Source: Bacteroidota bacterium
GTDB lineage: Bacteria; Bacteroidota; Bacteroidia; AKYH767-A; 2013-40CM-41-45
DNA length: 52,378 bases
NCBI GenBank assembly: GCA_026391945.1
Contig: JAPLDA010000055.1
Span: forward strand, 1-52,378
Direction: 5' to 3'
The position numbers were made by a program, and so were the translations under genes. Below, piece after piece: positions 1 to 52,378 of this stretch. Within the stretch, counting starts at the first letter, position 1, and each line of letters starts with the position of its first letter. The notes below the pieces were generated by a model. That model was given only the letters and a program-made list of their open reading frames with translations. It did no database searches and was not told the DNA's origin.

Positions 1-3000
1 ACGAAATCAGAAGTGAATACAAAACGGAAAATCACATTCGGGCCGGTGATGTTCGCCGGCAAACGAAGATAGGTTGATTGCACCCAGCCGGGAACTCCCG
101 GTACACTTGATGAAGAGCCGTCCCATCCCGGAAGATTGGTTGAAAGCAAGGTCAGGTTGTCATACCAGTTCACAGCTCCCGTGTCGTTGGCAGTTCCAAG
201 TACGTTCCACGTAAGGCCGGCGTTGGTGGAATAATCCAAACGCATTCCATCGTAATTCGGTTCTGTATTCCTGTTTTGCCAGAACGACAAACGAGCATTG
301 GTAATTCCGGTTAAATTAAAAAGTGGAGACACCAGGCAACTGATCGCATTGTCCATGTATCCTGATGCTAAGTTAATATCCCAGCACGATGGCGATGAAT
401 AAGCACCGGTGGTGTTTCCAAATGCGGGAGTTCCATGTTGCCAGTTCGTTCCGATCGTCATCGAACTGTCGTACCATGCAACCATTCCCGTGTCAAAATT
501 ATCGGTGTAGGGTAACGTAAACCGCAGGGTGCCATGGATGGTTTTACAAACGGTATCGTTCGTATGGTTAGCGTCGCCGGTTAATCCCGTCCATGCACAC
601 AGCGAAGATGAGCCTGCCGGAACAGTAAGTGTTGCACTGAACGTCAACGTATCAAAATCACCGGCCTGGATGGTGCCGCTGAAATTTTGAGTCACCACGC
701 TTCCGGAATTCAGACGATAGGAGACCGGGAAATTTGTTGACGATGCTGAGCCGAAATTATAAATGACCACTTTCACCGAATCAGTGGAATTGGATGGAGT
801 AGAATATCCCGGCTGCAGAACGGAAGCGACTCCCACATCATTCGGCGGCGGAATGGTGAGCGAGAAATCATCAATGGAAATACCATCTCTTACAACGGAA
901 CCATCGGAAGTAAATACAAACCGGAACCGGACATTTGTGCCTGTAATTACAGGAGGCAAATGCAGGTAGGTGGATTGTATCCAGCCCGGAATCCCCGGAC
1001 TGCTTAATGAAATGCTGTCCCATGCAGGCAGGCTGGATGAATTGATGGTGGATTTGTTGTACCAGTTAATCGCATTGATGTCATTCATCGTTCCAAGCAC
1101 AGTCCAGGTATTTCCTACATTGATGGAATACTCCAGCCTCGTTCCATCCCAGGCATTTTCTGTATTCCTGTTTTGCCAGAATGATAACCGCACATTTGCC
1201 ATGCCGGTAAAATCAAACAAAGGTGAAACCAGGTAACTCGATGCATTGTTGTTATAAGCCGAAGTGAGATTGATATCCCAGCAGGATGGAGAAGAATGGG
1301 ATCCTGTAGTTTGTCCGAAAGCCGGTGTTCCATGTTGCCAGTTTGTTCCGGCACCACCGGAACTGTCTATCCATACGACAGCGCTGGTATCAAAATGATC
1401 GGTATAAGGAAGGGTGAATCGTGGAATTCCGGTGTTGGTTCTGCATGTGGTATCATTCGAATGATCTCCATCGCCGGTCAGGGAAGTAAAAGAACAGATG
1501 CTGTAAACTCCTGAAGGTACCTGGAAGGTAGTTGCAAAAGTAAAATTGGTAACTGCATTAAAAGGAAGCGTACCGTTCCATGTTTCAATGGCTGTTGTGA
1601 TTCCGTTCAGCTTATAACCAACCTGGATGCTGTTCAACGTAGTGAATCCATAATTTTGTAATGTAACCTGCACAGCAGCATTGGTTCCGGCAACACTTGA
1701 ATTCCCCGGCTGTACGATGACACTCACGCCGGCATCCGAAGGAGAAATTCCAAATGAATACATGCACGTTGTATCATTGGGATGAACAGAATCTCCCGGA
1801 AGGGAAGTGTAGGAACAGAGGCTGAAAGTTCCGGCAGGCACCGTGAACAAGGAAGAAAAAAACAACGTGTCTGAAGAGCCGGAAAGTATGGTACCAGTAA
1901 ACAACTGGGTAACCGCCGGTCCCCCGTTGACAGAATAACTGACGTTAAAATTAGAAATCGCCTGTGATCCGAAATTGGAAATGACCACCACTACCGAATC
2001 ATTGGATCCTGAATTGGAAGAGGCTCCCGGTTGTAAAATTGCAGTTACACCGGCATCCTGCATTGGAGGAAGAGTAATGGAAAAATCATCGATTGAAAAT
2101 CCATCCTGGTTAATGCTTGGATCGGAAGTAAATACAAACCTGAACTGCACCGGGCCAGCCACGTTATTAAAAGCGCTCAGTTTATATTTGGATTGAATCC
2201 ATCCCGGCGAAGTGCTATCCCATGCTGCTGTATTCGATGAATTGATATTTGCTCTCGTGTACCAATTCGTTCCAAGTGGGTCATGATATGTTCCAAGTAC
2301 CTGCCATGTAATTCCATTAGTCGTATATTCCATTCGTGTTCCGTCCCAGCCACTTTCGCAACGGTGATTTCTCCAGAAAGATAATGTAGCATTTACAACA
2401 CCAATGAAATTAAAAACAGGTGAAGTGAGTGTTGTGATGGTGTTATCCAAATATCCGGTAGCAAGGTCGATGTCCCATGCATTGGGATTGGAATGTGCAG
2501 AGTTCGTAACTCCGAATGCAGGAGTTCCCAGTTGCCAGCTGCTTCCCGCAGCAGTCGCGGAAGTCCACAAGCCTGTGTTCACATCAAAATTATCTGTATA
2601 AGGAAATGTGATTCCTGATGAAGCTATAAAAGTATTACAGCCGGCAACGGGAAGAGTTGCTGCATTCCCCCACGGATCGGATGCCGTCACATAATAACAA
2701 ATGGTATCACCGCTGCTCACCGCCGGGATTCCGCCCTGCCAGATGTTTCCTGTAACAAGATTCATCGTGACCGGATTCAGTGAGCCTCCGTTGATGGTGT
2801 AATACAACGTAGCGGAACTCACGCCTGAAGCATCAAGGATGGTATCCGTTACCGGGAACGGCCCGAGTGAATAAATGGTTCCCTGCAAAACCGGAGGAGC
2901 CCATTTGATGACAGGAGGAATCAGTTCATGAGGTGCAACGGTGACTTGTACATGGTCGATGAGCCAGCCATAGTTTTTTGAGTTTCCATTTCCATTCCCA

Positions 3001-3545
3001 TCGGTAATCCGGAAACGCACTTTCACCAGTGAAGTATTGGCTGCGAGTGATGAGATGTCAAACAATTCGGTTCTCCACCAGGAATTTGCCGGCGTTGCCG
3101 TATCACTTGCCGCATTCCATCCGTTCGAACCGTACGAGAAAGAAGAGAAGTAATGGAAGGATGGGAAAAAAGTTGAGGCGCCAAGGTAATGGCTGCTGTC
3201 GAGCGTGTGCCACGTAGTGCCGTTGTCGTTGGAAACTTCCACATATCCTTTATCGGCGAAATTGATTTTGCAGATCTGGTCGAAAGAAAGTAAGACAAAA
3301 AAACTTCCTGTCGTGTTGAATGCGATGGAAGTGAGGTTGGCTGTTCCTCCGACAGCCACCGTATCGCGGATGGAATAATTTCCATCGGTGTGATAATTCG
3401 CATCCTGGAACCACGCCGGCGTTCCGCTGGAAGACATGCTGTCCACCGTTTCAAAGTCTTCGTGGAAGACGACGGTCTGGGCTTTCCCCGGAATGGAAAA
3501 TAAAAAATACAGAATGGTGGCGGCGAAGAGTAGTTTTCTTTTCAT
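1..3545 (-). CDS. Large secreted multidomain adhesin-like protein, probable T9SS cargo (C-terminus off the left edge)
   Basis: An open frame runs from the ATG at 3545 to the window edge without a stop (about 1181 codons). Residues 1-23 are a signal peptide ending KAQ. Residues 24-200 are a MAM-like jelly-roll module (NNG-TW and GWLIDHVHV motifs); about 205-305 is Ig-like. Three further jelly-roll modules start near residues 312, 710 and 1007, each opening with a YTDxFD motif and with a conserved WD(I/L)xLxxxY core. CARDB-like spacers (DxGVxxxxQPG) occur near 495, 603 and 902, two of them between modules 1 and 2. The first module is a close paralogue of the neighbouring upstream gene. A sorting domain would lie beyond the edge; that it is T9SS cargo is inferred from the neighbour and the architecture. 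No enzymatic motif is visible, so adhesion or surface binding is only a guess. Confidence 0.85.
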   Translation of the reverse strand, partial: MKRKLLFAATILYFLFSIPGKAQTVVFHEDFETVDSMSSSGTPAWFQDANYHTDGNYSIRDTVAVGGTANLTSIAFNTTGSFFVLLSFDQICKINFADKGYVEVSNDNGTTWHTLDSSHYLGASTFFPSFHYFSSFSYGSNGWNAASDTATPANSWWRTELFDISSLAANTSLVKVRFRITDGNGNGNSKNYGWLIDHVQVTVAPHELIPPVIKWAPPVLQGTIYSLGPFPVTDTILDASGVSSATLYYTINGGSLNPVTMNLVTGNIWQGGIPAVSSGDTICYYVTASDPWGNAATLPVAGCNTFIASSGITFPYTDNFDVNTGLWTSATAAGSSWQLGTPAFGVTNSAHSNPNAWDIDLATGYLDNTITTLTSPVFNFIGVVNATLSFWRNHRCESGWDGTRMEYTTNGITWQVLGTYHDPLGTNWYTRANINSSNTAAWDSTSPGWIQSKYKLSAFNNVAGPVQFRFVFTSDPSINQDGFSIDDFSITLPPMQDAGVTAILQPGASSNSGSNDSVVVVISNFGSQAISNFNVSYSVNGGPAVTQLFTGTILSGSSDTLFFSSLFTVPAGTFSLCSYTSLPGDSVHPNDTTCMYSFGISPSDAGVSVIVQPGNSSVAGTNAAVQVTLQNYGFTTLNSIQVGYKLNGITTAIETWNGTLPFNAVTNFTFATTFQVPSGVYSICSFTSLTGDGDHSNDTTCRTNTGIPRFTLPYTDHFDTSAVVWIDSSGGAGTNWQHGTPAFGQTTGSHSSPSCWDINLTSAYNNNASSYLVSPLFDFTGMANVRLSFWQNRNTENAWDGTRLEYSINVGNTWTVLGTMNDINAINWYNKSTINSSSLPAWDSISLSSPGIPGWIQSTYLHLPPVITGTNVRFRFVFTSDGSVVRDGISIDDFSLTIPPPNDVGVASVLQPGYSTPSNSTDSVKVVIYNFGSASSTNFPVSYRLNSGSVVTQNFSGTIQAGDFDTLTFSATLTVPAGSSSLCAWTGLTGDANHTNDTVCKTIHGTLRFTLPYTDNFDTGMVAWYDSSMTIGTNWQHGTPAFGNTTGAYSSPSCWDINLASGYMDNAISCLVSPLFNLTGITNARLSFWQNRNTEPNYDGMRLDYSTNAGLTWNVLGTANDTGAVNWYDNLTLLSTNLPGWDGSSSSVPGVPGWVQSTYLRLPANITGPNVIFRFVFTSDF

Positions 3546-3644
3546 GTTAATGATGGTTTGGCTGGAATGTAAAGTTAAAAGAGATTTTTACTAAATAATC
3601 CACAACTGGTTTTCTCTTGGCATGCAATCAGGTTATTATAATTT

Positions 3645-4538
3645 TTACTTGCAAAGAATCACCTTCCTTATTTCAGTTTCCGAACCCGTTACAACTTTTA
3701 CAAAATAAATTCCGCTCGGTTCGGATGAGAGGTCAATCGTTGTGACGCCGGATTTGTTTCCTGAATTTTTCCAGGTTTCGTTTCCATAAACATCAGAAAC
3801 TGTAATGGTAGAATTGTCTATCATCCAACCCATTTCTTCCAAATGGAAAATTCCATTCGTCGGGTTCGGAATTATATTTATTGAGTTTGAATGTTTGTCA
3901 ATGGAAGCAACACTTGAAAGAAAGGTTGCAGTGACATGCACATCATCAATGAGCCAACCATAGTTTCCGTCACTGCCACTCGAGTTCTCATCTTTAATCT
4001 TAAACCTGACTTTAACCAGAGGGAAATTGGACGTAATGGATGAAAGATCAAATGTTTCATGTTTCCACCAGGTATTATCAGGAATAGAAAGGTCATTAAA
4101 AGGATCCCAACTAGTTGATGCAAGACCATATGTAGCAGAAGAAAATGAATTGTTCTGCCCAAATCCTGAAATGCCCAGGTACTGGGCCGCCGTAAGTTGT
4201 GTCCACGTTACACCATTGTTATTGGAAACCTCTACGATAGCTTTATCCGCAAATGATATTTTACAGATGTGCCAAAAATCAAGAATCACAGAATTGAATC
4301 CGACTGTGCTAAAAGCATTCGTAACGAGGTAAGCGGAATCGCCAGTGAGTACGGTATCACGCATGCAATGACTGCCGCTCACCTCCAACAGCGAATCCTG
4401 GAACCACGCCGGCATTCCGCTGGAAGACATGCTGTCGACCGTTTCAAAGTCTTCGTGGAAGACGATGGTTTGGGCAAACAAATTATTGATGCAAAAAAAA
4501 CAGATCAGGAAAATGGTGTGGAGTAATTTTTTTTTCAT
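3645..4538 (-). CDS. Secreted protein: MAM-like domain plus T9SS type A C-terminal sorting domain
   Basis: 297 aa. Residues 1-23 form a signal peptide ending FAQ. Residues 24-205 form one jelly-roll module (NNGVTW, WWKHETFDLSS, YGWLIDDVHV). The last 80 residues are a type A sorting domain: NIIPNPTNGIF, a DVYGNE turn, PSGIYFVKV and a basic end RKVILCK, which targets the protein through the outer membrane by T9SS. It lies 99 bp upstream of the larger paralogue on the same strand and looks like a one-module version of it. The first 26 mature residues are almost identical in DNA between the two genes, the rest far less. The function of the module is unknown. Confidence 0.9.
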   Translation of the reverse strand: MKKKLLHTIFLICFFCINNLFAQTIVFHEDFETVDSMSSSGMPAWFQDSLLEVSGSHCMRDTVLTGDSAYLVTNAFSTVGFNSVILDFWHICKISFADKAIVEVSNNNGVTWTQLTAAQYLGISGFGQNNSFSSATYGLASTSWDPFNDLSIPDNTWWKHETFDLSSITSNFPLVKVRFKIKDENSSGSDGNYGWLIDDVHVTATFLSSVASIDKHSNSINIIPNPTNGIFHLEEMGWMIDNSTITVSDVYGNETWKNSGNKSGVTTIDLSSEPSGIYFVKVVTGSETEIRKVILCK

Positions 4539-4598
4539 CCGGATGATTATTAAATTAGTAATGGGAGCAAAACATTCGTCCCGTAAATATAAAATAGT

Positions 4599-6629
4599 TT
4601 ATTGTTTCATCAAACGAATGGCGTCATTCGTATTTTCTGAAGGCAATTGACAGGTTTTATTCCTGCAAACATAGATCAGCGTTTTTCCTTCGATGAACCG
4701 TTGTTCAAGCAATCCCAGTTTGGAATTCCCGTTGATGCTTCCTGCAAGAATCTTGTTTGGGAGATACTGTTGGTTCAATTCCATTCTTTTTTGTTCAGTA
4801 TTTTTTCCGGTGATCACGATTTCATTGAAGGGAAAAGTCTGATTCAAAAGTAAAATTCCCCAGTTGCTATACGATGATCCATACCGCGCCATGTCATCCT
4901 TTATATTATGCAGCATGGAAGAAGAAGTTTCAGTGTATTCTTTTTTGTCAAAATAAATTCCCAGCATGAACAATCCTTTCGCCAGAGATGAATTGGAAGA
5001 GGGAATCACATTGTCCATGATTTCTTTTTTGCGCGCAATCAATGCCGGATCGAGATCCGATGTAAAGAAAAACATCCGGCTATCCGGATCATAAAAATGT
5101 TTCAATGTATAATCGGCAAGCTGCCTCGCTTCTTCCAGCCATCGTTCGTCAAAGTTGGATTGATACAAAGCGATGAATGCTTCTATCGTGAAAGAATAAT
5201 CTTCGAGGTAACCATTGATGGTTGCTTTCCCGTTTTTATAGCTGTGATAAAGTCCGCCGTCGCTTCGTTTTATTTTTGAAAGAATTACTCCGGCACAACG
5301 TTCCGCAGCTGAGAGGAATTTTTGTTCCCCGAAGGCATCGTATCCATCGCAGCATGCTTTTATCATCAGTGCATTCCAGGAAGTCAGTTGTTTGTCATCC
5401 AGCCCGGGTCTTACGCGTTTCTCTCTTTCTTTCAGCAATATTTTTTTTGTTTTGCTGATGATGCTGTTCATCTGTTGAATGCTGAGATGATACTTCGCTG
5501 CGATTTCCTGTTCATCGTTTTTCCTGAGCAGGATATAATTTCCGTGTTCCCAATAACCGGTTTGATTCACATGAAAATAATCGAAGAACAGTTTTGCATT
5601 TTCACCAGGAAGTTTTTCCAGTTCTTCTTTCTTCCACACATAATATTTTCCTTCTTCGCCCTCTGAATCAGCATCCAAAGCGGAATAAAAAGTTCCTTCC
5701 GCAGAAGTCATCTCACGCGAAATAAATTCAAGAGTTTCTGTAACCACCTGTTTGTACAAATCACTTTTGGTGAGCTGAAATGCATGTGAATAAAGGCTGA
5801 CTAACTGTGCATTGTCGTACAGCATTTTTTCGAAGTGCGGAACTTTCCAGAGCGAATCGGTGGAGTACCTTGAGAATCCTCCGCCGGCATGGTCGTAAAT
5901 TCCGCCGTGAGCCATTTTATCCAACGTAAGTTTTACATGATCCAGGATGGTTTCATCGTTCGATGAATAATAATAGTGAAGAAGAAAATCGTAATTGTTC
6001 GGCAGCGGAAACTTCGGTGCGCGGTTCGGTCCGCCTTCGGAGTTGTCGAAATATTTTCTCCAGTTGTCGACGATTTTTTTTGCATCATCCTTCATGAATT
6101 CTGCGGAACCCGTTTTTAAAGTCACCAGTTCCGATTGATGAATTCCCAGCAATAATTCAGCGGCATACAGTTCTGCCTGGTGTTGGTTCTGTTTGTAAAA
6201 GGTGGCGAGTTTTAACAACAGGTCGTTCCATGTTACATTCGGAAAATACGTTCCGCCATGAATCGGCCTTCCGTCAGGCAGACAAAAACAATTCAACGGC
6301 CAGCCGCCACTGCCAGTCATCAGTTGAACAGCCGTCATGTACACCTGGTCGATATCCGGCCGTTCTTCGCGGTCCACTTTGATGCATACAAACAACTCAT
6401 TCATGATCTGTGCTGTCGTATCATTTTCAAAGCTTTCATGTTCCATCACATGGCACCAATGGCAGCTGGAATAGCCGATGCTTACGAGTACCAGTTTGTT
6501 CTCTTTTTTAGCTTTCTCCCAGGCGGCATCGCACCAAGGGTACCAGTCAACGGGATTATGGGCATGCTGAAGCAGGTACGGACTGGTTTCGTGAATGAGG
6601 TGATTGGCCGGAGGGATTTGGGTTTCCAT
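4599..6629 (-). CDS. DUF255 / YyaL-like protein (thioredoxin fold plus alpha/alpha barrel), possible lipoprotein
   Basis: 676 aa from the ATG at 6629. The N-terminal thioredoxin-like domain has the family signature [20 protein letters not shown] (residues 13-32) and CHWCHVM (56-62) with two cysteines. The remainder is the six-hairpin alpha/alpha barrel domain of the spermatogenesis-associated protein 20 / YyaL family. Its biochemical role is not established; a redox or sugar-epimerase-like role has been suggested for the family. The frame stays open upstream of the ATG and encodes [17 protein letters not shown], a good lipoprotein signal with a lipobox, but without an in-frame ATG, GTG or TTG; an ATC at 6704 sits just before it. 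Bacteroidota members of this family are often lipoproteins, so the true start may be upstream. The gene diverges from rplU. Confidence 0.92.
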
Positions 6630-6735
6630 TTTTTGACTTGCTGTGTGATGACAAGCGTTCAGAACCAGGCAGATAATGCCGAAAAAATACTTCCAATGGC
6701 GGATCCCGGTTAACGTAAAGATAGATAATATTTGA

Positions 6736-6766
6736 TTTGTAGTTTTCAGAAATTTAGTTACATTTG
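6736..6766 (+). promoter_or_regulatory. Promoter of rplU-rpmA
   Basis: TTTG at 6736-6739, 19 bp spacer, then TACATTTG at 6759-6766: an exact match to the Bacteroidota sigma-ABfr consensus TTTG-N19-TAnnTTTG. It leaves a leader of roughly 40 nt before the rplU ATG at 6812. Confidence 0.8.
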
Positions 6767-6811
6767 CATCCCCAATTTTACGACAAATAATAATCTTTAA
6801 TCAGGTAAACA

Positions 6812-7123
6812 ATGTACGCAATTGTAAATATAGCCGGGCAGCAGTTTAAGGTTCAGAAAGACCAGGAAGTGATTGTACACCGCCTGGATGCTCAGGAAGG
6901 CAAAAAACTTGAATTCAACGATGTGGTTTTGATTGACAACGAAGGCAAAATAAAAGTGGGTGCCCCGACTGTAAAGGGCGCCAGTGTTTCTGCTAAAGTT
7001 CTTTCACATCTTCGCGGCGATAAAGTAATTATCTTCAAAAAGAAAAGAAGAAAAGGGTACCAGAAACAAACCGGTCACCGCCAGGATTTAACAAAAATTC
7101 AAATAGAGTCCATTCAGGCATAA
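6812..7123 (+). CDS. rplU: 50S ribosomal protein L21
   Basis: 103 aa, the full length for bL21. It begins MYAIVNIAGQQFKVQ and has the conserved C-terminal signature KVIIFKKKRRKGYQKQTGHRQ that binds 23S rRNA. It is followed 98 bp later by rpmA, the universal L21-L27 pairing, and is driven by a consensus promoter at 6736-6766. No Shine-Dalgarno sequence is visible before the ATG, as is usual in this phylum; the leader is A/T-rich. Confidence 0.98.
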   Translation: MYAIVNIAGQQFKVQKDQEVIVHRLDAQEGKKLEFNDVVLIDNEGKIKVGAPTVKGASVSAKVLSHLRGDKVIIFKKKRRKGYQKQTGHRQDLTKIQIESIQA

Positions 7124-7221
7124 TTGCGAAATACGGATTAGAAATTTCGGATTGATGCGCAGTGAATAAGTCCGGAATTCGATAGTAAAACATAAATCAG
7201 AACAAATAATCTCTTAATAAA

Positions 7222-7485
7222 ATGGCACACAAAAAAGGAGTCGGTAGTTCCAGGAACGGACGGGAATCACACAGCAAAAGACTCGGTATTAAAATTTACG
7301 GCGGTCAGAAAGTAATCGCGGGGAACATCATCGTTCGCCAGCGTGGTACCAAACATTTTCCGGGCGATAATGTAGGGATCGGGAAAGATCATACACTGTT
7401 TGCTTTGATCAACGGAACCGTGGTGTTCAGAAAAAAGGCGAACGAGAAAAGTTACGTGTACGTTCACCCCGTTGCGGAAGCTTAA
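7222..7485 (+). CDS. rpmA: 50S ribosomal protein L27
   Basis: 87 aa, the full length for bL27. It begins directly [20 protein letters not shown], so there is no cleaved N-terminal extension of the Firmicutes type. The flexible N-terminal tail reaches the peptidyl transferase centre. The family motif [19 protein letters not shown] is present. It is co-transcribed with rplU and followed 21 bp later by a strong intrinsic terminator. Confidence 0.98.
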
Positions 7486-7506
7486 AATAGCATCACATCA
7501 AAACAG

Positions 7507-7542
7507 AAAAAGTTCTTCCCAAAGCGGGAAGAACTTTTTTTT
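7507..7542 (+). terminator. Rho-independent terminator of rplU-rpmA (possibly bidirectional)
   Basis: A perfect 10-bp stem, AGTTCTTCCC (7511-7520) against GGGAAGAACT (7526-7535), closes a 5-nt loop AAAGC and is followed by seven T. Four A precede the stem, so on the minus strand it is also followed by T residues and could stop the convergent gene that ends at 7612. Confidence 0.93.
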
Positions 7543-7611
7543 AGGGAATCATTATTCCGGTTTTTATTCTCACCCGGTTATTTTTCTCCGGGCACATTTT
7601 TTTTCTGCTGG

Positions 7612-10600
7612 TTAATTTTTGATGATCTTCTGAGTGATCTTCTGATCGTTGCAAACCAGGTTTACAATGTAAGTTCCTTTTGGCAATCCCTGGTTGTCAG
7701 TAAACCGGTAAGTATTTATTCCCGCAGTACCCTGGAAGTTTTCGGTATGAAATACTTGTCCCGACAAACCAATCATTGTAATGTTCACCTCGCTTGCATT
7801 GTCCAGTGAAAAATGAATACTGAATTCTTCTGTAAAAGGATTGGGTCCTATTGACTCGACACGGAAACCTTCTTTCTCGTTTTTGTTGTTCACAAACCGG
7901 ATAGGAGAATAGGTGTAATGCCCGTCATAGTCGGTCTGCTTAAGACGGTAATAAGATTTTCCTTCCATCGGTGAACCGTCTGTATCTTCATAATAACGGT
8001 TGGTCGTCGTGTTACCGGCACCGGCTTTTCTCAGAAGTTCAACGAAATTCATTCCGTCAGCAGAACGTTCGATGTCAAAATAATCGTTGTTTGTTTCTGA
8101 AGCAGTGGCCCAGGACAAATCAACCTTGTGGTTGTTGAGGTCTGCATGGAAATAAAGCAGTTTGATTGGAAGCGGGGAAGAGGAGGAACTGATTACAAAA
8201 TCACCCCAGGCATTGATGCCCGTTGCCGTTACTGTTCCGGTTCCTGCTACCGTTCCTGTTCCAGTTCCTGTTGGCGAAACCCAATATCCCGCCCAGCGTT
8301 GCAATCCCATCGATCCTGTCTGGAAGTCCGAACGTAAAGAGTTTTCATCACTTGCATACGTGAGTGTGATGGTCGCTGTGGTTCCCGTCGCTGAAATTTT
8401 CCACCACCTGTCGATGACGCTCGAAGATGAAACATCTTCACCGACGGCATTGTTCATTTGTGTCACACCCGTTGCCAGCGGTAAATTGTCTGCAGCATCG
8501 GTAGCACGAGTGGAAACAGATACATCATTCCCGCTTCCTCCTGTCACATTAAAAATTACCGGCAGGTAATTCGAACTGTTTTTTCCAAAAGGAAAAACGT
8601 GGCTCCCGGTCGTCATGCTTTTCCAGGTGAGTATGCTGTTGTTGGTGGCATTCTTCTGTTCGCTTTTGATATATCCTGATGCTCTTGAAATTGCATTGGA
8701 TGCACCATTCTCAAGAGTCAGCGTAAATCCATTCAGGTTCAATTCACCGTTGACCAGATTCAGAATATTTCTCACGGCTACGTTGGATGAGTTGAGGTAC
8801 ACGTAGCTGGTGTTAGGCGTTCCTCCGAAATTAATGGTGAGGTTGCCGTACTTCCTGTTCGTTACTGCAGATCCTGTCACCACCTGGTTCGCTGTTCCAT
8901 TGTATTCAATGGTACTGTTTGGATCAAGCAGAAAATCCATGTTGTTTGCCGAGGATAAACCTGCGCTTGTGGTGCCGTCGTAAAATCCATTGGCGTTTTG
9001 AAGTTTGATGGTTCCGGTGGCATCCACGCGGATACCTGTATTTGTGGTAACCGTTCCGTTGCCGGTAATCTGTCCGTTGTTATGCAAGATCAGTGCAGCT
9101 CCTGCTGAAACTTTCAGGTAATCGGTTGCTGCAACGGAATGAGTGGATACCTGGATATTTCCGTTGGTGACATCAAGCGTACAACCGTTGTTGATGATTT
9201 GTTTCACCTGCGAAATGAGATGCCCTGTTCCCGTGCGGACCATCGAAATGGTTCCGCCGCGGTTAAAATAAAGTAAGCCGTACCTTGTACCTGCTCCGCC
9301 GTCAGCGCGTGTGATGGTCGCGTTCTGCGTCAGCGAATAATTCGCTCCGTTCAATGTAAGTGTATGTTGGGCGGAACCGGCAGAGGTATTGTTATCAAAG
9401 TTGATGGCGCCGAGGTATTGGGTAAAGTCGCCGTTGATGACTACCGAAACAACATCCGTTGTATACGCAGTTGTATTGTTGTGAAAATAAAAATTCCCAG
9501 CGGTCTGGTTATAGGATCCTGCTACTGCAAGCGTGGCTGCACCCGATTCGTTTTTTACTGTGAAGGTTCCTCCGCTCACAGCAAGATTACCGGCAATGGA
9601 AGAAGTTAGCGCTCCTCCAAAATAGGATAGCACGAGGATCCCGCCCGATACGGAAACATCGTTGCTCATCACGACCGTTGTCGCATGTGACGAACTGGTA
9701 CAGCATGGCCAGTTGAATCCGTTTTCACCGCCGCTGGTTACCACTGCACCGGTGATGGTATCCGTTTCAATTCCGGAAGCTGCCGATGAGGTGAAACTTG
9801 CTGTTGTATTTCCTGAAATGGAAAAGGATCCTGAATTTTTAAAATTAAGTTTCGAGGTATTGTTGGTCGTTGAAAGGGTGGTTAACCCGATCAGCCAGAA
9901 TTTATCAGTCGTGGTACCAAACGCGATGGATGTATTTCCGCTGACAATGAAATCACAGGCATCTGTTCCGGTATGACATGCATAGTGCAGCATGAAAGTT
10001 CCTCCAGTAAAACTGAGGTTTCCACTGATGGTCATGTCCATGGTTCCTGCCGAAGTAGTCGTCACGTTATAAATTCCCTGGAACCTTGAATTCGCACCGC
10101 TCTGAATGTAATTCCCGCTGACTGTAAAAACAGCATTGCCATTTCCGACCGAAGCCACTCCTGAATTCATAACCAGGAACAGGTAACCGGCTCCGTTAAC
10201 CATTACATTGCCCGTCACATTTAAAGTAATGTTGCCATTGCCATTGTACAGGCCTTCAAACGTGCCGTCGGTAACGGTCAGGTTTGCTGTGTTTACCGTA
10301 AAAGAACCGGGATGAGTTCCGTTATGAAAATTAAGATATGAGTAGAGGCCGTTGAGTACAATGTTTCCCACCGTCGTATTGCTGATGGTTCCGGATTTAT
10401 CAAACGTGATCCATCCATAGGTAATGGTAAGTGTTCCGGAGATGAGATGCGACTGGAATTGATTGGCCTGGTTCCATTCGGTCGTATTGGTGAGCGAGAT
10501 GGTGAGGTTGCCGAAGTTGCCTGTTACCACTGATCCCAGCGGCGCCCCGGCCTGGTTATACCATTTTTTGATAATCAATGTGCTGGTGCTTGCAAAATTT

Positions 10601-11025
10601 TCGACGCCATTTGTAAATAAGGTGGCGGCGGCCACCGTGTTCGTTCCGGGTTCCCACGTAAAGGATCCGCCGGCGCTGATGTTGAAAGTTTTTCCTGCAG
10701 CGAAAGTGATGTTCCCTCCGTTCATCGTCATGGTACCGGCCACCGTCAATGACTGCGACATGGTAAGTGTTTTTGCGCTGACGATGCTGAGCGTTCCGCC
10801 TGCCTGTACATTGATTCCGGCGATGGAGGCATTGGCCGCAACGGATACGGTAATTAAGTTGGGAATAATCACACTGTCGGTTGCAGCAGGAATCCCTGAT
10901 GGCGACCAGGTAGCTGCTGTTCCCCAATTCCCTGAAGCAGCAGCAGTTTTTGTTGCTGCCTTTGAAGCAAAGCCGGTCATCAGACAGAAGATGATAATGA
11001 GAACGGTTTTTCTTTGAGTTACCAT
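7612..11025 (-). CDS. Giant beta-helix-like surface protein with T9SS type A sorting domain
   Basis: 1137 aa from the ATG at 11025; a start 7 codons upstream would be TTG and is less likely. The signal peptide begins MVTQRKTVLIII and ends near SKAAT. A GNWGTAATW start and hundreds of short Thr/Ser/Gly/Asn-rich repeats of the type LTVAGTMTMNGGNITF follow, as expected for a right-handed parallel beta-helix or G8-like scaffold. Near the C-terminus is an FN3-like module (PLPIKLLYFHADLNNHKVDL ... YYRLKQTDYDG) and a type A sorting domain (IGPNPFTEEFSIHF, PKGTYIVNLVCNDQK, QKIIKN). It shares this plan with the protein at 42759-45437. It starts 27 bp after a small membrane protein gene on the same strand. 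Likely surface-exposed; ligand unknown. Confidence 0.9.
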   Translation of the reverse strand: MVTQRKTVLIIIFCLMTGFASKAATKTAAASGNWGTAATWSPSGIPAATDSVIIPNLITVSVAANASIAGINVQAGGTLSIVSAKTLTMSQSLTVAGTMTMNGGNITFAAGKTFNISAGGSFTWEPGTNTVAAATLFTNGVENFASTSTLIIKKWYNQAGAPLGSVVTGNFGNLTISLTNTTEWNQANQFQSHLISGTLTITYGWITFDKSGTISNTTVGNIVLNGLYSYLNFHNGTHPGSFTVNTANLTVTDGTFEGLYNGNGNITLNVTGNVMVNGAGYLFLVMNSGVASVGNGNAVFTVSGNYIQSGANSRFQGIYNVTTTSAGTMDMTISGNLSFTGGTFMLHYACHTGTDACDFIVSGNTSIAFGTTTDKFWLIGLTTLSTTNNTSKLNFKNSGSFSISGNTTASFTSSAASGIETDTITGAVVTSGGENGFNWPCCTSSSHATTVVMSNDVSVSGGILVLSYFGGALTSSIAGNLAVSGGTFTVKNESGAATLAVAGSYNQTAGNFYFHNNTTAYTTDVVSVVINGDFTQYLGAINFDNNTSAGSAQHTLTLNGANYSLTQNATITRADGGAGTRYGLLYFNRGGTISMVRTGTGHLISQVKQIINNGCTLDVTNGNIQVSTHSVAATDYLKVSAGAALILHNNGQITGNGTVTTNTGIRVDATGTIKLQNANGFYDGTTSAGLSSANNMDFLLDPNSTIEYNGTANQVVTGSAVTNRKYGNLTINFGGTPNTSYVYLNSSNVAVRNILNLVNGELNLNGFTLTLENGASNAISRASGYIKSEQKNATNNSILTWKSMTTGSHVFPFGKNSSNYLPVIFNVTGGSGNDVSVSTRATDAADNLPLATGVTQMNNAVGEDVSSSSVIDRWWKISATGTTATITLTYASDENSLRSDFQTGSMGLQRWAGYWVSPTGTGTGTVAGTGTVTATGINAWGDFVISSSSSPLPIKLLYFHADLNNHKVDLSWATASETNNDYFDIERSADGMNFVELLRKAGAGNTTTNRYYEDTDGSPMEGKSYYRLKQTDYDGHYTYSPIRFVNNKNEKEGFRVESIGPNPFTEEFSIHFSLDNASEVNITMIGLSGQVFHTENFQGTAGINTYRFTDNQGLPKGTYIVNLVCNDQKITQKIIKN

Positions 11026-11052
11026 AACGTAGAAGTTATTTAACAAGTCTGG

Positions 11053-11379
11053 TTAGTTTGTAGTTTGAGTAAGGTTTGTCCGGGTTGCTTTCGCTTTACG
11101 GGCGAAGACAGTTTGTCCATCCGTTACCGGCAGTTGCCTGATCATCGGGACAGGAACCGACTTGGAATCCGTATAGGCCGGTTCTTCCAACTCAACTCTC
11201 CCGACGGCCTGCTGAATTCCGCTTGCCTTTGAATCTTCCTGGCGGGATAAATTAAAAAAGAGAGTCAGCCCGATGCAGATCAACCCGACACACGATGCCG
11301 ATAGAATGATAATCTTTCTACGTGATAGTTTCTGTTTCTGGCTTTGAACCATGCCACGTCTTTTTGTTTTCTTTTTCAT
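11053..11379 (-). CDS. Small single-pass membrane protein, function unknown
   Basis: 108 aa. A strongly basic N-terminus (KKKTKRRG, KQKLSRRK) precedes one transmembrane segment at about residues 23-44 (IIILSASCVGLICIGLTLFF); the rest is a polar tail predicted to be periplasmic. No known domain recognised. It ends 27 bp before the ATG of the giant T9SS protein at 7612-11025 on the same strand, so the two are probably co-transcribed. A partner or regulatory role for that protein is inference only. Confidence 0.6.
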   Translation of the reverse strand: MKKKTKRRGMVQSQKQKLSRRKIIILSASCVGLICIGLTLFFNLSRQEDSKASGIQQAVGRVELEEPAYTDSKSVPVPMIRQLPVTDGQTVFARKAKATRTNLTQTTN

Positions 11380-11747
11380 TTGGTTGAATAGTTTTATGAT
11401 TTTCCATCAGATAGGTGGATTAGAAAAATTATACTTGGTTGTAATCTGATAGGTTGGAAACCGTTTTGACTTTTTCTTGCTTTTGTAAGAAACATGGAGT
11501 TTTAGGAGGAGTATGTTGAATGGGTGCCATCATAAAAAACACAGGTACTGACACCTGGCAACCGTTGTATTCAATTCCCACTACGATATAATGGCAGATC
11601 CAAAAACCAAATTTCTGTAATGAATGAATCAAACCTGACCGATTGTCGAAGGAGTTCAGTCAAAATAAACAACTTTCATTCACCGTATTTTTTTATGGCT
11701 CATTTTGCCTCTGATTAATTTCTGCTTTTAACTTTGCAGAAAATTTT
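11380..11747. other. Intergenic region between divergent genes
   Basis: About 370 bp without a convincing gene. It contains the promoter of the TonB receptor at its right end. A 67-codon frame on the minus strand (11429-11632) lacks a recognisable product. A short imperfect direct repeat with core GATAGGT occurs near 11410 and 11447. Nothing else was seen. Confidence 0.5.
11704..11736 (+). promoter_or_regulatory. Promoter of the TonB-dependent receptor gene
   Basis: TTTG at 11704-11707, 21 bp spacer, TAACTTTG at 11729-11736: an exact TAnnTTTG -7 box with acceptable spacing. The ATG at 11748 lies about 12 bp after the -7 box, so the leader is a few nucleotides or absent. Confidence 0.7.
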
Positions 11748-14156
11748 ATGGTTATGTTTTTCAAATCCGCCGCGTCAGCATTAAAAACAGGTTGGTTTTT
11801 TCTTATCGTGCTTTTATTTTTTGTCATCACAGGAACCGTTGCACTTGCACAGGTTTTCACCCAGGTGGTGAGGGGAACCATTCACGATAAAGCGAGCCAG
11901 GAAACGCTCATCGGAGCCGTCGTTTTATTGGTCGACAGTACCATGACGAACGGAACCAATACCGATGTCAATGGAATTTTCAGGATGAGCAAGGTCCCGC
12001 TCGGCAGGCAAATGTTGAAAGTATCTTTTGTCGGTTACAAAGAAATCACGATTCCTGTGGTGGTGACTTCCGGGAAAGAAGTGGTGCTGAACATTGAACT
12101 GGAGCAATCGGTGATTGAAGGAAAAGAAGTAGTGGTGGTAGCAGAACGAAGGAAGGACAAACCCAATAACGAGATGACCACCGTAAGCGCGCGGTCGTTT
12201 ACGGTTGACGAGACCTCGCGGTATGCAGGCAGTTTACTTGATCCGGCGCGCATGGCCATGAACTATGCTGGAGTAAGCGGCGCCAACGATGCACGCAACG
12301 ACATCATCATCCGCGGCAATTCGCCGCTGGGAGTTTTGTGGCGACTGAACGGAATTGACATCCCCAACCCGAATCATTTCGGCTCTCTTGGAGTCACCGG
12401 CGGACCCATCAGCATTCTCAACAACAATTCTCTCGATCAATCCGATTTTTTAACCGGCGCTTTCCCTGCAGAATACGGAAATGCCATTGCCGGTGCTTTT
12501 GATTTGCAGATGAGAAGTGGCAATAATGAGAAGCATGAATTTCTTGGCCAGGTCGGCTTCAATGGTTTTGAATTCGGTGCGGAAGGCCCGTTCAAAAAAG
12601 GAAATTCTTCTTACATGATGAACTATCGTTACTCAACGCTCGGTGTTTTCAAATCGCTTGGAATGAATCTCGGAACGGGAGCCGCTGTTCCGCAATACCA
12701 GGATCTTACTTTCAAGGCTGATTTCCCGACACAGAAAGCCGGGAAACTTTCATTGTTTGGTATCGGTGGAATCAGTTACATCGAAGTACTCGACAAAGAC
12801 CGCGACACCACGCAGGACAACATTTACAACGGCATCCAGTTCAGGCAGGATGGAAACTTCGGAACCGGTATGGGCGTGATCGGGTTGTCGCATCTTTATT
12901 TCATCAGCAACAATACCTATACGAAACTTACGTTGGCCGCTTCCACCACGGGACAGGATTATAAAATCGATTCCATTGATGTGCCGCATCAAAACAAGCC
13001 CATCGCCTGGTATCGCAACCACTCCAACCAGCAGAAGTACTCTGTGAATTTTTCTTTCAATAAAAAGTTTTCAGCAAGGGATTACCTGAAAGCCGGATTC
13101 ACTGTTGACCACCTCGTGTTCGCTTACAACGACAGTCTTCTTAGTACCAATGGAATTTTCAAGACCATCACAAAGTCTGACGGCAGCAGCAGCCTGTTGC
13201 AGGGGTATGTGGAATGGCAACATAAGTTCAGCGATAAACTCAGTATCAATTCCGGAATTCATTCGATGCTGTTCACGTTAAACCACACCGGCGCTGTTGA
13301 ACCTCGTTTCGGCATCCGGTGGGAGATGAATGAAGGACAATCCATCAGTTTCGGAACCGGCATTCACAGCCAGCTTCAGCCGCTGTACACGTATTTTCAA
13401 AAAACACTTTTGTTGAACGGACTTGCCGAAACCAATCATCACCTCGAAATGACTTCTGCCAATCATTTTGTGCTTGCCTACGACCAGTCGTTCAGCAAAA
13501 ATATCCGGTTGAAAATGGAAACGTATTACCAGTATTTGTATCGTGTTCCTGTTGAACACCGGCCGACTTTTTATTCGATCCTGAATGACGGCGCCGATTT
13601 CGGTGTGTCGGGCATCGATAGTCTTGAGAATAACGGAACAGGAAAAAATTACGGGGCAGAAATCACGCTTGAGAAATTTTACAGCAAAGGATTTTATTTT
13701 CTCATCACCGGATCTTTTTTTGAATCGAAATACAGGGGAAGTGATGGCATCGAACGCAACACCGTATTCAACGGGAATTACACGGTGAATGTTCTCGCGG
13801 GAAAAGAGTGGACCATCAACAGGAAAAATGTCCTGGGAATTAATTTACGAACGGTTGCCTCCGGAGGGAAACGTTATCTGCCCATTGATTTCGTTGCTTC
13901 ACAACAGGCCGGTGAAACCAAATACGATGAGATGCATGCGTATGAAAAAAGACAAAAGGATTATTTCAGAACCGACATCCGCATTTCGTACCGCGTCAAT
14001 AAAAAACACGTAACGCATGAATTTGCACTCGATGTGGATAACATTTTCAATACAAAAAACATCTGGCAGCAGGTGTATGATCCGAAAACCAATTCAGTGA
14101 AAACCGAATACCAGATCGGGTTGTTCCCCGTGCCGCTGTACAGGTTGACTTTTTGA
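11748..14156 (+). CDS. TonB-dependent outer-membrane receptor with carboxypeptidase-like regulatory domain
   Basis: 802 aa. Residues 1-34 are a signal peptide (second possible start at codon 3). Residues about 39-130 form the N-terminal CarboxypepD_reg-like domain (VVRGTIHDKASQETLIGAVV, TDVNGIFRMSKVPLGRQML). The plug follows with RNDIIIRGNSPLGVLWRLNG and a GAFPAEYGNAIAGAFDLQMR segment. The rest is the 22-strand barrel, closing with the aromatic end LYRLTF. Such receptors import siderophores, vitamins or glycans using TonB energy. There is no adjacent SusD partner, transporter or regulator, so the substrate cannot be told. It is monocistronic, followed by a convergent cheR 18 bp away. Confidence 0.93.
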   Translation: MVMFFKSAASALKTGWFFLIVLLFFVITGTVALAQVFTQVVRGTIHDKASQETLIGAVVLLVDSTMTNGTNTDVNGIFRMSKVPLGRQMLKVSFVGYKEITIPVVVTSGKEVVLNIELEQSVIEGKEVVVVAERRKDKPNNEMTTVSARSFTVDETSRYAGSLLDPARMAMNYAGVSGANDARNDIIIRGNSPLGVLWRLNGIDIPNPNHFGSLGVTGGPISILNNNSLDQSDFLTGAFPAEYGNAIAGAFDLQMRSGNNEKHEFLGQVGFNGFEFGAEGPFKKGNSSYMMNYRYSTLGVFKSLGMNLGTGAAVPQYQDLTFKADFPTQKAGKLSLFGIGGISYIEVLDKDRDTTQDNIYNGIQFRQDGNFGTGMGVIGLSHLYFISNNTYTKLTLAASTTGQDYKIDSIDVPHQNKPIAWYRNHSNQQKYSVNFSFNKKFSARDYLKAGFTVDHLVFAYNDSLLSTNGIFKTITKSDGSSSLLQGYVEWQHKFSDKLSINSGIHSMLFTLNHTGAVEPRFGIRWEMNEGQSISFGTGIHSQLQPLYTYFQKTLLLNGLAETNHHLEMTSANHFVLAYDQSFSKNIRLKMETYYQYLYRVPVEHRPTFYSILNDGADFGVSGIDSLENNGTGKNYGAEITLEKFYSKGFYFLITGSFFESKYRGSDGIERNTVFNGNYTVNVLAGKEWTINRKNVLGINLRTVASGGKRYLPIDFVASQQAGETKYDEMHAYEKRQKDYFRTDIRISYRVNKKHVTHEFALDVDNIFNTKNIWQQVYDPKTNSVKTEYQIGLFPVPLYRLTF

Positions 14157-14174
14157 AAAATCCATGAAATTTTT

Positions 14175-14990
14175 TTACACGATTTTTTTGAAAATTTTTT
14201 CCTTCTTGTCCACCACTTCAAATTTATTTTTCAGCTTGCTCGCCAGCATGGATTCTTTGGATCCGAGAGCGAGGTAACCCAACATGCCGAGGCTGTTGTA
14301 AAACAATTCAATCACTTTTTCCTGGAGCGCGGGGCTGAAATATATAAGAACATTCCGGCACACAATGAGATTGAATTCATTGAAAGAAACATCGGTCACC
14401 AGGTTGTGAAAAGAAAAGATGATATTTTTTTTCAGGTGATTGTTGATGATGGCCGAATCGTACCTCGCCGTATAATAATCCGATAAAGAAGAGGCTCCTC
14501 CAGCGAGGATGTAATTCGTGGAATACTCTTGCATGAACCGCAAAGGATAAATTCCTTCCTTGCTTTTTTGGATCACATCCGAATTGATGTCGGTTGCATA
14601 AATCCGTGTCCGGTCGTAAAGCCGGTGTTCGTTCAGCAACATCGCCATCGAATACACTTCTTCCCCGGTGGAACATCCGGCATGCCAGATTTTCCGGAAC
14701 GGGTAGGTGGAAAGGGAAGGAAAAACTTTCTGCTGAAGACATTGAAAAAATGTCGGGTCGCGGAACATCTCGGTGACATTCACGGTGAGTTCGTGTACGA
14801 AAGATGAAAAGAAAACAGGGTCGTCATCGAGCCGTTTTTTCAGTTCTGGAAAACCGTTGATTTTATTCATCGAAGTAAACCGCTTGATTCTCCTCTGCAG
14901 GGAAGCGATTGCATACCCGGAAAAATCGTAGCCATAATGATCATTCAGAAGAATGAACAGGTCGCTTATTTCGTTTTCAGAAAGTGGCAT
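14175..14990 (-). CDS. CheR-type protein-glutamate methyltransferase (orphan)
   Basis: 271 aa, close to the usual CheR length. Residues 1-75 are the N-terminal CheR helical domain. The SAM-binding domain shows TEMFRD (73-78), WHAGCSTGEEVYS (102-114), YATDIN and the acceptor-site region LIVCRNVLIYF. CheR methylates glutamates on chemoreceptors or, in fused or orphan forms, other signalling proteins. No chemotaxis gene, CheB or receptor lies near; gliding Bacteroidota normally lack classical chemotaxis, so the target is unknown. It converges with the TonB receptor gene. Confidence 0.93.
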   Translation of the reverse strand: MPLSENEISDLFILLNDHYGYDFSGYAIASLQRRIKRFTSMNKINGFPELKKRLDDDPVFFSSFVHELTVNVTEMFRDPTFFQCLQQKVFPSLSTYPFRKIWHAGCSTGEEVYSMAMLLNEHRLYDRTRIYATDINSDVIQKSKEGIYPLRFMQEYSTNYILAGGASSLSDYYTARYDSAIINNHLKKNIIFSFHNLVTDVSFNEFNLIVCRNVLIYFSPALQEKVIELFYNSLGMLGYLALGSKESMLASKLKNKFEVVDKKEKIFKKIV

Positions 14991-15016
14991 TCGCAGGAGA
15001 TGGATAAAGGCGTTGC

Positions 15017-15071
15017 ACGAATGTACAGCAATATTTCATCTACGAATACGAATCGGTACGAATTTACGAAT
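15017..15071. repeat. Cluster of ACGAAT hexamers
   Basis: Five copies of ACGAAT start at 15017, 15042, 15048, 15058 and 15066 in the gap between cheR and the exonuclease gene. On the minus strand they read as repeated ATTCGT. They could be a degenerate intergenic repeat or binding sites; nothing indicates which. Confidence 0.5.
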
Positions 15072-15175
15072 GGCGACGGTATTGGCAGATTGGTGTTGAT
15101 CAATCTTCAGTCGGATCGTGAATGGAAAATTCGTTTTTGATTTTCTTCCTTTTATCTTCGCAAAAAAATAAAGCC

Positions 15176-15958
15176 ATGAGCAGTCACCATAAATTCAGGA
15201 TCCTTTGCTGGAATGTAAACGGGATCAGGGCCATCTGGAAAAAAGGTTTCCCGGAATGGTTCGCGAAAGAATTGCCCGACATCCTCTGTGTGCAGGAAAC
15301 CAAGGCGCAGCCGGATCAGTTGGACGATGAAGTAAAAAATTTCAAAGGATATAAAAGCTATTTTTTTTCTGCGGAGAAGAAAGGGTATTCAGGCGTGGGC
15401 GTATGGACGAAACACGAACCGCTCCGCGTGGCGGCCGGTTTCAACAATCCTTTGTTTGATAGGGAAGGAAGGGTGATAGAAATGGAATTTGAAAAATTCA
15501 TCCTCTTCAATGTTTATTTTCCCAATGGCGGAAGAGGGCCGGAACGAATCCAATACAAACTCGATTTCTACCAACATCTTTTCAAACGCACCGAAGAACT
15601 GCGCAAGAAGAAAAAGAACATCATCGTATGCGGCGATTACAACACGGCGCATAAGGAAATTGATCTCGCCCGGCCAAAGGAAAATGTACGTACATCCGGG
15701 TTCCTGCCCATCGAACGCGAATGGATTGATAAAATCATCGACATGGATTACATTGATATTTTCCGTGAGTACAACAAGGAACCGAATCAATACACGTACT
15801 GGGATCAGATCACACGTGCGCGCGAACGGAATGTGGGCTGGAGAATTGATTACTACATGATCTCCAGTGAAGCGAAACATCTCGTTACCAATGCCACTAT
15901 TCATCCCGAGGTGATGGGCAGCGATCATTGCCCGATCGGGCTGGAGTTGAACGTTTAA
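15176..15958 (+). CDS. xth: Exodeoxyribonuclease III (AP endonuclease)
   Basis: 260 aa from the ATG at 15176. An ATG 54 bp upstream (15122) adds an unconserved Phe/Leu-rich tail and overlaps a likely promoter, so it was not used. EEP-family motifs in order: CWNVNGIRA (11-19, metal-binding Asn), CVQETKAQ (catalytic Glu at 41), CGDYNTAHKEIDLARP (catalytic Asp and Asn) and the C-terminal GSDHCPIGLEL (catalytic Asp-His). It cleaves DNA 5' to abasic sites in base-excision repair. It is convergent with the DUF2461 gene. Confidence 0.95.
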   Translation: MSSHHKFRILCWNVNGIRAIWKKGFPEWFAKELPDILCVQETKAQPDQLDDEVKNFKGYKSYFFSAEKKGYSGVGVWTKHEPLRVAAGFNNPLFDREGRVIEMEFEKFILFNVYFPNGGRGPERIQYKLDFYQHLFKRTEELRKKKKNIIVCGDYNTAHKEIDLARPKENVRTSGFLPIEREWIDKIIDMDYIDIFREYNKEPNQYTYWDQITRARERNVGWRIDYYMISSEAKHLVTNATIHPEVMGSDHCPIGLELNV

Positions 15959-15973
15959 TATGGAATAGTGAAA

Positions 15974-16038
15974 ATTGAATAGTGAATAGTTGGCACCTAT
16001 GATGAACGAAACACATTCTTCAATCTTCACTATTCAAT
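15974..16038. repeat. 13-bp perfect inverted repeat between convergent genes
   Basis: ATTGAATAGTGAA (15974-15986) faces TTCACTATTCAAT (16026-16038) across 39 bp. The core GAATAGTGAA is also repeated directly at 15963-15972. It lies between the stops of xth (15958) and the DUF2461 gene (16042) and may act as a transcript end signal, but it has no T-tract. Confidence 0.6.
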
Positions 16039-16041
16039 CTA

Positions 16042-16716
16042 TCAGCTGATCGCTGTATTTAGAAAGTCGAGAAACGGTTTCAGTGTTTTCGCGCCTTTCG
16101 TGATTTCTTTCAGAAAAGTTTTTGACATGATTTGTTTTTCATTGTACTCATGCCATACGATGTAACTGTTCAGCTTCAGCAATTCCACATCAGGATGATC
16201 TTTGTCGTAGCCTTTCGGCGGGCGCGAAAGTTTGTATTCTTCACTGTCGTCCAGGGAACCGAAATATTTTTTGAATTCCTTTTGTGCAAGAATTTTCCGA
16301 AGTTGTTTTCCGTTGTAGTCAATTTCCTGCCTGATTTTTTTTACCTGGTCGGAAGGCGGCATCCACAGTCCGCCGGCGAGAAATGATTTGCCGGGTTCAA
16401 TGTGAATGTAAAAACCGGCCGTCATCATTTTCTTTCCGCCCGCATTGATGATGGCTCCCATGTTGGTTTTATACGGACTCTTGTTTTTTGAAAACCGCAC
16501 GTCGCGGTAAATCCTGAAGACGCAGTCCTTCGCTTTCAGCCCGGCAATGTTTTTATCAATGGATGAAAAGGAACGAATCAGTTCGGTCGTCATCGCATCA
16601 ATGTTCTGTTTGGCGGCAAGGTATTTTTCCTTGTTGGCATCAAACCAGTCTTTGTTGTTGTTCTTTTTCAGTTGTTTTAAAAAGTCGAGTGTGGATTTTT
16701 GTATCATAGGATTCAT
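16042..16716 (-). CDS. DUF2461 / TIGR02453 family protein
   Basis: 224 aa, the usual length for the family. Recognised by FLKQLKKNNNKDWFDANKEKYL near the N-terminus, the central FRIYRDVRFSKNKSPYKTNM segment, GFYIHIEPGKSFLAGGLW, and SRPPKGYDKDHPDVELLKL. The family is widespread in bacteria and fungi and its biochemical function is unknown. It is monocistronic and divergent from the DUF4920 gene, with the two starts about 105 bp apart. Confidence 0.93.
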   Translation of the reverse strand: MNPMIQKSTLDFLKQLKKNNNKDWFDANKEKYLAAKQNIDAMTTELIRSFSSIDKNIAGLKAKDCVFRIYRDVRFSKNKSPYKTNMGAIINAGGKKMMTAGFYIHIEPGKSFLAGGLWMPPSDQVKKIRQEIDYNGKQLRKILAQKEFKKYFGSLDDSEEYKLSRPPKGYDKDHPDVELLKLNSYIVWHEYNEKQIMSKTFLKEITKGAKTLKPFLDFLNTAIS

Positions 16717-16820
16717 TTTGGTATTATTTCGTACAAATTTATTTTATTCCTTTGAATTGATAAAGATCATGTGGATAGTATAAAGAGTGTTTTGTATTTT
16801 TACCGGCAAAATTAAGCATA

Positions 16821-17294
16821 ATGAAAAAAATATCGGTTTATTTAATGATCGCATTCTTCGCGGGTTTCAGCATGATGGCATCCGCCCAGAACAAAGGAAA
16901 AATTTCCACCTTCGGTGACAAGATCGACGCCACCAATGCCATTGAAGCTTCCACGCTGGTGGCAAAAATGGGAGGGAAAGATTCTCTGAACATCAAAGTG
17001 AAAGGAAAAATAAAAGAGGTTTGCCAGCGTAAAGGTTGCTGGATGAACATCGACCTCGGCGGCGGGAAAGAAATGAAAGTGCGTTTCAAAGACTACGGAT
17101 TTTTTGTTCCGAAAGATGCCGCCGGAAAAACGGTGGTCATGCAAGGCGTGGCTTACAAAGATGAAACGACTGTAGAAGAGCTTCGTCATTATGCGGAAGA
17201 TGCAGGCAAGAGCAAAACGGAGATTCAGAAAATTACGAAGCCCGAAAAAAATACCGGCTTCGAAGCGACAGGCGTGATCATCTACAATGACTAA
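16821..17294 (+). CDS. DUF4920 domain protein, exported
   Basis: 157 aa. Residues 1-23 are a signal peptide ending ASAQ. The DUF4920 domain follows, with CQRKGCWMNI (two cysteines spaced five apart), MKVRFKDYGFFVPKDAAGK and VEELRHYAEDAGKS. The family resembles OB-like periplasmic proteins and its function is unknown; the paired cysteines could bind metal or form a disulfide. Its last 8 bases overlap the start of the haem lipoprotein gene, so the two are translationally coupled and probably act together outside the inner membrane. Confidence 0.9.
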   Translation: MKKISVYLMIAFFAGFSMMASAQNKGKISTFGDKIDATNAIEASTLVAKMGGKDSLNIKVKGKIKEVCQRKGCWMNIDLGGGKEMKVRFKDYGFFVPKDAAGKTVVMQGVAYKDETTVEELRHYAEDAGKSKTEIQKITKPEKNTGFEATGVIIYND

Positions 17295-17751
17295 ATATTT
17301 TTTTTTAGTTGCCATTCTTTTTGCTTCGGTGGTTTCCTGCCAGATGACGGACAGCAAACCACCGGAGAAAAAATCCTGCGGAAAAGATTCCACCGATGTG
17401 AACCCGAATGGCTCCAGTGAGTTGTCGTTTCTGATGAGGAGTATGCACGATTACCTGGTCGTCGTGAAGACCGATGTGATGATGAAAAAACTCCGGCCGG
17501 AGTTCCCGCAGGAATTCCTGGCCATTTACACAGCCACACCAACCGACTCTTTTACCAAGAACGAACATTTTAATGAGCTCGCTGATGCTTACGTTCATGC
17601 CTTTAATATTTTCAGGAGTTCAACGGAAAAGGATGTGGTGGAAAATTACAACAACATCATTTCTGCCTGCATCAGCTGCCACCGCCAGCATTGTCCCGGC
17701 CCGATCATGAAGATTAAAAAGCTGCTGATTACGGAGACGGTGGTGAAGTAA
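17287..17751 (+). CDS. Cytochrome c-type lipoprotein with a single C-terminal CxxCH
   Basis: 154 aa. A lipoprotein signal ends with the lipobox VVSC, Cys18 being the acylated residue. The mature part is mostly helical and carries CISCHRQHC at 128-136, a haem c attachment site CxxCH close to the C-terminus, as in cytochrome c' and related four-helix proteins. Met50 and Met53 lie in the first helix where such proteins can place a distal ligand. A role as a membrane-anchored electron carrier or gas/ligand sensor is inferred. It starts inside the end of the DUF4920 gene (8-base overlap). Confidence 0.75.
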   Translation: MTKYFFLVAILFASVVSCQMTDSKPPEKKSCGKDSTDVNPNGSSELSFLMRSMHDYLVVVKTDVMMKKLRPEFPQEFLAIYTATPTDSFTKNEHFNELADAYVHAFNIFRSSTEKDVVENYNNIISACISCHRQHCPGPIMKIKKLLITETVVK

Positions 17752-17905
17752 CAGGGAATTCTTTCAAATTTTCAACTTTTCGCTATCAGGAACTTGTAAT
17801 TCTGCGGAAGGTATTTTTTTTCTGGTCAGGATAGAAAGAGTCATACCGTATCGGTATAATACCTCCGTCGAGGCGGATTGGATTATTTTATAATGCGTAA
17901 TGGTA

Positions 17906-19966
17906 TCATTTATAAATCGTCACCGTTCCCTGCTTGTCCACTTCCTCGCCGTCGAGAAGCTGAGCTTTTACGTGCATGATGTACACACCGTTTTCAACAT
18001 AACGCCCTTTGAACATGCCATCCCATGATTGGTCGAGGGAATAACTTTCGAAAACACGTTCACCCCAGCGGTTGTAAACAATCGTTTGTACAGTGACAAT
18101 TCCAATCCCGGAAACAGAAAAGACATCGTTGATGCCGTCGCCGTTCGGTGTAAAGGCATCGGGAAACCAGATGGCCTGCGGGTTTTCAACGACTTTCAGT
18201 TCCTGGCAAACGGTGTCGAGGCAGGCATCGTTATTCGCCCGGAGACAAACCGTATACATACCCGGCTGCAGGTATTGATGATCCGGATTTTTGATGTAAG
18301 CATTTTCTCCGTCGCCGAAATTCCATTCATACGTTTGTGCATGCACGCTCGTGTTGCTGAACAACACCGGGTGAATGATGCTGGGCGATACGGAATAGTC
18401 AAAGGATGCTTCGGGTGTCGCCTTTACACGAACAGAAATATCCGAGGTGTCGGAGAAGTTGCAGTAACTGCTGTCGGTAACAACAAGGCGTACATCAAAT
18501 GTTCCGGCTTGCGGATACGTAATGGTGTCGCATTGTCGCGAGGAAGAAATTCCGTTTCCAAAATTCCAGTGAAACTGCGTCGCCGCCGTTGCTGATCCAG
18601 GGTAACAAAGATCCAGATGCAGCGGGGTGCAACCTTCAGCACCAACGGAAGAGATGAACGAAATCAACCGCGGCTGCGTGACTACTTGCTGAGAAACAGA
18701 GTCGGAGATATGACAGATCGTATCGGTTACTATATGATACAACTGGTACACTCCCGGCGAAGTATATACATGCGATGCAGAAGTTCCTGTTGCCGTGGTT
18801 CCGTCACCGAAATTCCATGCATATAAATGTGCGCCTGTGCTGGTGCTGGTAACATCAGCGCGGATGGAATCGCAATAGCCGGTTGAAGTAAGATCGAAGG
18901 AAGGAGCAATCAATCCGCTGTCGATGACAATGGTAAAATATGCCGTGTCAGAAAAATCGCAGGCTGATGTATCATCTGCAATCAACTGTACATTGTAAAT
19001 TCCTCCCTGGAAATAAGTATGGGCAGGGTTGCTCGTGGTGTCGAATGCGGTGCCGTCGCCGAAGTTCCAGTAGAAATGATTGGTGCCGGTGCTGGTATTG
19101 CTGAACGTGGCAGTGAACGGCGCACAGCCAAGTGTACCGGATGTTGCTGATGCCACTGCCATGATCGGGTTCCCGCTGATGAAACTTCCGGCTTCAAGAA
19201 AAACACCGGAATCAAATACGTGATCACCGCCATCGGCGATGGCAAGACGGATGTGATAAGTAAGACAAGGCGTAACGATGGTTTGTGCAGTAAGTACAGT
19301 GGTGAACCCATCGTATTCCACGGTGGTTCCGTTGGTATTATCAATGTAATAACCGGCATTGGATAAGATACATCCCGGACCCGCTGATCCGTTGGCGCCA
19401 ACCGATCCGTTATTCAAAGTGTTGATGGAAACCGGCATGCTTGTACCGGGAATGAGTGCAAGATTTTGCTGGCCGGTAATTCCTGGTCCGCTGATAAAAA
19501 AACCAAAGACATCATTCACATCGGCGCATACATATTCGTTGTATTCTTCCGAAGCAAATACATACCGGAAGCGGATGGTATCGGCGTACGGGATAAAATC
19601 AAATTCGAGGATGGCTGCATCATAGGTGCTGTCCTGTGAAAGCATGCTCAACAAAGGATCACCGGGCAAGCCGTTGTCGTTCCCGGTGCCGCCACCGATG
19701 TTAGGCCCTGGCGCCAGGGAAATCCAACCGGTCGTCATCAATATTCCGTTTGCAAGCCCGATGTTGGAAGAGGTGCCGTTGAAAGTTCCGATGGCAAGCG
19801 GAGCGCCGGTGAAGGAAATATTGGAAACGGTGACGCCGGTACCCAACAAAACATTTTGAACCAGTTGCTGGGGAGTCATGCCGTTGTTCACGGTGAGTTG
19901 TGCATCAGCAGTGTGAAAGAAAAAAGTACCGGTGAGCAGAAAAAATAACGGGCTGAATTTTTTCAT
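17906..19966 (-). CDS. Choice-of-anchor L / PKD-repeat surface protein with gliding-associated (type B) C-terminal domain
   Basis: 686 aa from the ATG at 19966; an upstream TTG at 19987 was not used. Signal peptide to about residue 23 (ADAQ). A choice-of-anchor L domain follows (MTPQQLVQNVLLGTGVTVSN, FEFDFIP-like strand, RFRYVFASEEYNEYV, DVFGFFISG). Four PKD-like domains each show a WNFGDG or WNFGNG motif. The C-terminus is the gliding motility-associated domain (FPDAFTPNGDGINDVF, YNRWGERVFES, WDGMFKGRYVENGVYIMHV), a type B T9SS sorting signal. It is likely surface-anchored or secreted; its ligand is unknown. Single gene, divergent from serS. Confidence 0.93.
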   Translation of the reverse strand: MKKFSPLFFLLTGTFFFHTADAQLTVNNGMTPQQLVQNVLLGTGVTVSNISFTGAPLAIGTFNGTSSNIGLANGILMTTGWISLAPGPNIGGGTGNDNGLPGDPLLSMLSQDSTYDAAILEFDFIPYADTIRFRYVFASEEYNEYVCADVNDVFGFFISGPGITGQQNLALIPGTSMPVSINTLNNGSVGANGSAGPGCILSNAGYYIDNTNGTTVEYDGFTTVLTAQTIVTPCLTYHIRLAIADGGDHVFDSGVFLEAGSFISGNPIMAVASATSGTLGCAPFTATFSNTSTGTNHFYWNFGDGTAFDTTSNPAHTYFQGGIYNVQLIADDTSACDFSDTAYFTIVIDSGLIAPSFDLTSTGYCDSIRADVTSTSTGAHLYAWNFGDGTTATGTSASHVYTSPGVYQLYHIVTDTICHISDSVSQQVVTQPRLISFISSVGAEGCTPLHLDLCYPGSATAATQFHWNFGNGISSSRQCDTITYPQAGTFDVRLVVTDSSYCNFSDTSDISVRVKATPEASFDYSVSPSIIHPVLFSNTSVHAQTYEWNFGDGENAYIKNPDHQYLQPGMYTVCLRANNDACLDTVCQELKVVENPQAIWFPDAFTPNGDGINDVFSVSGIGIVTVQTIVYNRWGERVFESYSLDQSWDGMFKGRYVENGVYIMHVKAQLLDGEEVDKQGTVTIYK

Positions 19967-20176
19967 CCTGTGTTGTTTCTGTACCAAAGAGAATACATTT
20001 TTCTGACAATAAAAAAAAATATAGACTGAATGGGTTTTTTTATATGCCGGATGGGTGAATTTGGCGATTAAACGGATGCCCTGTTTGATTCACCTCGATG
20101 GGTTCAGGCATTCTTTTGATTCAAAAAGAAAATCATCAGGAAAGAAAAGCTATTTTTACGCATTAATTTTTTCAAT

Positions 20177-21448
20177 ATGTTACAGGTAAATACGATCAGG
20201 GAAAACAAGGATTATGTAATCAGCAGGCTGGTGGTGAAAAATTTCAACGCCGCGGAAATCGTCGGTGAAATACTGACGATTGATGAAAACCGGCGGGCGA
20301 CTCAGAAGGAACTTGATTCCTTGCTGAACGAAGCGAACCAGGTTGCAAAGCAGGTGGGTGAGTTGATGAGGAGCGGGAAAAAAGAGGAAGCCAACGACCT
20401 GAAAAATAAAAGCGCTGCATTAAAGGAAACGACGAGGCAGTTGGGTGATCAGCTCGGTCAGTTGGAGAAACAGCAACATGGGTTGCTGGTACTGCTCCCG
20501 AATCTTCCTTCCGAAAAAGTTCCGCATGGAAAAACTCCGGAAGATAACGAGGTGATGCACCAGGAAGGAAACATCCCTGTGCTTGCCGGAGAAGCGAAGC
20601 CGCATTGGGAACTTGCTTCAGCATTGGATACAATCGATTTTGAACTCGGAGTGAAATTAACAGGTGCCGGGTTCCCGGTGTATAAAGGGAAAGGAGCGAA
20701 GTTGCAGCGGGCACTCATCAATTATTTTCTCGACAAAGCAACAGCAGCCGGTTACCGTGAAATTCAGCCGCCGATTCTTGTCAACGAAGATTCCGGTTTC
20801 GGTACAGGGCAGTTGCCGGATAAAGAAGGACAGATGTACCATGTCGGCATTGATAACCTGTACATGATTCCTACGGCGGAAGTGCCGCTGACGAATATGT
20901 ATCGTGATGTGATCCTGAAAGCCGACGAACTTCCTTTGAAAATTTGCGGCTACACACCGTGTTTCAGGAGGGAAGCAGGCAGCTATGGAAAGGATGTGCG
21001 CGGACTCAACCGTCTGCACCAGTTTGATAAAGTTGAAATCGTACAGGTGCAGCATCCTGACCAGTCGTACGATACGCTGGATGAGATGGTGGAACACGTC
21101 GCTTCTCTTTTGCGGTCGCTGCAGCTGCCGTTTCGTATTCTGAAATTATGCGGAGGCGATATGAGTTTTGCTTCCGCACTCACTTTTGATTTCGAAGTGT
21201 ATTCTGCCGCCCAGAAAAAATGGCTGGAAGTGAGTTCGGTTTCCAATTTTGAAACGTTCCAGTCGAACCGGATGAAACTCCGTTTCAGGAATGCAGAAGG
21301 AAAAACACAGTTGCCTCATACGCTCAACGGAAGCGCTCTTGCCTTGCCGCGAATTGTTGCGGCGCTGATGGAGAACAACCAGTCGCATGGTGAAATAATA
21401 ATTCCGGATGCTCTCCGTTCTTATACCGGGTTTGATAAAATCAGCTGA
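20177..21448 (+). CDS. serS: Seryl-tRNA synthetase
   Basis: 423 aa, the usual length. The N-terminal coiled-coil arm (about 25-105) that binds the long variable arm of tRNA-Ser is present. The class II catalytic core shows YMIPTAEVPLTNMY, motif 2 FRREAGSYGKDVRGLNRLHQ and motif 3 NGSALALPRIVAALMENNQ. It charges tRNA-Ser with serine in the cytoplasm. The TPR gene follows 15 bp after the stop and is probably co-transcribed. A TATTTTTA -7-like box at 20151-20158 precedes the ATG. Confidence 0.98.
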   Translation: MLQVNTIRENKDYVISRLVVKNFNAAEIVGEILTIDENRRATQKELDSLLNEANQVAKQVGELMRSGKKEEANDLKNKSAALKETTRQLGDQLGQLEKQQHGLLVLLPNLPSEKVPHGKTPEDNEVMHQEGNIPVLAGEAKPHWELASALDTIDFELGVKLTGAGFPVYKGKGAKLQRALINYFLDKATAAGYREIQPPILVNEDSGFGTGQLPDKEGQMYHVGIDNLYMIPTAEVPLTNMYRDVILKADELPLKICGYTPCFRREAGSYGKDVRGLNRLHQFDKVEIVQVQHPDQSYDTLDEMVEHVASLLRSLQLPFRILKLCGGDMSFASALTFDFEVYSAAQKKWLEVSSVSNFETFQSNRMKLRFRNAEGKTQLPHTLNGSALALPRIVAALMENNQSHGEIIIPDALRSYTGFDKIS

Positions 21449-21463
21449 TTGAAAAAACAAAGG

Positions 21464-23380
21464 ATGAAGCGCAACGACGGAGTGGGAAATATTTTTTACC
21501 GGGATACATTCGCGGAAGGGTTCGTTGAAAATATTTCTCCCACAGAGAAATTATTTTCATTTCATCTGCTGAAAAAAATTCCTCTTTTTCTTCTTTTGAT
21601 TTTTTCGTTTGCTTCATCTGCGCAGGTGAACACCCAGCGACAACTGGCCGACCAGTACCTTGGGAATGCAGAGTACGACAAGGCTGCAGCGATCTACGAT
21701 AAAATTTTTGACCAGGATCCGTTCGGCGTTTACCCGAATTACCTTCGTTGTCTGGCATCGCTGAAAGAAAGTGAGAAGGCGGAAAAGATGATCAAAAAAA
21801 TGATGAAGAAAAATCCGGAGAACCTTTCCTTCCTGGTGGATCTTGGTTTTCTTTATTTGACAGAGGGTGATCATTCGAAATCAAAACAACAGTACGACAA
21901 AGCCATTAAGTCGCTGAAGCCCGACCAGCAGCAGGTGATCGTGCTGGCCAATGCTTTTGCCGCCCGACAGGAATGGGAGTATGCGCTGAGTGCATATTCT
22001 GAAGGGAAAAAAATGCTGAAAGGGATTTACTCTTTTTCATTTGAGTCAGCCGAAATCTATTTCATGAAACAGGACTTCGCAAAAATGATTGAAGAGTACC
22101 TCGATGTGCTGGCGGAAAATGCCGCCTATACACAGAATGTTCAGAATATTTTACAGGCGAGAATCGGGAATGACCCGGATAATTCGAGGAACGAGATGCT
22201 CAGAGTTGCTTTGCTGCGAAGGATTCAGAAGAATGCAGAGTTGCCCGTCTATTCTGAATTGCTGATCTGGCTGTTCGTTCAGCAAAAGGATTTTGATTCG
22301 GCCTTCATCCAGGCAAAAGGACTTGATAAACGCATGAAGGAAGACGGCGGGAGAATCATGTCGCTGGGAAGTTTAAGTGCTTCCAACCTGAATTTTGATG
22401 CGGCGGTAAAATGCTACCAGTATGTGATTGAAAAAGGCACCGGTTCCCCGCATTATGTGAATGCCAGGATGGAGTTGCTGAATACGCTGAACAGGAAAAT
22501 CACCGAAAGCAATACCTACACTCAGGTTGACTTGCTGAAACTGGAAACGGATTACACCCATGCACTGGCGGAGTTGGGAAAGAATGCAACAACCGCTACA
22601 CTCGTGAGAGGGCTTGCTCATCTCCGCGTTTTTTATCTCGACAAAACGGAAGAAGCCATCCAGGATCTCGACTCGGCGATTCATTTTGCCGGCATCAGCA
22701 AACAGGTGCAGGCAGAATGTAAATTGGAACTGGGTGATGTTTTATTATTCACGGGGAATGTATGGGACTCTGACCTGTTGTATAAACAGGTGGATAAATC
22801 TTTTAAGAATGATCCGCTGGGGCAGGAAGCTAAATTCAGGGCGGCGCGGCTGGATTATTACCGCGGCGATTTTCTCTGGGCGCAGGCGCAGCTCGATGTT
22901 TTGAAATCAGCGACGTCACAACTGATCGCCAACGATGCTCTTGCTTTGTCGCTGCTGATTCAGGACAACATCGATTTTGACTCCACCGGTGAAGCGCTGA
23001 TGATGTATTCGCATGCCGACCTGCTTAGTTACCAGAATAAAAATGAGGCGGCTTTGCAGACACTCGATTCACTTCTTGTTCAGTTCCCGGGACATGCGCT
23101 TACGGCTGCCGCCTGGTACAAGAAAGCGCAGATCATGGATGCCAAACACAACTGGATCATGGAAGATTCGCTGCTGAAACAGATTGTGGAAAAATATTCC
23201 GACGGAGTTTTAGCCGACGATGCTTTGTTCGACCGCGCTGAACTCTATGAGAAAAAACTCAACGACAAATCCAAAGCGATGGAATTGTACCAGGATTTAC
23301 TGACGAAATTTCCCGGTAGTTTGTTTTGTGTGGAAGCGAGAAAACGTTTTCGATCTTTAAGAGGAGATGTCCTCAATTAA
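21464..23380 (+). CDS. Exported tetratricopeptide-repeat protein
   Basis: 638 aa from the ATG at 21464, which has a weak AAAGG before it; a TTG at 21449 is in frame. A hydrophobic segment KKIPLFLLLIFSFASSAQ, which looks like a signal peptide, comes only after about 36 residues, so the n-region is unusually long and the true start might be a rare codon further in. The mature part is a string of TPR units (QYLGNAEYDKAAAIYDKIF, FLYLTEGDHSKSKQQYDKAI, ending FPGSLFCVEARKRFRSL). It probably acts as a periplasmic scaffold, partner unknown. It follows serS closely and ends 1 bp from the stop of a convergent gene. Confidence 0.85.
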   Translation: MKRNDGVGNIFYRDTFAEGFVENISPTEKLFSFHLLKKIPLFLLLIFSFASSAQVNTQRQLADQYLGNAEYDKAAAIYDKIFDQDPFGVYPNYLRCLASLKESEKAEKMIKKMMKKNPENLSFLVDLGFLYLTEGDHSKSKQQYDKAIKSLKPDQQQVIVLANAFAARQEWEYALSAYSEGKKMLKGIYSFSFESAEIYFMKQDFAKMIEEYLDVLAENAAYTQNVQNILQARIGNDPDNSRNEMLRVALLRRIQKNAELPVYSELLIWLFVQQKDFDSAFIQAKGLDKRMKEDGGRIMSLGSLSASNLNFDAAVKCYQYVIEKGTGSPHYVNARMELLNTLNRKITESNTYTQVDLLKLETDYTHALAELGKNATTATLVRGLAHLRVFYLDKTEEAIQDLDSAIHFAGISKQVQAECKLELGDVLLFTGNVWDSDLLYKQVDKSFKNDPLGQEAKFRAARLDYYRGDFLWAQAQLDVLKSATSQLIANDALALSLLIQDNIDFDSTGEALMMYSHADLLSYQNKNEAALQTLDSLLVQFPGHALTAAAWYKKAQIMDAKHNWIMEDSLLKQIVEKYSDGVLADDALFDRAELYEKKLNDKSKAMELYQDLLTKFPGSLFCVEARKRFRSLRGDVLN

Positions 23381-23381
23381 T

Positions 23382-24704
23382 TCATTCGATTATTATTTTT
23401 TGCTTTCCTTGAATTTTTCCGTCAACATTCAGCATGAGTGTGTACATTCCTTTCGACAGATTCCGGTGTTCACTGTGAAACCTGTTGAGCCCGGGTTTTA
23501 ACTGCACCTTTTCTTTGCTGATGATTTCTCCCAGCGAATTAATAAGTTCAATCGTACCGGACGCAGGTTTTGCAGAAGATAATTCCACTTCGAAATTTCC
23601 ATCCGAAGGATTCGGGAAAACTGATATACCCGGTGAAGCCATTGTATGATCATTCGTACCAACCGGTATCGACCATTTTGCAATGTGGTTGACGGACGTA
23701 TCCGAACCATACTGAGAGAAGCGGCCGCCGACATATAGGTAATCATCGTATACTTCAATTGTATTCACACTTAAGTCGAACTGGTTTCCTAAAACGCTTC
23801 CTGCATCCGACCAGGCGCTGCCATTCCATTTGGCAATGAAAGGAGAATAAATTCCGCCGGCTGTTGTAAAGCCTCCTCCAACATACAGGTATCCGCCGGT
23901 TGCTTTCATGCAATTCACATCGCTGTTGGTTCCTGTTCCCACGGCCGCCCAACTGCTGCCATTCCAGACGGCGATGTCGTTGACGGGAGTGCCGCCGGCT
24001 GAAGAAAAAAATCCTCCGGCATAAACATTTCCACCATATATTTCAAGTGCATACACCTGGCCGCTCAACCCGCTGCCAAGAGGTGCCCAGGTCGTTCCGT
24101 TCCATTTCGCAATGTGATTGCAGGCCACTCCACCTGCTGAAGTAAATGCTCCGCCCGCGTATAAATCAACGCCATCGGTTGCAAATGCGTAAACGGAATT
24201 ATCCATTCCTGAGCTTACGGGAAACCAGGCAATCCCATTCCAACGTGCAATACAGTTGGCGCTAACACCACCAATGACGGTGAATGCACCGCCGGCATAC
24301 ACGCTTCCTGAATAAACCGTAAGTGCCGCTATTCCGCCGGTTCCGGTGTATGAACTCAAAGAAGTCCAGGCCGTATCATTCCAGGATGCAATGTCGGATG
24401 CAGGTGAACCTCCAGCTGCAGAAAATCCACCGGCAACAATGAGCTGTCCGCCAATGGATGCAAAAGCGTTCACCGTTGAGTTGGTTCCACCCGCTGCAAA
24501 GGTCCAGCTTGAGTTATCCCAGGCAGCCACGTAACCGGCAGTGCTTCCGCCTGCTCCTGTGAAATAACCTCCTGCATACAATTTATCATTGTAAACGGCC
24601 AGCCCTTTTACGTCCTGGTTCGTTCCGGAAGCTACAGGCTCCCATACCTGTGCATAGGTGAAACGCGACAGGATGCAGATCATCATACATAGTTGTATTT
24701 TCAT
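23382..24704 (-). CDS. Secreted repeat (propeller-like) protein with T9SS type A sorting domain
   Basis: 440 aa from the ATG at 24704, chosen because AAAAGGAGG lies directly before it; 34 upstream in-frame codons lack a signal peptide form. The signal peptide ends TYAQ at residue 19. Seven to eight repeats of about 40 residues follow with the pattern YAGGxFxxAGG-x-xxxIAxWNGxxW, as in delta-60 or kelch-like bacterial propellers. The C-terminal sorting domain has VFPNPSDGNFEVEL, NSLGEI, LSKGMYTLMLNVDGK and KQKIIIE. Function unknown beyond secretion and surface exposure. It is convergent with the TPR gene and divergent from the DUF4286 gene. Confidence 0.92.
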   Translation of the reverse strand: MKIQLCMMICILSRFTYAQVWEPVASGTNQDVKGLAVYNDKLYAGGYFTGAGGSTAGYVAAWDNSSWTFAAGGTNSTVNAFASIGGQLIVAGGFSAAGGSPASDIASWNDTAWTSLSSYTGTGGIAALTVYSGSVYAGGAFTVIGGVSANCIARWNGIAWFPVSSGMDNSVYAFATDGVDLYAGGAFTSAGGVACNHIAKWNGTTWAPLGSGLSGQVYALEIYGGNVYAGGFFSSAGGTPVNDIAVWNGSSWAAVGTGTNSDVNCMKATGGYLYVGGGFTTAGGIYSPFIAKWNGSAWSDAGSVLGNQFDLSVNTIEVYDDYLYVGGRFSQYGSDTSVNHIAKWSIPVGTNDHTMASPGISVFPNPSDGNFEVELSSAKPASGTIELINSLGEIISKEKVQLKPGLNRFHSEHRNLSKGMYTLMLNVDGKIQGKQKIIIE

Positions 24705-24708
24705 GGTT

Positions 24709-24717
24709 CCTCCTTTT
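24709..24717 (-). promoter_or_regulatory. Strong Shine-Dalgarno site for the propeller protein
   Basis: AAAAGGAGG sits four bases before the ATG at 24704. Most genes in this window have no recognisable Shine-Dalgarno sequence, so this site decides the start of that gene and marks it as unusual. Confidence 0.75.
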
Positions 24718-24851
24718 GAATGAAATGAATACTGAATCAGTAAGATTAAGACGAAAGGTAATAAACACTTTCTTTTCTTTGCATTGGGATGGCAGAAACT
24801 TTTCATCGCTGAATTTCCGGTTTCCTGGTACCGCCATGCAATTCTAAATTT

Positions 24852-24859
24852 TATCTTTG
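24852..24859 (+). promoter_or_regulatory. -7 box before the DUF4286 operon
   Basis: TATCTTTG at 24852-24859 is an exact TAnnTTTG. It lies 18 bp before the ATG at 24878. No good TTG box was found upstream at the expected distance. Confidence 0.6.
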
Positions 24860-24877
24860 CACTTCTGATTAAAGGCC

Positions 24878-25183
24878 ATGATCCTGTACAACGTAACCAT
24901 CAACATCGATCATTCTGTTCACGATGAATGGATGAAATGGATGAAGGACGTACACATCCCGGATGTGATGCGTACCGGATTGTTCACGGAGAACCGGATG
25001 TTAAAGGTTTTGGGTGATGAAGAATCAGGAGGAGTTACCTATTCGATTCAATACACCTGTCACGGGTTGGATGATTTTAAAAAATATGAGAAGAACTTTG
25101 CGGCTTCCCTTCGCCGGGAACATCTGGAAAAATTCAAAGATAAATTTGTGGCCTTCCGAACCTTGCTGGAAGTAGTTGAATAA
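24878..25183 (+). CDS. DUF4286 family protein
   Basis: 101 aa, the usual size of this Bacteroidota family. It starts MILYNVTINIDHSVHDEWMK and has WMKDVHIPDVMRTGLF, a Y-x-IQY strand and a helix ending FKDKFVAFRTLLEVV, consistent with a ferredoxin-like (dimeric alpha/beta-barrel type) fold. Cytoplasmic; function unknown. First gene of a tight run: the DUF1571-LysM gene begins 5 bp after its stop, followed by overlapping rsmA and a dehydrogenase gene. Confidence 0.93.
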   Translation: MILYNVTINIDHSVHDEWMKWMKDVHIPDVMRTGLFTENRMLKVLGDEESGGVTYSIQYTCHGLDDFKKYEKNFAASLRREHLEKFKDKFVAFRTLLEVVE

Positions 25184-25188
25184 ATAAT

Positions 25189-26034
25189 ATGAAAAATCTG
25201 CCGGTAATTATTTTTGTTTTTTTCTCTTCCCTGGTTTTTTCGCAGGATCAGCAGGCAAAACTATTGATGAAAAAAATGCTCGATGCCTGCGATGCTGTGA
25301 AGTCCGCCAGGTTTGTTTTGAAGTCGGCGGAAAAGGAACTGAATGGAAAAATCCAGGAAAGCGAGATGATCATCAAAATGCAGACGTCTCCGCTGAAGAT
25401 TTATTTATACATGATCAGACCTCATGCCGGCGCCGAATGCCTTTGGCGAAACGGTGAAATATCAAACCGGGTACTGGTGAATCCGAACGGGTTTCCTTAC
25501 ATCAACCTGAAACTGGGATTGTACAACAGCCTGCTCCGGCAGGACTCTCATCACCTCGTGAGCGAACTGGGTTTTGAGTACCTTGCTTCCATGACAAAAT
25601 ATTACCAGAATAAAATGGGTGATTCTTTTTTCAATTATCTCAAAATCACCGATACGCTTCAATGGGATAACCGTACCTGTTACGAACTCACATTCGATTA
25701 CACTCCTTTTCAATACAGCAATTATACAGTGAAACTGAATGAAACGCTCACCACCATTGGCAACCAGTTTCACATCAGCGATTATGTGCTGCTTCATCAC
25801 AATCCGAAGGTGAAAGATTATGATGCCATTCAACCGGGACAGGTGATCCAGGTGCCGAATTTCTACAACCGGAAAGTGGCACTGTATGTCGACCGGAATA
25901 CTTTTCTTCCGCTGGTGCAGATCACGTATGATGAAAAAGGCTTGCTTGAAAAATACGAGATGAAAAGTTTTGTGTTGAACCCCGGGCTGCAGCCGGAAGA
26001 ATTTACTGCATCGTATTCAGCGTATGGTTTCTGA
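25189..26034 (+). CDS. Exported DUF1571 protein with an inserted LysM domain
   Basis: 281 aa. Residues 1-19 are a signal peptide ending VFSQ. DUF1571 surrounds an insertion: residues 20-175 include MIKMQTSPLKIYLY-like strands and GAECLWRNGE, and 227-281 close the domain with ALYVDRNTFLPLVQITYDEKG. Residues about 178-226 read as a LysM (NYTVKLNETLTTIGNQFHIS, then LLHHNP and IQPGQVIQVP), which in other proteins binds peptidoglycan or chitin. Thus the protein probably sits in the periplasm or outer envelope near the wall; its activity is unknown. Its stop overlaps the rsmA start (TGATG). Confidence 0.88.
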   Translation: MKNLPVIIFVFFSSLVFSQDQQAKLLMKKMLDACDAVKSARFVLKSAEKELNGKIQESEMIIKMQTSPLKIYLYMIRPHAGAECLWRNGEISNRVLVNPNGFPYINLKLGLYNSLLRQDSHHLVSELGFEYLASMTKYYQNKMGDSFFNYLKITDTLQWDNRTCYELTFDYTPFQYSNYTVKLNETLTTIGNQFHISDYVLLHHNPKVKDYDAIQPGQVIQVPNFYNRKVALYVDRNTFLPLVQITYDEKGLLEKYEMKSFVLNPGLQPEEFTASYSAYGF

Positions 26035-26825
26035 TGGTGATGAATCGCATCCGGGCAAAAAAAAATCTTGGCCAGCATTTCCTGAAAGATGCGGATACGG
26101 CGAAGAGGATCGTTGAAAGCCTTTCCGGCAGCGGCTACCAGGAGGTACTGGAAATCGGTCCCGGGATGGGAATCCTGACTCACTTTCTTTTTCAGCATCA
26201 TGCTTTTAAAACCATTGCCGTGGATGTGGATGCGGAATCCATCCATTACCTGCAACAGAAATTTCCGGAGCATGCTGATCATTTTCTTCATGCCGATGTT
26301 CTTCAGTTCAAACCCGAAGCAATCTTCCCGGGACAGTTTGCCGTAATCGGCAATTTCCCTTACAACATTTCTTCGCAGATCCTTTTTAAAATCCTCGAAA
26401 ATAAAAACCACATTCCCGAAGTAACGGGAATGTTTCAGAAGGAAGTCGGTGTTCGCATTGCCTCGGAGCCCGGCAACAGGGACTATGGAATCCTGAGTGT
26501 ATTCATGCAGGCATTTTATAACGTGGAGTTGTTGTTTTTCCTTGATGAAAAAGATTTTGATCCGCCGCCGAAAGTGAAATCAGCCGTGCTTCATTTTACC
26601 CGGAAACAAAATGAAGAACTGGGTTGCGATGAAAAATTATTTTTCCGCGTGGTGAAAGCAGCGTTTAACCAACGAAGGAAAACGCTCCGGAATGCCTTGT
26701 CACATTACATCGATCCGAAAAAAAGAGAAAGCATTCCGTATCTTGACAAGCGTGCTGAAGCGCTGAGCTGGCAGCAGTTTTCGGAGTTAACCAATCACCT
26801 GGTGAAATCAGAACACACCTCATGA
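26034..26825 (+). CDS. rsmA: 16S rRNA (adenine1518-N6/adenine1519-N6)-dimethyltransferase
   Basis: 263 aa, full length. N-terminal RAKKNLGQHFLKD, SAM motif EIGPGMGILT, acidic AVDVD and the catalytic NFPYNISSQIL (motif IV, N-F-P-Y) are all present, and the C-terminal rRNA-binding helical domain includes FNQRRKTLRNAL. It dimethylates two adenines in helix 45 of 16S rRNA late in 30S assembly. The start overlaps the previous stop, and its own stop overlaps the next ATG by four bases, so the run is translationally coupled. Start at 26034 or the ATG two codons later (26040). Confidence 0.97.
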   Translation: MVMNRIRAKKNLGQHFLKDADTAKRIVESLSGSGYQEVLEIGPGMGILTHFLFQHHAFKTIAVDVDAESIHYLQQKFPEHADHFLHADVLQFKPEAIFPGQFAVIGNFPYNISSQILFKILENKNHIPEVTGMFQKEVGVRIASEPGNRDYGILSVFMQAFYNVELLFFLDEKDFDPPPKVKSAVLHFTRKQNEELGCDEKLFFRVVKAAFNQRRKTLRNALSHYIDPKKRESIPYLDKRAEALSWQQFSELTNHLVKSEHTS

Positions 26826-27769
26826 ACATTCTTTTTATCGATACCGTGCATCCGTTTCTCCGTGACCAACTGGAGAAGGACGGACATGCCTGCACCGATG
26901 GATCCCGGATGAACAGGAAAGAAATCCTTGATGGTGTTCATGCATTCGATGGAGTGGTGATCAGGAGCCGGATGACGATCGATAAGGAAATGCTGGATGC
27001 AGCATCCGCTTTGAAATTCATCGCGCGTGCAGGAGCAGGGATGGAAGGCATGGATGTGGAATATGCGGAAAGCAGGAACGTGGTTTGCCTGAATTCACCG
27101 GAGGGAAGCCGCGACGCCGTCGGGGAACATGCTGTGGGAATGTTGCTGTCGCTGCTCAACAAACTTCACGTCGCCGACCGGGAAGTGCGGGAAGGAAAAT
27201 GGAACCGGGAAAGCAACCGGGGAACGGAACTGAAAGAAAAAACGGTGGGCATCATCGGTTATGGAAACATGGGAAGTTCATTTGCTGAAAAACTTTCCGG
27301 CTTCGGCTGCAAGGTGATGGCGTATGATAAATACAAAAAAAAATTTTCAGACCGGTATGCCTGGGAAGCGAGCATGGAAGAAATTTTTGAGCAGGCTGAT
27401 ATCCTGAGCCTGCATGTTCCGCTGACTGATGAAACGGAATACTTAGTGAATGAAGAATTCATCGGCCGGTTCAAAAAAAATATCGTCATCATCAATACGG
27501 CACGCGGAAAAATTCTGAAGACAAGTGACCTTGTCAGTAGCCTGAAAAACGGAAAAGTCACCGGCGCCTGTCTGGATGTGATGGAATACGAGGAAACTTC
27601 CTTTGAAAAATTTTCAGCATCCCGTTCACAAACAGAAAGGAATGATGCCTGGGAATTCCTCATTCATTCCGATCGTGTTGTTCTCTCGCCGCATATCGCC
27701 GGCTGGACGTTTGAATCGCACCAAAAAATTTCGGAAGTGCTGTATGATAAAATACGGAAACTGGTTTGA
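26822..27769 (+). CDS. D-2-hydroxyacid dehydrogenase (phosphoglycerate dehydrogenase-like)
   Basis: 315 aa, without the C-terminal ACT domain of long SerA forms. N-terminal catalytic half (VVIRSRMTIDKEML, RAGAGMEGMD), NAD domain GIIGYGNMGSSFAEKL (GxGxxG), the basic NTARGK with the substrate Arg, and SPHIAGW with the catalytic His; a Glu in between is present in the ACLDVMEYEE region. The likely reaction is oxidation of 3-phosphoglycerate or a related 2-hydroxyacid, with NAD. The short type is common in Bacteroidota and specificity cannot be set from sequence. It overlaps rsmA by four bases (ATGA). Confidence 0.9.
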   Translation: MNILFIDTVHPFLRDQLEKDGHACTDGSRMNRKEILDGVHAFDGVVIRSRMTIDKEMLDAASALKFIARAGAGMEGMDVEYAESRNVVCLNSPEGSRDAVGEHAVGMLLSLLNKLHVADREVREGKWNRESNRGTELKEKTVGIIGYGNMGSSFAEKLSGFGCKVMAYDKYKKKFSDRYAWEASMEEIFEQADILSLHVPLTDETEYLVNEEFIGRFKKNIVIINTARGKILKTSDLVSSLKNGKVTGACLDVMEYEETSFEKFSASRSQTERNDAWEFLIHSDRVVLSPHIAGWTFESHQKISEVLYDKIRKLV

Positions 27770-27851
27770 TCCGATTTTCTCAATAGAAAAGAGCGTCTTC
27801 AAATCACTATTTTTATTGCAATCTTAGGGTTCATTTTTCAGAATTTGCCGG

Positions 27852-27881
27852 TTGATTCAAGCGATTAAAAATTTATCTTTG
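27852..27881 (+). promoter_or_regulatory. Promoter of dnaX
   Basis: TTG at 27852-27854, 19 bp spacer, TATCTTTG at 27874-27881: an exact Bacteroidota promoter. The dnaX ATG is at 27899, so the leader is about 10 nt. Confidence 0.8.
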
Positions 27882-27898
27882 CTTTCTCAGTATTCACC

Positions 27899-29638
27899 AT
27901 GGAAAATTTTATTGTTTCTGCCCGTAAATACAGGCCGGTTACGTTTGATACGGTTGTGGGGCAACCGAGCATCACCAATACGCTGAAGAATGCGATCCGG
28001 AACCATCACCTGGCGCAGGCGTTTTTATTCACCGGTCCACGTGGAGTGGGTAAAACCACTACGGCACGTATCCTCGCCAAGACGATTAACTGTGCGAACA
28101 TGTCGGAAGCCGTTGAGGCGTGCAATCAATGCGATTCATGCATCGCTTTCAACAACGGGAACTCATTCAATATTTACGAACTGGATGCAGCTTCCAACAA
28201 CTCGGTGGATGACATCAGGGCATTGGTCGAACAGGTTCGTTATCCGCCGCAGGGAGGAAAGTACAAAGTGTATATCATTGATGAAGTACACATGCTCAGT
28301 CCGAGCGCTTTCAATGCATTCCTGAAAACACTGGAAGAACCGCCTGCGTATGCTGTGTTCATCCTGGCTACTACCGAAAAACACAAGATCATTCCGACTA
28401 TCCTCTCGCGCTGCCAGATTTTTGATTTCAACAGGATCAGCGTGGAAGACATTGCAAGGCACCTCGGGGAAATTGCAGGAAAAGAAAAAGTACAGGCGGA
28501 GGAAGATGCCTTGCACATGATCGCGCAAAAAGCCGACGGCGCACTCCGGGATGCGCTGTCGATGTTCGACCAGCTCGTCAGCTTTGCAGGGAATAACCTG
28601 ACCTACAAAGCAGTCATCGAAAACCTCAACATCCTCGACTACGATTATTATTTTAAAATGACGGATGATATCCTCGAAGGCAACATTTCATCAGCGCTGC
28701 TTACGTTCAATGAAATTCTGAACAATGGTTTTGATGCGCATAATTTCGTGAACGGACTTGCTTCTCACTTCCGTGATGTGTTGGTGTGCAAAGACGAGTC
28801 AACACTTAAACTCCTCGAAGTAAGTCCGAATATCCGGGAGAAATATAAAATTCAGTCGAGGCAATGCACAGCCTCCTTATTACTGGATCTGCTCGATATC
28901 TCCAGCAAATGCGACATTAGTTACAAAGCGGCGAAGAACCAGCGGCTGCATGTGGAACTTGCATTGCTGAAAATGTGTTCACTGAAATCATCCGGATCTG
29001 TTGCGGATCCCTTCAAAAAAAAAGTTGATACAGCAGTGAGCCAGCCGGTTCCTGCATCGACTCCTCCCGTCATAGCGAAGCAGGCAATTCCGGAAGCATC
29101 CGTCGTAAAGGAGCCAGACATTCCTGTTGAACCGGCGAAGACAAAAGCACCTGCTCCATCATCCGTCAGGAAAACGATTTCCATTACAGAGAACCTGAAT
29201 TCGAAATCGAACCCGAAGCCTGAAGCGAAAAAGAAAGAAGAGCCGGCAGAAGAGGTAAAGAATCGTCCGTTCACCCAACCGGAACTGGAAACGGCATGGA
29301 GTGATTTCACCAACCGGGTTCACCAGTTAGGAAGGTTGTCGCTGCATGCTTCTTTGATTAAACGCAAACCCGAACTGAAGGATAATTTCATGATCAGTTT
29401 TGTGCTGGATAATCCTGCTGTCGAAAAAGACATCAATGAAATAAAAATGGAACTGATGGCTTTTCTAAGAAAAGAACTGGGCAACAGCCAAATTCAGTTT
29501 TCCACGGTCATTGAAAAAAACAGTTTGTCTTCAGAAAAAGTTCCCTATACGTCCAAAGAAAAATACGAGCACATGGCCGCCAAGAACCCGGCTTTAAATG
29601 AACTTCGCAAGCAACTGGACCTGGATATCGATTACTGA
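27899..29638 (+). CDS. dnaX: DNA polymerase III subunits gamma and tau
   Basis: 579 aa. Walker A GPRGVGKTTT (46-55), zinc cysteines at 65, 75, 78 and 81, Walker B VYIIDEVHML, sensor region ILATTEKHKIIPTILSRCQIFDF. Domain III ends near residue 365. A low-complexity Pro/Ala/Lys linker (about 375-455) leads to a tau C-terminal domain. The protein is the motor of the clamp loader and, as tau, binds the polymerase. A run of nine A at 29015-29023 (Lys373-375) lies exactly at the domain III-linker junction, and both other reading frames stop within six codons, so a short gamma form of about 376-380 aa could arise by slippage. Own promoter; gyrB follows 273 bp later. Confidence 0.97.
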   Translation: MENFIVSARKYRPVTFDTVVGQPSITNTLKNAIRNHHLAQAFLFTGPRGVGKTTTARILAKTINCANMSEAVEACNQCDSCIAFNNGNSFNIYELDAASNNSVDDIRALVEQVRYPPQGGKYKVYIIDEVHMLSPSAFNAFLKTLEEPPAYAVFILATTEKHKIIPTILSRCQIFDFNRISVEDIARHLGEIAGKEKVQAEEDALHMIAQKADGALRDALSMFDQLVSFAGNNLTYKAVIENLNILDYDYYFKMTDDILEGNISSALLTFNEILNNGFDAHNFVNGLASHFRDVLVCKDESTLKLLEVSPNIREKYKIQSRQCTASLLLDLLDISSKCDISYKAAKNQRLHVELALLKMCSLKSSGSVADPFKKKVDTAVSQPVPASTPPVIAKQAIPEASVVKEPDIPVEPAKTKAPAPSSVRKTISITENLNSKSNPKPEAKKKEEPAEEVKNRPFTQPELETAWSDFTNRVHQLGRLSLHASLIKRKPELKDNFMISFVLDNPAVEKDINEIKMELMAFLRKELGNSQIQFSTVIEKNSLSSEKVPYTSKEKYEHMAAKNPALNELRKQLDLDIDY

Positions 29639-29768
29639 AACCGGGGAGTTTTTACAGAATAAAGTTGGAATCGTTTTCTCCGATTTTATTACCGGTTTTT
29701 TAGCCTGGAATAGCACTTTATTTTGTTGAAAATCAGCAAAAAAAATGTTCATTTTTTTAACTTAAAAG

Positions 29769-29801
29769 TTGCAGAAGTCAGGCCTGTTTTTATTATATTT
29801 A
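29769..29801 (+). promoter_or_regulatory. Putative gyrB promoter
   Basis: TTG at 29769-29771, 22 bp spacer, TATATTTA at 29794-29801 (last base differs from TAnnTTTG). Transcripts from here would carry a leader of about 100 nt containing the hairpin at 29834-29858. Confidence 0.5.
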
Positions 29802-29833
29802 CCATCTATTGATTGAAAAGAAAAAAGTGACCT

Positions 29834-29858
29834 GCCTGCCGGTAGACAGGCTTTTTTT
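29834..29858 (+). terminator. Short hairpin with T7 tract between dnaX and gyrB
   Basis: GCCTG (29834-29838) pairs with CAGGC (29847-29851) around an 8-nt loop, followed by seven T (29852-29858). It may end dnaX transcripts. Because a promoter-like sequence lies upstream of it and none was seen between it and gyrB, it could instead be an attenuator in the gyrB leader. Confidence 0.55.
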
Positions 29859-29884
29859 AATGAAGAAGAAGCGAATTGTTTTAA

Positions 29885-31891
<2,007 letters not shown>

Positions 31892-31943
31892 TTTGCTGAT
31901 GGGCTGATGTGAGAATTGAATGATGCAGGAAAAATCTATGAAC

Positions 31944-31974
31944 GTGCGCTTCGTTTTTTGGAGCACACTTTTTT
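31944..31974 (+). terminator. Rho-independent terminator of gyrB
   Basis: A 9-position stem, GTGCGCTTC (31944-31952) against GGAGCACAC (31960-31968), with one mismatch and one G-T pair, closes a 7-nt loop and is followed by six T. It lies 53 bp after the gyrB stop. The gap to the convergent M20 gene also holds an imperfect GAGAATT/AATTCTC inverted repeat. Confidence 0.75.
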
Positions 31975-32057
31975 GATTTAAAAATCCGGTAAAAAATTTC
32001 GGGAGTCAATATCAGCATCGCCTCATTGGCTAATCATCACATCATCAAATTCTCAAA

Positions 32058-33251
32058 TCAATTCTCCAGTTCCTTCAGCGCCAGCCACGCCATCAAACCC
32101 ATTCCTGTTTCGAGAGCCGTTTCATCAATATTAAAAGTGGATGTATGAACCGGTGAAATAATTCCTTCGCTTTCATTGCGAACTCCAAGCCGGTAAAAGC
32201 AGGCAGGAGATTGCTGGGAGTAAAAAGAAAAATCTTCAGCAGCCATCCATATTTCCAGGTCTTCGATATTTTCTTTTCCTAAAAAATCTTCCGCGTTTTG
32301 TCGTGTGCGATCGGTGAGTGCTTCATCGTTGATTAAAAAAGGATAGCCGCGCACGATGTTAAACTCACAGCTTCCTCCCATGCTTTCCGCGATTCCTTCG
32401 GCCATCTTTTTCATTTTAAGATGAGCATCATCACGCCACTCTTCGTTCAGTGTACGGAACGTTCCTTCCAAATACACCTCATCCGGGATCACGTTGGTGG
32501 CTCCGTTGGCGATGAATTTTCCGAATGAAAGAACGGAAGGTACCGATGGCTTTGCATTCCGGCTCACCACCTGTTGCAGTGATACAATGATGTGACAGGC
32601 CATCAGCACGGGATCAATGTTGAGGTGCGGCATGGCGCCATGGCCTCCTTTTCCTTTCACGGTCACGTAGATTTCATCAGTGCTGGCCATGTACAGTCCT
32701 TTTCGGAAACCGACTTTCCCCGCTGCAATCTGCGGCATCACGTGTTGCCCCAATACGGCTGATGGTTTTGGATTTTCAAGCACACCTTCTTTGATCATCA
32801 GCGAAGCGCCGCCGGGAAGTTTTTCTTCTCCCGGCTGAAAAATAAATTTAACACTGCCTTCAAATTCATTTTTCAGTTCTGATAAAATTTTCGCCACGCC
32901 AAGAAGCGATGAGGTATGAACATCGTGTCCGCAGGCATGCATCACGCTTGGGTTTATGGATTTGTAATCCACATGATTGGTTTCGGTAATGGGCAAAGCA
33001 TCCATGTCAGCACGCAGGGCAATGGTTTTCTTTCCCGGATTTTTTCCTTCGATGATGGCCACCACTCCGGTGTTGGCCATCCGTTTCATATTGCCGATGC
33101 CATATTCTTTTAATTTCTCCTCTACAAATTTCTGCGTGCTGAATTCGTGAAACGATAATTCAGGATGCTGGTGGATGTGCCGGCGGCATGAAACAATTTC
33201 AGGATGAAATTTTTTGGCAAGGGATTTTATTTTTTCTTTATCAGGAAGCAT
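32058..33251 (-). CDS. M20-family metallo-amidohydrolase (hippurate/IAA-amino acid hydrolase type)
   Basis: 397 aa, full length. M20D signatures: CRRHIHQHPELSFHEF, ALRADMDALPITE, MHACGHDVHTSSLLG (metal ligands) and FQPGEEKLPGGA (catalytic Glu). The dimerisation domain follows, then AAEDFSFYSQQSP and the C-terminal HTSTFNIDE metal-ligand region. It hydrolyses an N-acyl amino acid or similar amide; the substrate cannot be set. It lies 34 bp downstream of the TauE-like gene and at the end of a three-gene minus-strand run. Confidence 0.93.
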   Translation of the reverse strand: MLPDKEKIKSLAKKFHPEIVSCRRHIHQHPELSFHEFSTQKFVEEKLKEYGIGNMKRMANTGVVAIIEGKNPGKKTIALRADMDALPITETNHVDYKSINPSVMHACGHDVHTSSLLGVAKILSELKNEFEGSVKFIFQPGEEKLPGGASLMIKEGVLENPKPSAVLGQHVMPQIAAGKVGFRKGLYMASTDEIYVTVKGKGGHGAMPHLNIDPVLMACHIIVSLQQVVSRNAKPSVPSVLSFGKFIANGATNVIPDEVYLEGTFRTLNEEWRDDAHLKMKKMAEGIAESMGGSCEFNIVRGYPFLINDEALTDRTRQNAEDFLGKENIEDLEIWMAAEDFSFYSQQSPACFYRLGVRNESEGIISPVHTSTFNIDETALETGMGLMAWLALKELEN

Positions 33252-33285
33252 CTTGATTTTTTTTATGAATAAACGATCATGCGGG

Positions 33286-33666
33286 TTATTTTCCGAAAAA
33301 CATTTTCAGCGCGACGAGGAGCATGAACACGGCAAACACTTTTTTCACCATGGAAGCATCCAGGCTGATGGCGATTTTACTTCCGAAAAAACTTCCGGCA
33401 ATAAACGTAATGCAAAGGATGGCCGCCACTTTCCAGTCCACCATTCCCTGGCGGTGATAATTCAGTACAGCCAGTATGCCGATGGGCGGAAGCATCATGG
33501 CCAGCGATGTTCCCTGTGCTTCATGCTGACTCATCCCGAAAAAATAAACGAGGCATGGAACAATGATAAGTCCGCCGCCGATGCCGATGAAACCGCTGAA
33601 CATGCCCGCCATGATTCCCACGGCAAGAATGATAATAATAGATGTCATGGTATGTTGCTTTTGCAT
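33286..33666 (-). CDS. Half-size TauE/SafE-family membrane protein
   Basis: 126 aa with four hydrophobic segments and the family motif GMFSGFIGIGGGLIIVPCLVYFF (near residues 20-42), then EAQGTSLAMML, as in DUF81/TauE-SafE permeases. Full-length members have about 250 residues in two repeats, so this is a single-repeat form that would have to dimerise. The family exports sulfonates, sulfite or other organic anions. ATG at 33666; ATG at 33648 is an alternative. It starts 5 bp after the stop of the large outer-membrane protein gene. Confidence 0.88.
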   Translation of the reverse strand: MQKQHTMTSIIIILAVGIMAGMFSGFIGIGGGLIIVPCLVYFFGMSQHEAQGTSLAMMLPPIGILAVLNYHRQGMVDWKVAAILCITFIAGSFFGSKIAISLDASMVKKVFAVFMLLVALKMFFGK

Positions 33667-33671
33667 GAGAA

Positions 33672-36600
33672 TTAAAAATCAAGACTCAGAGAAAGATAAA
33701 AAACGGATGGCTTCACCAACCCGTCCTGTATTCCCCATGCCCAGTCGGCACGGACGAAATAACCAATCAGCCGGCTTCTGATTCCAAACCCGTAACCGGC
33801 TACGATCGGTTCATGCTGGCTGTTGAGCGTTACTGTGAAAGGTTGGTTGTAAATCACCTGGTTGTTGAGTATGCTGGTTGAATCATACGGCGACTTGCCC
33901 GTCCAGGCTGTTCCGATATCAGCAAACCCGACTACCTGGAAGTTGCGGATGAAATCAGATTTGATCGGGCGGTTCAGCAGGTAACGGAAAACAGGAATCC
34001 TGAGTTCACTGTTGATCAGTGCAAAAGTATTTCCGTTGCGGATGTTCTGGTTGAAGCCTCGGAGATTCGTGGCCAGCGACTGGTATGCGTAGTTCTGCGT
34101 GTAATCAATCGGTGTGGTTTGGTCAAAGCTCGGAACAAGCCAGTTGTCCGTCGCCCCGAGGTAATAAATTATTTTTTCATCACCGAAAGAAGTTCCGGCG
34201 GCAAAACGGTTTGCCCAGATAATCTCACGGTGAATCTTCAGGTAATGCCTGACGTCGGCGCCAACCACGTACATGTTGGTTTGCGGCTGATCAACCTGCC
34301 GGTAATATTCACCGAAAATTTTCAGTCGTGTGCCGTTGTAAAGATTCAAACCGGTGTTGAGTGTGTTGTCTAAAACATATTCCACGCGTCCCGTCGCCCA
34401 GTTCATGTATTGATTCGGCTCTTTGAGCGTTGCAAGTTCTGTCGACAGGAAAACCAGCCTGTCGTTGCGATACGCAACAGAACCCCTGATGCTTGATACA
34501 TCGCTGAATGGCCACTTGCTGTAATATCTTAACTCATGCGTGAAGACTTTGGCGACAACAAAGCCGGCGGAAATCTCCCGTGCCTGCCGGTAGAACGTCA
34601 CCTGTTTATCCATTCTGCTTCGCAGGTTTTCGTAACTCAGAAAATATTCGTTGCTGTTCAGGTCGCCGGCAAGTTTGAACCCGCCGGTGATGCGGTAATC
34701 TTCGAGGAGGTCGCTGATTCCTAATTTGAAAAAACCATTCAGCCCCGGGTTAAAATAAACGGCGCCTCCGCCGGTAAATGCCTGGTAAGTGTTGTTCAGT
34801 AAACTGTTGTCGAGCTGACTTACAAAATACGTGGATGAAAAAGCGGGATCGTAATTCCGTTGTTTAGGAAGAACAAAAATCACGGAGTCGTTGGCAACCG
34901 ATGTTGGCTGAGCAGCAGGAACATCATGAACCTGCTGCATCTCTTTTTCTTTTTTCTTTTCGGATTTTTTATTTTTTGATTTCGGAAACTCCGCCTGGAA
35001 AACATAGTTGTCGATATCCACGTGATTGGAATCAGGAACAATTTTATTTTCTGTGTTGTCGCCGGTAACAATGGTTTCGCCTGCATTCCCGGTTCCTGTT
35101 ATAGCAGGCAGTTCCTGTCCGGGTGGCCTGGTGAGCGAAGTTTTTTCTGGTTCATTTCTGAAAAGTGTTTTGGGAACCGTGCTTTGGGAAGTATTGGCTT
35201 TAGGTATCCTGTTTACAAACATGCGCATTTTTCCTTCGGAATAAAAAATTTCACTGAGGCTGTTCCTGTTGAAGTTGATGTCCTGTGAAAGAATGTTCCG
35301 TGAATAATTGGTCTGCGGATAGGTTTGAACAATCATCCGGTAATGTTCCGTCGTATCCACAAAGCTGATGGCGCTGTCGAGGTGAGCTACGTAACGGTTT
35401 ACAATCCCGTTCTCATCACCGAGGTAGGCAATGTTCGACTCATCGTATTGCATCGGCTGAAATTCATTGAATGCGGGAGTGTTGGTGATTCTCCTGAGAG
35501 TCCGGCTTTTATTTTTATAGTAATAGAAGAAAATATCAAAATTGCTGCTGGCAGGCAGTGCATTTTTTTTGTCGACATCCAGTGTGTCGTTCACACGGTT
35601 GGAACTGAAAACAATGGCTTTTGATTTATTGACGAAATGTGGATTCAGATCATCGTACACATCTTTGGTGATCTGCTCGTACGTTCTTGAACGCAGGTTG
35701 AAAACGAAAATATCACTCTGTCCTTTTTGTATGGCCGACATCACGATGCTTTGCCCGTCATCCGAATAAGAGAAGTCGAGCACTTTTTCAAAATTGAAAA
35801 GATTCGACTCTTCGTATTTTTTGGTAGCCGGTTCATACGTCGCCATCCAGAGTTTTCCTTTTTTTTCCCTGATCATTGCCAGCACTCGGCCGGTAGGATG
35901 CCAGGCAAGAGCCGGGAAGGTTTCATCAGTCTCCAGCGAATAGGAACGGAATCCGCCGCGCTGAATTTTTTTCTTTTTCTTCTTTTCAGTATCGTATAAA
36001 ATTACTTTGTAACGGCCGAGATCGTTGGTGACGTATGCAATGTAGCGCCCGTCAGGACTGGCTTTTAGCTGGTTGTAGATCAGAAATGATTTCGGTTTTT
36101 TTACAATAGGCTGTTGCGGAAGGGAGTCGCGGTTCACATCGGAGCCGGCATATATTTTATTCATCGCATCCTTCCAGTTGTCGGCAAGCAGGTTCATGGA
36201 AACGCCGAGCACATACAGGAAACCACTTTCCACGTTTCGGTTGATGCGCGTCATGTAAAGAAGATTCGATACGGACGTTTCACTGTAGGTGTCGATGATG
36301 TATTTCCAGATGGAATGCCCGGCGTACAAAGCATCGGTGCCCGTGAGGTGATTGAACTTCAGGTATTTTTTATGGACGATTCCGTCGCGCACACGGTTGT
36401 CAATTTCCACGTCCCATTTTCTCGAGATGTAGGAAATCAAACCGTTCAGGTACCAGTCGGGGAGTGAAAGCAAAGCAGAGTTCTGAATCCTGTCTTTGAT
36501 ATCGCCACCGTACATGATCTGGTCAATGAGAACACGTGCAATTCCTGAGCGGATCTGCTCGTGAAGCTTTTCATGATCACCGGTGAAATAAAGAAATACT

Positions 36601-37004
36601 TTGTTGCCGACTATTTTGGTGACACCGCCGACATTGTTGGTGTTGTCTTCCGTCTCCAAACCGATGTTGCTTTGCTTGGCATCACTCAGCTTATTATAGA
36701 TGATGAACTGGATTCGCCCGTCCAGTTTGTAATCGAGAAGTTTTTCAATTTCTTCCAGGTCCTGATCGGCTGTTCTTCCTGTATAGGAAGCAAGTTCAAG
36801 TCCTCCGAGATAATAATATGTGTCGAAATTCTTCCACTTCATGAACGTCCAGAAGCGGTCGTCATACTGCACACGGTTTTTTCCGAATGTCATCTGGTAG
36901 CCGTTGTAAAACTGGGCGGAACTGTTGAGGGTAATCAAAATGAATAACATCCAGAGGAGGATGAATCCGGAAAAATTCTTTTTGGCGTTCAGGGTAACAA
37001 ACAC
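33672..37004 (-). CDS. Fusion of inactive peptidase-like domain, TolB-like propeller and outer-membrane beta-barrel
   Basis: 1110 aa. The start at 37004 is GTG, chosen because it gives a clean signal peptide (to SSAQ, residue 31) and no suitable ATG exists. Residues 32-300 resemble a gluzincin (peptidase MA-like) domain, but the metal site is lost: HEQIR (148-152) stands for HExxH and WYLNG (184-188) for WxxEG. Residues about 320-620 form a TolB/WD40-like propeller (SPDGRYIAYVTN, AWHPTGRVLA, YSDDGQSIVMSA, IVFSSNR). A charged linker (about 620-740) leads to a C-terminal Omp85/surface-antigen-like barrel ending YLSLSLDF. It is probably an outer-membrane protein with a large periplasmic part. 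Function unknown. Confidence 0.85.
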   Translation of the reverse strand: MFVTLNAKKNFSGFILLWMLFILITLNSSAQFYNGYQMTFGKNRVQYDDRFWTFMKWKNFDTYYYLGGLELASYTGRTADQDLEEIEKLLDYKLDGRIQFIIYNKLSDAKQSNIGLETEDNTNNVGGVTKIVGNKVFLYFTGDHEKLHEQIRSGIARVLIDQIMYGGDIKDRIQNSALLSLPDWYLNGLISYISRKWDVEIDNRVRDGIVHKKYLKFNHLTGTDALYAGHSIWKYIIDTYSETSVSNLLYMTRINRNVESGFLYVLGVSMNLLADNWKDAMNKIYAGSDVNRDSLPQQPIVKKPKSFLIYNQLKASPDGRYIAYVTNDLGRYKVILYDTEKKKKKKIQRGGFRSYSLETDETFPALAWHPTGRVLAMIREKKGKLWMATYEPATKKYEESNLFNFEKVLDFSYSDDGQSIVMSAIQKGQSDIFVFNLRSRTYEQITKDVYDDLNPHFVNKSKAIVFSSNRVNDTLDVDKKNALPASSNFDIFFYYYKNKSRTLRRITNTPAFNEFQPMQYDESNIAYLGDENGIVNRYVAHLDSAISFVDTTEHYRMIVQTYPQTNYSRNILSQDINFNRNSLSEIFYSEGKMRMFVNRIPKANTSQSTVPKTLFRNEPEKTSLTRPPGQELPAITGTGNAGETIVTGDNTENKIVPDSNHVDIDNYVFQAEFPKSKNKKSEKKKEKEMQQVHDVPAAQPTSVANDSVIFVLPKQRNYDPAFSSTYFVSQLDNSLLNNTYQAFTGGGAVYFNPGLNGFFKLGISDLLEDYRITGGFKLAGDLNSNEYFLSYENLRSRMDKQVTFYRQAREISAGFVVAKVFTHELRYYSKWPFSDVSSIRGSVAYRNDRLVFLSTELATLKEPNQYMNWATGRVEYVLDNTLNTGLNLYNGTRLKIFGEYYRQVDQPQTNMYVVGADVRHYLKIHREIIWANRFAAGTSFGDEKIIYYLGATDNWLVPSFDQTTPIDYTQNYAYQSLATNLRGFNQNIRNGNTFALINSELRIPVFRYLLNRPIKSDFIRNFQVVGFADIGTAWTGKSPYDSTSILNNQVIYNQPFTVTLNSQHEPIVAGYGFGIRSRLIGYFVRADWAWGIQDGLVKPSVFYLSLSLDF

Positions 37005-37039
37005 AAAAGTTGAGTTCAGATTAGTCTTGCGAATTTAAC

Positions 37040-37047
37040 CAAATTTA
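37040..37047 (-). promoter_or_regulatory. -7 box of the large outer-membrane protein gene
   Basis: On the minus strand TAAATTTG occupies 37047-37040, an exact TAnnTTTG, 35 bp before the GTG start at 37004. It supports that start. Confidence 0.6.
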
Positions 37048-37161
37048 TCTTACGAAAACCGTTCACCGGGTGAGTGGTTTAATAAGTTATGCAATCATTC
37101 CTGTCAGTTCTTTAATAAGGACAGCATTGTTTACTTTCGCCATTCAAATTCACAGCAGCCA

Positions 37162-37797
37162 ATGATCACTGTTACGTATTTTACGTTTGGCCCGTTCCAG
37201 GAGAACACGTATATTTTATACGATGAAACGCAGGAATGTATCGTTGTGGATCCGGGATGCTATGGCCGGGAAGAAAAAAAGGAGCTCGTTGATTTTATCG
37301 AATTGAATAAATTGAGAGTGGTGAAGCTGATCAACACACACGGACACATTGATCACATGCTTGGAAATAATTTTGTGGCCGGAAAATTCAATGTCGCGCT
37401 TGAAATGAATGAGCATGATGTAAAACTGCTGCTGGCGGCACCCACATACGGACAGATGTGGGGAATCGCAGCCGAACCATCTCCCGAACCGGGAAATCTT
37501 TTAAGTGAAGGTGATCGTGTGAAATTCGGTAACTCCGTTTTAGAAGTGCTATTCACGCCCGGCCATAGTGAGGGAAGTATTTCATTCTACAGCCGTGAAG
37601 ATGATTTTGTAATTGCAGGGGATGTTTTATTCAATGGAAGCATCGGCAGAACCGATTTGCCGGGAGGAAATTTTGACACGCTGATCAGCAGCATCAAAGA
37701 AAAACTCTTTCCGCTGGGTGATGATTGCAAAGTGTATTCCGGGCATGGGCCGGTAACAACGATTGGCTTTGAAAAAGAATTCAATCCTTTTTTATAA
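37162..37797 (+). CDS. MBL-fold metallo-hydrolase (glyoxalase II-like)
   Basis: 211 aa. Metallo-beta-lactamase fold with THGHIDHMLGN (zinc ligands), FTPGHSEGSISFYS, IAGDVLFNGSIGRTDLPGG (bridging Asp) and YSGHGPVTTIGFEK (last His). FTFGPFQENTYIL at the N-terminus is typical of the YcbL-type short hydroxyacylglutathione hydrolase-like family. It probably hydrolyses a thioester or similar ester in the cytoplasm. Its last six bases overlap the end of the convergent PAP2 gene. A TACTTTCG box about 30 bp upstream may be its promoter. Confidence 0.92.
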   Translation: MITVTYFTFGPFQENTYILYDETQECIVVDPGCYGREEKKELVDFIELNKLRVVKLINTHGHIDHMLGNNFVAGKFNVALEMNEHDVKLLLAAPTYGQMWGIAAEPSPEPGNLLSEGDRVKFGNSVLEVLFTPGHSEGSISFYSREDDFVIAGDVLFNGSIGRTDLPGGNFDTLISSIKEKLFPLGDDCKVYSGHGPVTTIGFEKEFNPFL

Positions 37798-38454
37798 AAT
37801 ATTTTTTGTGAGCGATTTTTTTACGAAGAGGCTGCAAGCCAGTGTCGCCAGTGGTGATACCAGGACATCAATGGTGTAATGGACATGCTGCACGAGTACG
37901 AGGCAGCCGACCATGACTGAAAATATCAGCAGGATGTTTTTGAATTGTTTTTGTCCGACTGAAAAATAAAATGCAAGAATGGTGGATACATGTCCGGAGA
38001 AAAAAAGATCTTTGGAAATAAGGCGTCCGCCATTGGTGAATAGCTGGACAAATGGCTCCTTCAAAGCGATGTAGCCGGGCGGTGGATTTAATGCAACGAG
38101 CGAAAGGGAAGTAATCCTCAGCAACGTAACCAGCGCGTAAATCTCCAGTCCGATCAAAAAGTTTTTTGGTTTGAGGATGTTGCAGAATAGCCCGATGAGA
38201 ATTCCGGAATAAAGAAAAAAGAAAACCGTCCAGGAAATGTCTTTCGGCGGAATGAGGTTGAGCAAAGGATCATTCAATATTTTCCCGTCACGGGCTTCGA
38301 GGTAATCAAAGAAATATGGAAAGAAGAATGCAAAGCCAATGACAACTGCCAGGAAAAAAATAAACTGTACCCGGAAGGATGGCTGCTTCCAGGAATGGCT
38401 CCAGGCCTGCTTTACAGGAGTGAAAGAAGAGAAGGAGTTGGTTTTATTTTTCAA
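37792..38454 (-). CDS. PAP2_C / sphingomyelin synthase-like membrane protein
   Basis: 220 aa with about six transmembrane segments. The catalytic triad arrangement of the sphingomyelin synthase/PAP2_C family is visible: KDLFFSGHVS (His155) and VQHVHYTIDV (His192, Asp196). Family members transfer phospho-head-groups to ceramide or hydrolyse lipid phosphates; many Bacteroidota make sphingolipids, so head-group transfer is a reasonable inference. The start at 38454 is TTG; there is no in-frame ATG before the first membrane segment, and a stop lies a few codons upstream. It is downstream of kmo by 41 bp. Confidence 0.82.
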   Translation of the reverse strand: MKNKTNSFSSFTPVKQAWSHSWKQPSFRVQFIFFLAVVIGFAFFFPYFFDYLEARDGKILNDPLLNLIPPKDISWTVFFFLYSGILIGLFCNILKPKNFLIGLEIYALVTLLRITSLSLVALNPPPGYIALKEPFVQLFTNGGRLISKDLFFSGHVSTILAFYFSVGQKQFKNILLIFSVMVGCLVLVQHVHYTIDVLVSPLATLACSLFVKKSLTKNIL

Positions 38455-38495
38455 CGGTTCAGGAATTATTTTCTAACGTCATCGAATAAAGGAAA

Positions 38496-39851
38496 TCATG
38501 CGAGCCAGGAGAGCAGGTTCAGCATGGTTTTTTCAACCTCTTCGCTGTTCCAGCGTTCTTCAATATGTTCCATCTCCATGATCTTTTTCATGATTTCATC
38601 CTGCCGTTTTCCATTAGACAATGCAACGGAATAAGGAATGTGAGCGCTGAAGGTAACCTGCGAATACAGCGAAAGCCATTGGTCGGGATGCTTCTCGTGA
38701 AACCACGCTTCAATTTTTTTACGGAGCAGGAATTTTTTGTCGCCGACAAGGTCGCGCATCTCGATAAAATTTTCAAGTGCAAGTTGTGCGATGGCATCTG
38801 AATTCGGTTTCCGGGATTGTTCAAAATCTTTAAAGAGTTTTTCCCAGTCGGTTTCATTTTCATCCATGAGTTCCTGCAGGATGGTGCAGTCTTCAAAACC
38901 GCAATTCATCCCCTGTCCGAAGAACGGAACGATGGCATGAGCCGCATCGCCGATCAGGCACATTGTATCATTGTAACTCCACGGGAAACAACGCACGGTG
39001 ACGAGGGAGCCGGTCGGGTTGCGAAAGAAATCATCAGCCAGTGTCGGCATCAGCGGTACGGCATCGGGAAAAACACGAGTGAAAAAGTCGATGGTCTTTT
39101 CTTTCGTATCGAGTTTGCTGAACGACTCTCCTCCTTCGAACGGAAAAAATAACGTACAGGTGAAGCTGCCATCGATGTTCGGCAGCGCAATCAGCATGTA
39201 CCCACCGCGCGGCCAGATGTGCAAAGCATTTTTCTCCAGGTTCCATTCGCCGTTTTCAGCAGCGGGAATATTAAGTTCTTTGTAACCATGCTCAATGTAA
39301 TATTGCGAATATTGAAAACGATCTGTCGATAACTGAAGTTGATGCCTGGCTGCTGAAAAAGCGCCATCGGCTCCGAAGATGACATCGCTTTCTACAGAAG
39401 AATTTTTTTTCGTCAGCTGGTTCTCGAATTTCGCAACTGAGTTTTCAAGATCGACACCAGTGCATCGTTCGTCAAAAAAGATTTTTACTCCCGGGTTTCG
39501 CTCTGCCAGGTTCATCAGTTCGATGTTCAGTCCGCCACGAGAGACCGACCAGATCGCCTGGTCTTTTTCTCCATACGGCTGAAAATTCACTTCACCGTTT
39601 ACATGATGGATCATCCGGCCGTACATCGGGATGGCAACTTTCCTGATTTCATCAGCGATGCCTGTGCGTTCAAGTCCGCGCCAGCCGCGGTCGCTGAGTG
39701 CGAGGTTGATGCTTTTTCCGGCAGAGATTTTTTCTTTCCTCATATCCGGCCTCCGCTCATACACATTTATTTTGTGCCCGCGTTTGGCGAGGTAAATGGA
39801 AAGCAGGCTTCCTACGAGGCCTGCTCCAAGTATGGTGATGTTTTTTTTCAT
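38496..39851 (-). CDS. kmo: Kynurenine 3-monooxygenase
   Basis: 451 aa, full length. FAD-binding GAGLVGSLLSIYLAKRGH at the N-terminus, ERRPDMRK, INLALSDRGWRGL and SVSRGGLN, then the second FAD motif CLIGDAAHAIVPFFGQGMNCGFEDC, and a C-terminal membrane-type helix region. It hydroxylates kynurenine to 3-hydroxykynurenine with NADPH and O2. Its ATG overlaps the kynU stop by four bases (ATGA), so the two consecutive enzymes of the pathway are coupled. No tryptophan dioxygenase or later NAD gene is in the window. Confidence 0.96.
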   Translation of the reverse strand: MKKNITILGAGLVGSLLSIYLAKRGHKINVYERRPDMRKEKISAGKSINLALSDRGWRGLERTGIADEIRKVAIPMYGRMIHHVNGEVNFQPYGEKDQAIWSVSRGGLNIELMNLAERNPGVKIFFDERCTGVDLENSVAKFENQLTKKNSSVESDVIFGADGAFSAARHQLQLSTDRFQYSQYYIEHGYKELNIPAAENGEWNLEKNALHIWPRGGYMLIALPNIDGSFTCTLFFPFEGGESFSKLDTKEKTIDFFTRVFPDAVPLMPTLADDFFRNPTGSLVTVRCFPWSYNDTMCLIGDAAHAIVPFFGQGMNCGFEDCTILQELMDENETDWEKLFKDFEQSRKPNSDAIAQLALENFIEMRDLVGDKKFLLRKKIEAWFHEKHPDQWLSLYSQVTFSAHIPYSVALSNGKRQDEIMKKIMEMEHIEERWNSEEVEKTMLNLLSWLA

Positions 39852-41155
39852 GGCTGTTCATGCATCAGTTGTTGTTTCAGTATTTCCCCGAAACGGAAAA
39901 TATCTTCGAATGAATTGTAAAGCGGCACCGGCGCAACGCGAATCACATCCGGTTCACGCCAGTCGGTGACCACGCCCTGCTTTGCGAGGGCATTGAACAC
40001 TTCTTTTCCTCTTTCAGCAAAGACGAGCGATAACTGGCATCCTCTTTCATGTTTATTTTTCGGAGTGATGATGTGCACCGGTTCGTTCTGCAGAGTTTTT
40101 TTCTGCATGGCTGCACGGTTGACTTCTTCGATTACAAATTCAAGATAAGCCGTAAGCATTTCGCTTTTCATTCTTAAATTTTCAATTCCCGCCTCATCGA
40201 AAATATCCAATGAAGATTTCAGTGCCGCCATCGACAATACGGGATCGTTGCTCAAAGCCCACGCTGATGCGGTTTTTGCAGGTTCAAACGTATGCGTCAT
40301 TTTAAATCTGGTCTCCGGATCATTTCCCCACCATCCGGCGAATTGCGGAATCCGCCCAAGGCGGACAAAATGTTTTTCATGCACAAATATTCCGGCAACA
40401 CTTCCCGGTCCGGCATTCAGGTATTTATAACTGCAGAAACAGGCATAGTCAACATTCCAGTCATGTAGTTTCATCAGCACATTCCCGGTGGCATGAGCGA
40501 GGTTGAACCCGCAGGTGGCGCCTGAACGGTGTGCAGCTTCCGTGATTTTTTCAAGATCAAAATACTGACCGGTATAATAATTCACAGCACCGAGCATCAC
40601 TGTGGCAAGCGAATCTCCTGCCTCTTCAATGGCCTGGATGATGTCTTCCGTCCTTAAAGTATATTCTCCTGTTCTTGGCTTGAGATAGATGATGGCATCG
40701 TCTGGGTTGAGTCCATGAAATTTTGCCTGCGATTGTACTGCGTATAAATCAGATGGGAAAGCATCGTACTCGCAGATGATTTTGAATCTTTTTTCTGACG
40801 GACGATAAAAAGAGACCAGAAGGAGATGCAGGTTCACGGTAAGAGAATTCATCACCACCACTTCATTGCTCTTTGCTCCCAGTAGTTTCGCCACGCTATC
40901 TTTCAGAAACTCTTTGTAATGAAACCATGGATGTCGCGCATGAAAATGTCCCTCCACGCCATACGTGGCCCAGTCTTCCAGTTCATTCAACACATATTCC
41001 TGGAGCTGTTTCGGCTGCAGTCCAAGCGAGTTGCCGGTAAAATAGATGGCCTCTTTCCCATGGATCATGGGGAAATAAAACAGTTCCCTGAATTTCTTCA
41101 AAGGATCCTGTGCATCAAGCTGCCGGGCGAATTGTAAACTATTGATAAAAATCAT
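39848..41155 (-). CDS. kynU: Kynureninase
   Basis: 435 aa, full length. PLP enzyme with GNSLGLQPKQL, ATYGVEGHFHARHPWFHYKEF, NSLTVNLHLLL, the Asp region FNLAHATGNV and the PLP-lysine segment CSYKYLNAGPGS. It cleaves 3-hydroxykynurenine to 3-hydroxyanthranilate and alanine (or kynurenine to anthranilate). First gene of the kynU-kmo pair, and divergent from hemL across about 60 bp holding back-to-back promoters. Confidence 0.97.
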   Translation of the reverse strand: MIFINSLQFARQLDAQDPLKKFRELFYFPMIHGKEAIYFTGNSLGLQPKQLQEYVLNELEDWATYGVEGHFHARHPWFHYKEFLKDSVAKLLGAKSNEVVVMNSLTVNLHLLLVSFYRPSEKRFKIICEYDAFPSDLYAVQSQAKFHGLNPDDAIIYLKPRTGEYTLRTEDIIQAIEEAGDSLATVMLGAVNYYTGQYFDLEKITEAAHRSGATCGFNLAHATGNVLMKLHDWNVDYACFCSYKYLNAGPGSVAGIFVHEKHFVRLGRIPQFAGWWGNDPETRFKMTHTFEPAKTASAWALSNDPVLSMAALKSSLDIFDEAGIENLRMKSEMLTAYLEFVIEEVNRAAMQKKTLQNEPVHIITPKNKHERGCQLSLVFAERGKEVFNALAKQGVVTDWREPDVIRVAPVPLYNSFEDIFRFGEILKQQLMHEQP

Positions 41156-41171
41156 GTGAATCGGTAGAGCC

Positions 41172-41179
41172 CAAAAGTA
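41172..41179 (-). promoter_or_regulatory. -7 box of kynU-kmo
   Basis: Minus-strand TACTTTTG at 41179-41172 is an exact TAnnTTTG 17 bp before the kynU ATG at 41155. No clear TTG partner was found; the region it would occupy is the hemL promoter. Confidence 0.65.
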
Positions 41180-41190
41180 GTATTTTGAAG

Positions 41191-41198
41191 TATATTTG
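41191..41198 (+). promoter_or_regulatory. -7 box of hemL
   Basis: TATATTTG at 41191-41198 is an exact TAnnTTTG, 20 bp before the hemL ATG at 41218. It lies inside the longer frame that begins with TTG at 41185, which argues against that longer start. Confidence 0.7.
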
Positions 41199-41217
41199 CC
41201 TGCTCAATTTTACGATT

Positions 41218-42522
41218 ATGAAAAACGAAAAATCAACACAACTTTTTGAAGCAGCAAAAAAATATTTTCCCGGCGGAGTGAACTCCCCGGTGCGTGCATT
41301 CCGTTCGGTAGGAGGAGCGCCCTTGTTTATTGAACGCGGCGATGGCTGCAGGATCTGGGATGCCGATGGAAATGAACTCATCGATTTCTGTTGTTCCTGG
41401 GGGCCGCTGATTCTCGGTCACAATCATCCGGGAGTAAGAGAAGAAATTGTGAAAGCTGTTGATCTCGGAACTTCTTTCGGTGCGCCGACAAGAAAAGAAA
41501 ATGAACTGGCCGACATCATCCTGAAGAATAACCGGTTCATCGAAAAAATTCGCTTTGTAAGTTCAGGGACGGAAGCCGTGATGAGTGCGCTGCGCCTGGC
41601 AAAAGGATACACCGGGAAAAACGTCATCATAAAATTTGACGGCTGTTACCACGGACATGTGGATTCCATGCTCGTGAAAGCCGGCAGCGGTTTGACCACG
41701 TTTGGAATTTCTTCTTCGGCAGGAGTGAGTGAAGAGGTGGCGAAGGAAACGATGGTGCTTCCGTTGAATGACAGGCGTGCCGTGGAAGTGGCTGTCAGCG
41801 ATTTCGGGCACGACATAGCCGCCATCATCATTGAGCCGGTTCCCGCCAACAACGGGTTGTTGTTGCAGGACAAATCGTATCTTGAATTTTTAAGAGAGAT
41901 CACGAAGAAAAATAACATCCTGTTGATTTTTGATGAAGTGATTTCCGGTTTCCGTGTCGGCTTTGAAGGCGCTGCCGGTTATTACAACATTCAGCCCGAC
42001 ATGATCACGTACGGAAAAATCATTGGCGGCGGAATGCCGGTGGGAGCGTATGGTGCCAGTGAAAAAATTATGTCGCATATTTCTCCTGAAGGAAATGTGT
42101 ACCAGGCCGGAACACTTTCAGGAAATCCTGTGGCCATGGCGGCGGGAATCGCACAGATGAAAGCCTGTCTTGAAAAAGGTTTTTATGAAGAGCTGGCGGA
42201 GAAGACTTCTTACTTTATCAATGAAGTAAAATCCGGGATCAAAAACCTGGAATCAAAAGTGAAAATATTTTCCATCGGTTCCATTTTTTGGTTTGCGTTC
42301 ACTGACAAAGAAAAAATCCAGGCATCATCGGATATTGATCCGGCGAGCATGGATAAATTCAGAATATTCTACCATGAACTTTTAGAACGCGGAATTTATT
42401 TCGGCCCTTCCGGTTATGAAGTGGGATTTGTTTCTGCTGTTCACACGAAGAACGATCTTAAAATTGCAGCAGAAAAAATTGCAGCCGCATTGGGAGTTGT
42501 TTTTCAGAAGGAGATGGTGTGA
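41218..42522 (+). CDS. hemL: Glutamate-1-semialdehyde 2,1-aminomutase
   Basis: 434 aa from the ATG at 41218. The typical N-terminus FEAAKKYFPGGVNSPVRAFR, GWNSWGPLILGH-like SWGPLILGHNHP, SSGTEAVMSALRLAK, IFDEVISGFRVG and the PLP lysine in YGKIIGGGMPVGAYG (Lys267) are present. It is a PLP/PMP enzyme making 5-aminolevulinate from glutamate-1-semialdehyde in the C5 haem pathway. The promoter box at 41191-41198 leaves a leader of about 13 nt. Other hem genes are not in the window. Confidence 0.97.
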   Translation: MKNEKSTQLFEAAKKYFPGGVNSPVRAFRSVGGAPLFIERGDGCRIWDADGNELIDFCCSWGPLILGHNHPGVREEIVKAVDLGTSFGAPTRKENELADIILKNNRFIEKIRFVSSGTEAVMSALRLAKGYTGKNVIIKFDGCYHGHVDSMLVKAGSGLTTFGISSSAGVSEEVAKETMVLPLNDRRAVEVAVSDFGHDIAAIIIEPVPANNGLLLQDKSYLEFLREITKKNNILLIFDEVISGFRVGFEGAAGYYNIQPDMITYGKIIGGGMPVGAYGASEKIMSHISPEGNVYQAGTLSGNPVAMAAGIAQMKACLEKGFYEELAEKTSYFINEVKSGIKNLESKVKIFSIGSIFWFAFTDKEKIQASSDIDPASMDKFRIFYHELLERGIYFGPSGYEVGFVSAVHTKNDLKIAAEKIAAALGVVFQKEMV

Positions 42523-42758
42523 AGCAGGTAGGTTAGTTGTGATTGGGATTCCCTTTGTTGAGGGGTAAATTTAGTCTTGACCAATTCTAATGTCTACATA
42601 AATGAGGAAACTTCTGCTAATTACCATCACTTGTTTATTCGTAAACATATTTAAAAGTCGGTAAATTAAATGGCGTGGGTAGTATAAACTTCGTCCTTCA
42701 GGTATAAAACTGTGAAACCCTTTAGTGGTTTTGCCCCGACGTTAAATTCAGCTTCAGT
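42523..42758. other. Intergenic region with a 20-codon signal-peptide-like frame
   Basis: ATG at 42602 to TAA at 42664 encodes 20 residues, MRKLLLITITCLFVNIFKSR, the shape of a signal peptide with nothing after it. A TAAATTTA box lies at 42566-42573. It may be the remains of a lost exported protein gene. GTATAAA occurs twice (near 42680 and 42701), and AAACC/GGTTT around 42713-42735 can form a weak stem. No other feature seen. Confidence 0.4.
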
Positions 42759-45437
42759 TTACTCCGACCTGATGATGATCACTTTCTTCATCACCCAAAA
42801 ATTTTCATTCACATCACTCACTCTCGCAAAGTAAATTCCCGGCGCTAACTCAGACGTGTTGATGCTGATCACCGGGCCGGATTCAGAAACGGTTTCATCC
42901 CGGATGATAACCTGCTTGCCGGTTTCATCCATGATCTCTATTTTCACCTGGTCCGTTTCCGTGCTGCTGAAAATAAAATTCAACTGCTCGTTTGCCGGAT
43001 TCGGATACAAACTTTGCAGGAAATTATTTTTATCCGGGTTCGTGACGGAGATTACCTGCGACAACGAAAATTTTCCATCGTTGTCAACCTGCCTGAGCCG
43101 GTAATAATTGACGCCACTGAAAGGATGAAAATCGAAAATCGAATACGTAAGCTGCATCGTGCTGTTGCCGGCGCCTTTCACCTGTGCAATGGATTCAAAA
43201 TTATTTCCATCCTGTGAACGTTGCACTTCAAAATAATCGTTGTTGGTTTCCGTCGCCGTAATCCATTGCAATTTTATTTTTTCATGGATGAATTTTCCTG
43301 AAAAGTCGAGCAACCGGATGGGCAGCGGGTTTACCATACTCGTTAAAGATCCGAACGTAATGGTACCGAATGAAGTCACCGCTGAAACTGTTCTTACCGT
43401 TCCGGCAGTGGCACCGGTACAGGCACCGGTAGTGGTTACGACATTGTTGTTATTTTCCCAGCCCGAACCATTCCAATGTGCAGCCCTGAGATCGGACGTT
43501 CCGCAATCATCAATTCCGCTCCAGGCAGCATCTTCCCAGTAAAGCGTCACGGTTGCATTCCCGGTTCCCGCTGTTCTGTCGAGCTGCCAGTATTCAAGTT
43601 TGCTCACATCATGAAGAGCAGGTGCCGGAGAAGCCGCCATGGTCGCGGTGTTGGAATATGGTACGGCAAAATACTGTGCGGTGAAAGTGGAAGAAGAGGA
43701 TGGAGCGCCGATTTCTATTCGCGCCCATTTGGTTCCGTTACCGTAACCTGTCGGGAAAATAAATGCAGTGGTTCCCGTTTTCGTCATCGGCCCGTTTACA
43801 TAACTGCTGGCGCTGGTTCCGGAAGTCGTGGAGCCTGCAATCATGTTAAGGATGTTCGTGGCAGTCGTCACAAGATAACCTCTTGTCAACGTCAGCGCTC
43901 CGTTCACATTGATCACATTTCCGAGTGTGACCGTTGCAGAGGACAGTGCTGCCGTTGTATTGTTGATGGTAAGATTATTAAAAGTCGTTGCAAATGTTCC
44001 GCCGATACTTTGTGCGGCGGCTCCGTTAAAGGTGACGGTACCGGTGGAAGGAATGAATGCTGTACTCGCTGAGTTGTTCGTCCAGTTGTTACCGACACTG
44101 AAACTGATTCCGTTTGCATCCAGTTGCCCGGCAGTCAGCGTAACATCATGTTTGAAAACCATGTTCGGAGTTGCATTCAGTTGTGCTTTTGCATTGCTGC
44201 TGTTCACCGTGAGGTTGTACAAAGGAACGGTTGATTCAATTTGAATGGTTTGTGATGCAGGCGTGGTGGCATCGCCGATCTGCAAGGTTCCGCCCGTGAC
44301 ATTGTAAGTGCTTGCATAACATTGAAACCCGAAAAGACTGGAAGCACCGCCTCCTTGTCCTGCTTTTTTGATGACAATCGTTCCGCCCGACATGGTGAAT
44401 GATCCTCCTGTGTTCGACATGTCAAACGGTGCAACACTGGTACTCGTACTTCCGACTGTTGGAACGTTGAGAGTGCCGCCACTCATCGTGAAATTGAGCG
44501 GGTAACTGTTTGTTGTCGGTGTAATTCTTCCTGCAATGTTCAGAATGCCACCGTCGATGATTAACGTTGCGCTTACCGTGCGAATCCGGTTATCCAGTGC
44601 CATTCCCATGTTTATGGTACCCGCAGAAACATGGAGTACTCCGTCAATCGTCCAGTCGATAGATGCTGTTGAATTGATGGTTCCCCCGTTATTCCATAAC
44701 CCGGCTGAATTTGGAATAAGATAAGGAGTGGTGGTAATGTCTGCTATGAACGGAACGATGGTAGATGCAGAAGAAAGTTTGAAGGTACCATTCGATAAGT
44801 TTAATCCGCCTGCCGTCATTGTAATCACGCTTTGCACTTCCAATATGTTGGCAGTGCTGATACCCATGTTCAGTGTTATTTCGCTGAAGCTCACAGTTCC
44901 TGTTCCGGATACAACCTGGCTCCCGTTTTTATTGAAAGTCACATTGCATACATCGGTTGCATCGGCACTGATCATATTAAAAGTATTTCCTGCGCCAACG
45001 GTGAGGTTTCCTCCGATGGTAAGGGTGTGTATTCTTGCACCCGTTGCATTACTCACGCTGAATGTTCCGTCGTTTACATTCACATCACCGGAAACAGTCA
45101 GGCTTACATTGAGTGCCGTGTTGAATCTTAAGGTCGCCGTACCGGCTCCTGTTACACCGATGGTGACAGAGTTGGCAACTGCCGCCGAAGTAATCGAAAC
45201 AGTAACTGCGTTGTTGATGGTCACCACATCAGCAGCAGTAGGAACGGCCGCAGAACCGGCTGCACCACCTGCTGTTGCTGCCCAGATGGCACTGCTCCAG
45301 TTGCCTGTTGTCACCGCAAACCGTGCTGCAGCCTTTGAATGATTCATGCTCATCATGAAAAAAAAGGGCATGAGGAAAATGAAAAAAGTTTTCCGGTCGA
45401 ATAACGTACTTATAAAGGAGATTAATTTCAGAAACAT
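42759..45437 (-). CDS. Giant beta-helix-like surface protein with T9SS type A sorting domain
   Basis: 892 aa from the ATG at 45437; a TTG at 45461 is in frame but unlikely. Signal peptide to about SKAAA. It opens with TTGNWSSAIWAATAGG, then many short strands such as LTVSGDVNVNDGTFSVSNA and FTMSGGTIVIKKAG, the same Ser/Thr/Asn-rich helix-like scaffold as the protein at 7612-11025. An FN3-like module (NPLPIRLLDFSGKF ... YYRLRQVDNDGK) and a sorting domain (SLYPNPANEQLNFIF, LAPGIYFARV, VMKKVIIIRSE) end it. The C-terminal 190 residues are clearly homologous to the other giant protein. Surface-exposed; ligand unknown. Confidence 0.9.
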   Translation of the reverse strand: MFLKLISFISTLFDRKTFFIFLMPFFFMMSMNHSKAAARFAVTTGNWSSAIWAATAGGAAGSAAVPTAADVVTINNAVTVSITSAAVANSVTIGVTGAGTATLRFNTALNVSLTVSGDVNVNDGTFSVSNATGARIHTLTIGGNLTVGAGNTFNMISADATDVCNVTFNKNGSQVVSGTGTVSFSEITLNMGISTANILEVQSVITMTAGGLNLSNGTFKLSSASTIVPFIADITTTPYLIPNSAGLWNNGGTINSTASIDWTIDGVLHVSAGTINMGMALDNRIRTVSATLIIDGGILNIAGRITPTTNSYPLNFTMSGGTLNVPTVGSTSTSVAPFDMSNTGGSFTMSGGTIVIKKAGQGGGASSLFGFQCYASTYNVTGGTLQIGDATTPASQTIQIESTVPLYNLTVNSSNAKAQLNATPNMVFKHDVTLTAGQLDANGISFSVGNNWTNNSASTAFIPSTGTVTFNGAAAQSIGGTFATTFNNLTINNTTAALSSATVTLGNVINVNGALTLTRGYLVTTATNILNMIAGSTTSGTSASSYVNGPMTKTGTTAFIFPTGYGNGTKWARIEIGAPSSSSTFTAQYFAVPYSNTATMAASPAPALHDVSKLEYWQLDRTAGTGNATVTLYWEDAAWSGIDDCGTSDLRAAHWNGSGWENNNNVVTTTGACTGATAGTVRTVSAVTSFGTITFGSLTSMVNPLPIRLLDFSGKFIHEKIKLQWITATETNNDYFEVQRSQDGNNFESIAQVKGAGNSTMQLTYSIFDFHPFSGVNYYRLRQVDNDGKFSLSQVISVTNPDKNNFLQSLYPNPANEQLNFIFSSTETDQVKIEIMDETGKQVIIRDETVSESGPVISINTSELAPGIYFARVSDVNENFWVMKKVIIIRSE

Positions 45438-45791
45438 AGGGGTTATTAATTTCAATTTCAATGGATCTTTTAGAAGTAAAATTGGATGTCAAATGTACTG
45501 TGCTGAACAATGTTTACTTAAATTGTTGACTACTTAATTGGGGCTTGAATTCAGAATAATACGATTTTGTAGTTTCCAAAATTAGCAATCGCGAAGCCCC
45601 TGTCGCAATATTATGCTGTTATCTCATTGATAAATTTGACGAACCCTTGTATTCACTTGGTAAATGAGCGTTTTGGGACTTTTGAGAGGGCGATAACCTT
45701 GGTTAAGGGCAGATTTGAACCTGTGTTGAAAACGAAGTAACAGTCCTTCCCCGAGATTCTAAAAAAATTCAGTTACCAGCCGAAGAATAGG
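45438..45791. other. Intergenic region upstream of the giant T9SS gene
   Basis: About 350 bp. It carries the minus-strand -7 box at 45497-45490 and an inverted repeat GGGGCTT (45540-45546) / AAGCCCC (45594-45600) with a 47-nt gap. The stretch 45601-45791 shows no gene, no tRNA and no terminator that could be supported. Confidence 0.5.
45490..45497 (-). promoter_or_regulatory. -7 box of the giant T9SS gene
   Basis: Minus-strand TACATTTG at 45497-45490 is an exact TAnnTTTG, 52 bp before the ATG at 45437. No clear TTG partner. Confidence 0.5.
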
Positions 45792-46211
45792 TCAGGAGTA
45801 TGGATTTCCAAAATCAAAAAAGCTCCAGAATCCTTTCTTCGCATTTTTCTTGTTCCATAAATAGATTTCGCGGGCAACGGGAAGCCACTCTTTATTTCCG
45901 GATTTCATCAGCCATTCAACGGCAGTTTTATTTCCTTCGGAAGCATCAATCAGCGCAGCCAGTTCACGATGACCGCTTTTGATCAGGAATAATTTGGCGT
46001 TGTCGTTTCCATGAAAAGCATCCACCAATGCCGCCAGTTCACGGTGATTGTTTTCGAGTAACCACCGAAAAGATTTTTCCACGTTTTCAAAGGCTTCCCA
46101 GAATTCATAAAGTTCGCGGCAACCATTTCCGGCCAGCCATTCTTTTGCGCCTTCTTCCTGTTTGATGAGAGCGCATAATTTCAACAATGAAGTAATGTCG
46201 TATTTCCTCAT
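45792..46211 (-). CDS. Small protein of four 25-residue helical repeats, unknown function
   Basis: 139 aa, no signal peptide. Residues 25-124 are four back-to-back repeats of exactly 25 residues, starting at 25, 50, 75 and 100, each with the pattern (W/F)L-x-x-(N/S)-(G/N)-x-(R/K)-E-(L/W). The second and third share HRELAALxDA, then a Gly-Asn turn and a second helix. This gives a helical-repeat solenoid of about four to five units, suited to protein binding. The family was not recognised. The end KKGFWSFFDFGN is aromatic. It starts inside the stop of the UbiA-like gene (ATGA), so it is coupled to it. Confidence 0.7.
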   Translation of the reverse strand: MRKYDITSLLKLCALIKQEEGAKEWLAGNGCRELYEFWEAFENVEKSFRWLLENNHRELAALVDAFHGNDNAKLFLIKSGHRELAALIDASEGNKTAVEWLMKSGNKEWLPVAREIYLWNKKNAKKGFWSFFDFGNPYS

Positions 46212-47092
46212 ACCATGATTTTGAATAGAAGAATAAATATCAACTGCAGGTGCATGGTTCCGTCAACGAATATCCGGAAATAATATGGATCGCGTTGTGC
46301 ATTTGAAAATAGGATCAGCGCTGCGGCTGCTACTGCAGAAGCATACATGGAAACCGGAAAGTAATTTTCCGGCCGGAAGAGCGGCAGCATGGCGGGTGAC
46401 CGGAGGTGAACCAAAAAAACAAACATCGCCAGTGCCACCAGCGCGAAGGCCTTGGATTTCCTTACACCAACCCTGACAGGCAATGTCACATTTCCCCATC
46501 GTATTTCCTGTTCCATGTCGCGGATTTCAAAGGGGATGCAGATGGCGAGGACGAAAAGAAATCTTTCGGCAAAGAAGAGGAGAGAAGAACCTGTGAAAGG
46601 ATCCTCTCCGCAATCCATCAATGGGAAAATGACTGTGGTGATGCTCCAGACGATGGCCACTGTTGAAATTTTAACCAGGAAAATTTCTCTCAGGCGTTTT
46701 TTTTTATTCCCGATTTGCAAAAATGGAATGGAGTAGGCAAAGGTGATGAAACTGAGAGGAAGAAACAGCGCGATTATTTTCCATTGAATGAAAAATGAGG
46801 ATAAGGCAATTCCCGCCGTCGATACCACGAGCATGGTCTTCGTCAACGCCGGAATGTTTTTTAAACGCGAAATGTTTTCAGTGGGAGAGAATGAAAGGTG
46901 AGGGAAGAAGCGGGAAATTTTATGGAAGTTATAAATCAAAAGTGTGGAGCTGAAAACCAGTACGGTGAGTGCGCTGATGCGGAGCCCGGAATGTACAGAA
47001 GCGTACGTCACCTCAACAAGACATGCGGCCGCAGATGCAATGAAGAGGTGCGAGGAAAGAAGAAAGTCTGCAATTTTTTTTACCGGGTTCAT
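46208..47092 (-). CDS. UbiA-like polytopic membrane protein with degenerate active site
   Basis: 294 aa with eight or nine hydrophobic segments. It resembles UbiA prenyltransferases in layout: FAYSIPFLQIGNKKKRLREI-type loop after helix 4 and a second-motif region RDMEQEIRWGNVTLPVRVG (191-209). The first Asp-rich motif NDxxDxxxD is replaced by YNFHKISRF (54-62), so magnesium-dependent prenyl transfer is doubtful. It starts directly after the stop of the upstream gene (TGA then ATG) and overlaps the downstream one by four bases, making a tight three-gene unit. Role unknown. Confidence 0.75.
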   Translation of the reverse strand: MNPVKKIADFLLSSHLFIASAAACLVEVTYASVHSGLRISALTVLVFSSTLLIYNFHKISRFFPHLSFSPTENISRLKNIPALTKTMLVVSTAGIALSSFFIQWKIIALFLPLSFITFAYSIPFLQIGNKKKRLREIFLVKISTVAIVWSITTVIFPLMDCGEDPFTGSSLLFFAERFLFVLAICIPFEIRDMEQEIRWGNVTLPVRVGVRKSKAFALVALAMFVFLVHLRSPAMLPLFRPENYFPVSMYASAVAAAALILFSNAQRDPYYFRIFVDGTMHLQLIFILLFKIMV

Positions 47093-47698
47093 TCATTTCT
47101 TCAAAATAAATCTGAAGGTCGTGAACCCAACTGCAAACCCGGCAAAACCATACAGGATGGAATTCCTGATTTTCTTATCACGGATTTTACGTTCATACCC
47201 TTCCCGGTATTCATCGGCATGAAGCCAGAGAGGATCTGAAACTTTTTGTTTCGAAATATCAGGAGAAAACGATCCCGAAGCAGTAGAATAAATCGCAGGA
47301 CCAACGAGTCCGTAGATGGCAAACAGGCTGGAACCTCCTCCGCAAAAAAAAGCGACGGCTTTGTTCAAATTGTTTTTATAATATTTCATGGCATCCTGTT
47401 CGCCGCGGATGAACATCCTCATCTGTTCCACATTAAAATCAGTTTCGTCAATTGAATCGGGCTGGTACATGATTCTTTCAGAACCATCCGGGTGAATGAT
47501 CGAAAAAATATTTTCAGAACCGATGCGTTTCATCCGGCTTCCGGCCTTCATTCCTTTATAAGAAATCGCATAGCCGCCGTATTCAATACTGGAGGCAACG
47601 ATTGTTTTTCCGCTTAATAAAACGATGGTGTCCTGAGCTTTTGAATAGGATGTAAAAAGAAAAATCAATAGTAAAAGGAGGGAAGTCCTCAAAGTCAT
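47093..47698 (-). CDS. Exported/membrane protein of unknown function
   Basis: 201 aa from the ATG at 47698; a longer frame to 47797 overlaps the promoter box and lacks a signal. Residues 1-22 form a signal peptide ending SKAQ. A short beta-rich part (DTIVLLSGKTIVASSIEYGG, SIIHPDGSERIMY) is followed by one hydrophobic segment near 110-130 (AVAFFCGGGSSLFAIYGLVG) and a hydrophobic end (NSILYGFAGFAVGFTTFRF). The layout is common among Bacteroidota exported proteins, but no family is named. First gene of the three-gene unit. Confidence 0.78.
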   Translation of the reverse strand: MTLRTSLLLLLIFLFTSYSKAQDTIVLLSGKTIVASSIEYGGYAISYKGMKAGSRMKRIGSENIFSIIHPDGSERIMYQPDSIDETDFNVEQMRMFIRGEQDAMKYYKNNLNKAVAFFCGGGSSLFAIYGLVGPAIYSTASGSFSPDISKQKVSDPLWLHADEYREGYERKIRDKKIRNSILYGFAGFAVGFTTFRFILKK

Positions 47699-47712
47699 GA
47701 CGGAATTTTTTT

Positions 47713-47720
47713 CAAAACTA
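47713..47720 (-). promoter_or_regulatory. -7 box of the three-gene membrane unit
   Basis: Minus-strand TAGTTTTG at 47720-47713 is an exact TAnnTTTG, 15 bp before the ATG at 47698, giving a leader under 10 nt. It supports the shorter start. Confidence 0.55.
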
Positions 47721-47828
47721 CGACAAATTAACCGTGATCGAAAATCCAACGCATCATGGATATTTTTTTTCAAAAAGTGCTGTGAAGTTGAGTTCACAAC
47801 TTGTTCCGGGTTAATACCTTTTATTCAT

Positions 47829-47836
47829 TAAATTTG
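47829..47836 (+). promoter_or_regulatory. -7 box of gcvP
   Basis: TAAATTTG at 47829-47836 is an exact TAnnTTTG, 27 bp before the gcvP ATG. A TTG at 47801-47803 is 25 bp upstream, slightly beyond the usual spacing. Confidence 0.55.
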
Positions 47837-47863
47837 CTGCCTCTTAATTAAAAATTCTTTTAC

Positions 47864-50737
47864 ATGTCACGATTTGATTTTGCTTCACGCCACATCGGTG
47901 TGAATGATGAGGAAACAGCGCAGATGCTGAAACAAACCGGCAACGGCTCTTTGGAACAATTGATTTCTGAAACGGTTCCGCAATCCATCCGTCTTAAAAA
48001 CAAACTGAATATTCCGGCAGCGTTAAGTGAAAATGAATTTCTTGAACAGTTGGGAGAAACTGCTTCGTTGAATAAAATTTTCAAATCGTACATCGGGCTT
48101 GGCTATTCCAATTGCTTTACTCCGGGAGTGATTCAACGAAATATCCTGGAAAACCCGGGATGGTACACGGCCTACACGCCTTACCAGGCAGAGATCGCAC
48201 AAGGCCGGCTGGAAGCGCTGTTGAATTTCCAGACAATGGTACTCGATCTTACCGGGATGGAAATTGCCAATGCTTCTTTGCTGGATGAAGCCACTGCCGC
48301 CGCAGAAGCCATGCACATGTTTTATGCATCACGCTCCCGTGAAGCACAACAGAAAAACAGCAATCGCTTTTTTGTTTCCGATACCTGTTTCCCCCAAACG
48401 ATGGACGTATTAAAAACACGTTCGGCTCCTCTCGGAATTGAACTGGTGTTCGGCAATCATCTTGAAGTTGTTTTGGATGAAAGCTTTTTCGGAGCCTTGA
48501 TACAATACCCGGCTTGTTATGGTGAAGTTCATGATTATAAAAAATGGGCGGAAGAGGCTCACTCAAAAAATATTTCGGTGGCTGTAGCAGCCGATCTCCT
48601 GTCGCTGGCCTTGCTTACGCCGCCGGGCGAGTGGGGGGCCGATGTGGTGTTGGGAAATACGCAACGGTTTGGAATTCCATTGGGGTTCGGCGGTCCGCAT
48701 GCTGCGTTTTTTGCAGCGAAAGAAAATTCGAAACGTGAAATGCCGGGAAGGATCATCGGTGTGTCGGTAGATGTTCACGGGAACCGTGCGCTGAGAATGG
48801 CGCTGCAAACGAGGGAGCAGCACATCCGCAGGGATAAGGCCACGAGCAACATCTGCACCGCGCAGGTTCTGCTCGCCGTGATGGCCGGGATGTATGCCGT
48901 GTATCACGGTCAGGATGGAATAAAAAATATTGCGTCAACCATACATCAGCGGACTGGCATGCTGGATGCAGGATTGAAAAACCTTGACTTTGTTCAGCTG
49001 AATAAAGTTTATTTTGATACGCTGCTGGTTGATGCAGACAGTCATTTGGAAGCCATCAGGCAAAAAGCGCTGGAAGCAAAAATCAACCTGTGTTATGTGG
49101 ATGATCGTTTCATATCCATTAGCCTGGATGAAACCACCAGTGAAAAAGATGTCGCCGTACTGCTCACTATTTTTGCTTCGGCGAAAGGAACCACGGTAAA
49201 AAACGATCTAAAAAAAACGTTGCAGGAAGTGATCACCAGTACATCGAAACGATCTTCTTCTTTCCTCACTCATCCCGTTTTTAATTCCTGTCATTCGGAA
49301 ACGGAAATGCTTCGTTACATTTCTTCCCTTGAGAAAAAAGATTTGTCGCTGAACCATTCCATGATTCCATTGGGATCCTGTACGATGAAGCTGAATGCCA
49401 CATCGGAAATGATTCCCGTGAGCTGGCCGTCGTTCAATGCCATTCATCCGTTTGTTCCGGCTGACCAAGCGATGGGGTATGCTAAAATCATTTCTGAGCT
49501 GGAAACTTTTTTGTGTGAGATCACAGGCTTCAAAGCCGTTTCACTGCAGCCGAATTCCGGCGCACAGGGCGAATATGCCGGGTTGATGGTGATACGTGGT
49601 TATCATCTGAGCCGGGGAGACCAGCATCGGAACATTGCATTGATTCCTTCGTCGGCGCATGGTACCAATCCGGCAAGCGCCGTGATGGCGGGAATGAAAG
49701 TGGTCGTTGTAAAATGTGATGACATCGGCAACATCGACATTGCGGATATGCGGATGAAAGCAGAACAATACAAGCATGAACTTTCCTGTCTCATGGTTAC
49801 GTATCCTTCCACCCACGGTGTGTTTGAAGAAGGAATCAAAGAGATCACGGGAATCATTCATGAGTACGGCGGACAGGTGTACATGGATGGAGCCAACATG
49901 AACGCACAGGTTGGATTAACGAACCCGGCGACGATTGGGGCAGATGTGTGTCACCTCAACCTGCATAAAACTTTTGCTATTCCACATGGCGGCGGCGGTC
50001 CGGGCATGGGACCGATCGGCGTGGCTTCTCACCTCGTGGAATTTCTTCCCTCACATCCTGTTGTAAAAACAGGAGGAAAGAATGGAGTGCATGCGGTATC
50101 GGCTGCTCCGTGGGGAAGTGCCAGCATCCTTTTGATTTCGTATGCATATATCAAAATGCTTGGTGCAAAGGGACTGACTGATTCCACCATAGCGGCGATC
50201 CTGAACGCGAATTACATCAAGGCGAAACTTGAACATCATTATCCGGTTTTGTACAAAGGTTCTCACGGAAGATGTGCGCATGAAATGATTCTGGATTGCC
50301 GGCCGTTTAAACTTTCTGCCGGAGTGGAGGTGGAGGACATCGCCAAACGCCTGATGGATTACGGCTTTCATGCTCCTACCGTTTCATTTCCTGTTCCCGG
50401 AACATTGATGATAGAGCCGACGGAAAGCGAATCCAAAACAGAACTCGATCGTTTTTGTGATGCGATGATTTCCATCCGGAAGGAAATTGAAGAAATTGAA
50501 AACGGTTCGGCCGACCGGAAAGACAATGTGTTGAAAAATTCCCCGCACAATGTTTTTGAAGTGATGAGTGATGAATGGAAACATTCCTATTCAAGAAGCA
50601 AAGCGGCGTTCCCGTTACCGTATATCCGTCAGAATAAATTCTGGACATCCATCGGAAGAGTGGACAATGCCTATGGCGACCGCAACCTCGTTTGCAGTTG
50701 CCCGCCTGTGGAGAGTTATGAAGAAGTGGTTTCGTGA
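47864..50737 (+). CDS. gcvP: Glycine dehydrogenase (decarboxylating), P protein
   Basis: 957 aa, the single-chain homodimeric form. N-terminal [17 protein letters not shown] and [21 protein letters not shown]-terminal half with [23 protein letters not shown] and the PLP segment [18 protein letters not shown] with Lys702. It decarboxylates glycine and passes the aminomethyl group to the lipoyl H protein in the glycine cleavage system. gcvH and gcvT are not in the window. The last 20 bases appear to hold the ATG of the following S41 gene in another frame. Confidence 0.98.
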
Positions 50738-51991
50738 GGTAAAATATTCGCTGTACTTTTTCTTTTCCTTTTAATTATCAGATTAAATAACAACCTCTAT
50801 GCGCGCGTTAATGATTATCCTATTCTTAATGCTTCAATAAATAAAATCAAGAATTATCACTTCCTGAACTATACCGAAATTGAACTGTATGCATTGCTTG
50901 TTAATAAGCTTGAAAGGGTCTTTAAATTAGGAATAAAAACAGACACATCCGGTAAATATCTCATTATTTATTTTCATGAAAAGAAATTTAAACTATCAAA
51001 CGATGGTAAGAATAAGCTTAATGAGTTCTGTGACTACTTAAAACCCATTGTTCTGAACATATTTAACAAATCTGATCAGACTGCTGAACTCAACTATGAT
51101 TTTTATCTTTCTAACATGCTTGCGGCTGATATTGACAGCAAAATATTTGACAATAAAGTATATAAATTTTATGAGGAACGCCGGGATAGTTGCCAGGATT
51201 TTAAAATAAATAAAAACAATGATTTTGTTATATCGGAAAACGGACTGGATAATAAAGGTAATCTAGCACTTGCCGAAACTAAAATAATTGGTGTAAACAA
51301 TATTCCAATTGATTATTTTACAGTGGAAGCCCTACGGAAATTCCTGTTTGACAATAATAATCACAATCCTCAATTTAATCTCATTGACAATAATGAAATC
51401 GGTTTCAACACTTGTCATTTAAAAATAAAAAAAGAGAAGGAGGAGGGTTTTAGGATAGACAAGAATGGGATTTGCTACATTAAATACGTACCTAATTCTG
51501 GTTGGCCATTTAGTTACAATCTCCATGACCGATTATCGACCAACTGTCTCAACATAAAAAAAATAATTATTGATTTACGACATAGTTCTTTCGGGTCGAT
51601 ACGTGAGGCCATTGATATCGCTAATTTTTTTCTTCCTCAAGGTTTGCCATTGGCTGAATTAATTGGCAAAAACCAAGATACAACAAAATATGTTTCTTTG
51701 AATTACAACTTGTGTGAAAACACACCAATATTTTTATTTATCGATGAAGCGTCATCTGGAGCTGAAGAAATTTTAGCCCGTATCCTGCAGGAATATAAAC
51801 GGGCAACAATCATTGGTGAAAAAACAGATAGTAATGAGAAGATTCATAGAGCATTTGAATTAATGAATGATTATTATGTTAATATTTACATTGGGAACCT
51901 ACTAATTGTCAATAAATACAAATTAGGCGAGGACTTTGTTGTTCCAGACATCTATTCTGACCAACCCGATCCTGAAAAATTTATTAAGTAA
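50718..51991 (+). CDS. S41-family peptidase-like exported protein with apparent frameshift in the signal peptide
   Basis: The long frame (open from just after the gcvP stop to 51991) has no ATG, GTG or good start near its beginning, though its first codons encode a hydrophobic stretch FLFLLII. In another frame an ATG at 50718 gives [18 protein letters not shown] and stops at 50774. Adding one T in the T/C-rich run 50757-50772 joins both into a normal signal peptide. The C-terminal half is S41-like: [13 protein letters not shown], then [19 protein letters not shown] with the expected nucleophile Ser, and ATIIGEKT, with Lys nearby. It is much richer in A/T than gcvP, suggesting transfer. Whether the gene is broken, slips, or reflects a sequencing error cannot be told. 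The first in-frame TTG is at 50894. Confidence 0.65.
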
Positions 51992-52020
51992 TATGCAGGA
52001 CGAACGAATGAGTCCAATTC

Positions 52021-52160
52021 CCATGCTATCAGGTCTTCGCACGAAGGCATGAGGGAAGAGAGACCTGGCAGAGATTATCAGTGTTGGAATATAGTGTCAG
52101 GTTTCGCCAACTCACAAGCCTGGCGAGAATACACTACGAGAAACCTCCCTGGGTTAAGTG
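52021..52160. other. Strongly folded intergenic element with nested inverted repeats
   Basis: Two imperfect units each open with TCAGGT-type bases and close with CCTGGC. Unit 1: CAGGTCT (52030-52036) / AGACCTG (52061-52067), with CTTC/GAAG inside. Unit 2: TAGTGT (52092-52097) / ACACTA (52131-52136) enclosing TCGCCA (52104-52109) / TGGCGA (52121-52126). AGGTTTC (52099-52105) can also pair with GAAACCT (52140-52146), which crosses the TAGTGT stem as a pseudoknot would. No reading frame fits. It could be a structured RNA, a repeat element of the genome, or a recombination site. Confidence 0.5.
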
Positions 52161-52171
52161 CCATTATTTTT

Positions 52172-52179
52172 TATCTTTA
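52172..52179 (+). promoter_or_regulatory. -7-like box before the last gene
   Basis: TATCTTTA at 52172-52179 differs from TAnnTTTG only in its last base and lies 13 bp before the ATG at 52193. Confidence 0.4.
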
Positions 52180-52192
52180 CTAAAAACAAACC

Positions 52193-52378
52193 ATGTACGA
52201 ACGCGCAAAATATTTCAGTGGAAAATTTATTCGTAATGGCATTGCCGGTTTTTTCCTCAGTGGTATTTTCTTGTTTTCCTTTTCTAAAAACAAACCGTTG
52301 GTTCCTGTAGTTTTTGTTTTTCTTGTCGCTGCAACAGTTTGGCTTTACTTTGGAATGTTGATCAATAAAAAACTGAAA
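52193..52378 (+). CDS. Membrane protein of unknown function (C-terminus off the right edge)
   Basis: 62 codons from the ATG at 52193 to the edge, no stop. Two hydrophobic segments are visible (about residues 16-31, GIAGFFLSGIFLFSFS, and 37-55, VPVVFVFLVAATVWLYFG), with a basic N-terminus YERAKYFSGKFIRNG. No family recognised from this fragment. It follows the folded element by about 30 bp. Confidence 0.65.
   Translation, partial: MYERAKYFSGKFIRNGIAGFFLSGIFLFSFSKNKPLVPVVFVFLVAATVWLYFGMLINKKLK

Follow-up and report, generated by a model that had tools for sequence, protein, structure and literature searches.

Towards its end, the window, i.e., the whole stretch of 52,378 nucleotides that was analysed, contains a gene for a family S41 peptidase, an intergenic element composed of two units with short stems, and the start of a gene for a small membrane protein. 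The features of this region are arranged as follows.

50894–51991, + strand: upstream gene, peptidase family S41 (PF03572, E 3.4e-17).
52021–52076, + strand: unit 1, a copy of an imperfect palindrome of ~54 nt (very likely a REP-like repeat) in the canonical orientation.
52024–52026, + strand: TGC on the 5' side of the stem of unit 1, invariant in all 16 of the 16 aligned copies.
52030–52036 with 52061–52067, + strand: stem 1, CAGGTCT with AGACCTG, in unit 1; among 15 distinct copies, covariation is seen in the corresponding columns.
About 52092–52146, − strand: unit 2, a probable decayed inverted copy of the unit 1 repeat, which holds the crossing stems.
52092–52097 with 52131–52136: stem 2, TAGTGT with ACACTA, in unit 2.
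52099–52105 with 52140–52146: stem 3, AGGTTTC with GAAACCT, in unit 2.
52104–52109 with 52121–52126: stem 4, TCGCCA with TGGCGA, in unit 2.
52193–52378, + strand: start of the downstream gene, which encodes a small membrane protein without a Pfam match and is truncated where the contig ends.

The last 141 bp of the window (52238–52378) are identical to positions 1–141 of contig C25 (L274), at the start of that contig. The window contig and C25 very probably join, in which case the downstream membrane gene would end on C25. This gene was sought in 12 relatives and was found in 0 of the 12.

The count of perfect stems of 6 bp or longer within 52021–52160 is exactly four, each of them 6–7 bp in length, in agreement with the initial annotation of this DNA. 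The pair of mutually crossing stems that it described corresponds to TAGTGT/ACACTA and AGGTTTC/GAAACCT, and with regard to the TCAGG...CCTGGC ends said to be common to the two units, TCAGG starts both units and CCTGGC is present in both. The view that a terminator does not explain the element also holds, as the search for an intrinsic terminator, consisting of a GC-rich stem followed by a T tract, gave 0 sites in 51900–52300. On the other hand, the stem density is unremarkable: it is equalled in 28 of 1000 dinucleotide shuffles and in 48 of the 374 window tiles of 140 bp, and the number of stems in 52021–52160 is only modestly above chance.

The folding energy of the region from 51990 to 52200 (211 nt) is ordinary on both strands, with z values of −0.52 and +0.79. 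When the units are folded alone as RNA, unit 1 folds no better than its own shuffles (z of −0.12 and −0.91), and unit 2 folds somewhat better than its shuffles (z of −2.60 on the + strand and −1.15 on the − strand). The Rfam scan of the window gave 0 families at or above the gathering score. The structure by itself is insufficient to carry the finding, and it is homology that provides the real signal.

With 52000–52180 as the query, blastn against the own genome gave one further convincing match, at C64:15033–15088 (77% identity, E 4.8e-4), and the same type of search among 60 relatives gave one matching genome, G005 (E 0.001), where the matches in both C64 and G005 are confined to unit 1. A repeat model built from five copies, R1, assigns 65 bits to unit 1 of the window and matches the own genome at 2 places and G005 14 times. 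A second model, R2, was built from 16 copies as 16 aligned rows and has 54 positions; it assigns 59.3 bits to unit 1 (E 1.1e-12 per genome), which is itself among the training rows, and 46.1 bits to the C64 copy. In G005, R2 gives 17 matches at E ≤ 0.1, corresponding to 16 distinct places, 14 of which had already been used in the model. Clear long-type copies, as the repeat of unit 1 is termed here, were found with R2 in 2 of the 11 family genomes searched, and in the search across 247 phylum genomes, performed with stricter filters under which weak matches are lost, they were found in the own genome only.

The canonical repeat reads TGCTGTC(A/G)GGTCTTCG, followed by a loop of ~20–25 nt and then GAGACC(T/C)GACAG. 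The invariant TGC at its 5' end is a possible analogue of the REP tag. The arms of the repeat show the compensatory base changes that had been proposed as a check, and they covary across the copies: 91.8% of the cells in the stem are paired, compared with 30.7–47.3% when the partner is slid, and two-sided changes are found in 9 cells, compared with a shuffled mean of 2.9, where 0 of 500 shuffles reach 9. Covariation is clearest at columns 14/52 (GC 7, AU 5) and at columns 12/54 (UA 8, CG 2, UG 2, GC 1). One of the five covariation measures, the number of further pair types, is not above the shuffles. Of six G005 copies that were folded, four greatly exceed their shuffles in stability (z from −3.4 to −6.6), and the other two have z values of −1.8 and −2.3, whereas the window and C64 copies have no extra fold stability (z from −0.1 to −0.9). 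The weak folding of the latter two may reflect decay in their own genome.

All 14 of the placed copies, namely, those in the window, on C64, on C51 (three), on C93 (three), on C119 (four), on C192 and on C62, are intergenic, between frames taken as genes. A mechanically called frame of 220 aa on the opposite strand, which overlaps the C64 copy, was taken as spurious. The copies occur singly, as inverted pairs and as direct arrays, at unrelated places, an arrangement that gives no support to the site-specific recombination site included among the early candidates. An integron attC site, for which paired core sites near an integron integrase would be expected, was considered as well and was not adopted.

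The C64 copy is flanked by an ABC ATPase gene and a permease gene. The gap between these genes is 206 bp with the C64 copy, compared with 3–82 bp in 11 of the 11 relatives having both genes (13 genomes were searched, 12 of which have the ATPase, the own genome being counted among these). Part of the C64 gap is occupied by a tandem repeat whose imperfect units of 8 bp resemble GTATTGGA (L043 6920–7007). Because the extra length is partly this tandem repeat, the gap is regarded as one into which DNA has come, and not as the record of a single clean event; with regard to transposition, the comparison is only indirect.

Unit 2 has to be considered separately from unit 1. Its best local alignment to the copy on C85 of G005, in the opposite orientation, scores 35.5, which is higher than any of 2000 shuffles, and extends over ~50 nt with few gaps; when all references and both strands are taken together, 3 of 1000 shuffles reach the best score of unit 2. 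The R2 score of unit 2 is only 4.1 bits. Alignments in the direct orientation also exist and are weaker than the inverted one, and the assignment of unit 2 as a direct repeat was set aside on this lower score. Judged by these alignments, unit 2 is probably a decayed inverted partner of unit 1, and the two units would probably form a REPIN/BIME-like doublet, an assignment that is weaker than that of unit 1. An origin of unit 2 alone by chance is possible.

A clearer example of doublet organisation is found on C119 of G005, where two inverted pairs ~3 kb apart have a common repeat-spacer-repeat sequence with 12 differences in 138 columns, as counted by hand from the alignment. The similarity between the pairs ends sharply, its two limits being TTGCTGCC and CAGCAAATAA. 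This pattern is what the copying of a doublet as a single unit would look like.

The own genome also contains short hairpins, at least nine in number, whose foot is that of the long type, e.g., GTGCTGTCAGGTTTTCCAACCTGACAG; there are two on C23, three on C26, one on C28, two on C30 and one on C43, where one of the two on C30 has one arm off the consensus. Hairpins similar to the short type are found in another genome, G006. R2 matches the short hairpins weakly, because the foot is common to both types. From this common foot, the long and short types may be members of one superfamily. On C30 (L084 1380–1720), a T run and a repeat of the TTTCACGCAAAGTTCGCAAAG type come after each of the two short-type hairpins. 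G055, a genome of the same class, has a dispersed palindrome of another sequence, TCAGGTTTCGACA(A/G)GCTCAACCTGACA, which is listed at 13 places.

Searches over wider collections gave few matches. A strict pattern matched 5 of 395 phylum genomes, and the inner sequences of the matches outside the own genome look unrelated and were read as chance. Across the contig collection, the pattern matched 5 stretches including that of G005, and those from Anaerolineae, Cereibacter, Thermoplasmata and Reyranella were likewise read as chance. Two weak R2 matches in G084 did not resemble the repeat on visual inspection and were discarded. A blastn search for distant matches in plasmid and phage records gave no match. 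The viral scan gave 120 stretches with the first pattern, and R2 applied to 80 loci of these 120 gave one 20-bit match (E 0.02), which was attributed to chance, and the viral scan with the stricter pattern gave 0 matches. A literature search, with most subscription journals outside its scope, found no description of the studied repeat.

Together, these results make it very likely that 52021–52146 is a REP-like dispersed palindromic repeat, in which unit 1 is a copy and unit 2 most likely represents the inverted partner of unit 1 in decayed form. The dispersed repeat family that the initial annotation listed as one candidate is supported by the further copies, i.e., the second own copy on C64 and the 16 places in G005, by the covarying stem and by the short gap in the relatives. 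It should be borne in mind that the own genome has just two clear copies of the long type. As for the mechanism, a transposase that acts in trans may process the repeat units as single-stranded hairpins, and the units may spread in this way; they would then settle between genes, where the harm is small, and the settled units would decay. If transcription of the S41 gene reads through the hairpin, its presence in the mRNA might slow mRNA decay or might have no effect.

Judged by its sequence, the repeat would behave like a REP. We describe it as REP-like, and not as a demonstrated RAYT-REP, because it is without the GTAG tag and no copy is present at the 32 Y1 loci tested. That it is nevertheless a true RAYT-REP, mobilised by the Y1 transposase of the own genome, is unlikely. 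The size, the imperfect palindrome, the intergenic placement and the doublets would fit such an assignment, and the own genome has one intact Y1 transposase gene, on contig C58. However, the invariant 5' motif is TGC and not GTAG, and R2 gave no copy at 32 of the 32 tested Y1-transposase loci, consisting of the 30 best of a larger match set, the own C58 locus and the C209 locus of G005. Moreover, the C58 gene (L042 3050–3310) is flanked, by eye, by short repeats of the CCGAAGG type, which are unlike the studied repeat. A Y1 transposase is not supported as the partner of the repeat.

A second mobile element to be considered is the IS110 family, for which the repeats could be target sites or remnants that spread with, or were visited by, IS110; this is improbable. 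On C51 of G005 (L045 240–1900), an IS110 transposase gene (PF01548, PF02371) lies just before the repeat array, with the array of three and a half copies on one side and a similar-looking hairpin (about 243–308) on the other, and insertion of ISPpu9 into REPs has been described (PMC8450116). However, this is a single case, and by inspection the other placed copies have no recognised transposase among the listed ORFs.

It is improbable that the element is a cis-acting RNA element or a small RNA, possibly pseudoknotted, which controls the downstream membrane gene. Its position upstream of the start codon, the crossing stems and the somewhat stable hairpin of unit 2 (z of −2.60) would be consistent with such a role. 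However, the copies of unit 1 have unrelated genes as neighbours and are found in both orientations, and for this reason the riboregulator put forward in the initial annotation is disfavoured; in addition, the whole stretch folds like its shuffles and matches 0 Rfam families. No conserved pairing of the element with the gene is demonstrable, because the downstream gene is present in 0 of the 12 relatives. The suggested pseudoknot, which depends on one crossing stem pair in unit 2, a unit without a close relative, gains no support. A chance cluster of short stems without a history, with which the near-chance stem count and folding energy would agree, is barely credible in view of the sequence relatives in the own genome and G005 and the covarying stem, and it is refuted for unit 1.

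With the REP-like repeat as the preferred assignment, an odd folded spacer becomes a recognisable small dispersed repeat, and a lineage-restricted REP-like family is added that has neither a GTAG tag nor a known transposase. The repeat is of an ordinary kind, and its family, which is low in copy number, is apparently undescribed. A Bacteroidota REP-like superfamily with a TGC/GCTG tag, short (GTGCTGTCAGGTTTTCCAACCTGACAG) and long members, inverted doublets and an enzyme that is not a flanking Y1 transposase is a tentative and rather doubtful extension of this assignment. If the transposase is found, it would provide a test of how far single-stranded hairpin mobilisation reaches in Bacteroidota.

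REP and REPIN/BIME elements are described as short imperfect palindromes that are dispersed between genes, often as inverted doublets (PMC3116915, PMC6006769). The studied repeat is similar to them in that it is a short imperfect palindrome with a covarying stem, whose 54-position model is within about 20–65 nt, and in that its placement is extragenic in 14 of the 14 placed copies. As in REPINs, an inverted doublet behaves as one unit on C119 of G005, which is only probable in the window. However, in place of the GTAG (GT[AG]G) foot described for REPs, the repeat has TGC in 16 of 16 copies, and unlike the RAYT-REPs described in these sources, it flanks no Y1 gene at the 32 of 32 loci tested. 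The copy number is 2 of the long type and at least 9 of the short type in the own genome and 16 of the long type in G005, compared with the hundreds reported for known REPs.

Two groups described from Bacteroidetes were also compared. The CGTC-tagged REPs are described as palindromic, as also occurring in Bacteroidetes, and as having no dedicated flanking transposase (PMC3733652), and the studied repeat is similar to this description in all three points. However, its 5' motif is TGC/GCTG, and the alignment of 16 rows shows no CGTC at the 5' end, a comparison made at the level of the motif. The subclass 2.6 Y1 transposases of Bacteroidetes are described as having atypical flanking hairpins without GTAG, copies of which occur elsewhere in the genome (PMC6006769). 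Those hairpins flank a transposase gene according to this description, whereas the studied repeat is present at 0 of the 32 tested Y1 loci. Nevertheless, the studied repeat is found in the same phylum and is likewise without the GTAG consensus, and, compared by description, identity of these hairpins with the short or the long type is possible.
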